Positions 1 to 64,000 of a stretch of 64,000 bases of DNA are shown here, piece after piece. A program made the position numbers and the translations under genes. Source of the DNA: Diplolepis rosae (lineage: Eukaryota; Arthropoda; Insecta; Hymenoptera; Diplolepididae); the NCBI GenBank assembly GCA_030998225.1, contig JAPYXD010000484.1:5146001-5210000 (forward strand), read 5' to 3'. The notes beneath the pieces were generated by a model. It was not told the origin of the DNA. It did not search any database and saw only the letters and a list, made by a program, of their open reading frames with translations. How positions within the stretch are numbered: the stretch's first letter is position 1; each line of letters begins with the position of its first letter.

Positions 1-884
1 CGATTAAAATAAATTTGAATGAAATCACTAAGTTCTTTTTTGAGAATTAAATTTTGATCTATGTTAACCAAAAAGAGAATTAAGAATTAGACTAACAGAC
101 TAGGAGAGATACAGTTCATTGCCTTTTTGGCATCTTCTCAGAAACTTCCTTTTCTTTCCGCTTTTATCAACTTCTTTAAAAGTTCTTTGTCTTCTAGTTG
201 GTTTACAAGAGTACAAGGCCTGCGGAATTCTTGACCTATTTCGTGCAACCATTTATTTGCCACTAAAACAAAGAAAAAGAAATAAATACTTTTGTGAAAA
301 ATAACATTTTATAATTCACGTTCGAAGGCATGGATCACTAGAAATTTCTTTCAAAATTTGAATTAGTAGCAAACTACTAATTAGAAAAGTGCGAAACCGT
401 TTATTGATTGCTGTAGTAAGCATTTCTACCAATAAGTAATAGTTGTCTATTAATTCATGGTAAAATTTTTTAAATTTCACTCGCAGTAGTTTAATTTCTA
501 CCAATTCATTTTTTACCAACATAAATTAGTAGAAATTGGACTATTTCTCATTAAATTAGTAAAGTTTATCAATGAGTTAGTAGATTATTAGTAGAATTTC
601 CCACTACAGCAATGGGTAATCGGCTTCACACTATTAAAATTGGTATTTTTCTATTAATTCAGATTTAGAGAGTTAAGTGTACACCAAATGGAACTAAAAT
701 TGATAAAAATAATTTGACTACTTCTCTGATTAAAAAAAAAATTGAAATAAATATAAAAATTAAAGCATTTTGATATTTATATCTTCATATATTTTTCATA
801 TGGCAAATTAGACAATTTTTTTACTTCCGAAAAAATCATTTTTATTTTGGAACCACTTTTGTGTAAGCAATCTCAGACGCATTA
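1..884. other. AT-rich non-coding; one MITE end
   Basis: No gene seen. The ORFs here are short and low-complexity. The motif AGATTTAGAGAGT at about 653-667 matches the terminal repeat of the element at 44746-45024, and the stretch 340-620 is rich in TAGTAGAAAT-type words, so a diverged MITE of that kind probably ends here. Its left end was not found. Confidence 0.4.
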
Positions 885-886
885 TA

Positions 887-1821
887 CCATCTGATCAAAT
901 TTGACCCGGACTGTTTAAAGAAAACAACATTTTTATGTATTTTAATAGAAATATTTATTATCGCCTTCAAAATAGGCTCCTTTTGAGCCAATACAGGCAT
1001 GTCAACGGTTAATCCAATTTTCCATACACTTTTTATAGGCCTCGGCCGGTATGGCCTTTAGTTCCTTCAACGAATTTCTTTTTATGGCCTCAATCCACTC
1101 ATGGCGTGTTCCCCGGAGCGGATATTTGAGTTTTGGAAACAGGAACAAGTCACAGGGAGCCAAATCTGGCGAATATGGTGGCTGAGCAATGACTTTTGTT
1201 TCGTGTTTAGCCAAAAATTCAGTCACAATGAGGTTGGAATGTGACGGCGCATTATCGTCTTTCGGTACAAGTCTGGCGGCGACGCGCTTCATACCCAAAA
1301 AAATGAACCACAATAAGTTGAGTCGATCCATAAGAGATGTTGAGAGCCTCTGCTACCTCTCTAATGCTAACATGACGATTTTCGAGCACAATTTTCTTCA
1401 CTTTTTCGATGTTATTGTCGTTAACAGAGGTGGATGGACGACTCGCATGAGGCAAGTTTTCTACGACCTTACGACCCTCATTGAATGCTTGATGCCACTA
1501 AAGTGCTTGCGTTATCGATAGAGTAGACTTCCCAAAACACTTCTGCAAGATTTTCAATGATTCCGTAGCCGTAATTCCATTGGAAAAACAATATTTCAAG
1601 CAAACTCGTTGTTCAATTTTTTTTTTCATAGTAAAAATCTCCAGACAAACTTTTCGCGTCGTTAACCAATGGCTGCCAAACACAGACTAATGGACGTCTC
1701 CCGCTCAAACTTCACACGTCTGTCAAAGAAGGTGTTACCAACCTAGAAAAAAAACTTTTCACCGTTTCGGTTTACGCGCGCGGTTTAACTGGACAAGACC
1801 GGGTCAAATTTGATCAGATGG
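887..1821 (-). mobile_element. mariner element, internally deleted
   Basis: Terminal inverted repeats CCATCTGATCAAATTTGACC (887) and its complement ending at 1821 are flanked by TA (885-886, 1822-1823). At 935 bp it is shorter than a full mariner (about 1.3 kb). Minus-strand fragments show the N-terminal helix-turn-helix (EQRVCLKYCFSNG, IREVAEALNISYGS) and the C-terminal end (DNAPSHS, PYSPDLAPCDLFLFPKLK). The catalytic block between them is lost and the frames disagree. It is non-autonomous. It sits beyond the last visible P4HA exon, presumably in that gene's final intron. Confidence 0.9.
1002..1683 (-). pseudogene. mariner transposase remnant
   Basis: Three minus-strand pieces in different frames: about 1683-1498 (N-terminal KKIEQRVCLKYCFSNGITA), 1455-1300 (second HTH, VSIREVAEALNISYGSTQL) and 1260-1002 (DNAPSHSNLIVTEFLAKHET, then PPYSPDLAPCDLFLFPKLK). 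The second and third DDD-motif positions survive in DNAPSH and PDLAPCD; the first catalytic region is deleted. Dead. Confidence 0.85.
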
Positions 1822-2031
1822 TAAGTCCATAAATATTTTAAATAGAAGTTTTGTTAAATTTTCGATTTAGGAGGGATTTGAGAAAAAATGTATTTCGACC
1901 AAGGGATTAATCAGTTCCAAACAGAAATTCGACAAAATATCGATCTTCAATATTTATAAAATAATTGGTTCGAGAAACTTGAGATCTTATTAAAATAAAT
2001 AATGCTTTTATGTTTTAAATAAAAATCATAC

Positions 2032-2197
2032 CCCATTTTGATCCTGTAAGTACCGCACATGCAGCATGTCTGGTTAAGTAGTCTCCCTCTCCGTTTGGTT
2101 TAAGGTTGTACCAGAATGCTGCGTTACCTTTCTTAGGCCATAAGGCAAGATTTAGTTCAGTGAAAACTGTACCACCTCCTTGCTCGACATCACTCAT
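2032..2197 (-). CDS. P4HA: P4HA exon: distal His and 2-oxoglutarate-binding Lys
   Basis: 166 bp reading MSDVEQGGGTVFTELNLALW, PKKGNAAFWYNL, GEGDYLTRHAACAVLTGSKW plus one base. GGxTVF, PxKGxAxFWYN and the RHAAC...GSKW pair are diagnostic; the His is the third Fe ligand and the Lys ten residues later binds the 2-oxoglutarate carboxylate. The usual Pro after RHAAC is Ala here. The donor gtatga (2026-2031) is slightly weak but fits the phase needed for the missing terminal exon. Confidence 0.92.
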
Positions 2198-5100
2198 CTG
2201 AAAATAAATATTTTTTAGTGCTTTGCATTAATAAATTTCATTAAACTTTATTTTACAGGATATATTTATAGACTATACAACTATAAAAAATATTCCAAAA
2301 AGGATTTCTCAAACTTCAGTAGCAAATTAGTTTAAATTATAGATTCAGTTTCTCACTTTCTGAAAGCATCCTTCAGTGTGTTTTTAACTTTGACTCCTAC
2401 AGGATGAACACATATTATATAAAATAATGACCACTTACGTAGTACAGAACCGTAGCGATACGATTTCCAGTGCCAAGACCCTTAAAAGCATTTATTTCCT
2501 CTTTCTGAAACATTGCAATGGCAAATTACAATAATGAACAATTAGCTCAGTCTAGAGTAGTTCATCGATCGATCACTTACTCTCGCGAAATCAAAGTGCG
2601 GTGCGTAATAGCCTCCGATTCCATAATTAACGACCTGAAGTTCCTCTGCAGTGTCGACCGCCAAACCCGTCATATGTTCCACTCGTTGACTTACAGCTTT
2701 CACATGTTTATGTTCGTCTTCTTGAAGCCAGGCACTTTTACTTATTCTATAATGGGCAATTTCTAACTCACCAGTTTTATAGTTTTGCACTGTGGCCCTC
2801 TGAAACTGTTAAATAAAGGAATAATTAATTGCTTGATGCCTGCGAAATTTCTTATTTTCGAAAATACATGTTATGATTGGAAAATGGAATTTGATTTTTT
2901 TTTTGGTAGCACTTCAAACCCTCTACTAATTATCTTCTTGGCATTTCCGATCTGACAAACATAATAATTCGTTATAGTATTTTTGTATAGACATTGGGTT
3001 AGTTCCTTTCTATTGAAAATCAATAAAGAAAGAAAAATATTATAGGGATAAAAAGGCAGAAAACATATTATATAGATAAAAAGGCAAACGTTTCGTCCAC
3101 AAATGGGGGCCCTCCTTTTCAGAGCCAGCTGATTTCATAGACCTAATAAATTAGCTGTAAACGTGCAAAAAAATTAAATAATCTGCCGAATAGGAGTTCT
3201 TTTGTCTTTTTGAGGACTGTGTTTGGAGCGGTCTGGTTCCTGGACGTCTTGGAGCTAGCCCCCTTGCATAAGTTCCTTGCATGTTTTTATTAAATATTAT
3301 TTTTAAGAAAACAAAAACAAACAAACAAAATTTAATATTATTATAATTAATTTTTTTGCACGTTTATAGCTAATTTATTAGGTCTATGAAATTAGCTGGC
3401 ACTGAAAAGGAGGGACCCCATTTGTGGACGAAACGTTTGCCTTCTTATCCCTATAATATTTTTCCTTTATTATTTATTTTTAATAGAAAGGAACTGACCC
3501 AATGTCAATACAAAAATACTATAACGAATAAAATTATTATTTTTTACAGAATTTGAAATTTTTCTGTGTAAGAAATAAAACGCTGTCAACTGCGCTGAGA
3601 TTCGAGCCCAGGTCTTTCGATTACCGACGCAGTCGAAAGCGTTTTTTTTTCCACAGACAGATTTCAAATTATTTAAAATTTGATTTAATTTGCCATATAA
3701 GAGTTTGAAATTGTCTACGAGGACACCTGTCGGCAACGTATCCTATTTGATACGCGACTAGTGATCCTCCGATAATGTAGGCAGTGACAAAAATTTCAAA
3801 CTCAACTAATTAATTTGAAAATTATTGTTTTTGTCACATCGGAAAATGCCAAGAAGATAATCAGTAGAGAGTTTGAAGTGCTACCAAAAATTTATAGTAA
3901 AATTTCTGAATTTAAAAAAAGTAGTTTCCCAAAATTGTGAAGATTGTCTGTTTTTTATTGGGTCTCAATAATGTGTACCAAAGCGCATTTCAATCTGATA
4001 ATTCTTTCAAAAATTATGATGGCAACAGACAACGACAATAGACTGGCATACATGATTGAAAAAACTTTTTTTCGAATTCAGGTGTTAATGAAAAGTATAA
4101 ATGTTTGTTCATAAAAGAAGTTGTTAAATTTCACACTATTTTAATAACTTCTCATATGTGATAAGAATGTAAAAATAGAAAATAAATACGAAAATTTGAG
4201 TTTTATCGAGGAATGATGTGAGACACAGAATAAAAGCAAGCCATAAAAGTATTTCAATTGAAACAGTTTCACAAAAATAATCCATAGGTTCTTTGCGCTA
4301 TCTCTTATAAAAAGACATTATTTATATATAAATTATGTTTCTGGCAAAGTAAACATTTGTTTCTTAAAATATGTTTTTCCAGCTTTTTTCAGATATACAC
4401 TCGATCTTTTTCAAAGACCACGTGATGTCTGTAATTGCAAGTAAAGTCTGTAAAGTTTTATTCTTGGAAATTAATAATTAAAATGGATTTTCTGTATCAA
4501 ACAGACGTAAAGAAAGGAGAAAAGAAGATCTTTCTGATACAGAAAAGCCATTTAATTATTAGTTTTTCAATAACTTTACAAGCTGTAATTACAATTAATA
4601 TAGAAGTAACTTTTTATCAAATTCAATGCTTTTTTAATACAATGAAATAGTTTCTAATAAAAAAGTACTCTCTTGGATTTTGTTAAAAACGTATAAATCT
4701 CTTGAATTTAAAATATATGCTACATGTGCCTACTCATGCTTTTAGCTCACAAAGGCAAATTGGGACGACGTTTCTTTTGAAACGCTTTCAAGATAAAATA
4801 TTTTCTAAAGTACTTATTTTTATGTTTAAGTTGACTTAAACTCATACTATTGAAAATAAAAGATCTTCAGAATTTAAAATACAATTACTTGATCATTTAA
4901 TAATTTCATAAATGAAAATGTTTTAACGAACCCTGGGTCGTGCCAGTCTTTTAATGGTCTCAATTTCCTCGTCATAAATAACGTCGTGGTATATTACAAT
5001 TCTTGGATCCAAATAAGCTTCTTCTTCTTTAAATGGTGCTATTTTCAGAAAAGGATTGCCATGATCGACGTATCTACACTTTAATTCCTTCTGGATATAT

Positions 5101-8100
5101 GCAGGAAGTGAAGTATCTCCACGACAGAGCATTTGATATTTCTCCTTCTCACTCATATCATCTAGAGTCTTAATTTTTTTCTCCACCACGGTGAATGACT
5201 GTAATTTTTTAAGAATCTTAGTATCGGAGTGAGATTAATGGCTTAACTTCAGGTAAAATAATAGAATTTTTGAAATAGAAAATTAATAAAAAATCAAAAT
5301 AAATTTCTCTTGATAGAAACTTACTTCATTTATTTCATTGAAGTCATCTTGACCATCTTCGCCTCTTTTTTTCTTTACTTGGCTAGCTTTCTTCTTAATC
5401 TCCTCTTGATAATAATCTCGATTTCCAAGAGCCCTTTGATGTGTTGGAACCAGTTCCAACAGTTCATTTGTCATACTTAGAGCTCGAGCGATGTTGCCTA
5501 AAGAGAGGGAATTTTATTAGTAAAAGTGAAAATTACATGGATGTTTAAGGTGGTTTTATCATGAAACGAAATCCATGCTAAAAATCTGAAATTTTTATTA
5601 TAGCTTCTTTAATTATTTTAGAATACACCTGCAAAGTTTTAGGTTGCTTGACCGTCTAGTTATAGAGAAATAATTACTTGAAGTTTCACCGTTTGGTCAT
5701 GAATTTTCCGCGAACCTTGAAAAATTCGTCTGATTTTTGAAAGAAATTTTTTACCGTACAATAAGTTTGTATTGTCTTTCCAAAGATTATAACTCTGTCG
5801 ACTTTTATCGGCAGCCATAATCGAAGAAGACAGCAGTGAGCACGTGGCAACGTCGCAACGCATGCTCGAGCGTACATGTATACGTTTTCAGTTAGGAGAA
5901 GGTATACGTCGTATACACAAGAGAATTTGAAATAAGTTATCTAATGTTCGAGAAATCAAAAAACACTGAAATTTGCTGTAAATTTAACCAATCAAACAAC
6001 AACAACAACCGTAAAGTAGGTTAGATTTCTATACATGTACACTTGAACATGGCGGACTAGAGGAGTGGAGAGAGTGCGACGTTGCCACATTGCTTCTTTC
6101 GAAAGTCATATGGTCGTGAATACGCAAACCGTTGAGAGATATCTTTTTATTAATTTCTTTATTATTCTCATTTACATCGCGGAACGATCACAAATGTCAA
6201 TCTTAATTAATTTTAGGATTTTACAACACAAAAGATTCGATGTAAATCAAGAATATTTTTTACGCTCTTATATGACTCACTGAGTCGCGATGTAACCGCC
6301 TTAAGTAACTAAGCTGATTAAATTTAGGAAGAGCACTTTGTAAATCGTACTTAATTGTGGAGTATTAGAGAGAATATAATTAATTGCTTGAAGTCAAGGA
6401 AAGGCAATACAATGAAGGACCTAAAAATTCCGATAAAGTTACCCAGATCATGTTCCGTTCCCCGGTTTTGAACACTAGAATTAAATTTTCAAAGATCCGT
6501 CGCGACGCTACGAGGGAGCTGCACTTCTTGAATGATTCAGCTTCTGATATATAATGCATTCCTAATACGTCTACGAATTTCTCCCCTTTTCTGCTTTGCT
6601 TCGCTGAATCCCTTGTCGAGGAGAAAACACACTCATGCTACGAATAATTGGATTCTTAAACCTTATTTTTCCATATAGAACCGACCTCAAAAGACCTTTC
6701 AACTATTTTATTTTCAGACTCTAGATTTCAAAAAAAGTAACTGTGACTGTAAGTGTAACTTGGTTACAAGTAACGCCTTACTTTCGAAGTCTGGTAATTT
6801 AATATATTTAATTGTAAAAACAGATTTCCATGCGGAAAAAAATTTGACTAGGCGACCGAGCGAATCAAAAATTTAATGAACTTAAGGTATTTCATGTTCA
6901 TCCACGAAAATTAGACCTCAGTCAAAAATAGATAATTTTGCTTTCAAGAATAGCGATATTATTATTGAAGCCCTAGTTTGAAAGAGAAAAGATTATTCTT
7001 CAAGAAAAAACTTTATTACATAAAACAATAATGCATTTAACAAATTTTATTTTTACCCGGACTTTTTTTCTTATCGCTTCGAGTCAAATATTTTTAAAAA
7101 TGATGCGATTCTAATAAATCACGGTTCATTTTTTTAGGAAAAAGATTCTCTACAACTTGACCGTTTCCAATATTTGAAAATGAATTCTTTAATACTTTTT
7201 TACGTTATTAAAACTTTAAACGCGTTTTTCTCCGAAACTGACTTTTTTAAATCGGTAAGACACGCCATTTCAACAATTTTTAACCGATTGAGACGAATCT
7301 TGTTTTAAATAAAAGATTATTTAATTATCTAGTAGAATATGTACGATTTTTAAAATTGGTTGACAATTGTTTATTTGTTTAACAAATTAAGCTCGCTTTT
7401 TTGGGCGAAAATCGACTGTTACATTCAAATGCTCACCATTTTTGCAAAAATGAATATTTTTTTAAACTCTTGAGTACTTCACTGGGCAATCTTATAAACA
7501 TAAGGAGTTAATTTGTTAGTTTATTCCAGGTGCAAATCTCAATTTTTAGAATTTCTTGCCGCGAACGACCTTTGAAATTTTTTTTTTCGGATACGACAAT
7601 ACTCAGCCGCCATTTTGTATTTCTTGCCGAAATTTTTTTTTGTATAAAGTTAATTTATTATAGTTAATAAACTCTATAAATTTTAATTGCTTCAGGTTCT
7701 GTTATCTGCCTGAACATAAATCATAAAAATTGCACTATTAATGGAGGCTCAAAGGTGATGAAACCCCTGTAAGAATCTTTACCCTGCTTAAAAAAAACTG
7801 TTAGAACTCGATAGAGCCCTGTTAGAATATGGGTTTCTACCTGGGTGTAAACGGAGTTGTACACGGTTTTTGCAAATGTTTCCTGCCCCGGGGTTTATCC
7901 GGTTTTAAGAAGGGTTCGAAAGGGTTCTAAGTGGATAGGAAAATTGTGCGACTATCGGATTCTACACGGGTTGGAATCAGGTTGTACCCGACCCTAAGAA
8001 GGGTTCTAAATGGTTCAAAAAATTGAGCGCCAATCAGGTTCTATATGGGTGTCAAGCAGGTTCTAAGAAGGACTTCAAAGGCTTTTGTTACCCGACAGGC

Positions 8101-11100
8101 TGGGAATCAAGGACGCGGTGAAAAACCACACTTATTTTCGAAGTCAAATTTTATTATTCGTTTTAGTATTACTCAGAGCTTACAAGTCGTAGAATCGCTC
8201 TCGCAGACCACTGGATTAACATTGGAGACAATTTTTCTTCTTTCCTCCAAAATGCCTCACTGAATCTTGAAGTGGTGAGGAGGAGACGAGCCAAGACTCC
8301 TTTAATTGCTCCTTTAATTTACTGTCCCTTTTGAAAGTGTCCATGCGGGGAGTCAATGAAAGGACAAGTGGCATAGAAATACCAAGAAAGAGGGAATGTG
8401 TGAATAGGTGACAAATGTCTGGCTATCATCACTTACAGGTAGTACCATAAATAAGTCGTATTGGAACGGACACGACAATACGAAAGATAGTAAAGGGAGA
8501 AGGACACTGAACGTGAAACCTACACATCTCTTTCAGGACTCCCTTTTTTCTTTTTAATTATATTACTGGCCTCCTGGGCTTGGCCCGAATTTTTGTTTCG
8601 GGTTTTGTTGATGAACATTCTCAGCTTCCGAAAATGCCGAAATTCTTCTACATATAGAGATTACTTGCCCAAACTACAGATTTCGAAAACCTATGGTTTT
8701 CCCGTCACGGCACGGAATGCTTGGGCCTGTAATATCCACAGGGGGAAGAGAAATCCGATTTTCCCGTCACAGCACAGTATGGCGAGAACACTAAAAGAAC
8801 TCTTGAATCTAGTGTAATGAGCTCTCATTCTAAATTCCCAACACATACACACATATACGCCCATTTCCGGCTTACTATTACTTCCACCAAACACTTGAAA
8901 CTTAATAATTCTAAACTCGATTACCTCTACCAAAAACACTTAATATTTAATTTCTAACTCCAACTACCTCCACCAAAAACATTTAATATTTAATTTTCTT
9001 CCACCAAACAACAACTTCCACCCAAACCTTAAAAATTGTTCTATCTGTAACAGGTTTTATCTGTGTTTTATGCGGGACCTGAAATTGTTCCGCGTATATG
9101 GTCTTAAAGGATGATATTGAAGTTTGGAGACGTCTCAAACCCAAACTTGTGACGAATTGTGAGACGAACTATTAGGTGGATAATTCTTCTATGAGACGGA
9201 AATTTATCCCTAGATCAGGTAACGAAGGAAGACAATATAAGCAATAAACATTACCTCTATAAACCGAGGGACTCTTATACCGAAGTTTGGGATAAAATTT
9301 ACCTAAAGGAAACCCTTGTCACTGATCAGCATTTTATGACTTTTAGGTTGACACAAAATTATCATAAAAAACTTTGCTCATATTTGAACGCTACTTATGT
9401 AATGTAAATGATGAATATAATACTAATATGGTATTCAAATCAAAAGTTATAAAAAACTGAATGTTACAAAAGAATTTTTCTCTAATGGATCTTTACAAAA
9501 TATTTTTCTAAAAATTCAAGAAATGCAGTAGATGACGATAGAAAAACGTGATTCAACATAAAAAAGTTTATATATGATTTATTCACGTGGCCTGATAGAG
9601 AAATTGCCTTTCTAAAAATTCCAAATTAATTGAATCTTAGCGCAGGCAATAGAGGGAATTCTCAATTTTCTATTGCATATGTAAAACAGAACATGAAATG
9701 CATAGGGGTTGAGATTTCGCTGTTTTCCTGAGTGCATAAATTCGTCTTACTTTCAAGAAATTGAAATTTCCAAGCACAAACTTGAGACGATTTGGCCCCA
9801 CAACTTCTATCAGCCAGCTCGAAGTCGAACCCAAAAGCAGGTAGTGGGTCATTACAATAGAGGCAATAAACCGTACGTGCGGCGTACTCTTAATTCTAAA
9901 TTGATATTATACTTAAAGAACACATGAGATTTAACATCATAGAGGTTTTTCGCGAAACACATCATATGAGTGCAATGTCACATATGAGAACACGAATTGT
10001 GGAATGCTCATAAAGTGGCTGTAATTTTAATAAAAAAGTAATCTCAAGTGTTGAATTTGAAACAAACATACTGTTTTGGAAATGTAATAGAGTATAAAAT
10101 TATCATACTTCATACATCATACTTAATTTATATACGTTTCTCGGTGAGTTACGTTACTTTTTGTGAACGTAAAAAGTCGTAATAAAGGTACTTTTCGAAA
10201 AAAGTAATAGATTAAAGTTAATGTTGGTAGAGACGAAAAAGATGATAATGACTTGAACTAACTTCAGGAATTTTGAGAAAAACATTTTCTCTTTAATGTT
10301 ATGGTGACACGTTTTCCAGTAAATGTGCACAAAGAATCTTGTTGTTCTCTTTTTATTTACTCAAACAAAGTTTAATTGATTTATATTGTACATAATTTTG
10401 AAACATGGAAAAAACTTGTCTTTGTAACACTGAAAACAATAAAGTTACAACATGTTTTCATGCATATCAGACTAAGAAGATGAAGAAGTGATAGAATCAA
10501 CTTTTCTTGTAAATTGATATATATGACATAATGCAGAAGTGCATTACAATGAGATAAGATATCAAAAGAAACGTCAGCATGTATAGGTACAGACCGTTGT
10601 GAAAAAAGAGAAAATTTCATATATTCAGATATAGGCTGACTCACTAGACGGTCGAAATGACTGTGATGTAACCCTTTTTTTTAAACTTTTAAAACTGGAT
10701 TGTTTAGAGAATGATATAAGGAATCGAATAAATCCTGTAAGATAGCTCGCGTTCAATAAGAAGTTACTTTTTTTAAACGAAAACAATAGAGAAAATTTCT
10801 CTCTTTTAAAATTTCTAACACGCCTTTCTAAACATTCCAAATTAATTGAATCTTAGCCCAGGTAATAGAGGGAATTCTCCACTTTCTATTGCATATGTAA
10901 AACAGAACATGAAATGCATAGTGGTTGAGATTTCGATGTTTTCCTGAGTGCATAAATTCGTCTTACTTTCAAGAAATTGAAATTACCAAGCACAGACTTG
11001 AGACGATTTGGCCCCACAATTTTTGACAGCCAGCTCGAAGTCGAACCCAAAAGCAGGTAGTGGGTCATTACAATAGAGGCAATAAACCGTACGAGCTGCA

Positions 11101-14100
11101 TACTCTTAATTCTAAATTGAGATTATACTTAAAGAACACATGAGATTTAACATCATAGAGGTTTTTCGCGAAACACATCATATGAATGCAATGTCACATA
11201 TGAGAACACGAATTGTGGAATGCTCATAAAGTGGCTGTAATTTTAATAAAAAACTAATCTCAAGTGTTGAATTTGAAACAAACATACTGTTTTGGAAATG
11301 TAATAGAGTATAAAATTATCATACTTCATACATCATACTTAATTTATATACGTTTCTCGGTGAGTTACGTTACTTTTTGTGAACGTAAAAAGTCGTAATA
11401 AAGTTACTTTTCGAAAAAAGTAATTGATTAAAGTTAATGTTAGTAGAGACGAAAAAGATGATAATGATTTGAACTAACGTCAGGAATTTTGAGAAAAACA
11501 TTTTCTCTTTAATGTTATGGTGACACGTTTTCCAGTAAATGTGCACAAAGAATCTTGTTGTTCTCTTTTTATTTACTCAAACAAAGTTTAATTGATTTAT
11601 ATTGTACATAATTTTGAAACATGGAAAAAACTTGTCTTTGTAACACTGAAAACAATAAAGTTACAACATGTTTTCATGCATATCAGACTAAGAAGATGAA
11701 GAAGTGATAGAATCAACTTTTCTTGTAAATTGATATATATGACATAATGCACAAGTGCATTACAATGAGATAAGATATCAAAAGAAACGTCAGCATGTAT
11801 AGGTACAGACCGTTGTGAAAAAAGAGAAAATTTCATATATTCAGATATAAGCTGACTCACCAGACGGTCGAAATGACTGTGATGTAACCCTTTTTTTAAA
11901 CTTTTAAAACTGGATTGTTTAGAGAATGATATAAGGAATCGAATAAATCCTGTAAGATAGCTCGCGTTCAATAAGAAGTTACTTTTTTAAACGAAAACAA
12001 TAGAGAAAATTTCTCTCTTTTTAAAATTTCTAACACGCCTTTCTAAACATTCCAAATTAATTGAATCTTAGCCCAGGTAATAGAGGGAATTCTCCACTTT
12101 CTATTGCATATGTAAAACAGAACATGAAATGCATAGGGGTTGAGATTTCGCTGTTTTCCTGAGTGCATAAATTCTTCTTACTTTCAAGAAATTGAAATTT
12201 CCAAGCACAGACTTGAGACGATTTGGCCCCACAATTTTTGACAGACAGCTCGAAGTCGAACCCAAAAGCAGGTAGTGGGTCATTACAATAGAGGCAATAA
12301 ACCGTACGTGCTGCATACTCTTAATTCTAAATTGAGATTATACTTAAAGAACACATGAGATTTAACATCATAGAGGTTTTTCGCGAAACACATCATATGA
12401 GTGCAATGTCACATATGAGAACACGAATTGTGGAATGCCCATAAAGTGGCTGTTATTTTAATAAAAAAGTAAACTCAAGTGTTGAATTTGAAACAAACAT
12501 ACTGTTTTGGAAATGTAATAGAGTATAAAATTATCATACTTCATACATCATACTTTATTTATATACGTTTCTCGGTGAGTTACGTTACTTTTTGTGAACG
12601 TAAAAAGTCGTAATAAAGTTACTTTTCGAAAAAAGTAATTGATTAAAGTTAATGTTAGTAGGGACGAAAAAGATGATAATGACTTGAACTAACTCCAGGA
12701 ATTTTGAGAAAAACATTTTCTCTTTAATGTTGTGGTGACACGTTTTCCAGTAAATGTGCACAAAGAATCTTGTTGTTCTCTTTTTATTTACTCAAACAAA
12801 GTTTAATTGATTTATATTGTACATAATTTTGAAACATGGAAAAAACTTGTCTTTGTAACACTGAAAACAATAAAGTTACAACATGTTTTCATGCATATCA
12901 GACTAAGAAGATGAAGAAGTGATAGAATCAACTTTTCTTGTAAATTGATATATATGACATAATGCAGAAGTGCATTACAATGAGATAAGATATCAAAAGA
13001 AACGTCAGCATGTATAGGTACAGACCGTTGTGAAAAAAGAGAAAATTTCATATATTCAGATATAAGCTGACTCACTAGACGGTCGAAATGACTGTGATGT
13101 AACCCTTTTTTTTAAACTTTTAAAACTGGATTGTCTAGAGAATGATATAAGGAATCGAATAAACCCTGTAAGATAGCTCGCGTTCAATAAGAAGTTACTT
13201 TTTTAAACGAAAACAATAGAGAAAATTTCTCTCTTTTTAAAATTTCTAACACGCCTTTCTAAACATTCCAAATTAATTGAATCTTAGCCCAGGTGATAGA
13301 GGGAATTCTCCACTTTCTATTGCATATGTAAAACAGAACATGAAATGCATAGGGGTTGAGATTTCGCTGTTTTCCTGAGTGCATAAATTCGTCTTACTTT
13401 CAAGAAATTGAAATTTCCAAGCACAGACTTGAGACGATTTGGCCCCACAATTTTTGACAGCCAGCTCGAAGTCGAACCCAAAAGCAGGTAGTGGGTCAAT
13501 ACAATAGAGGCAATAAACCGTACGTGCTGCATACTCTTAATTCTAAATTGATATTATACTTAAAGAACACATGAGATTTAACATCATAGAGGTTTTTCGC
13601 GAAACACATCATATGAGTGCAATGTCACATATGAGTTTATTGCCTCTATTGTAATGACCCACTACCTGCTTTTGGGTTCGACTTCGAGCTGGCTGACAAA
13701 AATCGTGGGGCCAAATCGTCTCAAGTCTGTGCTTGGTAATTTCAATTTCTTGAAAGTAAGACGAATTTATGAACTCAGGAAAACAGCGAAATCTCAACCC
13801 CTATCCATTTCATGTTCTGTTTTACATATGCAATAGAAAGTTGAGATTTCCCTCTATTACCTGGGCTAAGATTCAATTGATTTGGAATGTTTGGAAAGGC
13901 GTGTTAGAACTTTTAAAAAGAGAGAAATTTTCTCTATTGTTTTCGTTTAAAAAAGTAACTTCTTATTGAACGCGAGCTATCTTACAGGGTTTATTCGATT
14001 CCTTATATCATTCTCTAAACAATCCAGTTTTAAAAGTTTAAAAAAAAGGGTTACATCACAGTCATTTCGACCGTCTAGTGAGTCAGCTTATATCTGAATA

Positions 14101-17100
14101 TATGAAATTTTCTCTTTTTTCACAACGGTCTGTACCTATACATGCTGACGTTTCTTTTGATATCTTATCTCATTGTAATGCACTTCTGCATTATGTCATA
14201 TATATCAAGTTACAAGAAAAGTTGATTCTATCACTTCTTCACCTTCTTAGTCTGATATGCATGAAAACATGTTGTAACTTTATTGTTTTCAGTGTTACAA
14301 AGACAAGTTTTTTCCATTTGTCAAAATTATGTACAATATAAATCAATTAAACTTTGTTTGAGTAAATAAAAAGAGAACAAGATTCTTTGTGCACATTTAC
14401 TGGAAAACGTGTCACCATAACAGTAAAGAGAAAATGTTTTTCTCAAAATTCCTGAAGTTAGTTCAAATCATTATCATCTTTTTCGTCTCTACTAACTTTA
14501 ACTTTAATCAATTACTTTTTTCGAAAAGTAACTTTATTACGACTTTTTACGTTCACAAAAAGTAACGTAACTCACCGAGAAACGTATATAAATTAAGTAT
14601 GATGTATGAAGTATGATAATTTTATACTCTATTACATTTCCAAAACAGTATGTTTGTTTCAAATTCAACACTTGAGATTACCTTTTTATTAAAATTACAG
14701 CCACTTTATGAGCATTCCACAATTCGTGTTCTCATATGTGACATTGCACTCATATGATGTGTTTCGCGAAAAACCTCTATGATGTTAAATCTCATGTGTT
14801 CTTTAAGTATAATCTCAATTTAGAATTAAGAGTATGCAGCACGTACGGTTTATTGCCTCTATTGTAATGACCCACTACCTGCTTTTGGGTTCGACTTCGA
14901 GCTGGCTGTCAAAAAATTTGGGGCCAAATCGTCTCAAGTCTGTGCTTGGTAATTTCAATTTCTTGAAAGTAAGACGAATTTATGCACTCAGGAAAACAGC
15001 GAAATCTCAACCCCTATGCATTTCATGTTCTGTTTTACATATGCAATAGAAAGTGGAGAATTCCCTCTATTACCTGGGCTAAGATTCAATTAATTTGGAA
15101 TGTTTAGAAAGGCGTGTTAGAAATTTTAAAAAGAGAGAAATTTTCTCTATTGTTTTCGTTTAAAAAAGTAACTTCTTATTGAACGCGAGCTATCTTACAG
15201 GGTTTATTCGATTCCTTATATCATTCTCTAGACAATCCAGTTTTAAAAGTTTAAAAAAAAGGGTTACATCACAGTCATTTCGACCGTCTAGTGAGTCAGC
15301 TTATATCTGAATATATGAAATTTTCTCTTTTTTCACAACGGTCTGTACCTATACATGCTGACGTTTCTTTTGATATCTTATCTCATTGTAATGCACTTCT
15401 GCATTATGTCATATATATCAATTTACAAGAAAAGTTGATTCTATCACTTCTTCATCTTCTTAGTCTGATATGCATGAAAACATGTTGTAACTTTATTGTT
15501 TTCAGTGTTACAAAGACAAGTTTTTTCCATGTTTCAAAATTATGTACAATATAAATCAATTAAACTTTGTTTGAGTAAATAAAAAGAGAACAACAAGATT
15601 CTTTGTGCACATTTACTGGAAAACGTGTCACCATAACAGTAAAGAGAAAATGTTTTTCTCAAAATTCCTGAAGTTAGTTCAAATCATTATCATCTTTTTC
15701 GTCTCTACTAACTTTAACTTTAATCTATTACTTTTTTCGAAAAGTACCTTTATTACGACTTTTTACGTTCACAAAAAGTAACGTAACTCACCGAGAAACG
15801 TATATAAATTAAGTATGATGTATGAAGTATGATAATTTTATACTCTATTACATTTCCAAAACAGTATGTTTGTTTCAAATTCAACACTTGAGATTACTTT
15901 TTTATTAAAATTACAGCCACTTTATGAGCATTCCACAATTCGTGTTCTCATATGTGACATTGCACTCATATGATGTGTTTCGCGAAAAACCTCTATGATG
16001 TTAAATCTCATGTGTTCTTTAAGTATAATATCAATTTAGAATTAAGAGTATGCAGCACGTACGGTTTATTGCCTCTATTGTATTGACCCACTACCTGCTT
16101 TTGGGTTCGACTTCGAGCTGGCTGTCAAAAATTGTGGGGCCAAATCGTCTCAAGTCTGTGCTTGGAAATTTCAATTTCTTGAAAGTAAGACGAATTTATG
16201 CACTCAGGAAAACAGCGAAATCTCAACCCCTATGCATTTCATGTTCTGTTTTACATATGCAATAGAAAGTGGAGAATTCCCTCTATTACCTGGGCTAATA
16301 TTCATTTAATTTGGAATGTTTAGAATGGCGTGTTAGAAATTTTAAAAAGAGAGAAATTTTCTCTATTGTTTTCGTTTAAAAAAGTAACTTCTTATTGAAC
16401 GCGAGCTATCTTACAGGGTTTATTCGATTCCTTATATCATTCTCTAGACAATCCAGTTTTAAAAGTTTAAAAAAAGGGTTACATCACAGTCATTTCGACC
16501 GTCTAGTGAGTCAGCTTATATCTGAATATATGAAATTTTCTCTTTTTTCACAACGGTCTGTACCTATACATGCTGACGTTTCTTTTGATATCTTATCTCA
16601 TTGTAATGCACTTCTGCATTATGTCATATATATCAATTTACAAGAAAAGTTGATTCTATCACTTCTTCATCTTCTTAGTCTGATATGCATGAAAACATGT
16701 TGTAACTTTATTGTTTTCAGTGTTACAAAGACAAGTTTTTTCCATGTTTCAAAATTATGTACAATATAAATCAATTAAACTTTGTTTGAGTAAATAAAAA
16801 GAGAACAACAAGATTCTTTGTGCACATTTACTGGAAAACGTGTCACCATAACAGTAAAGAGAAAATGTTTTTCTCAAAATTCCTGAAGTTAGTTCAAATC
16901 ATTATCATCTTTTTCGTCTCTACTAACTTTAACTTTAATCAATTACTTTTTTCGAAAAGTAACTTTATTACGACATTTTACGTTCACAAAAAGTAACGTA
17001 ACTCACCGAGAAACGTATATAAATTAAGTATGATGTATGAAGTATGATAATTTTATACTCTATTACATTTCCAAAACAGTATGTTTGTTTCAAATTCAAC

Positions 17101-20100
17101 ACTTGAGATTACTTTTTTATTAAAATTACAGCCACTTTATGAGCATTCCACAATTCGTGTTCTCATATGTGACATTGCACTCATATGATGTGTTTCGCGA
17201 AAAACCTCTATGATGTTAAATCTCATGTGTTCTTTAAGTATAATATCAATTTAGAATTAAGAGTATGCAGCACGTACGGTTTATTGCCTCTATTGTATTG
17301 ACCCACTACCTGCTTTTTGGGTTCGACTTCGAGCTGGCTGTCAAAAATTGTGGGGCCAAATCGTCTCAAGTCTGTGCTTGGAAATTTCAATTTCTTGAAA
17401 GTAAGACGAATTTATGCACTCAGGAAAACAGCGAAATCTCAACCCCTATGCATTTCATGTTCTGTTTTACATATGCAATAGAAAGTGGAGAATTCCCTCT
17501 ATTACCTGGGCTAAGATTCAATTAATTTGGAATGTTTAGAAAGGCGTGTTAGAAATTTTAAAAAGAGAGAAATTTTCTCTATTGTTTTCGTTTAAAAAAG
17601 TAACTTCTTATTGAACGCGAGCTATCTTACAGGGTATATTCGATTCCTTATATCATTCTCTAAACAATCCAGTTTTAAAAGTTTAAAAAAATGGGTTACA
17701 TCACAGTCATTTCGACCGTCTAGTGAGTCAGCTTATATCTGAATATATGAAATTTTCTCTTTTTTCACAACGGTCTGTACCTATACATGCTGACGTTTCT
17801 TTTGATATCTTATCTCATTGTAATGCACTTCTGCATTATGTCATATATATCAATTTACAAGAAAAGTTGATTCTATCACTTCTTCATCTTCTTAGTCTGA
17901 TATGCATGAAAACATGTTGTAACTTTATTGTTTTCAGTGTTACAAAGACAAGTTTTTTCCATGTTTCAAAATTATGTACAATATAAATCAATTAAACTTT
18001 GTTTGAGTAAATAAAAAGAGAACAACAAGATTCTTTGTGCACATTTACTGGAAAACGTGTCACCATAACAGTAAAGAGAAAATGTTTTTCTCAAAATTCC
18101 TGAAGTTAGTTCAAATCATTATCATCTTTTCGTCTCTACTAACTTTAACTTTAATCAATTACTTTTTTCGAAAAGTAACTTTATTGCGACATTTTACGTT
18201 CACAAAAAGTAACGTAACTCACCGAGAAACGTATATAAATTAAGTATGATGTATGAAGTATGATAATTTTATATACTCTATTACATTTCCAAAACAGTAT
18301 GTTTGTTTCAAATTCAACACTTGAGATTAGTTTTTTATTAAAATTACAGCCACTTTATGAGCATTCCACAATTCGTGTTCTCATATGTGACATTGCACTC
18401 ATATGATGTGTTTCGCGAAAAACCTCTATGATGTTAAATCTCATGTGTTCTTTAAGTATAATATCAATTTAGAATTAAGAGTATGCAGCACGTACGGTTT
18501 ATTGCCTCTATTGTATTGACCCACTACCTGCTTTTGGGTTCGACTTCGAGCTGGCTGTCAAAAATTGTGGGGCCAAATCGTCTCAAGTCTGTGCTTGGAA
18601 ATTTCAATTTCTTGAAAGTAAGACGAATTTATGCACTCAGGAAAACAGCGAAATCTCAACCCCTATGCATTTCATGTTCTGTTTTACATATGCAATAGAA
18701 AGTGGAGAATTCCCTCTATTACCTGGGCTAAGATTCAATTAATTTGGAATGTTTAGAAAGGCGTGTTAGAAATTTTAAAAAGAGAGAAATTTTCTCTATT
18801 GTTTTCGTTTAAAAAAGTAACTTCTTATTGAACGCGAGCTATCTTACAGGGTTTATTCGATTCCTTATATCATTCTCTAGACAATCCAGTTTTAAAAGTT
18901 TAAAAAAAGGGTTACATCACAGTCATTTCGACCGTCTAGTGAGTCAGCTTATATCTGAATATATGAAATTTTCTCTTTTTTCACAACGGTCTGTACCTAT
19001 ACATGCTGACGTTTCTTTTGATATCTTATCTCATTGTAATGCACTTCTGCATTATGTCATATGTATCAATTTACAAGAAAAAGTTGATTCTATCACTTCT
19101 TCATCTTCTTAGTCTGATATGCATGAAAACATGTTGTAACTTTATTGTTTTCAGTGTTACAAAGACAAGTTTTTTCCATGTTTCAAAATTATGTACAATA
19201 TAAATCAATTAAACTTTGTTTGAGTAAATAAAAAGAGAACAACAAGATTCTTTGTGCACATTTACTGGAAAACGTGTCACCATAACAGTAAAGAGAAAAT
19301 GTTTTTCTCAAAATTCCTGAAGTTAGTTCAAATCATTATCATCTTTTTCGTCTCTACTAACTTTAACTTTAATCTATTACTTTTTTCGAAAAGTACCTTT
19401 ATTACGACTTTTTACGTTCACAAAAAGTAAAGTAACTCACAGAGAAACGTGTATAAATTAAGTATGATGTATGAAGTATGATAATTTTATACTCTATTAC
19501 ATTTCCAAAACAGTATGTTTGTTTCAAATTCAACACTTGAGATTACTTTTTTATTAAAATTACAGCCACTTTATGAGCATTCCACAATTCGTGTTCTCAT
19601 ATGTGACATTGCACTCATATGATGTGTTTCGCGAAAAACCTCTATGATGTTAAATCTCATGTGTTCTTTAAGTATAATATCAATTTAGAATTAAGAGTAC
19701 GCCGCACGTACGGTTTATTGCCTCTATTGTAATGACCCACTACCTGCTTTTGGGTTCGACTTCGAGCTGGCTGACAAAAAATTGTGGGGCCAAATCGTCT
19801 CAAGTTTGTGCTTGGAAATTTCAATTTCTTGAAAGTAAGACGAATTTATGCACTCAGGAAAACAGCGAAATCTCAACCCCTATGCATTTCATGTTCTGTT
19901 TTACATATGCAATAGAAAATTGAGAATTCCCTCTATTGCCTGCGCTAAGATTCAATTAATTTGGAATTTTTAGAAAGGCAATTTCTCTATCAGGCCACGT
20001 GAATAAATCATATATAAACTTTTTTATGTTGAATCACGTTTTTCTATCGTCATCTACTGCATTTCTTGAATTTTTAGAAAAATATTTTGTAAAGATCCAT

Positions 20101-23100
20101 TAGAGAAAAATTCTTTTGTAACATTCAGTTTTTTATAACTTTTGATTCGAATACCATATTAGTATTATATTCATCATTTACATTACATAAGTAGCGTTCA
20201 CATATGAGCAAAGTTTTTTATGATAATTTTGTGTCAACCTAAAAGTCATAAAATGCTGATCAGTGACAAGGGTTTCCTTTAGGTAAATTTTATCCCAAAC
20301 TTCGGTATAAGAGTCCCTCGGTTTATAGAGGTAATGTTTATTGCTTATATTGTCTTCCTTCGTTACCTGATCTAGGGATAAATTTCCGTCTCATAGAAGA
20401 ATTATCCACCTAATAGTTCGTCTCACAATTCGTCACAAGTTTGGGTTTGAGACGTCTCAAACTTCAATATCATTCTTAAAGGGGTGTTAAGCAGGTCGTA
20501 TCCGGCCCTAAGAAGGGTTCTGTATGGCCATAACAGGGTTATATACGGAACCAAACATTGTTACGCTAGGTCCTTTTAGACACGCAGAGCGCATCTGACC
20601 AAATTTATTAATCTATGTCCCCGCTATAACCCGTTTAGATCCTGTTAGACGCCCATACCTTCGATTCACGGGATCACTGCTAGAACTACACTAGGCCCTT
20701 ATAGACACCCAGAGCGCACTTGACCAAATTTGACAATCTATGTCCCTTCTATAACCCGTTTAGATCCTGTTAGACGCCCATACCTTCGATTCAAGAGATC
20801 CTTGATAGAACCACAGTAGAACCGTTTAGACACCCAGAGTGCATTTGGCTAAATTTATCAATCTATGTCTCCGCTATGACCCATTCAGACCCTGATAGAC
20901 ACCCACACATATGATTCCTTAGATACCTGATACAACCAGGCTAGACCCGTTTAAAAATCCAAAGTGCACTTTGGGAGAATAGTTTTCATATACTAATCCC
21001 GGACGGTAGCCAGGTATACCCTGTTAGGTCCCGTTTTCCAATTAATAGTATATTATGTGCCTACGCGCATAATGAGGGTTATTACGCGACGAGCGACAAT
21101 GCTCGCAGATCGAAGCCAAGGCACAGTCGAGACGTAGCTGAGACGAAGCCGAAGCGCGATCAGTCCTGCGAGGATTTTAAGCGAGTCTCGTAATTGCCCG
21201 AATTTTGTGCATTGGCACATATTCTATTTTATGTGCCTTCGGCGCATTTACGAGTTTTTCTGCGTACACTCGAATCCAATCAGAAAAGGTCGAAATTGCC
21301 GTGATTATCGTCTATCTCACTTGACATTTCGCGAATACTTCCGGCCATTTTGATTTTCTCGATCTTGTGTAGTAGTTAGTAGTAGCGTATTGTAATAGAC
21401 GCATGTGCAGTTCAAATGTACAAGGCTTTGTCAGTACGGTGCCAACGCTGTACGAAGAAGAAGAAGAATAAGAAGATTACGCTCCGCTGTATCATATTAG
21501 GCGCAGGCGCAGTTCAATTTTTACATTATGTTCCTCTGTATCGAAATACACAACATTACGCTACTCTCAACTGTAGCATAAAAACGCGTTAATGCGCCGG
21601 AGGTACATAAAATAATATTATTTGAGTACCAATTACCCATGTAGAACTCGCTTACACCCAGATAGCATTCCACAATTATGTTATAATTTCCCGTTAGAAA
21701 CCAGGTAGGTCCGGATACAGTGCCAGAGCTTATGATGGGAATCTACCCGGGTTTTAAATGGCGTTTTACCCGGTTCCAAACATGGAACATTACTTTTTTC
21801 GCTAAATTGAGTATAGTTTTTATACCTTAAAATTAACGAAAGATTCAAATGGAATAGGAATAAAAATTCTTATTGTAGTTATTTGTTCGTCTGGTATCAT
21901 GAAAGTGAATATCGCTGTTCTCATGGTTTCGAAAATGAAAAAAAAGTTTAATTTCACAAAATATATCAACAAATTTTTTTTCATGATCAAAACCAAAAGT
22001 AGTTTATCTACGTCTGTTTTTATCTTCTCTGCCATTTCTCAAATTTTGGAAGCAAAATGTTATGTATTTTGGACACAAACATGTAGAAACTAGACCAAAT
22101 TGTTCAGATGAAATTCCTAATTTTCTCGAATATCACATGCTCTTAAAACCGCTCAAACAACGACTAAAAGTTAAGCGGATCAAGGCGGGAAAATAGAAAA
22201 TTCTCAAATAAGAACTACGAGGGTCATTCAATAAGTCCTTAGAAAATCCTAGAGATGGCGCTCGTAGTATCGAACATGGTTTGGTTTTAGTCAGCATCAT
22301 TACTCACTAGACAGCTGTTAAAGTATTAGTTATATCCATCACATGATTTCATTTTTATTGTCGATTGAAGCAAAAAACTTTTCTGTATTTAGAAAAATAG
22401 AAAAAAGTGAGTTTCGAGTGTTGATTAAACACTTATATTTAAAGGGATCAATGCCGAAAGAGATCAAAGATGAGTTGAATGGAGTTCACGGCATATCTGC
22501 TCCTGTGTTTGCAACTGTTCACAATTGGGTAAATGAGTTTAAACGTGGCCGTACATCCACAAAAGATGAACATCGTTCGGGACGTCAAGTGGAAGCTACT
22601 ACCAGCGTTGCCAACGATCGAGACAAAAAGTCAGGAGCTTTTTATCAGGAGACTTAAAAAAAATCAGGAGATTTATAAAAATTAAGAATTATTCTTAAAA
22701 TAATTAAAATACTGTTAAATAATATAATTTCATTATATAAAAGCAAAATGACATGAAATGAAGCATTTTACAGTTGTAAACATCATTCTTTCACATTTTT
22801 CAACCAATAAGATCGCGGATTCGTCAGCCACCTTAAATTTTCTCGCGGGAATATTTCAAATTCTCTTGACCCGAAAATGATTATTATTTTTGAAATAATA
22901 AGCAATGCAATTACAATAATTTGGATAATTTTATTTATTATTATTCCTGCCATAACAAATTTTAAAGTTGATTTTACTTAAATTTTTTAAAAACGATTAG
23001 TGAATTTACATCACCTCTCTAAAAGATTGAAAAAAAACATTCGAATTATATATACGATTTCAGATCTTTTTTACTTTTATCACAAAATTTTATAAGCGGC

Positions 23101-26100
23101 TACTACAACATCCATTATTTTAATTTTGATCCAAAAAAAAAAAAAAACAAATTTAACTATAGCTTAACAGACCAATTTTTAGTCCAACAGGCTACGATGA
23201 GCACCCACGATGAGACATTATTCTGTCCTGTATCTAAGAAACTTTGAAAGTATAAAACTATAAGATTACTAATTTTTTTTACCAACTCCAATATAAAATT
23301 TTTCGCAAACAATCCTCTATAGGCTCCTGTGCACTTTGCTCAAGTGCCGAAAAAAATCAGGAGACTTTAAAGAAAATCAGTATATCAGTAGCCACTCTCA
23401 AAAATCAGTAGAACTCCTGATAAATCAGTAGCAATGGCAACGCTGGCTACTACCCCAGAGATGATTGAAAAAATCCACGATATGGTTTGAGTGATCGACG
23501 AATCCAAGTGCGCGAAATAGTTGAGGCCACAGGCATATCGCAAGGTACAGTGTTTTCAATTTTGTACGAAAAATTGGGTATGAAAAAAATCTCGGCAAGA
23601 TGGGTGCCGTGTATTCACCGGATTTGGGTCCCAGTGATTTTTTTTTATTTCCAAACTTGAAAAAATGTCTCAGCGGACAACGGTTCACGTCGAAGAAAGA
23701 GGTCATCGCCCAAACAGTTGCCTAATTTGAGGACCTTCCGAAATCCTACTTTTTGGATTGCTTAAAAAAGTTGGAGAAACGCTTGGAAAAGTGTATAAAG
23801 TTAAAAGGACATTATTTTTAAAAATATTTAAAAATCTACACAAAATAATTTGTTTTTCTATCTTTTTCTAAGAACTTATTGAACGAGCTTCGTAGTTTTT
23901 TCGCACAAAGTCCGCCTCAATAAATCAAATTTAAATCTGTCCAGGTCGGATACTTTCCAACTAAAATCCGTTTAAATAACGTTCTTAATTTCGGTTCGGG
24001 TTTAAACATAATATATATTATAGAAACCTTGCATATAAGTAGAGAATGCCAAATATTCGAGGATATCTGGTTTAGAAATAGTTGTCCTGTTTTGTTCTTC
24101 CTGAAGACGATCCATGGCTTCTTGCATCCAAAGCACGGTGTGATAATAATCGCCGTTATTGTAAGACTGTCTGCCAAGCTCAAAGCAGTCGCCAGCTGAA
24201 ATTTTAAAAATATTTCACATATTTTACAAAAAAACTCTCAATACTCAAACAAAAATGTTATTCTAACTTTCAAATACTCAATTTATTATATTTATTTATT
24301 CAGAGATTTATTATTCCTAAAGTTTAGAATAAGATGCGAGATCTTAACTCTAGGGAGGGATTTCTTCACGATCGAAGCACAAGGGACTTTATATTTTTCA
24401 TGTCCACCTTCCATTTGAGCAAAACTTTAGTACGGTGAACGTGAGGCAAGATAAAAGTTCTGTTTTCATTGCGGGAAAATTAATAGTGATCTGAAGACGC
24501 GTGGGAAATCAGTTTCGATCGTCTCTAGAAGACAATCTGTCGTCTAGATTTATAAGAATATAACTTTCTTTCAGAATTTCAATTGATAAATCTCACCGTT
24601 CCTGAACAAAAGTAATAAAGTTGAAAGAATTTAATTCTCGGCTTCTTCCTTCAATTTTTAATTCCTTATCGATATCAATTAATAAGTCAAGCGAGAACAT
24701 ATTTTCATTAATAAACCATTTGTTTGGTTGAATAAAGTTTTGAGATTATTGAAAGTGATTAAAAATTCTTTTTAATTTACTGAAATTAGTATAGTTATTA
24801 GAAAAAAAATCTCTCATATTTTTAGTGGCGAGCAGTAAATTCACACTGAAATTTAAAAAGGGATTTTGAATTATAGCTAGTCTCGACAAAACGAGTTGTT
24901 TTAATTAAATCAGAGAGGTTACTTGGCTGCATTAAAAACTGCATTTACGAGTTTAGTTAAATTTTCTCTAAAGTGTGAAAGGTCTTGATAAATGGCAGGG
25001 CAAAAACCCTAATAATTCAATATTTAAAATTCAATATCTAGTTTCAGAGTGACAACGAAAAAAGCACAACTTTCTGATTGGAGGATCAATTTACGCTTAT
25101 GGGAGCTTCCATGTTAGTATATTATCTTTTGAACGTACAAGTTGATATGTTCGCTAATTAACTGCTTCGCTTCTTCTCTTCGGTTGGTAACGAGACCCAT
25201 CGGCCTTCTTTAATCAATTTTATATTCATTATTTGAAGATAACATAACTATAACTATAACTTTAACATTAAATAGAATAAAATTATAAAGATGAATTGAG
25301 CAAAAATATATAAAACTCTCTAAAGTTTCTTGAAATGGAGTTTTCACTCTCATGTTTCACTCGAAAAAATTTAGAGAGAACATTTATACATAGTTGATGA
25401 TTTAAAATTATAAATGGAGCCCCTTGTAGAAATTTTTCTAGTAATACTAGATTTCTTGTTCAGGCCTCTTCGCACTCAGAAAAAATATTTGATTGAATCG
25501 AAAAAATTATTTGTTTGAAACACTTTCTTTGATGTAAAGAAGTGTTTTGTTTAAATGAAAAAAAAATTGTTTGATTAAAACAAAATATCTTTGGACCAAA
25601 TAAATATTTGTTCGAATCAAATAAATTTCTGCATTAAATCAAACAAATTATATCTTTGACCATAAATCAAGGCATTAATTTCTTTGTTTTGAAGAAAAAT
25701 TAATTTAACTCAAACAAATATTTATTTGGTTCAAAGATATTTTGTTTGAATCAAACAAATTTTATTTCATTTAAACAAATCATTTCTTTAAATCAAAGAA
25801 AGTCGTTCAAACAAATCATTTTCTTTGATTCAATCAAATCTTTTTTCTGAGTGCGGGATTAGCCATATTTTACTTGAATGGAGTTGTGACCAGTTTAGAT
25901 CTAGACGGGTTCCCTGCTATAAAATGGACATAACTAAATTGAGTTTTTCACTAAAAAGTAACTAGCCGAAAAGTTGTTTGAATTAGCAAATTCTAAACAT
26001 AAAAAACCTTCTAGTTCTGGACCGGAAATGTGACTAGATATTCTAGGAAACTCCGACCTATTCTATCCATCTCTTCCTTCTTAAAACTGTACAATCTTAA

Positions 26101-27610
26101 GAACTATAGAAAACTGACCACAAATAGTCAGAAAAGGAAGCAGATCTAGAAGGGAAAACTGTCAGGGAAATACGCCGCACCAGACAGAGGGTGACGTTTT
26201 TGACCAAATCTAGCCGGGTTTTTCAGTCAAGGCCTCTTAAATTAGACTATGTTCTTCGTCCTTTATATATAAATTACTAAATTTGTTTTCGACATCAAAT
26301 GAAAAACGAAATTCCATTTACTTAAGGCTCTATCTTCCTTAAATAATACATTCTCATCGTAATACTCGCGCTTTGATAAAACCTATGAAAAAATGGTCAA
26401 CACCAAAGTTGTAGATCTTTTTGAAATATATAATTTTACTTTTTAACATTTTTCCATATCTCGTATATTTTAGCGGGAAAATTGAATTTTTTATTTTTAT
26501 AAAAACATTTTTTGACGAATAAAAGAAAATATATAACTCCTATGAAAAAATAGTCAACAGAAAATTTGTAGATCTTTTTGAAACGAAAAATTTAAAAAAA
26601 TTGTATAAAAAAATCGGCAATTACTTCTGGAACAGCCCAATATCTGTAAACATAGTGGATTAAAAATTGGAGATACTTCAAAAATGTCAGAGAGTAAATA
26701 AAAAGCAATTAAAATTGGAAATTGTTTATCGTATATGATCGCGAGAGCATGTTTGAAATTAATTATGTAGTTTATCTCACTCAATTACACGAGGTTAGGT
26801 TTAAAATTTTTCAGGTAAAATGATACTTTTATGAAATGGAACACCACAATATATTATAAGCAATAAAATATTTGATTCAATTTTACTTGAAACATTCAAT
26901 GTTTACTGAAATAAAAAATTTGATAACCCTTTCGCAACAGGAATGAGTCTAGTTAATGTCTGAAATTATTTTGAAACCTTTTTATACTTTCATTGAATTA
27001 ATAAATAATTTTTCACATCATTTATCTATGTGATATTTAGAAGATATCTAACGAGAAGGAAATTTGGATATCACCAGAACATCAAAATTTTCTTCTCGTG
27101 GAATATATCATAAATATTACATAGAATATCCCGGAATATGGATGGGATATCTTGTAAAATCCCATTGCTTTCAAAGCTATTATTTCGCTTCTAAAAAGCT
27201 TAGGTTTTTTTTTTAAATTTAAGGATAAAAAGTAATTTGCGCAATAATACTAATTAAAAAAGTGCTCAATGATTATAAAATTCTGACCTGATAGTCCGGT
27301 GCTGTACTGAATGCCATTAAGAACTCCTCTTGCAACCTGAGCCGTTTCCAGCTTGTAAGTGTCTTGTAACCTTATTAAGGCCACCGCTGCCCCATTAAGG
27401 TCTTCTTCCGTTGGGAATTTTAAATCACTTCTAGAATTGCTAATGTTTGCAAGAAACGAATCCCAAACATCATTTGTTATTAATTTCTCTACTCTTTTCC
27501 AATCAGACGTTAATCTCTTTACCAATAAATACGCGTTTATAGGGTTCGACAGGTGCTCTTGTATATTCCGTGATGCTTCTTCGTGCTCTCTTGAATAATC
27601 TTCGAGGTTT
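2032..27610 (-). CDS. P4HA: prolyl 4-hydroxylase alpha subunit gene, seven internal exons (partial gene)
   Basis: Seven minus-strand exons, all bounded by GT-AG signals and joining in a consistent phase, encode about 462 residues of a collagen-type prolyl 4-hydroxylase alpha subunit (family about 530-550 residues). The enzyme is an ER-lumen Fe(II)/2-oxoglutarate dioxygenase that hydroxylates X-Pro-Gly prolines and pairs with protein disulfide isomerase. Exon order is 27288-27610, 24028-24195, 5325-5497, 4932-5198, 2581-2805, 2439-2504, 2032-2197. The iron ligands (HFD, then RHAAC) and the 2-oxoglutarate-binding Lys (GSKW, ten residues after the distal His) are all present, so the visible part looks functional. 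Missing are the signal-peptide exon (above 27610, not found) and the last exon carrying the conserved NKW-HERGQEF tail (left of the window). Introns are 3,092, 18,530, 126, 2,126, 76 and 241 bp; the large ones are filled with transposons. Whether it is the P4HA1/2-like copy or another paralogue cannot be decided here. Confidence 0.93.
2439..2504 (-). CDS. P4HA: P4HA micro-exon
   Basis: 66-bp exon, 22 codons, reading KEEINAFKGLGTGNRIATVL then YY, between acceptor tttcag (2505-2510, minus) and donor gtaagt (2433-2438). GTGNRIATxLxY is a highly conserved strand of the dioxygenase core and follows the HFD exon directly across a 76-bp intron. Confidence 0.93.
2581..2805 (-). CDS. P4HA: P4HA exon: catalytic core with H-x-D iron ligands
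   Basis: 225 bp (75 codons) reading FQRATVQNYKTGELEIAHYR, ISKSAWLQ, EELQVVNYGIGGYYAPHFDF, AR. The motif YxxHFDFAR gives the H-x-D pair that binds Fe(II) in prolyl 4-hydroxylases; RISKSAWL and AEELQVxNYG are further family signatures. Donor gtaagt at 2575-2580. Confidence 0.95.
2905..3885. mobile_element. foldback element with long inverted arms
   Basis: Ends GGTAGCACTTCAAAC (2905) and GTTTGAAGTGCTACC (ending 3885). The arms continue inward through the CAAACGTTTCGTCCAC block to about 3172 and 3355, so each arm is about 250 bp or more around a 180-bp centre. The right arm is interrupted at about 3541-3815 by extra DNA (see tRNA-like entry). The core is shared, in diverged form, with elements at 30965-32360 and 34229-34860. 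No coding capacity. It lies in the 2,126-bp P4HA intron. Confidence 0.85.
3581..3652 (-). repeat. tRNA-derived (SINE-like) fragment inside the foldback arm
   Basis: Read on the minus strand, it contains a T-arm-like GACCTGGGCTCGAATCTC (box B GGCTCGAATCT) preceded by an anticodon-arm-like CGACTGCGTCGGTAATCG. It belongs to the roughly 275-bp insert (about 3541-3815) that has no partner in the left arm. There is no acceptor stem or clear box A, so it is not a functional tRNA. Confidence 0.5.
3890..4925. other. intron, nothing recognised
   Basis: AT-rich P4HA intron. A phrase about 3955-4050 (CAATCTGATAATTCT and neighbours) resembles the interior of the CATTCTCATCATG repeat family, and GATAAGAATGTAAAAAT at about 4160 resembles its end, so a decayed copy is likely. 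No ORF of interest. Confidence 0.4.
4932..5198 (-). CDS. P4HA: P4HA exon: linker to catalytic domain
   Basis: 267 bp (89 codons), starting SFTVVEKKIKTLDDMSEKEK, then YQMLCRGD, a CRY motif (ELKCRYVDHGNPFL), and the start of the dioxygenase fold (PRIVIYHDVIYDEEIETIKR). The Cys pair in MLCRGD and KCRY matches the conserved intrachain disulfide cysteines of the family. The donor after RPR is gttcgt (4926-4931). The next exon can begin FQRATVQN; an alternative acceptor six bases on would give RATVQN directly. Confidence 0.92.
5325..5497 (-). CDS. P4HA: P4HA exon: end of substrate-binding domain and charged linker
   Basis: Reads GNIARALSMTNELLELVPTH, then QRALGNRDYYQEEIKKK, then a lysine/glutamate/aspartate-rich linker ending NEINE. 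ALxxTxELLELxPxHxRA is the last TPR-like helix pair of the peptide-substrate-binding domain; the charged stretch links to the catalytic domain. Acceptor ctttag (5498-5503, minus) and donor gtaagt (5319-5324) are canonical. 173 bp, entering phase 1 and leaving phase 0. It is separated from the previous exon by an 18,530-bp intron that holds the giant foldback element. Confidence 0.92.
5549..6300. mobile_element. TTAA-flanked MITE (GGTGGTT ends)
   Basis: Starts GGTGGTTTTATCATG after TTAA (5545-5548) and ends CGATGTAACCGCC before TTAA (6301-6304); about 10 terminal bases pair. The TTAA duplication is typical of piggyBac-type insertion. 752 bp, no transposase. It contains a nested inverted pair (next entry). 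Confidence 0.65.
5842..6097. mobile_element. inner inverted-repeat element (GTGGCAACGTCGC ends)
   Basis: CACGTGGCAACGTCGCA near 5839-5857 pairs with TGCGACGTTGCCAC near 6075-6089, with further partial pairing outside (AGCAGTG / CATTGCT) and inside (GTACATGTATAC / TATACATGTAC). Probably a short MITE nested in the TTAA element. No clear target duplication. Confidence 0.5.
6301..6881. other. intron, nothing recognised
   Basis: No ORF, inverted repeat or family match noticed. Confidence 0.4.
6886..7230. mobile_element. GGTAGTT-family foldback, one arm only
   Basis: Preceded by TTAA (6882-6885). Matches the left arm of the elements at 35775 and 38793 through the words TTAGACCTCAG, AATAGATAATTTTGC, TTGAAAGAGAAAAGATTA and CTTATCGCTTCGAG. 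The opposite arm is not found, so it is truncated or too diverged beyond about 7230. Confidence 0.75.
7231..7739. other. intron, nothing recognised
   Basis: AT-rich with poly(T) runs. CTGTTATCTGCCTG at about 7699 weakly resembles the complement of the ACCCAGATAACA ends seen at 21655 and 42562. Confidence 0.3.
7790..8080. repeat. degenerate tandem repeat, GC-richer
   Basis: Units of roughly 90-110 bp built from the words CCTGTTAGAA, GGGTGT(C/T)AAGCAGGT, CTAAGAAGGGTTCTAA and ATTGNGCGNCNATC(A/G)GG repeat about three times. The same words (GGGTGTTAAGCAGGT, CCCTAAGAAGGGTTCTG) resume directly after the foldback element at 20483, suggesting the giant element landed in or beside such an array. Confidence 0.6.
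8090..8880. other. non-coding, small internal duplications
   Basis: GTTTTCCCGTCACGGCAC (8697) recurs about 61 bp later as ATTTTCCCGTCACAGCAC. No protein match in the short ORFs. Confidence 0.35.
8881..9030. repeat. minisatellite, about 45-bp units
   Basis: Units built on CTCCACCAAAAACA followed by TTAATATTTAATT repeat three to four times with variation. Confidence 0.6.
9102..9110. repeat. left 9-bp target duplication TCTTAAAGG
   Basis: Identical to 20474-20482. Removing the element and one copy leaves a continuous sequence GTATATGG-TCTTAAAGG-GGTGTTAAGC. Confidence 0.9.
9111..9870 (-). repeat. left terminal domain of the foldback
   Basis: The outer roughly 494 bp (9111-9604) are unique to the two element ends. 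The inner roughly 266 bp match the first part of the internal unit. It is the mirror image of 19714-20473, same length, sharing diagnostic variants (CGTACGTGCGGCGTACTC here and its complement at 19697-19714; GCGCAGGCAATAG here, CTATTGCCTGCGC on the right) that internal units lack. Confidence 0.88.
9871..11086 (-). repeat. foldback unit, left arm 1
   Basis: 1,216-bp unit read on the minus strand. It contains an open frame of 87 codons (10644-10381) that recurs in every full unit; it has no recognisable domain and is probably fortuitous. Confidence 0.88.
11087..12301 (-). repeat. foldback unit, left arm 2
   Basis: 1,215-bp unit. A one-base length difference in a T run links the 87-codon frame to an upstream segment, giving 124 codons (11971-11597). 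This shows the frame length depends on homopolymer slippage rather than selection. Confidence 0.88.
12302..13517 (-). repeat. foldback unit, left arm 3
   Basis: 1,216-bp unit next to the central loop, minus orientation, with the same landmarks as the others. Confidence 0.88.
13518..13635. repeat. central loop of the foldback
   Basis: 118 bp that continue the left-arm unit (CCGTACGTGCTGCATACTC through CACATATGAG) and then switch abruptly to the opposite orientation at 13636 (TTTATTGCCTC). The centre is therefore not a perfect palindrome: the left arm carries 118 bp with no partner directly opposite. Confidence 0.85.
13636..14848 (+). repeat. foldback unit, right arm 1
   Basis: 1,213-bp unit, plus orientation. 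It carries private differences (for example an AAGTTACAAG variant and a missing AAC at about 14379) and is the most diverged of the internal units. Confidence 0.88.
14849..16064 (+). repeat. foldback unit, right arm 2
   Basis: 1,216 bp. Shares the rare variant AATCTATTAC...AAGTACCTTT (15723-15752) with the last right unit and, in mirror image, with left unit 1. Confidence 0.88.
16065..17279 (+). repeat. foldback unit, right arm 3
   Basis: 1,215 bp. The T/A-run variant again yields the longer 124-codon frame (16395-16769). Confidence 0.88.
17280..18497 (+). repeat. foldback unit, right arm 4
   Basis: 1,218 bp. One extra T in CTTTTTGGG (about 17312-17320) shifts the small upstream frame. Shares ACGACATTTT/GCGACATTTT-type variants with its neighbour. 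Confidence 0.88.
18498..19713 (+). repeat. foldback unit, right arm 5
   Basis: 1,216 bp. An extra A at about 19080 breaks the 87-codon frame, which the element evidently tolerates. Confidence 0.88.
19714..20473 (+). repeat. right terminal domain of the foldback
   Basis: 760 bp, mirror of 9111-9870. The inner part matches the unit up to AGAAAGGC (about 19978); the outer 494 bp are specific to the ends. Around 20338-20378 the outer part reads GTTTATTGCTTATATTGT ... TTACCTGATCT, resembling the unit start GTTTATTGCCTCTATTGT ... CTACCTGCTTT, so the terminal domain may hold an old diverged unit. Confidence 0.85.
20474..20482. repeat. right 9-bp target duplication TCTTAAAGG
   Basis: Exact partner of 9102-9110, immediately outside the terminal CTTCAATATCAT. 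Confidence 0.9.
20483..20560. repeat. continuation of the GC-richer tandem repeat
   Basis: GGGTGTTAAGCAGGT, CGGCCCTAAGAAGGGTTCTG and AACAGGGTTATATACGG match words in 7790-8080 on the other side of the giant element. Confidence 0.55.
20572..20980. repeat. tandem repeat, about 124-bp units
   Basis: Units start near 20572, 20694, 20817 and 20940 (last one partial). Each contains TTTAGACACCCAGAG(C/T)GCA, then AATCTATGTC, then CCTGTTAGACGCCCA, then GATTC. Copies 1 and 2 are closest; 3 and 4 are more diverged. Confidence 0.85.
21050..21226. repeat. GC-rich segment with a related MITE end
   Basis: Starts with a TATTATGTGCCTACGCG end and contains repeated GAGACG / GAAGC words (AGTCGAGACGTAGC, TGAGACGAAGCCGAAGC). 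No coding sign. Confidence 0.4.
21227..21611. mobile_element. TA-flanked MITE, CpG-rich interior
   Basis: TTTTATGTGCCTTCGGCGCA (21227) pairs with the complement ending TACATAAAA (21611) at about 23 of 26 positions, with TA at both outer edges. The interior is GC-richer. A related end, TTATGTGCCTACGCGCATAA, sits at 21053, so a second copy or a longer version may start there. Confidence 0.65.
21650..21790. repeat. MITE-like fragment with ACCCAGATAGCA end
   Basis: ACCCAGATAGCATTCC followed by CCCGTTAGAAACCAGG, CTACCCGGGTTTTAA and ACCCGGTTCC words of the same GC-rich repeat style as 7790-8080. The end motif recurs at 42562. Confidence 0.4.
22343..23820 (+). pseudogene. mariner transposase, interrupted and frameshifted
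   Basis: N-terminal HTH part reads FRVLIKHLYLKGSMPKEIKD, HNWVNEFKRGRTST, VEATT; after the hAT insert it continues TPEMIEKIHDMV in the restored frame. The C-terminal part has YSPDLGPSDFFLFPNLKKCL and LEKRLEKCIKLKGHYF. The middle, including the first catalytic Asp region, is deleted and there is a stop in the C-terminal part. Dead. Confidence 0.85.
22603..23445. mobile_element. hAT-superfamily MITE nested in mariner
   Basis: Ends CAGCGTTGCCA and TGGCAACGCTG (11-bp perfect inverted repeats beginning CAG) with an exact 8-bp target duplication GCTACTAC (22595-22602, 23446-23453), the hAT hallmark. Excising it restores the mariner codons for EATTPEM. 843 bp, AT-rich, no transposase. Subterminal CAGGAG / CTGATTT words are repeated at both ends (TATCAGGAGAC, AATCAGTAG). 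Confidence 0.93.
24028..24195 (-). CDS. P4HA: P4HA exon: peptide-substrate-binding domain
   Basis: 168-bp exon reading AGDCFELGRQSYNNGDYYHT, LWMQEAMDRL, then DILEYLAFSTYMQG. This is the TPR-like peptide-substrate-binding domain: CFELG and the aromatic YYHTxxW positions are family hallmarks for gripping the polyproline substrate. The acceptor is rc of ctgaaat at 24196; the donor is gtttct at 24022-24027. It joins the 27288 exon through a split Gly codon. It lies only 135 bp from the end of the mariner at 22218-23892, so that insertion just missed it. Confidence 0.92.
24196..25470. other. intron, nothing recognised
   Basis: P4HA intron between the 27288 and 24028 exons. AT-rich with no clear repeat or ORF. 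Confidence 0.4.
25471..25855. mobile_element. MITE with CGCACTCAGAAAAA ends
   Basis: CGCACTCAGAAAAA (25471) pairs with TTTTTCTGAGTGCG (ending 25855). The body is made of TTGATT/AATCAAA words that themselves pair across the centre (TTTGATTGAATC / GATTCAATCAAA). 385 bp, non-coding. Confidence 0.8.
25856..26240. other. intron, nothing recognised
   Basis: No gene or element end noticed. Confidence 0.35.
26241..26640 (+). repeat. CATTCTCATC family, truncated copy
   Basis: CATTCTCATC at 26349 follows CTTAAGGCTCTATC...CCTTAA, the same flank seen in inverted form at 29208 and 59701. The body includes GTAGATCTTTTTGAAA twice. The far end is lost. Confidence 0.65.
26641..27287. other. intron, nothing recognised
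   Basis: Plain AT-rich intron up to the P4HA donor. Confidence 0.35.
27288..27610 (-). CDS. P4HA: P4HA exon: N-terminal region
   Basis: The exon reads NLEDYSREHEEASRNIQEHL, then NPINAYLLVKRLTSDW, then GAAVALIRLQDTYKL, ending QYSTGLS plus one base. This is the N-terminal dimerisation region (a coiled-coil-like helix) followed by the NAF/NAYxLxKRL and RLQDTY motifs typical of animal P4H alpha subunits just before the peptide-substrate-binding domain. The acceptor (TTACAG at 27611-27616, minus strand) and donor (gtcaga at 27282-27287) fit. Length 323 bp, entering with one base and leaving with one base. The preceding exon with the signal peptide was not located. Confidence 0.92.
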
Positions 27611-28026
27611 CTGTAACAAAAAAAGAAGAGATATTTTATGCAGACATCAATTTTGGGGAACTCATTTTGCAACAAAAATTGTGCGCTGTGCTAATATGTA
27701 TATTTATTTGAATAAAAAATCCTACAGATATTTTCCATCACCAATTTCAATGGATCGCTATTTGAAATTTTCACTCAATATATAATATTTTTAAAATATG
27801 AAAAAATGTAACTAGTAAATATTACACATATGAGTCCTATTTTTGAGTACAGCTTTGGTATTGTGAAAAAAATAAAAACATGACAAAATTTACATAAAAT
27901 TATACAGAAATTTTTTTTTTTTTGAGAGCACATGAAAATTCTTGAGGATTAATATTCAATACTACTAGCACATGCAATTCAAAAACACATAAGCTAAAAA
28001 AACTAGACCACGTTTATGAATAAGTA
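27611..28026. other. intron upstream of the first visible P4HA exon
   Basis: AT-rich with no exon-like frame. The signal-peptide exon is not here. Confidence 0.4.
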
Positions 28027-28028
28027 TA

Positions 28029-28368
28029 TAGTAAAACCTCATTTATCGGGACGCCCTTGAAATGTAAACATCTCGTTTATCGGGATTTGGAGGGGCTCCC
28101 CACTACCACCTACAGTCTCATGGTGGGTTGCCATGACTCTTGTTGTATGTTGACATTTAGTAATGGTAACGAAGGTATATATAATACGAAGGTATGTAAA
28201 AAAATTGACATAATAAAACTTCTGCAAATGAAACATCTGCAAACTATGTCACTATATACAAGGAGTGGTGGCTGGAGGAGAAACAAAATGTCCCGATAAA
28301 TGAGGTTGCGAGATCCCGATAAGTGAAGATACCGATAAATAAGTGTTCCGATAAATGAGGTTTTACTG
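28029..28368. mobile_element. pogo/Tigger-like MITE
   Basis: Ends TAGTAAAACCTCATTTATCG (28029) and CGATAAATGAGGTTTTACTG (ending 28368), flanked by TA on both sides. The CAGTAAAACCTC... TIR followed by TATCGG is characteristic of Tigger/pogo elements. Internal subterminal repeats of CCGATAAAT / ATCGGGAT also occur. 340 bp, no transposase. Confidence 0.85.
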
Positions 28369-28411
28369 TAACTGAAAATGTAGATGCAAGTACATAAATA
28401 ACAATAATTTG

Positions 28412-29420
28412 TTTGTGTTTTTGAAAAAAACTTTATGAAAAAATCAAAAATTCCAATACTGGTTTCTGATAGTGCTCATAAATCTCTACTATTTATCCCA
28501 ATAATATTTTTCGATTTAACTAAAATTAGGAAAGTTACAGTATGTAAAAACTTGAAAAAAGTCAATATCTAAATTCCATTTTCCAGTTAAATTATACGGA
28601 ATACGAAAAAAAAGTTATGGTACAAAATTGTTTACTACATAAAGATCTACAAGTTTGAACTGCAACACTTTTTCATAAGTTGCATATTTTTCTTTTCAAT
28701 TTAAAAAAATACTATTGTAAAACCAAAATTCAATTTTTTAACAATAATATGTGAAATACGAAAAAAATGTAAGTTTGCAAAATTCTTTGTTTCAATAAGA
28801 CCTAAAAATTTTGTCTGATATTGTTTCTGATAAAATGTATATTTTTCATTTTAATTTTAAAAATTCCATTAAAATATGTGACAAACAAAAAAAACGTAGT
28901 GATGCAAAATTATTTGCCTAAATGAGGTCTACAAATTCTCAGTAGGACATTTTTTGACAAGATGTATATTTTATATTTTGGTTTTAAAAAAACACTATTG
29001 AAAACCAAAAATTCCATTTTTTAACCAAAATATGTGAGATACAAAATAAGCTTTAAAATAAAAAATCGGTTGTTTAAGAATTTTTTTCCTTTTTGAGATA
29101 TTTGGAAGAAGATCAATTTCTTTTAATCATGTAAATTATTAGGAAGTTACAGAAATATATACAGAAAATCGAGTGCGAAGCGTGAGTGTCATGATAAGAA
29201 TGTGTTCCTTAAGGCTGATAGAGCCTTAAGTAAATTGAATTTCCTTTTTCATTTGAAATCATAAAAAAATTTAGTAACTTTGAGAAAATATAATTCACAT
29301 CTACAATATTATAAAATTGACTTGAGCTTCAGTATCAAATTACAAGAAATAAACTCATATGTATGCGAAGAATATAAGACCGAGTTTTTAAAGTTTATGT
29401 GCTAGCATTCAACATTAATC
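28412..29420 (-). repeat. CATTCTCATCATG family copy plus downstream flank
   Basis: Inverted relative to 49087-49840. The family end AGTGTCATGATAAGAATG falls at 29185-29202. It is followed by the hairpin CTTAAGGCT-GATAG-AGCCTTAAG (29208-29230) and the long flank continuing ACTTGAGCTTCAGTATCAA and ATGTATGCGAAGAATATAAG, shared with 36400-36560 and 60303-60440. The left terminus is missing. The TTAA in the hairpin is unoccupied here (an empty site). Confidence 0.75.
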
Positions 29421-30356
29421 CTCCAGAATTTTCACGCGTTCTCAACAAAAAATAAATTGTCTTTATAATTTTATGTAAATTTTCTCATGTTTTTATTTTT
29501 TTTCACAATATTAAAATAATAATATTACCTTTGCCTAAAAACTATGAATAGTTAATGAAAAGCAAATATCGAAATGAGGATGTGATCAAAGTGACTTGAA
29601 TGCAGATAAATTAGGTTAATTTACCATATAAAATTGTCGATTTATATTTGTGTTTGCAATTAAAATCTAATAGATGTCACTAAAGGTTCTAATTTCATAA
29701 TTAATAAAACATTTTATGTTTACATTACGAGAAACAAGGTTTAATTAGGAAAGTAAAATCATCCTAGTGACTAACGGACATTCATAAATCATTGGAATTC
29801 GATTCAATACATGAGTACGATTGCCTACATTATTCAAGAGAGGAAAAATTTATAGTCCCAGGAATGGATGTTATTGAACATATATTGAAAGATAATTATA
29901 TGAAGCTCTAATCAAATATAAAATTTATAAATTACAACACATTTAGAACTAAATGATTAGAAATTAAGTTTAGACCTTCTCTTGCTTGCATATATATTTA
30001 TGTTTCCCTAATACTTTAAAAGTACATATTATATTCAGAGTCAGAGCTTGCATACATGGAATTAATCAATATTTAAGGAATTATAAATTTACTAAATCAA
30101 AGTATGAGAAAAAGATAATACTTTTCTTAATATTTGAACGCTTTAAGAGAAAGTACTCATGTTAAAATCCTCATTTTCTCATAAATGCTATTGTGTCATG
30201 TTTCTCAAAAATGTACGGTATGTTGGTTGAAAATGAAACATGTAAAGTGGGTAATATATGAAATTCTACGAGAGAACAGAATAGGCTCTTTCATTTTCAG
30301 TTTTATTATCAGTAAAATATAATAATATTTTTTGAAGTATGGCTTTTTAAATATTT
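29421..30356. other. non-coding, nothing recognised
   Basis: AT-rich; no element ends found. Confidence 0.35.
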
Positions 30357-30360
30357 TTAA

Positions 30361-30939
30361 GGGGACTTTTACTTTCTAAATTGAAAAAAAAACAATATTT
30401 AAAAAAAAACTATTTTATTTATAATTATAATTTTTTTCATACATTGTTAACAATGTTTTAAGGTGTACAAAAAAATTTTTTTGGGCACTTTTAATTACTT
30501 TTTACAACTGCAGAGGGCGTCTTCCAAAAGATGGATTTTAATTTTCGGGACACTTTTCTGCCTTCCTGTAACAAATTTATTTAACATTGCAACGCGATTC
30601 AATTCAAGAGACTTGAAACTAAACAATAAACCTTTAAAAAGTTAATTTTTTTATATTTGTATGGCCTTTATACGCGATTTTATAACAAGTTCGACAAAAC
30701 GCCTGTTTTGGCGATAAGTTTATCCCCGTACTAAAAATATGGGGTGATTTCGAGAAAAACGCCTTTAAAGTTTTTTAAACAGTTTTGTCTTACGTAGGTA
30801 CCATTATAAATACAGCTATAACATTCTTTCTATTTCGAGTTTCTTAATAAAATTTTAGGGCAGTATTTTTATGATACTAAGGAACATTTTTACGTAAAAA
30901 AAAGTCGATTTTTTGAAAATTTAGAAAGTAAAAGTCCCC
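30361..30939. mobile_element. TTAA-flanked MITE (GGGGACTTTTAC ends)
   Basis: GGGGACTTTTACTTTCTAAA (30361) pairs with its complement ending 30939 over at least 22 bp, with TTAA directly outside both ends (30357-30360, 30940-30943). 579 bp, no transposase seen. Confidence 0.85.
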
Positions 30940-30964
30940 TTAAACGTTTATCATAAATAATATT

Positions 30965-32365
30965 ATAATGAGACATGTTTGAAAACATGTCTGCTATTAT
31001 ATTGACCCAAAATTCACACAATTTTTATTCATTTTGTTATTTTGGCATACGGTCAGATTCTTTTTATTTTCACATTAAAAATTATCAATGGCAGATATAA
31101 AAAAACATAGAAAGTAAGACAAACGTTTCGGCCACATATGCACTGAGAGAAAGTATTAGTCGTGGCTACCCATTTTTTTATGTAAAAAAGGGTCACAAGT
31201 ATGTTTTTTACTCTGTATCATCTAAACACCTTAGTTCTTACAGCTCGATTAACTAAGTAGCAATAATTAAAATTTTTATTAAAACTTACAAAATCCGATT
31301 AGTCGGTCCATTTTGTAGCCGGAACTATTTTCATGCATTCCCACATTGTATTGATCTTATAATACAAGTTTTTTAAAACTTACTAATTGCGTTAATTGCT
31401 ATTACTATTTGTCCAGTTTAGTTATTACAAAAAATATATATTTGAAAACTTTGAAAAAAATTTTTAATTCATCATTCTATCTATTTTATTTTGGTTAAAA
31501 TCGATGGAAACTTTCTTAGGTTACTCTCTACTCAGGTGGAAGTAATAATACCAGCAATACATTTTAACGATCGATGAACTCGTTTATTTTAGGCTAAACA
31601 ACTCTAAAACGAAACTACGTAATTATTATTATTTTTAAGGGACGATAAATCAGTAAAGTGTAGATGAAAGTTTTGAATTCGCGAATTCAAAAGTTATGTT
31701 CATGTGACGCGTTCACTAATTCCTCAGTGAAATCAAAGCAGGGCATTGATTCATCATTCGATATATTTTCACTGATATAATCAGTGACTATTTCACTGAT
31801 TCAGGTTTAGAAAGTAGAATTGTTTAGGAGAACAACTTTTTTAATTATGGTTTTTCAAAATGTAACAAAGGATAATAATTATTGACATATTTTTCATCAC
31901 AAACTGTACAACAGTTTACAGTTATACTTTAAAATTACCATGATTTAATTGTTCTCATTTTGATGAAGAACAAAAGCAAAATTTTAAGTAATCAATGTAT
32001 GCTTTGATATCAAAACGATTCAAAACAGTTGATAAGCAGGAAAAATCTAATTCGTCTGTACAATTATTTCATAAAGATTACTATTATCAAAAATTTATGA
32101 ATACACGAAATTTTACATATGAAAATAAAATAATTACCTTTCTCAAACTAAATGAATTTGATCAATTTTACAAAAAAAAAACTAGTAGCATACTTAGTTC
32201 CATAGACTTTTGAGCATTGGTAAGTTTTACAAAATTTTTGGTACTGCTTACTAAAAATAAATAGTTGTGACCTTTTAGTCAGCACAACTAATAGGATTTC
32301 TCTCAGTGTGGGGGCCCTCATCAGTGCCATAAATTAAAGAAAATGCATAAAAATCAAAAACTTAT
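30965..32365. mobile_element. CAAACGTTTCGGCCAC family foldback, split by another MITE
   Basis: Begins with a small hairpin (ACATGTTTG-AAAA-CATGT) as does the copy at 34229; then GGCATACGGTCAG, AATTATCAATGGCAGATA and CAAACGTTTCGGCCACATATG at 31140. After the nested element it resumes GGGGGCCCTCATCAGTGCC at 32309. The opposite arm was not identified. Confidence 0.65.
31141..32308. mobile_element. MITE with CACTGAGAGAAA ends
   Basis: CACTGAGAGAAA (31141) and TTTCTCTCAGTG (ending 32308), with imperfect pairing further in (TATTAGTCGTG / CACAACTAATA). It interrupts the GGCCACATATG...GGGGGCCC sequence that is intact in the sister copy at 34400. 1,168 bp with no recognisable protein. The CTCTCAGTG end recurs at about 54432. 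Confidence 0.75.
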
Positions 32366-33469
32366 CTCATAGCTTGCAAATCAAAATAAAGCAGTCCGGT
32401 ATGCACAACACGTATTGAAAAAAAATATGTAAAATTCACTGTATATAGACAATCGCATAGAACGAACAAAACTTAGAATTTTGCAAAACGAACCGGCCGG
32501 AAAATTTTCTTTTTTTATAAATGTGAATAGATAAATCATGACAAACCGAACACTAGTCAATTTTGAGACTTTTTCTTCAGGATTTTGTTACCGGAGTCTC
32601 TCAACGATCGAGTTGAATTGTTTTGAAAACTGATTCGGGACATGTGGCACAATTATTGACCACTAAATCAAAAATACACTCTAGCAATTTTTTTTGGAAA
32701 CTTCCAATAAAGTATTGGAAGTAATTAACCAATATATGTTTTGAAACTTTTATATAAATTTTGAAATTTTTGTATAAAATCATGTAGGAAATATTCAATG
32801 ACGTGCCGAATATTGCGTGCCTGACTTTGTAAAATTCCAAGACTACACTTGAAAAATTTCAATATTGAAAAAAAAAATCCAATAGGGATTCGAATATTTC
32901 TCGTAAATTATTGAAATAATTCAATAGAAGATTATTTTTTCAATTTATTATTGAAAAATTTCATCACGTATGTATTGGAAAATTACGATTTTTTTTTACA
33001 ATGTACTGACTCTTTTTACAAGTTTCATTCTTTCAAGTTTTTTACACAGACTACGGGACAAAGTGTCAAGAAAAGGAGCAAACTTTAAGATTTCCGGGAT
33101 CTCTGTTATATTCACGCGGAAGTCAAATCTTCCCGTAGACGGAAATTGCGGTGGAGACGACACCGTAGAGGAACATTCTAGTTCCGGTTTCACTCTATAA
33201 ATGTATCATTACCAAGATTGCTCCACAGTGAATAAAACTTTTTAAAAAGTTTCAAAACGAACGAACATGAGCAATTTAGAGCATTAATAAAGTAATCCTA
33301 ATTATTCGATAACTGTTAAGTAATGATTAAATGACGTTTTTGAACTAGAAAAAGAGAATCAGAAGAAAAGCTTTCCATGTATTGTTCAAATTATTAGAAA
33401 GGCATATCATTTTTAATTTTAAGTTTTACAGTTCCTCCAGATAAATAATTGAAGAACGAGAAAAAATCT
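32366..33469. other. non-coding, nothing recognised
   Basis: Open frames of about 65-76 codons overlap on both strands at 32970-33200 in a less AT-rich stretch, but neither has a recognisable domain or splice context. Confidence 0.3.
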
Positions 33470-33508
33470 GCTTCGGCCCGGCTTTGAACCGAGGTCCCCA
33501 CTTTTCAT
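33470..33508 (-). repeat. tRNA-derived T-arm-like fragment
   Basis: The minus strand reads GACCTCGGTTCAAAGCCGGG: a 5-bp stem (CTCGG/CCGGG) around a 7-nt TTCAAAG loop, like a T arm with box B. There is no surrounding cloverleaf. Probably a SINE or tRNA remnant. Confidence 0.45.
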
Positions 33509-34228
33509 GAGTAGTATTATTTTAAAAAGTTTATAGTTTAAATTCAGAATAAATTTCAAAAAATTTTGAAATGATGAAAAAACTTTCATACATATGAAGA
33601 AACTAAGAAAGAGAAAGAATAATGCATATATTATGAGTACACCTTCAGAGAAAAATTTGTGATTCTTTGTTCATCATTAGCAAATTCAATTGACACAGCC
33701 CTCCAGGTATTTGCTTATATATATATTGATAAATTTCTTGATTTGGCTTCCTCTTTGTGCAAATTTTGCATTTTTCAATTTCATTACTGGTTTGTGTGCT
33801 TGGAGAAATATTCGATACACGTTTTATTACGAATATCCTGATAAAATTTAGATTCAGATCGGTTATTCCCTTTTACTTTATAGCTTTAATACTGAGATGT
33901 ATACAATTTCATTATTTTCAAACTTATTTAAATTCATATTATTGTTTATTTTGTATAAATGGATTATATTATATGTATTTATGTTACCTTATCGTATAGT
34001 AGCTTACAAGTTAAAACAGACCTTCACTTTTTTATCTACAAGCATTTTTATAATTTACAGTTTTAACAAAACTGAAAAAATGTACATAGCATGTGCAACA
34101 TAGAAAAGGAGAAACTAACTAATTTTGTTACTATTCTTTTGTAAGAAAGAATGTCAATTGCGATAAAATAATGACGTTAAATATAATGTATTTCAAAATA
34201 CATGAGTATAAATATTATAAATAAATTA
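33509..34228. other. non-coding, nothing recognised
   Basis: Very AT-rich; overlapping short ORFs are compositional. Confidence 0.3.
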
Positions 34229-34860
34229 TAACGTGACATATTTGAAAATATGTCTGCCATTATATTGGCCCGAAAATTACGTATTTATTCGTATTTATTT
34301 TTTTTTTGTTTTGGCATAGGGTCAGTTTCTTCTTATTTCCTTCATTTGAAAATTATCAATGGTAGATAGAATAAAATGTAAAAATGAAAGGCAAACGTTT
34401 CGGCCACACGTGGCGGCCCTCTTCAGTGCCGTAAATTAAAAGATTAATTCAAAATTTCTGTACAAGATTAAATTATAAGAAATAATTAAAATAACGAAAT
34501 TCATAAAGCTGAAAAACTTATCTTATGCTTTCAAATCAAAATGAGGCAGTCCAATATGGAGAGTTTCTAATTTTGAAAACTTTTCTTGACGAATTTATTA
34601 CCGGAGTCTGTCATTGATCGAGCTCTTTAGTTCTCCGTTTAGATGGAAACTGTTTAGGGATTCATATTTTTTAATATTAAGAATCATTAATCATTTAATT
34701 TATGGCACTGAAGAGGGTCCCCATATGTGACCAAAACGTTTGCCATTCTTTTTTACGTTTTATTTTATCTACCATTGATAATTTTTAAATGGAGATAATA
34801 AGAAGAAACTGACCTTATGCCAAAACAACAAAAAATGAATACGAATTATAAATAAAATTA
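34229..34860. mobile_element. CAAACGTTTCGGCCAC family foldback, intact
   Basis: Left arm: GGCATAGGGTCAG, AATTATCAATGGTAGATA, GGCAAACGTTTCGGCCAC, GCCCTCTTCAGTGCC. Right arm mirrors these: GGCACTGAAGAGGG (34690), CAAAACGTTTGCC (34732), TACCATTGATAATTTT (34770), CTGACCTTATGCC (34811). About 630 bp. Best template for the family in this window. Confidence 0.85.
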
Positions 34861-35038
34861 CTTTGCTATCAAAAATTACTCCTGTCGGTGAACAACAATA
34901 ACTTCACAACAAGAAAAGCCAGAAATTTCTGCAAAAAATATTGTAAAGCTAATGTAATTTTGGATCTATTAATTCCTATTTCATAACATCTGCCTCGAAT
35001 CAGGAGATGAAATTTGATATATCATTTTTTATATTTTT

Positions 35039-35747
35039 ATCATCAATGAGAAGGTATTAGTTTTATGTGAAAAATTACTTTCGATATTTTCATCAAATCT
35101 TTACGTTTTGAAACCCCCTGAGTCAGAAAAAACAGTTTTAACAAAATTTTATCTTTTTTTGTTTCTGAAAAAAACTTTCTAAAAAAATCTAAAATTCTAA
35201 TACTGGGTTCTGATAAACCATAAATCTCTATACTAATTATCCTTATAAAAATAATATGTGAAATACGAAAAAACGTAAGTTTGTAAAATTGTTCGTTTTA
35301 ATAAGATCTACAAATTTTGTCTGACATAGTTTCTGATAAAACGTATATTTTCATTTTAATTTCAAAAAATACGATTAAAATTCTAAAATTCCATTATTTA
35401 AACAAAATATGTGACACAAGGAAAAAACGTTGAGATGGAAAATTATTTGCCTAAATGAGGTCTACAAATTCTCAGTAGGACATTTTTTGACAAGATGTAT
35501 ATTTTATATTTTGGTTTTAAAAAAACACTATTGAAAACCAAAAATTCCATTTTTTAACCAAAATATGTGAGATACAAAATAAGCTTTAAAATAAAAAAAT
35601 CCTTTACTTAAAAACAGTCTAAGAATTTTTTTCCTTTTTGAGATATTTGGAAGAAGATCAATTTCTTTTAATCATGTAAATTATTAGGAAGTTACAGAAA
35701 TATATACAGAAAATCGAGTGCGAAGCACGAGTGTCATAATGAAAATT
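35039..35747 (-). repeat. CATTCTCATCATG family copy
   Basis: Starts ATCAATGAGAAGGTATTAG and ends CACGAGTGTCATAATGAAAA. The body contains CATCAAATCTTTACGTTTTG and CCCCTGAGTCAGAAAAAA. It is followed by the GATAG-loop hairpin, whose right TTAA hosts the next element. Confidence 0.8.
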
Positions 35748-35774
35748 TGTTCTTTAAGGCTGATAGAGCCTTAA

Positions 35775-36397
35775 GGTAGTTTTCATCCACAAAAATTAGA
35801 CCTCAGGCAAAAATAGATAATTTTGCTTTCAAGAATAGCAATATTATTATTGGAGGGCTATTTTGAAAGAGAAAAGTTTATTTTACAAGAAAGAAATTTG
35901 AAATACAGAAAAATAATTTTATTAATAAATTTTATTTTTGCCTTAACTTTTTTTCTTATCGCTTCTTACCAAATTTTAAAAAATTATGCGATTCTAATAA
36001 ATCATGAATCATTTTTTCAGAGAAAAGATTCCCTACAACTTAACCATTACCAATTTTCGGAAATGAATAAATTATCACCAAATTCAGTAATTTGTTTATA
36101 AAAATTTCGTTTTGGAAAATATTTTTTTAATGGTTTCAGCCATTAAAGAATTTATTTTTGAAAATCAGAAACGGTGAAGTTGTGGGAAATCTTTTCTCTG
36201 AAAAAATGATTCATGATTTATTACAATCGCATAATTTTTTAAAATTTCGTAAGAAGCGATAAGAAAAGTTTCAAATTTTTTTCATGTAAAATAATCTTTT
36301 CTCTTTCAAAATAGCCCTTCAATAACAATATTGCTATTCTTGAAAGTAAAATTATCTATTTTTTCCTGAGGTCTAATTTTTGTGGATGAAAACTACC
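35775..36397. mobile_element. GGTAGTT-family foldback with TTAA duplication, complete
   Basis: Nearly palindromic 623-bp element: GGTAGTTTTCATCCACAAAA at the left, and its complement ending ACTACC at 36397, with TTAA on both sides (35771-35774, 36398-36401). The left arm carries AATAGATAATTTTGC, GAGAAAAG, CTTATCGCTTC and AATCATGAATCATTTTTT, all mirrored. The empty version of the same site is at 29225-29230. Confidence 0.9.
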
Positions 36398-36401
36398 TTA
36401 A

Positions 36402-36600
36402 GTAAATTGAATTTCCTTTTTCATTTGAAATCATAAATAAATTTAGTAACTTTGTGAAAATCTAATTCACATCTACAATATTATAAAATTGACTTGAGCT
36501 TCAATATCAAATTTCAAGAAATTAACTTATATGTATGTGAAGAATATATGACCGAGCGCGAAGCGCGAATAATGAATCGCGCGTCCTAGGTGCATTCAAA
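36402..36600 (-). repeat. downstream flank of the CATTCTCATCATG repeat with decayed hairpins
   Basis: Same flank as 29231-29420 and 60307-60440, ending in GAGCGCGAAGCGCGA and GCGCGTCCTAGGTGC, a worn copy of the hairpin cluster at 60430-60565. Confidence 0.65.
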
Positions 36601-38110
36601 ATTGCGAGCTGCACAATATGGGAATGTGCTTGTGAAGCTGTCAGATTTATATTTTTAAAAAAAGAGCGCACTTGAAGCAAACTGAATAGATCTCAGTTGA
36701 AAGATAACTAATATCTGAAAAGCTAACAGGCTATTAAAATTATTTCCTTATAATAGTTACTGTGTACCAATATAACATGAAACATGCTCCCTATCATGTT
36801 ACATCATAATGTATATCTTTTGAATTTGTAACGGTAAAATAATACCCAAAGGTTGATAGAACCTTTAAACAACATCTACTGCTTTGATATGTTATTTTCT
36901 GACATTCTCTCTCTTATTCTTTGCAAGTTTATTTTACCCCTCGAAGATACTGAGCGGATTTCGCAAATAGATTCTCTTTCCACTCGCTTCGATTCGGACC
37001 AGCGAGCTTAAAAATGTAAACTACAAGAGATGCTATGGCTGAAGCTCTCTGGGTAACTTCTGATTGCTAGGGATCTATATTCTTTGTCTATTGCTCGAAA
37101 TTAAATTGTCATTTCCCATCGCAGTATCTGCCTCGAATTCCCTAGGGAGTATCTATCGGTTCTCAATTTTTCCAATACATATTAAGAAAAAAAAGTCGTC
37201 CTTTCTTTCTTTCTCAAAAAATAATGTAAAGGCGGAAGAAGATATACTACCGGTTAGAATTGGTGGACCACCTGTTTTTCGATGATTGCTTAAATTATCT
37301 TAATTTCAATTCTGTGAGTGATGAACTTTGTACTCTTAATAATGTGAGAGCCATCAAAATTATCTTTCAAATTAGTCTGGAATGAAGTCGTTTCGTTAAA
37401 TTTTAAAGAAGTTATTGCAAAAAAAGTCCAAATTTCAATGTTTTCTTAAATTTTGAATAACTTTCAAAACAATCAATATTTTTTAATGCTCTTAGGCTCA
37501 TTTTAAAGCTAAGATCCTACAGAATCGCAGTAAATTGTCATTATAAATGCATGATTTTTTTCTTGCACTGTGCAAAGAGTTGAAATTGTAACAAAAAAGT
37601 AGGGAAATTTCGAAAACATTTCATCTGTAGGTAAATCATAATAAAGATCATATGTATATATATTTTAAGGGAATTCGATACAAAATTCATGATTATATGT
37701 TTTATATATTTTATAAAAATGTTTTTCTCAGCAAAAGCAATATTGGAATTTTTCAAACTTTTTTATTTGAACTTATCGAAAAACATGTGGTCCCAAAATT
37801 CTGACTAAAATAAAATTCTGACTAAAATAAAATCCTAAAATTTTATACTGTACATGAAATTTCGAAACTACAGAATCAATGAGACATACAAACTTGATTT
37901 TCCCAGGTGAAAGAGAGATAAAGTGGAAATTCTATAAAGTAAATATAAATTGGTTAAATTGAGAAGAAGTAATGATTTAATACATATTAATTTATTGATA
38001 ATTAATTATCTTCGTTTCATAAAGGATATTGACATATCAGATTTCAAATATGCTTCATGCAAAATTATAAAGCTATAATCTGATTAATAATTTCAATCAC
38101 TTTGAAATCT
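36601..38110. other. non-coding, nothing recognised
   Basis: Contains one isolated GATAG-loop hairpin (AAAGGTT-GATAG-AACCTTT, 36848-36866). No gene-like ORF. Confidence 0.35.
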
Positions 38111-38115
38111 GTTTA

Positions 38116-38178
38116 ATCATATCGGAATGGCACTAAAATAAATTTTAATCATATCGGAATGGCACTAAAATAAATTTA
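38116..38178. repeat. tandem duplication, about 31-bp unit x2
   Basis: AATCATATCGGAATGGCACT followed by AAAATAAATTT occurs twice back to back. Confidence 0.85.
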
Positions 38179-38788
38179 AACCACCTCCTTTCGAGGGCGC
38201 GGCCACAGTCAGATTTATTTCACATGAAATTAATAAAAAGATTTGGTTAAATGAACAAAAATTTTGTTAGTACGATAATAGTATTTTGTTGTTATATGGA
38301 CAATAAACTGTTTAGTTGATCCAATCCTTTGTTGACCCAACAAAATATTTTAATTACTTTTATTAATTGTCAAGTTTTTATTAGATTCAACCAAAAAATT
38401 TGATTGAGTCAATAAAATACTTTGTGAATTCAACAAAACGATTTTGTTCAATCAACGGATTTTTTCCTGGGTGTAATTTTATACTATTATATAATTATTT
38501 TACAATAATGTACACGAAAATTTATTTAATTCAAAGTTATTTCGACTTTGTGAAATACATTCTCATCATGACACGAGCGTTTCATGCACGACATTAATGG
38601 GTTTAAAAGATAATAGAAAATAAAAATGCAAATTCACATTTTCTCGACAAATTTCATTTTCAACGTAAACTATGCAATTGATGAAAAAAGGTAACGAGTA
38701 AAATAATTCGACTAAAAAATATATTCAAAGTTGATTCTAATTATAATTTTATATGACGCTATTTTCAATTTTAATTTCAGAAATGCTT
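38179..38788. other. non-coding, possible MITE end
   Basis: 38330-38470 is rich in TTGATTCAACAAAA-type words and ends TTTTTTCCTGGGTG, in the style of the MITE at 25471. The opposite terminus was not found. Confidence 0.35.
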
Positions 38789-38792
38789 TTAA

Positions 38793-39456
38793 GGTAGTTC
38801 GTTCACAAAAAGTAGACCTCAGGCAAAAATAGATAATTTTGCTTTCATGAATAGTAATATTATTATTGAAGGGGTAATTTGAAAGAGAAAAGATTATTTT
38901 TTATGAAAAAAATTTGAAACACAAAAAAATAATTTTATGAATAAATTTTATTTTTGCCCAAACTTATTTTCTTATCGCTTCGAGCCAAATTTTTAAAAAT
39001 GATGCGATTTTAATAAATCACGGTTCATTTTTTCAGGAAAAATATTTTCTACAACATGACTGTTTCCTATTTTTGAAATTGAATTAATTATTATCAAATA
39101 CAGCAATTTGTTTATAAAAATTTTGTTTTGAAAAATTGTTTTTTTATCATTTCAGCCATAAAAGAATTCATTTTCAAAAATTTGAAACGGTCAAGTTGTA
39201 GAGCATCATTTCCTAAAAAAATGAACCGTGATTTATTAGAATCGCAACATTTTTAAAAATTTGTCTCGAAACGATAAGAAAATAAGTTTGGGCAAAACTA
39301 AAATTCATTAATAAAATTATTTTTTTGTGTTTCAAATTTTTTTCAGGAAAAATAATCTTTTCTCTTTCAAATTAGCCTTTCAATAATAATATTGCTATTC
39401 TTGAAAGCAAAATTATCTATTTTTGCCTGAGGTCTAATTTTCGTGGATCAACTACC
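38793..39456. mobile_element. GGTAGTT-family foldback, complete
   Basis: 664 bp, flanked by TTAA (38789-38792, 39457-39460). Arms start GGTAGTTCGTTCACAAAA and end GTGGATCAACTACC. The arms contain the family words CTTATCGCTTCGAG and AATCACGGTTCATTTTTT and their complements. The centre at about 39080-39150 holds AATTTTGTTTTGAAAAATTG. Confidence 0.9.
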
Positions 39457-39460
39457 TTAA

Positions 39461-41620
39461 GAATGCGAAAATTCTATTTTGTAACTTAAATATACGAGTT
39501 GTGAAATGTTAATAGAGAAAAATATGTTTCTAAATCAACTTTACAAATTTACTTTGGAAAAATGTTTGATAGGAAACATACAGTTTTTGCTTTATTAATA
39601 TTACAATCATTGAAATAAAAGTTCAATTTTTATTTTCATCTGTCGAAAAAAGGGAACTTTAGTTATTCTTATGAATCTTTATTTAAAGCACGAGTGTCGT
39701 GATGAGGATGTATTCTCTGTTAAGTATTTCTGTAGTAAATTTAATATACGAATTTAACATATCTTTATGTTATAAATTTAATACATATGTCGGTAAAACA
39801 GAATGCGTAAAAAACCCAAGTGCATTATTTTTCTCAAATTTTATGAAATATATGAAATCTAAAGGATAATCTGTAATTTTTCAACACAGTTTTTCTTTAT
39901 GATCAAAGTATATATAATGTACAGATGGACATTTTATTCAAAATTCACTCTTAATGTTAGAATATTGATGTAAGTACGAATGCTAATAGATTAGATTTCA
40001 TGATTATTCACAATCTGGTTTTTGATTTCTGTAAAGTTGAATTTTTCATATTTTAGAAAAAGCAATTAACATGAAATATGTGAAATTTAATGTAATATAC
40101 ACTGACGTATTATAATAGCGATTCAATATACTAAAGCTTTTAAATTTATTATACAGATATAATTAAAAATTGTAAACATATTTGCCTATGTGAGACAAAC
40201 ATAAATTTCGTTTATCTAATTGAGTTTGTAAAAGCAAAATGAGCCAATAATTATTAAAATGAGATTAGTTTTTTGAAAACTATTATTTAGAGAGTTGCAA
40301 AAGATTGTAAGGATGAATGAAGGTTTTGAAACTTTATTGAAAAGTAATAAAAGGATGAAAATGAATTTCAATTTGTCTGTAAAAATATCTTGTTCAGCAA
40401 AAAAGAATCTTGAAAAATAAACGTGCAGGCTATAATATAATTTACTACCCATTGTGGATTTGGAGTACAATGAAGGCAGATGAAGGTAAACGAGTCTGAA
40501 TTACAAAATATAATTGGATTCTCGTACAGATATTTCCTCTAAGTACCAACGTATAAGCCCTCGAGGAAGAATGAAAATTACGACCTACGTCGAAAAGCTC
40601 TTAAAATACAGCGGAAGAGCTTTCGTCTTGAATTAATATTATTAATACCGGCTTAGTGATTACATTGTCCCAATAATTTCAATTTTTCAGTTGGTTACGA
40701 ATCATGTACAAAAACATAGTAATTTAGCTATTGTAATATTTATCTATATCTGAAATAAAAGTTATGTTTCAACTGACAAACCAGAATTTTCTATTGGCGA
40801 CTCGGTCTAAGTGAAAAAAGTACGTCATAGCAAGACACACTGTTTTTTTAAATTCCAAGTATTAAAATTCCATGGAGTACCTAGAACTTTCAATATTTTA
40901 CAATGAAATTAATTTTTATACTTGTGACAGCTCAAATATAAGTATACTCTCTAAATTAAATGAAAATAAATTTAAAGTTGAACATATTGTGTATATTGTG
41001 TGTAATAACCCGAAGGTCATAACTCGGCTTTGAGATCCTTATGACTCTCTAAGATCCCACAGGTCGTCGGAAAATGATATAACAAGTATTACTCGTAGGG
41101 AGTTACGGCTACATTACGGCTACTATACCAAATATTCGGTGTGTAAGTTGATTGTGTTGATAAGCTGGTATAGGTGGAGACCTGGATAGCATTTACTACA
41201 GAATTCACGAACGTACATGTACACGGAAATTCATTCCCCTCCAGTTATGAACTCTTCGCAATAAATTATTTCATGCCATTAGATTCTAACTGAATTATTC
41301 GATTAAATCTTCATTTAGCTCGAACTGATCTTACCATTTCGATATTACAAAGGCTATACTCTGATATTTATCGATTATTCAGATTATCCATGATGCATTA
41401 CTTATTTAATAAATCTCGTGAAATTTGAGAAGAACTTCCTGCTGGGTTATTATGCTTTGCACGACAACACAAAAAACATAAAACAAAGCATTTTTGCATT
41501 CAAAAAAATCCTCTTGAATAAGTTTTTAGATAAATTTTTCTATTAAATTCAATAAGAAGTATATACAGTTGTAAAATTTGGACTATCAACTAAAAAAAAA
41601 TTTCATAATTAGCTAAAGTT
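39461..41620. other. non-coding; one repeat-family remnant
   Basis: AGCACGAGTGTCGTGATGAG at 39687-39706 is an end of the CATTCTCATCATG family, so 39461-39710 is probably a decayed copy. The remainder is AT-rich with no gene seen. Confidence 0.4.
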
Positions 41621-41622
41621 AT

Positions 41623-41828
41623 CCCATGCAGAAATTTTAATGTGGCCCTGGCCGGGCCCAGGACGAGAATCCAAAATCAGGGATGAAACACACAGCCCGA
41701 CTGAGGCCAGATCTGGCTGCTCGGAACATAATCGGACTGTAACTGGGATTGGTCGGGCCAGACTTGGCCCTGATCGGGCTGTGTGTTTTATTACCGGTCT
41801 AGGCCATGTCTGGCGATTTCTGCACGGG
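41623..41828. mobile_element. small MITE with GC-rich interior (CCCATGCAGAAAT ends)
   Basis: CCCATGCAGAAAT (41623) pairs with ATTTCTGCACGGG (ending 41828) with one mismatch. The interior is GC-rich, made of GGCC/GGGC words (CCTGGCCGGGCCCAGG, TTGGCCCTGATCGGGCTGTG), and is partly self-complementary (ACACACAGCCCGA / TCGGGCTGTGTGT). Same style as 62787-63323. Confidence 0.75.
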
Positions 41829-42555
41829 ATGGTTTTCTATTATTAATAACTCAAAGCAAAACGTATATAACAATTCAAGGAATCAATAATTATATCTGTA
41901 TCAGGAATAAATAGTCTGAACGCTACAAGAAGGTTTTACCAAGCGGACATCGATAGAACACAGAAATAAACTTCAAAATTACTTTTAAAATATTTAGACG
42001 GAGAAAAATATAGAACTAACAAACTTTTTTTTGCTGTCCAAAAAAAATTTTAGTTCTCCTTACATTAAGTTTTGTCAAGCAAAAAATAATAACAAACTCT
42101 TTTGTTGGTTCAACAAATAGGTTTGTTGGGAAAGCTTAAATTATGTTGGGAGACAAAAAAGTTTTTGTCAGTTCTATATCGACAATCTGATTGGCTAATA
42201 CAACAATTTCTTTGTCTCCGGCGCGTAGAGAAGCGATACTGAATTTAAAAACTACAGTAGAAATTAATTTTATCGCGCTTTATTTGATTGTGTCTCCAGA
42301 TTTTTATTTACTAACCTTATTTAAAAATGGATCACCGAGTAGACCTTGTTATAAACCATACGGTGCAAGATTAACAAAAATTTCATAAATTTTTAAATAA
42401 TCCACATGCTTGTGCTTGTATAGATAGCTAAGCAAGAAGGAAAATCAACAAGTTTTCAATTTATGTAGAATTTTTGAAGCGACTTCCTCTAAATTCTAAT
42501 CTAAAATATAAAGATTGCCAAGTGGACATGAAACTCCAGGGTCAAACATTAAAAT
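41829..42555. other. non-coding, nothing recognised
   Basis: A T- and A-run-rich segment at 42000-42180 has CAACAAA / TTTGTTG words that could pair, but no firm element boundary. Confidence 0.3.
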
Positions 42556-42561
42556 ACATTC

Positions 42562-42760
42562 AACCCAGATAACAATCGTGCGCGGCACGACTCCCGCACG
42601 CCATGCGGGTCGCGTGTGCGAACGAGAATGCAGCAATCACGCGCGCATTCGTCTGAAGGCGTAAGGGGCATATCACTGCAAAGCATATGCGTCGCAGTAC
42701 GCGATCACTCATGTAGACACGCAAGCTGATCAAATGAGACGCACAGAAAGTTAAGACATA
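42562..42760. repeat. GC-rich repeat block with ACCCAGATAACA end
   Basis: ACCCAGATAACAATCGTGCG, then a run of CGCG-type words (CCCGCACGCCATGCGGGTCG forms a hairpin) and GCATATGCGTCGCAG. 43690-43860 has similar vocabulary (GCATGCGAACTACGACGTGC, ACATATGCGTGGCA). Confidence 0.5.
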
Positions 42761-43330
42761 TTAAATTTAATAATCGTTGATCACGTAACTTATTTAGCAA
42801 TATTTTCACGGAGCGAGATTTTGGATTTCATACAAAAAACTCTTGAATACATCAATCACCTACGAATCTGTTTTATTTATTCATAAGAATTTTCTTAACA
42901 TCAAAAAATGATCAATCTTTTGCAAAATTCAATTTAAGTGATTAATTTTACTTGACCACCAATAATATTTTGTAAATTAAAAAATTTTTAATGCCATAAT
43001 TTTTGAGATATTTATAAAACGGTAAGAGATATACAAAAACGAATATAATTTTGAGGTTTTACTAAAAGTAGAGGTCCACAGACTACTTAGAAAGTTTTAA
43101 ATTAAAAAATTTTTTGTTTAAAGAGTTTTGAGATTCTTAAAACGGCATTCAGAGGGATTGAATTCTGCTCATTCTCGGTTGCTATACTTTATAGATTTGA
43201 AAGAAATGGAATTCATAAGGATTGAAACTTTTAAATACTCATTTCAATTCTAACTGACATTTTTCATGAGAATTAATTTTAGAATATGTAAAAATCCAAG
43301 ACAAGATATGAACATTTTTCATGTAAAATG
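42761..43330. other. non-coding, nothing recognised
   Basis: AT-rich; no ends or ORFs. Confidence 0.3.
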
Positions 43331-43489
43331 CAGGGTGGGCACGAGTGGGTTGCAGAATAGGAATTGTATAGTATAAAATAGTTTAGCATACAATGCATTT
43401 TTCTCAGTCGGTAAAACAGATTATACACAGTATAATAAAGTCTTAACACTATATTCCTATTCCGCAACCCACTCGTCGTGCCCACTCTG
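43331..43489. mobile_element. short MITE with CAGGGTGGGCACGA ends
   Basis: CAGGGTGGGCACGAGTGGGT (43331) pairs with ACCCACTCGTCGTGCCCACT ending CTG at 43489, about 34 bp each with one 3-bp gap, continuing through TTGCAGAATAGGAAT / ATTCCTATTCCGCAA. Only 159 bp in total. The CAG start suggests hAT, but no 8-bp duplication is visible. Confidence 0.8.
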
Positions 43490-43689
43490 TATGAATAAAT
43501 TAATTTCGAAAGTTATTGATTTAGTCATTTCATTGAAGTCATTGATATAGTGTTATAGTTAATTTCATGTTCATTCAATGTGTGTCTAACAATTGTTATT
43601 GCTCTTCAAAATTTTTTGCGAAATAAAAAAATTGTTCGAATTATTTATTTTCCCATCATTTTCCCTGATAAAATTGATAATATTAAAAT

Positions 43690-43860
43690 AAATATATATA
43701 TTTTTTGGAATCACGCATTCTGGAAGTACGCATGCGAACTACGACGTGCGAGACATATGCGTGGCAATGTTACGCGCACCTGTGTGACCTGAGTTCACCC
43801 GTGTGGATCAATCCTCACGCGTGCGTGCGTCATGCCCCGCATTACGCAGATACTTTGTTT
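43690..43860. repeat. GC-rich repeat block
   Basis: CpG-rich island in AT-rich surroundings with ACGCATGCGAAC, GACATATGCGTGGCA and CACGCGTGCGTGCG; vocabulary shared with 42562-42760. Two short ORFs through it are compositional. Confidence 0.4.
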
Positions 43861-44745
43861 TCTGGAAAGTACGTTCAAATTTATAATGTCAATTTTTATT
43901 TATCATTTTTAGATTCTTCAACTCAAGAGCATTTAATACTTCAGAAACTAGAAAATTGTATTGATTTTAGGTTTCCACATGTTTGTGTTCAAAGTGGATA
44001 ATATTTTGTTTAAAAAATTTCGGAAATGTTAGAGAAGATGAAAACGAAGGTAGATAGACTACTTTTGGTATTGACAATGAAAAAAAAATTTCCGATATAT
44101 TTTGCTAAAATTGAACTTTTTTCAATTTCGTGTAGAAACTGGACCAAATTGTCTATATGAAGTTACTACTTTTCTCAAGTATCACATGCCCTTAATTCAA
44201 ACTCTCCACTCTAAAAACAGGCTATTGACTGTCAAACGATTCCTTTCACTATTAAAGGATTTCAGATTAAAGAAATTTTAAGATACAACTTTGATGAAAG
44301 TCATAATATTAATTGAAATTCAAGCATTAAAAATTAATGAATTTATAATGCTTCGATTGTCAGGAGCAATAAAAAATGAGGTTATGTGGATAAAAATTGT
44401 TTGTTTTGGTATACGTACCTTTAAAAATGTTTAGGATACCTAATATTTTTTAAAAATCCATTTCCTTGACTTATCTATGTTAATTAATCGCGCTGATAAA
44501 AGAATATATTGCGCAACACAAAAATTACTCGCTCATATTGCTCTGTTAAGCACTAGACGATGTACACTCACTAATGCGCAGGCACACTTCGCCTGCGAGC
44601 CTACAAATGCAATCATTTAATAGTTAAAGGATTTCTTTTCAGAGTCCAAAGAAATTGTTTATCGGTAAAATGATTTTTGTTTTGCATTATACAGGTGACT
44701 TTTTTAACAGTGAAACGAATCTGTTGATAGTCAAAAGGAATATAC
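43861..44745. other. non-coding, nothing recognised
   Basis: 43995-44170 resembles 21900-22150 (GTAGATAGACTACTTTTGG, GAAACTGGACCAAATTGTC versus GAAACTAGACCAAATTGTT), evidently two diverged copies of one unnamed repeat. Confidence 0.4.
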
Positions 44746-45024
44746 TTACTCTCTAAATCTGAATCAGTCAAAATCTACTAATTATCAGTGAAATTTGACT
44801 GATTCAAATAGCTAAAAAGAGGTTACTGTAAATCAGTCAAATTTCACTGATTACTTCAGTGGAAATCAACTGATTTAACAGTGAAAAATACTTTTTTCAC
44901 AGATTCAATCAGTGAAAATTAACTGATTTGTTAGCGGAAAATATTTTTGCACTGATGATTCAGTAAAAAGGCAAATTACTGATTCAATCAGTGAAAATTT
45001 GACTGATTCAGATTTAGAGAGTAA
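44746..45024. mobile_element. MITE with TTACTCTCTAAATCTGAATC ends
   Basis: TTACTCTCTAAATCTGAATC (44746) pairs with GATTCAGATTTAGAGAGTAA (ending 45024): 20-bp perfect inverted repeats. The body is an array of AATCAGTGAAA / TTTGACTGATT words. 279 bp. A truncated sister copy lies at 52622-52815. Confidence 0.88.
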
Positions 45025-46506
45025 TTTCAATGGATGCATTTTAAAAGGAACGTATTTTCACTATGAATAGACGTTTCTTTAGAGTGTAGTTGACTATTGA
45101 GCTACTTCATTTATTCAAATATTGTGGAAATTTTAGAATTTTATTTGATGCTAAGACTTGAGTAAAATCATTATAAATATGCGAACTAACTTTGAATAAT
45201 GAGTTAGCGAAAAGTTTTCCATCTATTTGTAGTAAAAACGTTCACTAAATATTCTCACAGAATAAATGCTAGTTGGAAATCACTAATTTATTAGCTGAAT
45301 TTTCACAATGATATATCCACTTCTGAATTTTAAACTAACATTTAATTACATTTTTTTGATCATAATGTAGGTACCAAACTTCGATCTAATTCATTATGCT
45401 GTTTCTGGCATACGTAACTGAAATGTTGACTAACTAAAATAACTAAAAGTCGCTTAATTGTCCTCAGTAAATTATCATTGAACCAAATTTCAAATGAATA
45501 TTCGTATTCTCTTTTAAAAATATTCTAAGCGTGAATTCAAAGTTTAAAAGTAGCATTTAGTTCCATCGAGTGGAAAATCTATCTTTCAGCGATGGTGATA
45601 AAAAGTGAGTTGAGATCTTTTAAAAAAAAACGAATACAATCCCGAAGTTCGTACATTTAAAGAAGACTGAAGAGACCCAAGAGAGAAACTCTATTGAAAT
45701 GATGTTTATGGAGCTCGATTTTCCAGTGTACGGATGCTCGTAAAATGGAATTCCAGCATATCCGAAGTATTTGCCTTATCATAATAGTAAGAAAGATAGA
45801 AAGGAAAGTATCTAAGAAGAAGAAAATAAAAGACATAGAGACATATACGTATACACGCAATAGCAAATAAAAGTGCAATGGAAATGAAAAAGGGGACAAA
45901 TAAAAAGTGGATGAGAAAGATAGAAGAAGAGAGCAGCGGTTACACTCATCAGATCAGGTACATCTCATCACCAAGAAAAGAAATTAGGAAATATAGGAGG
46001 TTTGATAGTTGCAATTATAATAAAGATAATATAAATGTACATATACTTTAACCGGTTTCGTGCTAAAGTGTTGTATAAAAGTGAGGGGGAAGCATTATTG
46101 CGGTGGTAACTCACCCCTATTTTTTCACGCGCTCTCGCTCGCGATCGAATAATAATGTCCCTCTCGAGTTTCCGCGAGTTTCCGTGAGTTTCGCTCAGCC
46201 CGGTCATTTCGTTGATGGAAGTAATTAAAATAATGGAGACTCCACGCGACACCCTGTGATATCGTTTACAGAAAGTGGGAAAACTGTGGATCTACGGCTT
46301 TGATGGAAAACTGCTCGTTTACGGAACACTTAGTCTCGTACTCTGCGTCACCTCTACGTTTCACTCCAACGCCTTTCTTCATTTCCGACGAAACCGATCC
46401 AAAACGAACTTCATGCTTTTCTCTTAATCATTATACGACGGTTATTTCTCAAATTAAAATTGATATACACCTCTAGTAACCCAAATTGAAAATGTGCTTC
46501 CAATTA
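45025..46506. other. non-coding, nothing recognised
   Basis: 46080-46440 is less AT-rich and has GAGTTTCC(G/C) repeated three times (46157-46187). It could be a regulatory or UTR segment of an unseen gene, but there is no support for a coding exon. Confidence 0.3.
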
Positions 46507-46541
46507 CAGTGGTCAACAAAATATGACCTATATGTTCATAA
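46507..46541. repeat. terminal repeat CAGTGGTCAACAAAATAT
   Basis: CAGTGGTCAACAAAATATGA plus CC, then TATATGTTCA. It pairs with the complement of 50469-50502. The two could be ends of one 4-kb composite or two unrelated copies. The flanking 8-mers do not match. Confidence 0.5.
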
Positions 46542-46821
46542 AATCAGATATATCATTTCCAAAGTAGTTTTCTGTGCTGAATCCAAATTTGGCCTCTGTT
46601 GTTTCCCAGCATGTCAGGTTTTTGAGGTTTTCTGAGTTAATAATTTGTTCGAAAAATTATAGATCGTATGATAAACGGGTGTAAACAATTTTTTGAACGG
46701 AAAGCAATACATGATTTCAATGCGTTTTTTAATGAAGAATTCATTGATTTTTTTGTTTCTTCGACATCTTTTACAGTTCCTGAGATGATTGAAAAAAACT
46801 TTCAAAAAACACGAAAAAAAA

Positions 46822-46975
46822 TCTGCCCGCTTAGCGGGCACATTCTCATCGCGCGCTTCGCTTGCAAGTTTGAGCGCGCCTGGGGCGCGCGATTTAATCG
46901 TCGCGCTTCGCGCTCCGTTCTTTTTGGACCTCGCGCTTAGCGCTTGGTCTTATGCTCTTCGCATACATTTAAGGT
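46822..46975 (-). repeat. cluster of small GC hairpins (inverted copy)
   Basis: Reverse complement of 60420-60565: GCCCGC-TTA-GCGGGC, CATTCTCATC, GCGCGCTTCG, AGCGCGCCTGGGGCGCGC, CGCGCTTCGCGC and CTCGCGCTTAGCGC in series. A 120-codon open frame through it is an artefact of the GC-rich palindromes. Confidence 0.75.
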
Positions 46976-47470
46976 GTCAGTCCACCTTTCAATTTTCAAA
47001 AATTCGATTTTTTTTTTCATTTTTCACGAAGACGACGAGGGCATTTTATACGGGCCAGGCATTGCTGATTAGGCGTAGGTCGAATGTACCACATTCATTT
47101 CGATACTTATGTGTTTTTTCTGCATCTCCAACTTTAAACGCGTTTTTCTGAAAACACAATTTTTTCAACTGCCAATTGTTTATTAACAATATTGTAGCAA
47201 CATTTATGTTGAAAAACAGGGTAAAAAATGGAAAAAAAATATAAAAAATTCACTATTTGTTTATTTATAAACGAATTTTCACAATTTTGCTAGGGACGAT
47301 AACCATTTATGCCCTCTTTGAGAATAAATATGGATTTACTGTTTCAGATCATCTAAACATGAGAAATCGTGCCGAAAAGGAAAAAATTGATGACCATTCG
47401 GTCGACCATAACTCAGCGGGGTGTAACCAAAATTTTCCAAAAAACTGTTCTCTTATAACTCAATAACCAT
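46976..47470. other. non-coding, nothing recognised
   Basis: No gene. The T- and A-rich segment follows the hairpin cluster without a clear boundary. Confidence 0.3.
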
Positions 47471-47479
47471 ACAACATAA

Positions 47480-49059
47480 TTTTATGATTCTAATAAATCA
47501 CGGTTCATTCATCAAAAATTTTGTTTTGAAAAATTGTTTTTTTTATAATTTCAGCCATTAAAGAATTCATTTTCAAAAACTGGAAACTGTCCAGTTGTAG
47601 AGAATCTTTTTTCTAAAAAAATGAACCGTGATTTATCAGAATCGCATCATTTTTAAAAATTTTGCTCAAAGCGATAAGAAAATAAGTTTGGGCAAAAATA
47701 AAATTTATTAATAAAATTATTTTTTTGTATTTCAAATTGTTTTCATGAAAAATAATCTTTTCTCTTTCAAATTAGCCCTTCAATAATAATATTGCTATTC
47801 CTGAAAGCAAAATTATTTATTTTTGCCTGAGGTTTGATTTTAGTGAAAGTGTAACGTCCTAGTTACTCACCTTTTACTATTATTAAATTGTTTCCCCTCG
47901 TTTTTGATCGGTGAAGAAATTCAAAGAAATTCTAAACCGAAACAGGGTGAGGGATAGCCAACAACAAATAAATATTCAATAAATGTACAATTATTAACAT
48001 TTATTATGATTTCTCAAAATTTCACACTACAGGGAATATTAGAGAGAGAGAGAGAGAGATAATGAAAGATATGACTATTTCGAAATTTCCTTCTTCGGAT
48101 ATTGATTTCGTTAACTTACGTTTTGGAAATCCTATGATGGTTGTAACGATCCAATTTGGAGAACTGTGCCTTAATATTTCAATCGGAGGCTGCTGGGAAT
48201 TAATTGCTGGACCCAATGATTTTCGAAATCTGCTACTCTGGAGCCATTGATATTCCAAAATTTCCACTCATCCACAGTTGACTTTATTTAATTTAAATTG
48301 CGTGGTTGCACTAGATGAGGAAACTCACTGATAAACGATGAACCGAGTTGCCCGGCGAAATATCTCCAATTCACTCTGGGGGAAACACCACTGATACTTG
48401 GGGAGGCAACTTGTAAGTACTGGAGAGACTTCTGTACCTTATGATGATCCGACGACAACTGAAGAAGTACTTTTCGAGGGAGAGTTACAAAGTTTAAGAT
48501 GGTCTGACGGTAACTGAAAATTTGCGGATTCGCAGTCGCTTTTATGGGCAATTTTCGATCGATAGTGGTCCTGGTAGCCATTATTCAATTGATACTGGTT
48601 TTGCCCTGGATATTTTTACCAGCCTCTGGTTAATCCTTCCCCGACCTTGGCACTTGGCTGATTTGCTTGGCTCTTCGTATATTGAAGAAGAAAAAAGGAG
48701 AAGAATATGTTCGAATAGCTTTTCTCCTCTGGTTTCCCCGACGTTCCTTCTTTAGGGATCAAGTAGCTTTTTAATTTCTCTGTTTTGCTGCCCCGGCCGA
48801 TATTCTTGTTTATTTAGCGCGTTCCGATGGGGTTCCCTCGTTGACACCTTTGTAAGGGTTTCGACGATTCATTCATAAGCGTTGTCTATTTATAAACTTA
48901 CTATTTCTCTTTCCCTATTACAATTTAACTACTGTACATTTTATTTCGTATAATTAATACCTTCCAGAACATCGTTTATGCATATTTTATTGCGAATAAA
49001 ATTATAATATTATAAATAAATAAATGTTAATGGTCACAGGAGATGACAAAAGAACTACC
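47480..49059. mobile_element. GGTAGTT-family foldback, right arm, split by a solo LTR
   Basis: A short left-arm remnant (GATTCTAATAAATCACGGTT at 47486) joins the centre and the right arm, which ends GAACTACC at 49059 followed by TTAA. Between GATTTTAGTGAAAG and AACTACC sits the solo LTR. The left terminus is lost. Confidence 0.8.
47850..49048. mobile_element. solo LTR
   Basis: Starts TGTAACGTCC and ends GGAGATGACA (TG...CA), flanked by an exact 4-bp duplication AAAG (47846-47849, 49049-49052). 1,199 bp inserted in the right arm of the GGTAGTT element; removal restores TTTTAGTGAAAGAACTACC. The interior has a (GA)n run at 48041-48060 and no protein. A 4-bp duplication suits Gypsy-type elements; the family is not recognised. 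Confidence 0.8.
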
Positions 49060-49086
49060 TTAAGACTATATCGGCCTGAAGGAACT

Positions 49087-49840
49087 CATTCTCATCATGA
49101 CACTCGCGCTTTGCGCTCGATTTTCTGTATACATTGCAGTAACTTTTTAATAAACATATCACATATTTAGGCTAAAAAATGGAATTTTTTAATAGTGTTT
49201 CATTCTTAAGTTTTTTCGTATTTCACATATTACTGTTGAGAAAAAATGAATTTTGGATTTTCAATAGTATTTTTTCAAATTAAAAAGAAAAATATACATC
49301 TTATGAAAACATGCTGCAATTCAAATTTGTAGATCTTAATGTCGAAAATAATTTTGTATGATAAATTTTTGTCATATCTCGTATAATTTAACTGGAAAAT
49401 GGAATTTTGATATTGACTTTTTTCAAGTTTTAACATGCTGTAACATTTCTAATTTTGGTTTAATCAAAGAATGTTATAAAGATAATTTGTAGAGATTTAT
49501 AAGCACTATCAAAAACCAGTATTAGAATTTTAGATTTTTTCAAAAAGTTATTTTCAAAAATACAAAAGTAGTGCTCAATCCCTCAATTTTGGTTGGATAT
49601 GGCTGGTTAACGAACTTGTCCTTACTTTTTCAGCTCCGATAAAGTGTGCCCAAGCTCAATTCAATCTGATAATTCTATCGAGAGTTATGCCGCACCCGAC
49701 CTACTACAGACAGACAGACATACACTTTCGTAAAAACCACTTTTTCTGACTCAGGGGGTCTTAAAACGTAAAGATTTGATGAAAATTTCGAAACTCATTT
49801 TTCACATAAAACTAATACCTTCTCATCCATGATGAGAATG
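49087..49840 (+). repeat. CATTCTCATCATG family, complete copy
   Basis: CATTCTCATCATG (49087) and CATGATGAGAATG (ending 49840) form 13-bp inverted ends. The left subterminal ACTCGCGCTTTGCGCTCG forms a hairpin. The right part carries AGACAGACAGACA (49710), CTGACTCAGGGGGTC and ACGTAAAGATTTGATG. 754 bp, no ORF. Best full-length model here. Confidence 0.85.
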
Positions 49841-50060
49841 TAAAAATGATTTTACAAAAACCTTATATTTAACTGAATATTCGCTTTTTTTAGTCAATTA
49901 CGTGTCATTCTCTTCTTTTTTTGATGCAGAAAATATTTCAAAGCAGTTTGTATTTCTAGCTGTAACTGTTCGAAATATATATGGCAGAGAAGTTGTCTCT
50001 TTCTATAGAGTTGCCACTTGCCACTTTGACGGTATCTCATTGTATTAAGGTCTACAATAA
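49841..50060. other. non-coding, nothing recognised
   Basis: Short AT-rich spacer. Confidence 0.3.
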
Positions 50061-50061
50061 C

Positions 50062-50505
50062 ACATCACTCAATAAGTTTCCGGTCTGACTAAAAAAAAAC
50101 ACAGTATTTTCGAGAAATTCGACTTTATTCATGAACATAATTTCCTTTAAGCGTAACACATTCATTCCAATGCTTCTCTAAATTTTCGATGCCTTTTTTG
50201 CAGGATGATTTGTCTTTGCTCTCAAAATAGGCTTCAGTTTCGGCAATCACTTCTTCATTGGAGCCAAATCGCTTTCCCTGGAGAATTTTGTTTAGGTCAG
50301 CAAAGAGCCAGTAGTCGTTGGGGGCCGAATCTGGAGAATGTGGTTGGAGAGGAAGCAATTCGAAGCTTAATTCATTCAATTTGACCATCGTTTCCATGGA
50401 CTTGTGGCACGGTGCATTGTCTTGGTGGAACAGCACTTTTTTCTTTTACATGTGAGGCCGTTTTTTCTTGAACACATGGGTCATATTTTGTTGACCAGTG
50501 CTATT
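50062..50505 (-). mobile_element. mariner fragment, 3' part
   Basis: The terminal-repeat-like CACTCAATAAGTTTCCGGTC begins at about 50066. The minus-strand frame 50436-50125 encodes the transposase C-terminus. The 5' half is missing; the coding similarity fades near 50460-50500, where the CACTGGTCAACAAAATAT repeat begins. Confidence 0.8.
50125..50436 (-). pseudogene. mariner transposase, C-terminal fragment
   Basis: Reads LFHQDNAPCHKSMETM, PHSPDSAPNDYWLFADLNK, GSNEEVIAETEAYF, and ends LEKHWNECVTLKGNYV. This contains the second and third catalytic Asp (HQDNAP and APNDYWLF; DD34D spacing is plausible). The first Asp and the DNA-binding half are absent, so it is inactive. It belongs to a different mariner lineage from those at 887 and 22218. 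Confidence 0.88.
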
Positions 50506-50600
50506 GACCCGATCTAAAAATTTTCACTGTGGAGTTTCACAAATTATTTTTTGTCTGCCGTAAACCGACTCGGCTAACTATCGGTATATAGCGAACAAAA

Positions 50601-50699
50601 AATATCGTTCATATCACGTGCGGAACGCATTTTAACAAGCTAGCGAGTCTCAACTCCTCTTGCGTTAAAATACGCCTTTCCGCACTTGATACGAAATAT
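50601..50699. repeat. inverted repeat, 35-bp arms
   Basis: ATATCACGTGCGGAACGCAT + TTTAAC pairs with GTTAAAATACGCCTTTCCGC + ACTTGATAC around a 27-bp centre. A small foldback directly abutting the next element. Confidence 0.7.
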
Positions 50700-50703
50700 A
50701 CTA

Positions 50704-51460
50704 AAGGGTTTCCCAATAGGGGTGATATGATTTTGAATGTCCCTATCGGGCTCATTTGAACTGAAATTTTTGACGTCTGCTGTCAGTTGTCATCAGTAAG
50801 GTTTGCCATTTAATCATGAGTAGTTTCACGCTTCCACAACGTTTGGAAATTGTCCAATTATTTTATCAAAATTCGAGAAGTTTTGTCGGTGTTCAAAGAG
50901 CATATCGTGCAAAATATGGTCGTCATTCTGCTCCATCCGCGCTCTCAATTCGTCGAATAATCGATAAGTTGGAGAGTGAATTTACTCTATTGGATACTAA
51001 GCTTAAAAATCGTATGCGTACCGCACGTTCTACACAGAATATAGCCGCCGTACAGGCCAGTATCGAGGAAAACCGTGAATTGTCCGTGCCACGCCGATCT
51101 CAGGAATTGGCCCTGTCCAGGATGACTACCTGACGTATTTTGCGATTGGATCTTGGCCTGCATCCCTATAAGATGATTCTGGCCCAAGAACTGAAGCCTA
51201 ATCACCATCGTTTGCGTCGGGAGTTCGCGGATTGGGCTCTGGAATCAATTGAAAATGATCCCAATTTTCATCAAAAAATCATCTTTTCTGATGAGGCGCA
51301 TTTTTGGCTCAAGTCTCGGGGTACATTTGGCCGATATATTGTTTAAATCATAAATGGCATAGAATATCCAATATAATAAAAAAGATTTCGATCAATTCCG
51401 AATGAATATTCAGTGTTTTTTTTCAATTTCAAAACATATCACCCTTATTGGGAAACCCTT
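50704..51460 (+). mobile_element. Tc1/mariner-superfamily element, internally deleted
   Basis: Ends AAGGGTTTCCCAATAGGGGT (50704) and TTATTGGGAAACCCTT (ending 51460), about 26 bp with one mismatch, each flanked by TA. 757 bp; a full copy would be roughly twice that. Encodes the transposase fragment below. Confidence 0.9.
50816..51350 (+). pseudogene. transposase fragment with DUF4817-type N-terminus
   Basis: ATG start at 50816. MSSFTLPQRLEIVQLFYQNS, then VQRAYRAKYGRHSAPSALSI resembles the DUF4817-type N-terminus of an insect mariner-superfamily lineage. A stop (TGA) follows SRMTT at 51131; the frame then resumes RILRLDLGLHPYKMILAQEL and LRREFADWALESIE, ending FSDEAHFWLKSRG, which carries the first catalytic Asp. 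The rest of the catalytic domain is deleted. Inactive. Confidence 0.85.
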
Positions 51461-52200
51461 TATTATTGATGTGTATTATATATGAGAAAATCAATTAGTA
51501 CATTTAAGAAAAATATCATGAATTCTCCTCTATAAAATTAGAATGTGAAAAACAAAATTTTCCCAATGAGAAAATGTTTGCATAATGAAACCCTCGAAAA
51601 AAATTCTTTGGAACTTTTTATCACTTTTATAAAAGCTTTGACTATTCTTGTCCAATGAAATTTTCTGACTTTTCTATGATTCTTGAATCTCCCATGAATC
51701 TTGACCATTCTAAAATTTAAATAATACAAAGATTTAAATTTATAAAATTTTATAAATCTCGATAAAAGTTACCAATAATTCAATATTTAGGATCAATGCA
51801 GTGAAAATGTAGAATAGGAATTTCCAGTTCTCGGTTTCCAATTATATTTTGTGATAGGACCCGGAGGTCCTGAAGATACCTCGCGTTCGTTCACCAACAC
51901 TATTGTCCTTCCCACAAACAATGGCGACGTCGGATATTCCTTATCAGTTCTATATATCGTGCTTTTGTGCAGAAGCAACACTCTGCTCGTACCACTCGCT
52001 GATATTCGTTTTGCATTAAACACGGAGAGTACATCGCGCTTTCGTCAGCTGAACTGATAAGAACTAACGGAGACGGCCCGCGAAATTGGTGTTATGAATT
52101 CTGGAAAAGATCGCGTTCCCATCGAATTTCCCTTTACTAGTATACTAACTACTTAAATCGTTAACTTTGCGTCAAAATAATCGCTTGTCACAAACAAAAC
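51461..52200. other. non-coding or unknown
   Basis: 51840-52090 is less AT-rich and open on both strands for 68-76 codons (GGPEDTSRSFTNTIVLP on plus). Neither frame is recognised. It could be part of an LTR or an unseen exon. Confidence 0.3.
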
Positions 52201-52348
52201 TCAACGCAGAGTACAAAAGGAAAAATTGAAACCTGCTAAACATTTTTCATAGCGCCTCCTTTGAAAATCCGATTTTCGGTACCTGTAGAGCGGGTTGAAA
52301 CTACGATTTTCCACAGTTACAGCCAATCAGATTCTCAAAAGAGTTGCT

Positions 52349-52490
52349 ATGAAAAATAGTATACATTACTCGAAGCAAAACACAGCGAAAGCATTTCGTG
52401 TGATTGCAGCCCTCGTTTCACTCGGGCAGTAAACTTCACACTCATGCAATCGCTCTGTTTCGCCCCTTGTAATGTAATATACTATTTCAT
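52349..52490. mobile_element. short inverted-repeat element
   Basis: ATGAAAAATAGTATACATTA (52349) pairs with TAATGTAATATACTATTTCA plus T (ending 52490). The interior is self-complementary in part (GCAAAACACAGCGA / TCGCTCTGTTTCGC). 142 bp. Flanks at 52236 and 52500 also share GTAGAGCG words. Confidence 0.65.
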
Positions 52491-52621
52491 GACACATGCT
52501 TGAAATGAGCTACTTTCTGCGCATGTAGAGCGTGTCGAAAATGACCAGTTTCAGGTTGGTGCGAAAAAGTAACTTTCACCACTGTTGCGCATGCACACTT
52601 CAAGCAAAACATTACAGTTCC

Positions 52622-52815
52622 TACTCTCTAAATTTGAATCAGTCAAAATCTACTGATTATCAGTGAAATTTGACTGATTCAAATAGCTAAAAAGAGGTTA
52701 CTGTAAATCAGTCAAATTCCACTGATTATTTCAATGAAAATTGACTGATTTGATAGTGAAAAATATTTTTTTCACTGATTATTTCAGTGAAAATTAACAG
52801 ATTTAACAGTGAAAA
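52622..52815. mobile_element. truncated copy of the TACTCTCTAAAT MITE
   Basis: TACTCTCTAAATTTGAATCA and the following AATCAGTGAAA array match 44746 onward for about 190 bp, then break off inside the array where a CATTCTCATCATG-family copy begins. Confidence 0.85.
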
Positions 52816-52819
52816 GGCA

Positions 52820-53502
52820 AACAGTGTCAGACAAAATTTGTAGATCTTTTTGAAACGAACAACTTTGTATTCTTACGTTTTTTTGGTATTTCCAATATTA
52901 TTGTTAAAAAATTGAATTTTGGATTTTCAATAGTTTTTTTTTTAATTAAAAAGAAAAATATGCATCTTATGAAAAAATGTTATAAATCAAATTTGTGGGT
53001 CTTTATGTATTCAATAATATTGTATCATAACGTTTTTTCGTATCTCGTATAATTTAACTGGAAAATGGAATTTTGATATTGACTTTTTTCGAATTTGAAT
53101 ATGCTGTAAAATTTCTAATTTTGATTTAATCAAAAGATGTTATTAGGATAATTTGTAGAGATTTATGAGCACTATCAAAAACCAGGATTGGAATTTTTGA
53201 TTTTTTCAAAAAATTATTTTCAAAAACACAAAAGTAGTGCTCCATCCCTCAATTTTGATTGGATGTGGCTGGTTAACGAACTTGTCCTTACTTTTTCGGC
53301 TCCGATAAAGTGTACCAAAGCTCAATTCAATCTGATAATTCTATCGAGAGTTATGCCGCACACGACCTACTACAGACAGACAGACACTTTCGTAAAAACC
53401 ATTTTTGCTGACTCAGGGGGTCTCAAAACGTAAAGATTTGATGAAATTTTCGAAAGTCATTTTTCACATAAAACCAATACCTTCTCATCCATGATGAGAA
53501 TG
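52820..53502 (+). repeat. CATTCTCATCATG family, left-truncated copy
   Basis: Same orientation as 49087-49840 and clearly similar from TGAATTTTGGATTTTCAATA to the terminal CATGATGAGAATG at 53502. Includes CAGACAGACAGACA and ACTCAGGGGGTC. Left end missing. Confidence 0.8.
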
Positions 53503-54566
53503 TAAAAATTGTAATATGGCTGAGGCACTGATTCAATATGGCTGAGACTCACAAAATGAAGAGTAATCAAGCACTTTTAAGAAAAACTTTCTTATAATTT
53601 TGACTCGAATTCGCATGTAATCATAATAATTATATGCGAGCACGTGTGTGTATGTGTGTGTATCTGATTGTCTCGAGGTTATAACAATAACCAAACATGT
53701 AGTTCAATTAACATGAGGTGAATAGTAAAATCAATTGAAGCTTTCATAGTAAACATAAGCAGTAAAAGTTACCACATAAGAGTAGTGAGAAAAAGAAACT
53801 GATGATAAGTAAATAAGTGTACTATTTTTTTTAATAGTACTTCATTAGTTGGAATTACTTATTGCGAACTTGAGTGCATAATTTCGTTATGAGATAATTT
53901 TCTTGATTCAAAAGTTTCATCATATTTTTGGAATTGAAAATACTCAATTTTTTTCGATTCTGAACATACGTTGATTTTACTCTTGAAAACAAAAATGAAA
54001 GGAATCATAACCTGTATAAAGTATCACTAATATACAATAATAAAAATTAATACTTCTAAAGTGTATATAGTAAGTTAGTGTCTACTTGAAAGTAAATAAA
54101 GTTTTGAAATGTGCTATAAGAATATTCATCGATTCAACTACTGCTCTTATTTGATTTACCTATGTTCCTATAGTTCACTTAATTTACAAAATGACACTTG
54201 GGGCCTTTACGAATTACGAAAAGTAAGTTAAAAAGTAGCCAAACCTACTGAGATTTGTTTTCGGTGTACGTGTAACGAAAAAGTACTGTCAATTTACTCA
54301 GAAAAAATTTCCTAGCTTAAAAACAGATTTTTTACTGTGAAATCAGTAAACTTAACCTTCCAAGAGAATATCCCTCCGTTGCCGTTAAAAACGGTAAATA
54401 TTAGTCTTAACTTGAATTTTTCCTGTTTTCTCTCAGTGTGGAAAATCCTTTTTATTTATTATTTTTTAGTGAGATACCTGAACAAAATTGGTCACGTGAC
54501 TCTGCTGATATATGCCCTTAAATACAATGCGGAGGTCCAATAGGGCCCTAATGGTGTCCTTTTTTA
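53503..54566. other. non-coding; small microsatellite
   Basis: GTGTGTGTATGTGTGTGTAT at 53644-53663. TTTTCTCTCAGTGTGG at 54428 is an end like that of the MITE at 31141. No gene. Confidence 0.4.
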
Positions 54567-55030
54567 CATTCTCATCATGGATGAGAAGGTATTGGTTTTA
54601 TGTGAAAAATGACTTTCGAAAATTTCATCAAATCTTTACGTTTTGAGACCCCCTGAGTCCCAAAAAAGGGTTTTTACGAAAGTGTCTGTCTGTCTGTCTG
54701 TCTGTAGTAGGTCGTGTGCGGCATAACTCTCGATAGAATTATCAGATTCAATTGAACTTGGGCACACTTTATCGGAGCCGAAAAAGTAAGGACAAGTTCG
54801 TTAACCAGCCACATCCAATCAAAATTGAGGGATTGAGCACTACTTTTGTGTTTTTGAAAAAATCAAAAATTTCAATGCTGGTTTTGATAGTGCTCATAAA
54901 CTTCTACAAATTATCCTAATAACATTTTTTGATTAAATCAAAATTAGAAATGTTACAGCATATTAAAACTTGAAAAAAGTCAATATCAAAATTCCTTTTT
55001 CCAGTTAAATTATTTAAATTAAATTAATTA
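54567..55030 (-). repeat. CATTCTCATCATG family, portion left of the LINE
   Basis: CATTCTCATCATGGATGAGA (54567), then GTCTGTCTGTCTGTCTGT at 54685 and the family body in reverse orientation. It breaks off at about 55030 where the LINE sequence starts, and the other end of the same repeat (ending 59695) appears beyond the LINE. Confidence 0.8.
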
Positions 55031-55193
55031 AGTTAAATTATTATTTTTTTCTTTTTTTTTTCACCTCCCCTCGAACTGTTACCTTGACGAAGTCCTTCTC
55101 TTGGCTATGCCAAAAAAGGACGGGTGGGGAGGCTTAGCAGACGGCCCTTGGGTCATGGAGGTTGTAGTGTCCGGATGAATCGGTGAACAAATG

Positions 55194-55310
55194 CAGGGGG
55201 CTCTATAGACGGGCATATTCCCATTGCGTGAAGGGCGCCCTATAAACGGGTCTATCCCATGTTGAAAGCGGGGGACGCTATGAACGCGTCCATCCCCATG
55301 CATGAAGAAG
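55194..55310 (+). repeat. tandem repeats in the LINE 5' UTR
   Basis: Three units of about 38 bp: CTCTATAGACGGGCATATTC, CCCTATAAACGGGTCTATCC and CGCTATGAACGCGTCCATCC, each ending in a CCCAT...TGAA segment. Confidence 0.65.
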
Positions 55311-55451
55311 GATGTATGCCCCAGGCAGCGGCGCTGAGAATGAGTCTGCGAGTGTTTGTGAGGAATGAGTGAACTGATTGAATGACAGCGCCGCCTGACT
55401 GTGATATGTGTCCTTCGAATGTGAGAGGAGAACCTATATACGGTCTCCCTC

Positions 55452-56084
55452 TTGAAAGTGAATAAGAGCGAATTGGTGTATGGAATCTCCTGGTGGACAC
55501 TACAAAAGCCTCAGCAGTTTGTGACCAAGAACAGTCCAAACGATCGTTTCCGAAAGGAGCTCGACCTGGCGGTCGGAGAAAGGGCGCAAATTTCAGCCCT
55601 GGTCTCGACGAGGTCCCTCGAAATTAAGGACCTCGACGAGACCGTTGTAAAAGAAGAGGTTGTGTCTACCCTGTGCTTGGCATTGGGCAGACCAGCTTTT
55701 GAGGGGTCCTGCAGGCTCTTCACGCGCTTTGGTGGGGTGAAGACTGCAGTGATTCGGCTAGCTGAGGCAGACGCCGCGCGTCTGCTTCAGCTAGGTAAGT
55801 TGAGGATCGGGTGGGTAGAGTGCCGCATCCGTGAGCACGTGGAAGTCGCCCGCTGTTTCAGGTGCCTTGGGTACGGCCATGGGTCCCGGGGCTGCAGCAA
55901 CCCCGACAGGAAAAACGCCTGTTGGAGATGCGGCGCCACGGGACACTTGGCCAGGACTTGTAAGGCGCCACCAAGGTGCCTGTCATGCGCAGACAGGGGC
56001 GAAAAAGATGTCGCCCATGTGTCAGGGAGCGGCTCCTGCCCGGTCTTCCGGGAAGAGCTTCAGAGGTTGAGAGACAGGAATTGA
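55452..56084 (+). pseudogene. LINE ORF1 (gag-like), 5'-truncated
   Basis: About 210 residues open to a TGA at 56082-56084. RRM-like segment TRSLEIKDLDETVVKEEVVS ... VIRLAEADAARLLQLGKL, then zinc knuckles CFRCLGYGHGSRGC and CWRCGATGHLARTC plus a third CLSC...C knuckle. Matches R1-clade ORF1, an RNA-binding chaperone for the element's own RNP. No ATG fits the observed start; a full ORF1 is about twice as long, so the N-terminus is lost. The last bases overlap ORF2, whose endonuclease starts around 56078. Confidence 0.88.
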
Positions 56085-56935
56085 AGTTCCTGCAGCTCAA
56101 CCTCGGAAGGGGGAAGGATGCCCAGGACCTCCTGATGCAGACTGCCAGGGAGAGGGGGGCTGATGTGCTGCTCATTAGTGAGCAGTACAAGTGGTCCGAT
56201 AACTCTGCTTGGTATCAGGATGCATCAAGGAGGGCCGGCATCCTTGTTTGTAACCCTGATTTGAGCGTCGGGGACTTCCTGGAGACCGACGCGGGGTTAG
56301 TTTGGGTGGAGGTGGCGGGGGTGCGTGTGTACAGCTGCTACTTCTTCCCCGGCGATCCCTTCGATGTCTTTAAGACCCAGATCCTCCTCCTTGAGGAAAG
56401 CCTCCGTGAGGCCACCGGGCGATCCCTCATAGGGGGTGACTTCAACAGTAAGTCGCCCGAGTGGGGTGAGGCCCGCCTAGATAGGAGGGGAATCTTGGTT
56501 GGCGAGATGGTCGCTAGGAACAAACTGATCGTCTTGAATCAGGGCGGGGAATTTACGTTCAGACGAGGAGCAGGGGGGTCAATAATTGATCTCACAATTG
56601 CCGCACCTCGCCTCGCTTCAAGGATAAGCGACTGGTCGCTCCTCGAGGTAATAACCTTGAGTAACCACCGGTGCATCGAATTTACACTAGAACAACGGTG
56701 TCAGGCGGTGGATAAGGGTAGGGGCGGCGAAGGATGGAGCCCCTCCTGGAACACGAGACGACTCAGCAGGGAAAGACTTCGCGAACACCTCGAAGAAACC
56801 AGGCTCATTGACGAGCTTGGTTGGGTCTGCCCTGCTGGGTCGTTTGAAGCTGCTGCGCGCTCGGTGAGGCAGAAGGTGGTCGCGGCTTGTGACTACTCGA
56901 TGACTCGCCGTAAGCGCAGGCAAGCCAAGGGTTCG
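56078..56935 (+). pseudogene. LINE ORF2: apurinic-like endonuclease domain
   Basis: Reads ELKFLQLNLGRGKDAQDLLM, LLISEQY, IGGDFNSKSPEWGEARLDRR, GSIIDLTIAAPRLA, LSNHRCIEFTLEQ: all catalytic landmarks of the exonuclease-endonuclease-phosphatase fold (Asn in LNLGR, Glu in SEQY, Asp-x-Asn in GDFNSKSPEWG, SNHRCI). It would nick the genomic target for target-primed reverse transcription. Intact up to about 56935, where a frameshift occurs (TAG at about 56944 in the continuing frame). Confidence 0.9.
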
Positions 56936-57002
56936 ATGTACGTAGGCAGCCCTACGTCGAGAATGCCTCGCAGCGCGGCGAAATTTCACCCATTCAAAGG
57001 GG

Positions 57003-58240
57003 GATGCTACGCTGCGCGAGGCATGGAAAGGGGCAAAAACAGCTTTGAGGCGAGGCATAAAGAAAAGCCGACTTCAATGCTGGAAAGACTTGATCGGTGA
57101 GGTCGAGAAGGACCCATGGGTTCTCGCCTTCAAAATAGTCACCAAGTGATTGGTGACTAGAAGAAATACCCCGGCCCTGGATAATCCCGATCGAGTCAAG
57201 TACATTGTGCGAAGCTTGTTTCCACACGTGGAGCCGTTCCAAAGACAGGACCGAAGTTCCTGCGTGGTCCGGCGCGAAGAACTCTTCACTCTCGAAGAAC
57301 TAAAGAGAGCGGGTGGAAGGATTAAGGCAAAAACAGCGCCGGGTATCGACGGGGTGCCGAACGAGATCCTCAAAGAGGTGATCGGGGAATACCCGGAGAT
57401 CCTCCTAGAAGCCTTTAACTCCTGTCTTCGGGATGGGAGGTTCTTCGCAGATTGGAAGAAGCAGAGGTTGGTCCTGCTGAGGAAGGGCAACAAACCTCTA
57501 GGGGTTGCCTCGTCGTATAGACCAATATGCTTATTGGATACGATGGGGAAGCTTCTGGAGGAGTTGATTCTACAACGGCTTCGGGCTCTCTTGGTCGGGG
57601 AGAACGGGCTCTAGGAAAACCAGTTCGGATTCAGGAATGGCAGGTCCACTGTGGACGCCATCCAAGCTGTGGTTAACATCGCCACAAATGCAAGAAAAGG
57701 AAGTGGTAAGCGTAAGGGATTCTGTGCGTTGATTAGCATTGACATTCGCAATGCGTTCAATACCGCGAGATGGGACATCTGCATTGAGGCGATGATGCGG
57801 AAAAAGGTTCCAGACTACCTGTTGCGAATGATAGATGACTATCTGAGCGACAGGTGGGTGATATACGAGGGCGAAAAATGGTCTCTCAAAGAAGAGATGA
57901 CATGTGGCGCTCCTTAAAGGTCGCGGGTGGGTCCACTCGTTTGGAACATCATGTACGATGACTTTCTGCGCATGGACCTACCTGCTGGAACGAGCATCGT
58001 CGGCTTCGCGGATGACGCACTTGTGTGCGCCGCTGACGACGTCAGAATCCTAGAGCTGAGGATCAATGAAAGTCTGTGGCGAGCAAAGCGCTGGTTGGAT
58101 GGCAGAGGTCTTAAAATGGCCCCTGAGAAAACCGAGGCTTTGCTCGTTACGGACAGGAGATCCTTCCAATATCCGAGGATTGTTCTCGGAGAGCATGAAG
58201 TCGAGTGGAAAACAAGCATTAAGCTTGAAAAGAAGATTGG
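57003..58240 (+). pseudogene. LINE ORF2: reverse transcriptase domain
   Basis: Continues DATLREAWKGAKTALRRGIK, KSRLQCWKDLIGEVEKDPWV, a TGA at 57147-57149, KTAPGIDGVPNEILKEV, SYRPICLLDTMGKLLEELIL, stop TAG 57612, NQFGFRNGRSTVDAIQAV, SIDIRNAFNTARWD, CGAP, stop TAA 57915 (family has PQG here), SRVGPLVWNIMYDDFLRM, FADDALVCA. SIDIRNAFN and FADDAL are R1-type RT motifs A and C, with the FADD catalytic Asp pair intact. The three stops make it inactive; two of the three can be explained by C-to-T changes. Confidence 0.9.
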
Positions 58241-58903
58241 TGGCGAGCGTGATCCATTCGAAGCTGCTTTATGCAGCTCCGGTCTGGGCCAATGCCTTGC
58301 AAAACCATGCTATCCAGAAGAAGCTGTTCTCGGCGCAGAGACTTGTCGCGCTGAGAATAGTTTCGGCATATACAACTATCTCGACGAGCGCTGTGCTGGT
58401 CCTGGCGAGCGTCCCACCAATAGATTTATTGGCGGAGGAAAGACAGGAAACCTTTCAGCTTCGCAAGGAGCTTACCTGCGTCGACCTGCAGGTAATTGCT
58501 CGCGCGAAGGAGGCCATCCGCAAGGATGGAAGGCGCAGACTCGTCGAGAAATGGCAGATGAGATGGCATGGTGAGCAGACAGGGAGATGGACCTACCGCC
58601 TGATCCCGGAGCTGTTTTAACGCGTACCTCAGGCGCTTTAAGAAGATAGACGAGGAGACGTGTTGCTACTGCGATTTCCCGGTGGATAACGCAGAGCACG
58701 CACTCTTCGTCTGCGCAAAATGGGGTGTGGCTAGAGAGGTCCTCGGTCAGGCGGTGGGTTCCGAACTTACTCCTGACACGATGGTCCCTCTCATGCTCCA
58801 GTCTGAACGGTTCTGGACGCTCATCGAGTCATTCGTCACACTTGTGATGAAGACGAGAGAACTTGATGGGCGTCGAGAGCGAAACAACGGGGAGGGTCAG
58901 TAG
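58215..58903 (+). pseudogene. LINE ORF2: C-terminal region with CCHC finger
   Basis: After a deletion and frameshift near 58215-58245 the frame reads HSKLLYAAPVWANALQ, LFSAQRLVALRIVSAYTTIS, LASVPPIDLLAEER, EKWQMRWHGEQTGRWTYRLI. After another shift at about 58620 it reads RFKKIDEETCCYCDFPVDNA, EHALFVCAKW: a Cx2C...Hx4C finger typical of the R1 ORF2 C-terminus. Ends TAG at 58901-58903. Confidence 0.85.
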
Positions 58904-59170
58904 AAATCGCATCGGGGCCTGCATCCGCGGTCCTGCGTCTCGGGTAGACTTGACTGTCCGCGTCGTTCGGGGGAGGAATCTGTTTGTTTCTCCCCTGGGA
59001 GGCGCGGCTAGTCGGTTATCGTAGTGGGCGTGTGGCCGCGGATGGAAGTTCCGAGCGAACGGATGACGGAAGAGTCGTACGCGACTTTAATGGAACCAAC
59101 CACTCGTGAAGTTTAAAGCCGAAAGGCGGTTCCGCGGGTGGTGTATTGGTTCGAGAGAGGGGGTTTTTTG
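58904..59170 (+). other. LINE 3' UTR
   Basis: GC-rich non-coding tail that returns to AT-rich repeat sequence at about 59165 through GGGGGTTTTTTGG. No obvious poly(A) tail or clean target duplication. Confidence 0.6.
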
Positions 59171-59177
59171 GTTTTAA

Positions 59178-59695
59178 CAGGTTTAACAATTTTTTAACAA
59201 TAATATGTGAAATACGAAAAAAACGTAAGAATACAAAGTTGTTCGTTTCAAAAAAGACTACAAGTTTTGTCTTACGCAGTTTATGAAAAAACATATATTT
59301 TTCGTTTCAATTCCAAAAAATACGTTTAAAATTTATTATAATCGCATCATTTTTTAAAATTTGCCTTGAAGCGATAAGAAAATAAGTTTGGGCAAAAATG
59401 AAATTTATTAATAACATTATTTTTTTGTGTTTCAAATTTTTTTCATGAAAAATAATCTGTTCTCTTTCAAATTAGCCCTTCAATAATAATATTGCTATTC
59501 TTGAAAGCAAAATTATTTATTTTAGCCTGAGGTCTAATTTTCGTGATCGTACTACCTTAAATAAAGTCTACGATTATTTTTTCTTTTTGAGAGATTTGGA
59601 AGAAAATAAATTATTTTAATCATGTAATTTATTAAAAAGTTACTCAAATGTATACAGAACATCGAGCACGAAGCGCGAGTGTCATGATGAGAATG
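59178..59695 (-). repeat. CATTCTCATCATG family, portion right of the LINE
   Basis: Body AACAATAATATGTGAAATAC, then a nested GGTAGTT arm (59333-59556), then TTTTTGAGAGATTTGGAAGA, GAGCACGAAGCGCGAG and the terminal CATGATGAGAATG at 59695. With 54567-55030 this forms one repeat split by the LINE. Confidence 0.78.
59333..59556. mobile_element. GGTAGTT-family foldback, right arm only
   Basis: TAATCGCATCATTTTTTAAA, GAAGCGATAAGAAAATAAGT and GAGGTCTAATTTTCGTG lead to the terminal ACTACC at 59556, followed by TTAA (59557-59560). The left arm is missing. Confidence 0.8.
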
Positions 59696-59749
59696 TGTTC
59701 CTTAAGGCCGATAGAGCCTTAAGTAAATTGAATTTTCTGTTTCACTTAA

Positions 59750-60302
59750 CCCTTAGATGACACACTTCAAAATAATTGCATAAATGACACAAGGGGTCTT
59801 TTGAACCCCAGCGTGAAAAAGTGTCGATATTTCATAGTTTTCAATACATTGCTCTGAAAATTTAACAGGATATATTTGAATACTTCTAAAACAATGGTAT
59901 AACATGACCTTGATCAGATTTTGTTGTGAACATATTTTTAAAAATTATTGAAAAATTGTTTTCTTAAATTTTCGACTTTTCACGTAAATAACCACATCTT
60001 TGTTAATTTGGAATATTTTTTGCTAAAAATTGAAGGAAGTAAGCTTGAAGTACTACACTTTAAAATAGAACTGGTAGTTATTGTGAGCTCACATTGTGGG
60101 ATTCTTTGGACCCCAGACTGGAAAGGTACCTTCTTCCTAGACGCCAGCCAACGAACTGATCTGCCCTATACTAATAGAGGGGTAGTTGCATGTCCCAACT
60201 AAAGGTAGATGGGGCCTCAAGTCTCAATTCGAGCGGGAATATATAAAAAATTACATCCGAAAATGACGTGGGGTTCACTGGACCCCATGTGTCAACTAAG
60301 GG
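59750..60302. mobile_element. piggyBac-type MITE
   Basis: TTAA (59746-59749) then CCCTTAGATGACACA; the right end is TGTGTCAACTAAGGG followed by TTAA (60303-60306). The CCCTT start with a TTAA duplication is the piggyBac signature. A subterminal GGGGTC...GAACCCCA / TGGGGTTC...GACCCC pair also mirrors. 553 bp, non-coding; it interrupts the flank of the neighbouring repeat. Confidence 0.88.
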
Positions 60303-60306
60303 TTAA

Positions 60307-60419
60307 ACTGAAAAAGAAATTTAGTGAATTTGAGAAAATGAGTAATTCACATCATCTTTAATATTATAAAATTGGTTTGAGCTTCAGTATTAAATTATAA
60401 GAAATAAACTTAAATGTAT
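60307..60419 (-). repeat. flank of the CATTCTCATCATG repeat, resumed
   Basis: GAAATTTAGTGAATTTGAGA, TATTATAAAATTGGTTTGAG and GCTTCAGTATTAAATTATAA continue the same flank seen at 29231-29420, separated from 59696-59745 by the piggyBac MITE. Confidence 0.75.
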
Positions 60420-60570
60420 GCGAAGAGTACAAGACCGAGCGCGAAGCGCGAGGTCCAGAAAGATCGGAGCACGAAGCGCGACGATCAAATTGCGCGCCCT
60501 AGGCGCGCTCAAGCTTGCGAGCGAAGCGAGCTGTGCGCGATGAGAATGTGCCCGCGAAGCGGGCAGATTT
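60420..60570 (+). repeat. cluster of small GC hairpins
   Basis: Consecutive perfect short hairpins: GCGC-GAA-GCGC (60439-60449), again with ACGAAGCGCGA (60471), GCGCGCC-CTA-GGCGCGC (60492-60508), GAGCGAAGCGAGC (60519), and GCCCGC-GAA-GCGGGC (60550-60564). A GATGAGAATG lies between the last two. Inverted copy at 46822-46975; worn copy at 36553-36600. Confidence 0.8.
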
Positions 60571-60770
60571 TTGTAAGTGGGGTAGTGTAAGGGCTGACCT
60601 TATTAAATCCCTACTAGAAAGTCTAGTAGGGCCAACCTCGACAAAAGCGTTACGTTACCGACGGGTCCCTGACTAATTTTCCACGCTAGATCCCGACTAG
60701 AAATAGGGAAAACTCGTCGGGGCCCCACTAGACCCCTATCGAAATTTCTACACGGGGGTCTTTATTAAAT
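60571..60770. repeat. GC-richer repeat block ending AATTTCTACACGGGG
   Basis: Words CTACTAGAAAGTCTAGTAGG (a hairpin), GACGGGTCCC, CGACTAGAAATAGGG and GGGGCCCCACTAGACCCC, finishing AAATTTCTACACGGG at 60749-60763, the same end motif as 41828 and 63323. Confidence 0.5.
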
Positions 60771-61118
60771 TATCGGACGGCGATTAATAGTCTTTGTGAT
60801 TTCGCAGAGTACCGTATCTACTTCATAATAATATTGTTTTGTTTTTGAAATCGTTGAAAAAAGTTGTTTAAAATGTTGCAAAAACGATGTTTTTCAGCTA
60901 TGTAGATGGGATTTTATAAAAAGCACTGCAGCTATTTTGAGCTTTTTTTAGTGGGATAATAAAAACATAAAAGGGTGTTCATAAAAACGTATTATATGTA
61001 TTTGAATATCCTTTTGCGGTATCACAGAGACATCAAAATGCCCCTTTTTTAAAGAATCACACATATACATATAATATGATTCTGAATTTTTCGTAGGAAG
61101 GATAAAGAATTGGCATAT
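60771..61118. other. non-coding, nothing recognised
   Basis: AT-rich spacer. Confidence 0.3.
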
Positions 61119-61120
61119 TA

Positions 61121-61414
61121 CACTGTTAGAAATTTCTGTATTAAACTTCCATTACATGTAATGGAAGTTTTTTTCAGTAACGTATATTAAATTTGAAATA
61201 CTTTCATCTTAAAAAATACAAACTTTTATTTGAATTCTAATACACATGTGTATATATTTTAATAATATTTGTTAATTTTAATATATTTTGATTGAAACGT
61301 TATTAGATTTAATATGAATGTTAATTGATTTTTCATAATATACAAATCTATTAATTTTAACTTACTACTTGTATATATTAAAGTCTATTAAAATTAATAA
61401 TATTTTTAACAGTG
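61121..61414. mobile_element. TA-flanked MITE (CACTGTTAGAAAT ends), complete
   Basis: CACTGTTAGAAAT (61121) pairs with ATTTTTAACAGTG (ending 61414) with TA on both sides. The interior contains a perfect palindrome ACTTCCATTACATGTAATGG plus AAGT near 61144. 294 bp, almost entirely A/T. Confidence 0.85.
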
Positions 61415-62312
61415 TAGAGACAAATTTTGCATTGTTCTCGAATATTTTAAATTTAATAAAAACAGCTGAAGGCAAGAACCAAAGTATTCACATGTCAATT
61501 ATATTTAGCAAAATTAATTACACACTCATTGTAAGTAAATCTTCAAATAAGATGAAAAAAAAATCTGGAACCAATAAACAATATATCTTTTATTTAAAGA
61601 TATCCTAGACTGAGAGCAATTCCTGGTGAAAGTAAACAGATAGAAATTGATTAAAATTGTTTTTGACCATCTTACATGAAATCTCTTTATTGGTTGAATT
61701 GATAAAAATTTTACGCGTTATAACAACCAGAATCCTCACGTACTCCGCACATTATTTTCTCTGTGCTCTAACCAATAGATTTGGTCAAAGACATTTTTTA
61801 CTTGAATGTTTTGTTTTGATAGCCGGTATGCATTTCTGGGCATTGCGACCAAAAATCCTGGTCAAAGGAACTAGGTTTTTTATTTTAAATATCTAGTTTC
61901 TTTTAACTATGTTATTTTATTACTATTTCATAACTATGTTATTTCAATGCTACTAATTGTAAGTGACATTTTTCTCAGTGTATTAGCATTCAATCGATGA
62001 AAAAATAATCAGTTATTCTAGCTATTTTGATTTATAAAATATATGGTTTTTTTAAAATTTAAATCAGTGAGAAATGGGTCACTGGTTTGAATTTTACACT
62101 AGAGTTACTTATGGGTACATCTTGTACCTGACATTCGTTATCAAATATTTTTATTTTCTTTTTAGAGTTCAGAATATTTACTGTCTTTGTATAACTTGCG
62201 GCATATGTTTTTACTTCCTACAAAGAGAATGATTTGCTTTACAACTATGAAAACAATAATGAGAAATTCAAAAAAGTATCATAAATGTTCCAGTAATTAT
62301 AGTGTTGAAGAG
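61415..62312. other. non-coding, nothing recognised
   Basis: AT-rich; the ORFs are compositional. TTTTTCTCAGTGTA at about 61971 resembles a MITE end without a partner. Confidence 0.3.
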
Positions 62313-62314
62313 TA

Positions 62315-62540
62315 CACTGTTAAAAATCTTATTAATTTTAATAGACTTTAATATACAAGTGGTAAAATAAAATTAATAGATTTGTGTATTATGTGACATT
62401 AATAAACATTCATATGAAATTTAATAACTTTTCAATCAAAATATATAATATAATAAATAATATAATATATATTAAATTAACAAACATTATTAAAATATAT
62501 ACACATGTGTATTAAAATTAAAGTTTGTATTTTCAAGAAT
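62315..62540. mobile_element. second copy of the CACTGTTA MITE, inverted and truncated
   Basis: CACTGTTAAAAATCTTATTA (62315) onward mirrors the right half of 61121-61414 (AATAGACTTTAATATACAAG, ATACACATGTGTATTAAA), breaking off at about 62540. TA precedes it. Confidence 0.8.
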
Positions 62541-62786
62541 GTTTTATTGGTAGGATAATTCATGACGAAATTTTGATGAAATTTGATTCAGAGTGAGATA
62601 TAGGTTTGAAAATGATCAAGTTGAATTTTTGTGAAACGAGGTTGCCTAACCGGAATACCGATTGTTTTAACTACAGCCATTTTTATATGTAGTTTTATCT
62701 TTTTAGCTTTATTTTTTTCTATTATTTTAAACTATTAAAATGTCGAGCGCAAAAAGCAAGTGTTATGATGAAACTTCGTATTCCTT
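62541..62786. other. spacer with repeat-family remnant
   Basis: GTCGAGCGCAAAAAGCAAGT and GTTATGATGAAAC (62743-62773) are a worn end of the CATTCTCATCATG family. Confidence 0.4.
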
Positions 62787-63323
62787 CCCGTGTGGAAAAA
62801 TTCCATGGCAGCCTATTGTCTGATCTGGCCCAGGTCTGGCAACGTCCAGACCGGCTAGTCTGGGAGTTCTGCTCTGGCTCAGATCTGGCGCTGGTCAGCA
62901 TTCCATAACTAAAAAGTTTGTACGTGGCGAAAGAAATTTTTTTTTTACAAGTTTCGAAAAATTCCTAGGTTAGTAACAAGTTTTTAGAAACAATAATCAC
63001 GCGACCGGAAACAAGTATCTCTTTTTTGCAAATATTGCTACTACTTACTTTATGATTTTTAATCGAAGTTGATAAATGTTGAATTAAAATGGTTTTTCAA
63101 CCAAAACTTTATTAACTGACCACCAATTAGTGGCTAACCAGCCGCGAATTCGTGGCTGACTAGCCACTGGCTTGTGGCTGGTCAGCCGCTGCCCAGCGGC
63201 TGATCGTACAAAAACGTTACAGTTTTGGCCAGCCCCAGACCAGGCCTTATAGTCAGCATCAGACCTGGAAACCAGACAGTCTGGTCTGGCGCTGGCCAGC
63301 GCCATGAAATTTTTCCACACGGG
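62787..63323. mobile_element. MITE with CCCGTGTGGAAAAATT ends and GC-rich interior
   Basis: CCCGTGTGGAAAAATTCCAT (62787) pairs with ATGAAATTTTTCCACACGGG (ending 63323). The interior is two GC-rich blocks of CTGG/CCAG words (TGATCTGGCCCAGGTCTGG; CTGGTCTGGCGCTGGCC) around an AT-rich middle with GGCTGACTAGCCAC / GTGGCTGGTCAGCC words. 537 bp. Same style as 41623-41828. Confidence 0.85.
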
Positions 63324-63868
63324 TTAAAGTTCCAGTAAATTATTTTAAAAAAAAACTTTTATCACAATATTATGTTTCATAACATCTTAACTTCATTTTC
63401 GGATTTCCAAAAACCTTTTTTTTCAATCTACAGTGTTTTTGCTTTTGTAAATATTTAGGTTTAAAGTATTAAATTGTACAAAAAAAATCCTCATAGTCCG
63501 AGTGCTCGAGAGTTAATTGAGACTACCTTCTTTAATTAAAAAAACAGTACATACCTCGGATTAGATATTTTTTTAAAGAACATAGACATGATTAAAATAG
63601 AAATTACTTCTTCGAAAGTAGCGATCTCGAGAGAATATAATTTTGCAGCACGCTGCAATAACTAACGAGTATGATCGTTGAAAGGCGATAATGATGCAGT
63701 ATTATCCGCGGTATAGGAATGAGAGAAAGGGGGTGAACTATTGGCAAATAACGATGATATAGCAGCATAGGGAAAAAAAGAAAAATATTCCCGATTATAC
63801 CATTCTATAGGAGACCATTTCAATAGGGATATACGAGTCAATTCGTTACAAAATGTGGTAATATGTAA
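63324..63868. other. non-coding, nothing recognised
   Basis: No gene seen; a short GCAGCACGCTGC palindrome at 63646. Confidence 0.3.
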
Positions 63869-64000
63869 AATATATAATAACAATAGTAACAATACTTCGC
63901 ATAATGGGGAAGAACAAAACTTGTTTTGTTCATCCCCATTATTGCTTTTTTGTTCTTTCCCATTATGCAAAGTATTGTTACTATTGTTATTATATATGTT
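63869..64000. repeat. near-perfect palindrome at the window edge
   Basis: ATATATAATAACAATAGTAA and CAATACTTCGCATAATGGGG (63870 onward) mirror CCCATTATGCAAAGTATTGT and TACTATTGTTATTATATATG (63959-63999). About 50-bp arms with few mismatches around a 30-bp centre that itself has TGTTCATCCCCATTATTGC. It may continue beyond the window. Confidence 0.8.

Follow-up and report, generated by a model that had tools for sequence, protein, structure and literature searches.

Foldback elements with repeat-built arms have been described in several animals. In the published account of the Drosophila elements FB and Galileo, the long inverted repeats contain internal tandem repeats, as in the family described here, and those of Galileo hold extra transposase binding sites (PMC4079207). 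Galileo is assigned to the P superfamily (PMC3688188 and PMC4168063), which sets it apart from the present family. Among the published foldback literature searched, Tetris of Drosophila virilis and Tm1 of Meloidogyne are the nearest elements. As described, Tetris has a terminal flanking domain and tandem repeats within its inverted repeats, 8-10 bp duplications, a variable repeat number, and a short similarity between the terminal domain and the repeat, but its repeat is about 220 bp long and its authors found no transposase-encoding copy (PMC4079207); according to the same account, some known foldback families, including Tetris, lack an identified enzyme. Tm1, a foldback/Mutator element, is reported to have foldback-like ends, 9-bp duplications, and a single copy, Tm1-A, that encodes a MULE-like transposase; in contrast to the present family, its repeats are about 14 bp long and its transposase is Phantom-like (PMC3169594). 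Rehavkus, such as Rehavkus-1_TC of Tribolium, is described as an outgroup of the MULEs.

We analysed a 64-kb stretch of DNA (the window), in which positions 9111-20473 very likely represent a non-autonomous foldback (hairpin) DNA transposon descended from a large element of the Mutator/MULE superfamily that resembles Rehavkus and whose TIRs consist of a 495-bp terminal block followed by tandem 1,216-bp units. Its parent, with a gene for a Mutator-like enzyme that could mobilise it, is probably located elsewhere in the genome. The features are as follows.

9102..9110, no strand: left 9-bp target site duplication TCTTAAAGG (exact match)
9111..9605, + strand: left terminal block T, 495 bp, starting ATGATATTGAAGTTTGGAGACGTCTCAAAC
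9606..10821, + strand: unit L1, 1,216 bp, of the outermost-unit lineage (groups with the outermost units of other elements)
10822..12036, + strand: unit L2 (BLAST parse)
12037..13252, + strand: unit L3 (BLAST parse)
13253..13635, + strand: partial unit, unit positions 1-383; at the turn, two BLAST matches overlap by 1 bp at 13635
13519..13635, no strand: hairpin loop, unit positions 267-383, which the right arm leaves unpaired
13636..13900, - strand: right-arm partial unit, positions 265-1 (about 266 bp); turn as in C398, C86, C370, and C261
13901..15113, - strand: unit R5, innermost
15114..16329, - strand: unit R4
16330..17545, - strand: unit R3
17546..18762, - strand: unit R2
18763..19979, - strand: unit R1, outermost
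19980..20473, - strand: right terminal block T, 494 bp, inverted
20474..20482, no strand: right 9-bp target site duplication TCTTAAAGG (exact match)

On the + strand of the window, TCTTAAAGG occurs exactly twice, at the two positions listed (9102-9110 and 20474-20482), and both copies directly abut the element ends, as the original prediction had stated. That prediction also offered a base-by-base parse, whose structure is right and whose phase differs from ours: its 760-bp domain is recut here as the 495-bp terminal block and the initial 265 bp of the adjoining unit, with units starting from 9606. The 118-bp loop that it described exists (117 bp in our parse) and consists of unit positions 267-383, not of foreign DNA. 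The eight near-identical units that it counted were all recovered, three full units on the + strand and five on the - strand, and identity to the first of them is 97.1-98.4% for the other seven; between the two terminal blocks it is 99.4% by BLAST and 99.6% with gaps excluded. It was likewise correct that no transposase lies inside: the longest listed ORF within the element encodes 124 aa (ORFs of at least 80 aa considered), and tblastn found no match of the family transposase in the 64-kb window. The element has the foldback form, that is, long inverted repeats of tandem units with little or no middle, and chance is excluded because of the scale and because the same plan is present at other loci with other 9-bp duplications. 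Elsewhere in the window, MITE-like palindromic repeats, each self-complementary and some hundreds of bases long, are seen at 38789-39460, 35770-36402, 25471-25855, and 348-672, and the ORFs at 55425-58617 look by eye like a non-LTR retrotransposon.

The genome searched has 428 contigs that total 757.7 Mb. When the left 790 bases served as the query, 36 of the best 40 of 1,778 candidates pair as inverted ends, giving at least 18 elements. The exact 29/30-base terminus occurs 95 times genome-wide (42 forward and 53 reverse; reversed control, 0), and the left terminus of the window element has one extra G compared with the other 94 exact termini listed. Ten elements were analysed with complete sequence (the window element, C298, C376, C398, C169, C203, C350, C86, C370, and C261), and 18 more were analysed at both ends, making 28 pairs. 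Copies with ATGATATTGAAG ends and other 9-bp duplications, which had been proposed as a check, were indeed found: 25 of the 28 pairs carry full-length ends, a few of them with single-base changes, that are bordered by a perfect 9-bp duplication. In C86 the duplication is present if the left end has lost two bases, while C356 (7/9 alike) and the transposase copy of C239 have none. No two of the 26 duplications are identical. Two further pairs of termini were seen, in C359 and C393. Their base composition (n = 26) is 32% G+C versus 33% in the window, and a target-site preference was therefore rejected, an A/T-rich middle being the sole feature.

When the two flanks of C298 are joined, they align through the junction to a related repeat that is unfilled and has a single copy of the duplication (128/167 identities). 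The joined flanks of C261 likewise match an unfilled related repeat (124/163), a weaker match because only ~18 bases lie on one side and the repeat is palindromic; C261 is itself inserted in a palindromic repeat. For the other eight of the ten elements, no unfilled site was found in the DNA searched, C169 matching only its own right flank. The 28 pairs span from 5.7 kb (C252:8475310-8481019, known from its ends alone) to 64.1 kb (C388:2190753-2254852). Fifteen inner stretches of C388 (1 kb, 10 kb, and 13 samples; about 17 of 64 kb) were all unit sequence, except for 47 bp of terminal block in one stretch; the sampled units are in + orientation up to 2244399 and in - orientation from 2248000, and the first unit lacks positions 202-323. 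A second subtype was seen in C203, C350, and C239, in which the terminal block is separated from the array by a degenerate stretch of unit sequence (about 75% identity) together with a partial unit that starts at position 634.

Among the 92 full units of the ten elements, mean identity is 0.987 within versus 0.982 between elements, and 13 of 16 outermost units cluster together, along with one inner unit (C261_L3). The unit tree requires 38 label changes for the ten elements versus 60 with shuffled labels, in a tree whose bootstrap had not settled; the units of the window element, C370, C261, C169, and C350 do not cluster on their own. Based on the identities, the grouping of outermost units, and the tree, the arrays share ancestry, and expansion within the element is clear in some elements, not all. 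In C376 and C398, which show arm-specific expansion, units resemble those of their own arm more closely than those of the opposite arm (0 and 3 of 10,000 permutations as high, respectively); this is not the case in C86 (7,492 of 10,000). In the four arms tested, neighbouring units are no more alike than distant ones. Homogenisation of both ends inside an element was also considered and shows little sign, because the left and right terminal blocks have nearly equal mean identities within the ten elements (0.9931) and between elements (0.9909). The 3+5 plan is common to the window element and C261, which lie in opposite orientations; neither is a simple copy of the other, because a comparison unit by unit shows partial agreement in the five-unit arm and none in the three-unit arm. 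The terminal block and the unit have a 24-bp stretch in common (20 identities), which as a transposase-binding repeat is a weak lead at most: 9 of 500 shuffles scored equally well, and among the 92 units it shows no extra conservation, 58% of 30-bp windows being more conserved.

A transposase between such ends, which the original prediction had proposed to look for, was found in C298 and also in C239, the latter without a matching duplication. In C298, each arm contains two full units and part of a third, and the arms flank a 32.6-kb core. The arms are mirror images (99.4% over 3.2 kb; L1-R1 0.9959, L2-R2 0.9951). The core carries a transposase gene on the - strand, divided by one in-frame stop into the pieces P0002 (527 aa) and P0001 (743 aa), and includes a piece of an unrelated DUF4817 transposase, to which 50774-51130 (+) of the window is near-identical by eye. 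Among the best 60 of 173 candidates in the genome, 97% copies of the transposase lie in C239 and C180, and many further relatives are 28-90% identical and mostly broken; many such broken relatives (28-90% identity) are situated at about 2.45-6.29 Mb of contig C203. The C239 copy is frameshifted and lies between family termini 25.7 kb apart, whose flanks do not match; its transposase side is ~98% matched to the C298 core, the stretch by its right arm corresponds, in mixed orientation, to the middle of the C298 core, and that arm comprises only about one composite unit. The C180 copy is also frameshifted. Its core joins the units at unit position 265 (about 1256442), as on the left side of C298, and inverted units follow in the sequence covered, up to 1258000; a family terminus is located at 1290541, with a terminal-block match at 1290043-1290541. 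A separate 1,994-aa frame (L052:142-6123 (-), G000 contig C370) combines an OTU protease domain (PF02338, 7.7e-9) with a Rehavkus-like catalytic region and, by eye, C48-like and PHD-like parts; it is 28% identical to P0001. Database relatives of the transposase are few among the 7,999 candidates sharing most words, with one at 99%; the alignment query gave 22 related proteins among 7,999 such candidates, one named as turbot at 22%.

The aligned catalytic residues support a place in the Mutator superfamily, which the fold may also favour, more weakly. The catalytic motifs were identified by eye, with CxxH between the second D and the E of a DDE transposase taken as the MULE pattern: LHLDAT is present in 3/3 rows reaching there, xDWSW in 5/5, CxxH in 4/5, and the E block in 4/4. 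CxxH is found in the catalytic region of C298, of its sister C240, and of three more distant relatives; P0003 and C239 have Phe and Tyr there, and Tyr replaces His in C180. In P0003, 72 residues separate the two D and 219 separate D2 from E. The 9-bp target duplication agrees with the length of about 9 bp expected of a MULE. The tail of the transposase is Cys/His-rich, and that of C240 gives a Pfam PHD match over the whole profile (1-47/47) at an E of 0.72, below the cut-off. Of the FB/Mutator-like placement originally given, the Mutator part is supported, and the lineage looks more like Rehavkus than FB, judged from published descriptions of Rehavkus.

The sister C240 is about 79% alike over 4.2 kb of the core. 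Its related terminal block (82% over the first 284 bp) leads into single-copy stretches that correspond to unit positions 196-498 and 508-597; no array of the 1,216-bp unit was found within the 20 kb examined at this end, and the other end of C240 was not located. Because C240 has these single-copy stretches without an array, the unit probably existed, prior to amplification, as one subterminal piece of the inverted repeat. C350 retains a 1.6-kb core, mostly matching the right end of the C298 core, and is likely an intermediate with a shortened core. The turn at unit positions 383/266 is common to the window element, C398, C86, C370, and C261, which have 3+5, 5+15, 9+4, 6+2, and 5+3 full units, respectively, while it is 423/807 in C376 and 736/153 in C169; the BLAST matches at the three turns overlap by 1, 4, and 5 bp, respectively. 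The window hairpin is probably a derivative by internal deletion, and each turn structure is obtainable by one deletion between two inverted arrays, the 383/266 type having then spread. We propose that the transposase would bind the terminal blocks and insert the element with a 9-nt stagger, and that a subterminal part of the inverted repeat was presumably amplified to an array whose unit number may still be changing. Post-excision repair or another deletion could have taken out the coding core, one array and the other, inverted array would have become joined through a short overlap to give the hairpin, and hairpins may later have been mobilised in trans.

Turns at arbitrary unit positions with overlaps of 1-5 bp are also expected from template switching, and an inverted duplication inside an array, through a template switch or fold-back synthesis, could have produced the hairpin instead of core deletion. 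We consider this unlikely: the C298 arms are already inverted arrays with mirrored units, and therefore a single deletion is enough for a hairpin, and C350 resembles the intermediate with a shortened core. A recent inverted duplication also predicts arms most alike about the turn, whereas the window arms match at 97.0% over 7.96 kb there and at 98.6% over 4.5 kb in end register, and the within-arm likeness of units in C376 and C398, though not C86, speaks against it as well.

Duplications of 8-9 bp are also known in hAT, P, and Merlin elements, the best Foldseek match of the transposase is Hermes, and P element transposases are in the fold list, all of which would suit elements of another superfamily with the C298 transposase as a passenger. 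This is quite improbable, as the transposase side of one core lies between family ends in both C298 and C239 and beside a unit array in C180, in C240 about 1.9 kb separate the related terminus from the end of the transposase frame, and the CxxH described above recurs in the relatives. That the window element is almost wholly tandem units would fit a satellite array or a segmental palindrome with no mobile element, a reading we regard as scarcely tenable against the defined ends, the 9-bp duplications at 25 of 28 pairs, and the unfilled related site of C298; the original description as a discrete mobile object rather than a satellite stands. Long palindromes are a known source of misassembly, and the exact unit count of any single copy could still be wrong, but an assembly artefact as the whole explanation is very improbable, since many contigs (up to 26 Mb long) carry the plan, with differing flanks, unit numbers, and turns, and with 9-bp duplications on both sides.

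One genome holds a foldback family, copies with a transposase as its probable parents, a likely intermediate whose core is shortened, and a sister that is arrayless at the one end seen; therefore the origin of foldback elements and of repeat-built arms becomes directly testable, and foldback elements are tied to the little-studied Rehavkus lineage. The family also offers natural material on how large a cut-and-paste transposon can be, a review having put the loss of efficiency at cargo sizes above 6 kb (PMC6431247). More tentatively, a MULE-lineage transposase may move near-perfect palindromes of 11 to 64 kb intact while the arrays grow between jumps, which would make the family both a transposon and a travelling satellite factory. 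Rehavkus, as described, has a 9-bp duplication, a PHD-like finger in its transposase, and tandem repeats by its inverted termini; the present family has the same duplication length and, in both C298 arms, 1.2-kb units by the inverted termini. In contrast, the described Rehavkus unit is 164 bp versus 1,216 bp here, and the listed TIR is 26-400 bp versus the 495-bp block and the 3.2-kb C298 arm, in a listing that may leave out arrays. Elements of up to 64 kb and core-less hairpins further distinguish the present family, no hairpin derivatives being described in the Rehavkus literature covered by full-text search. The present family fits the Rehavkus plan as described, with units seven times longer.
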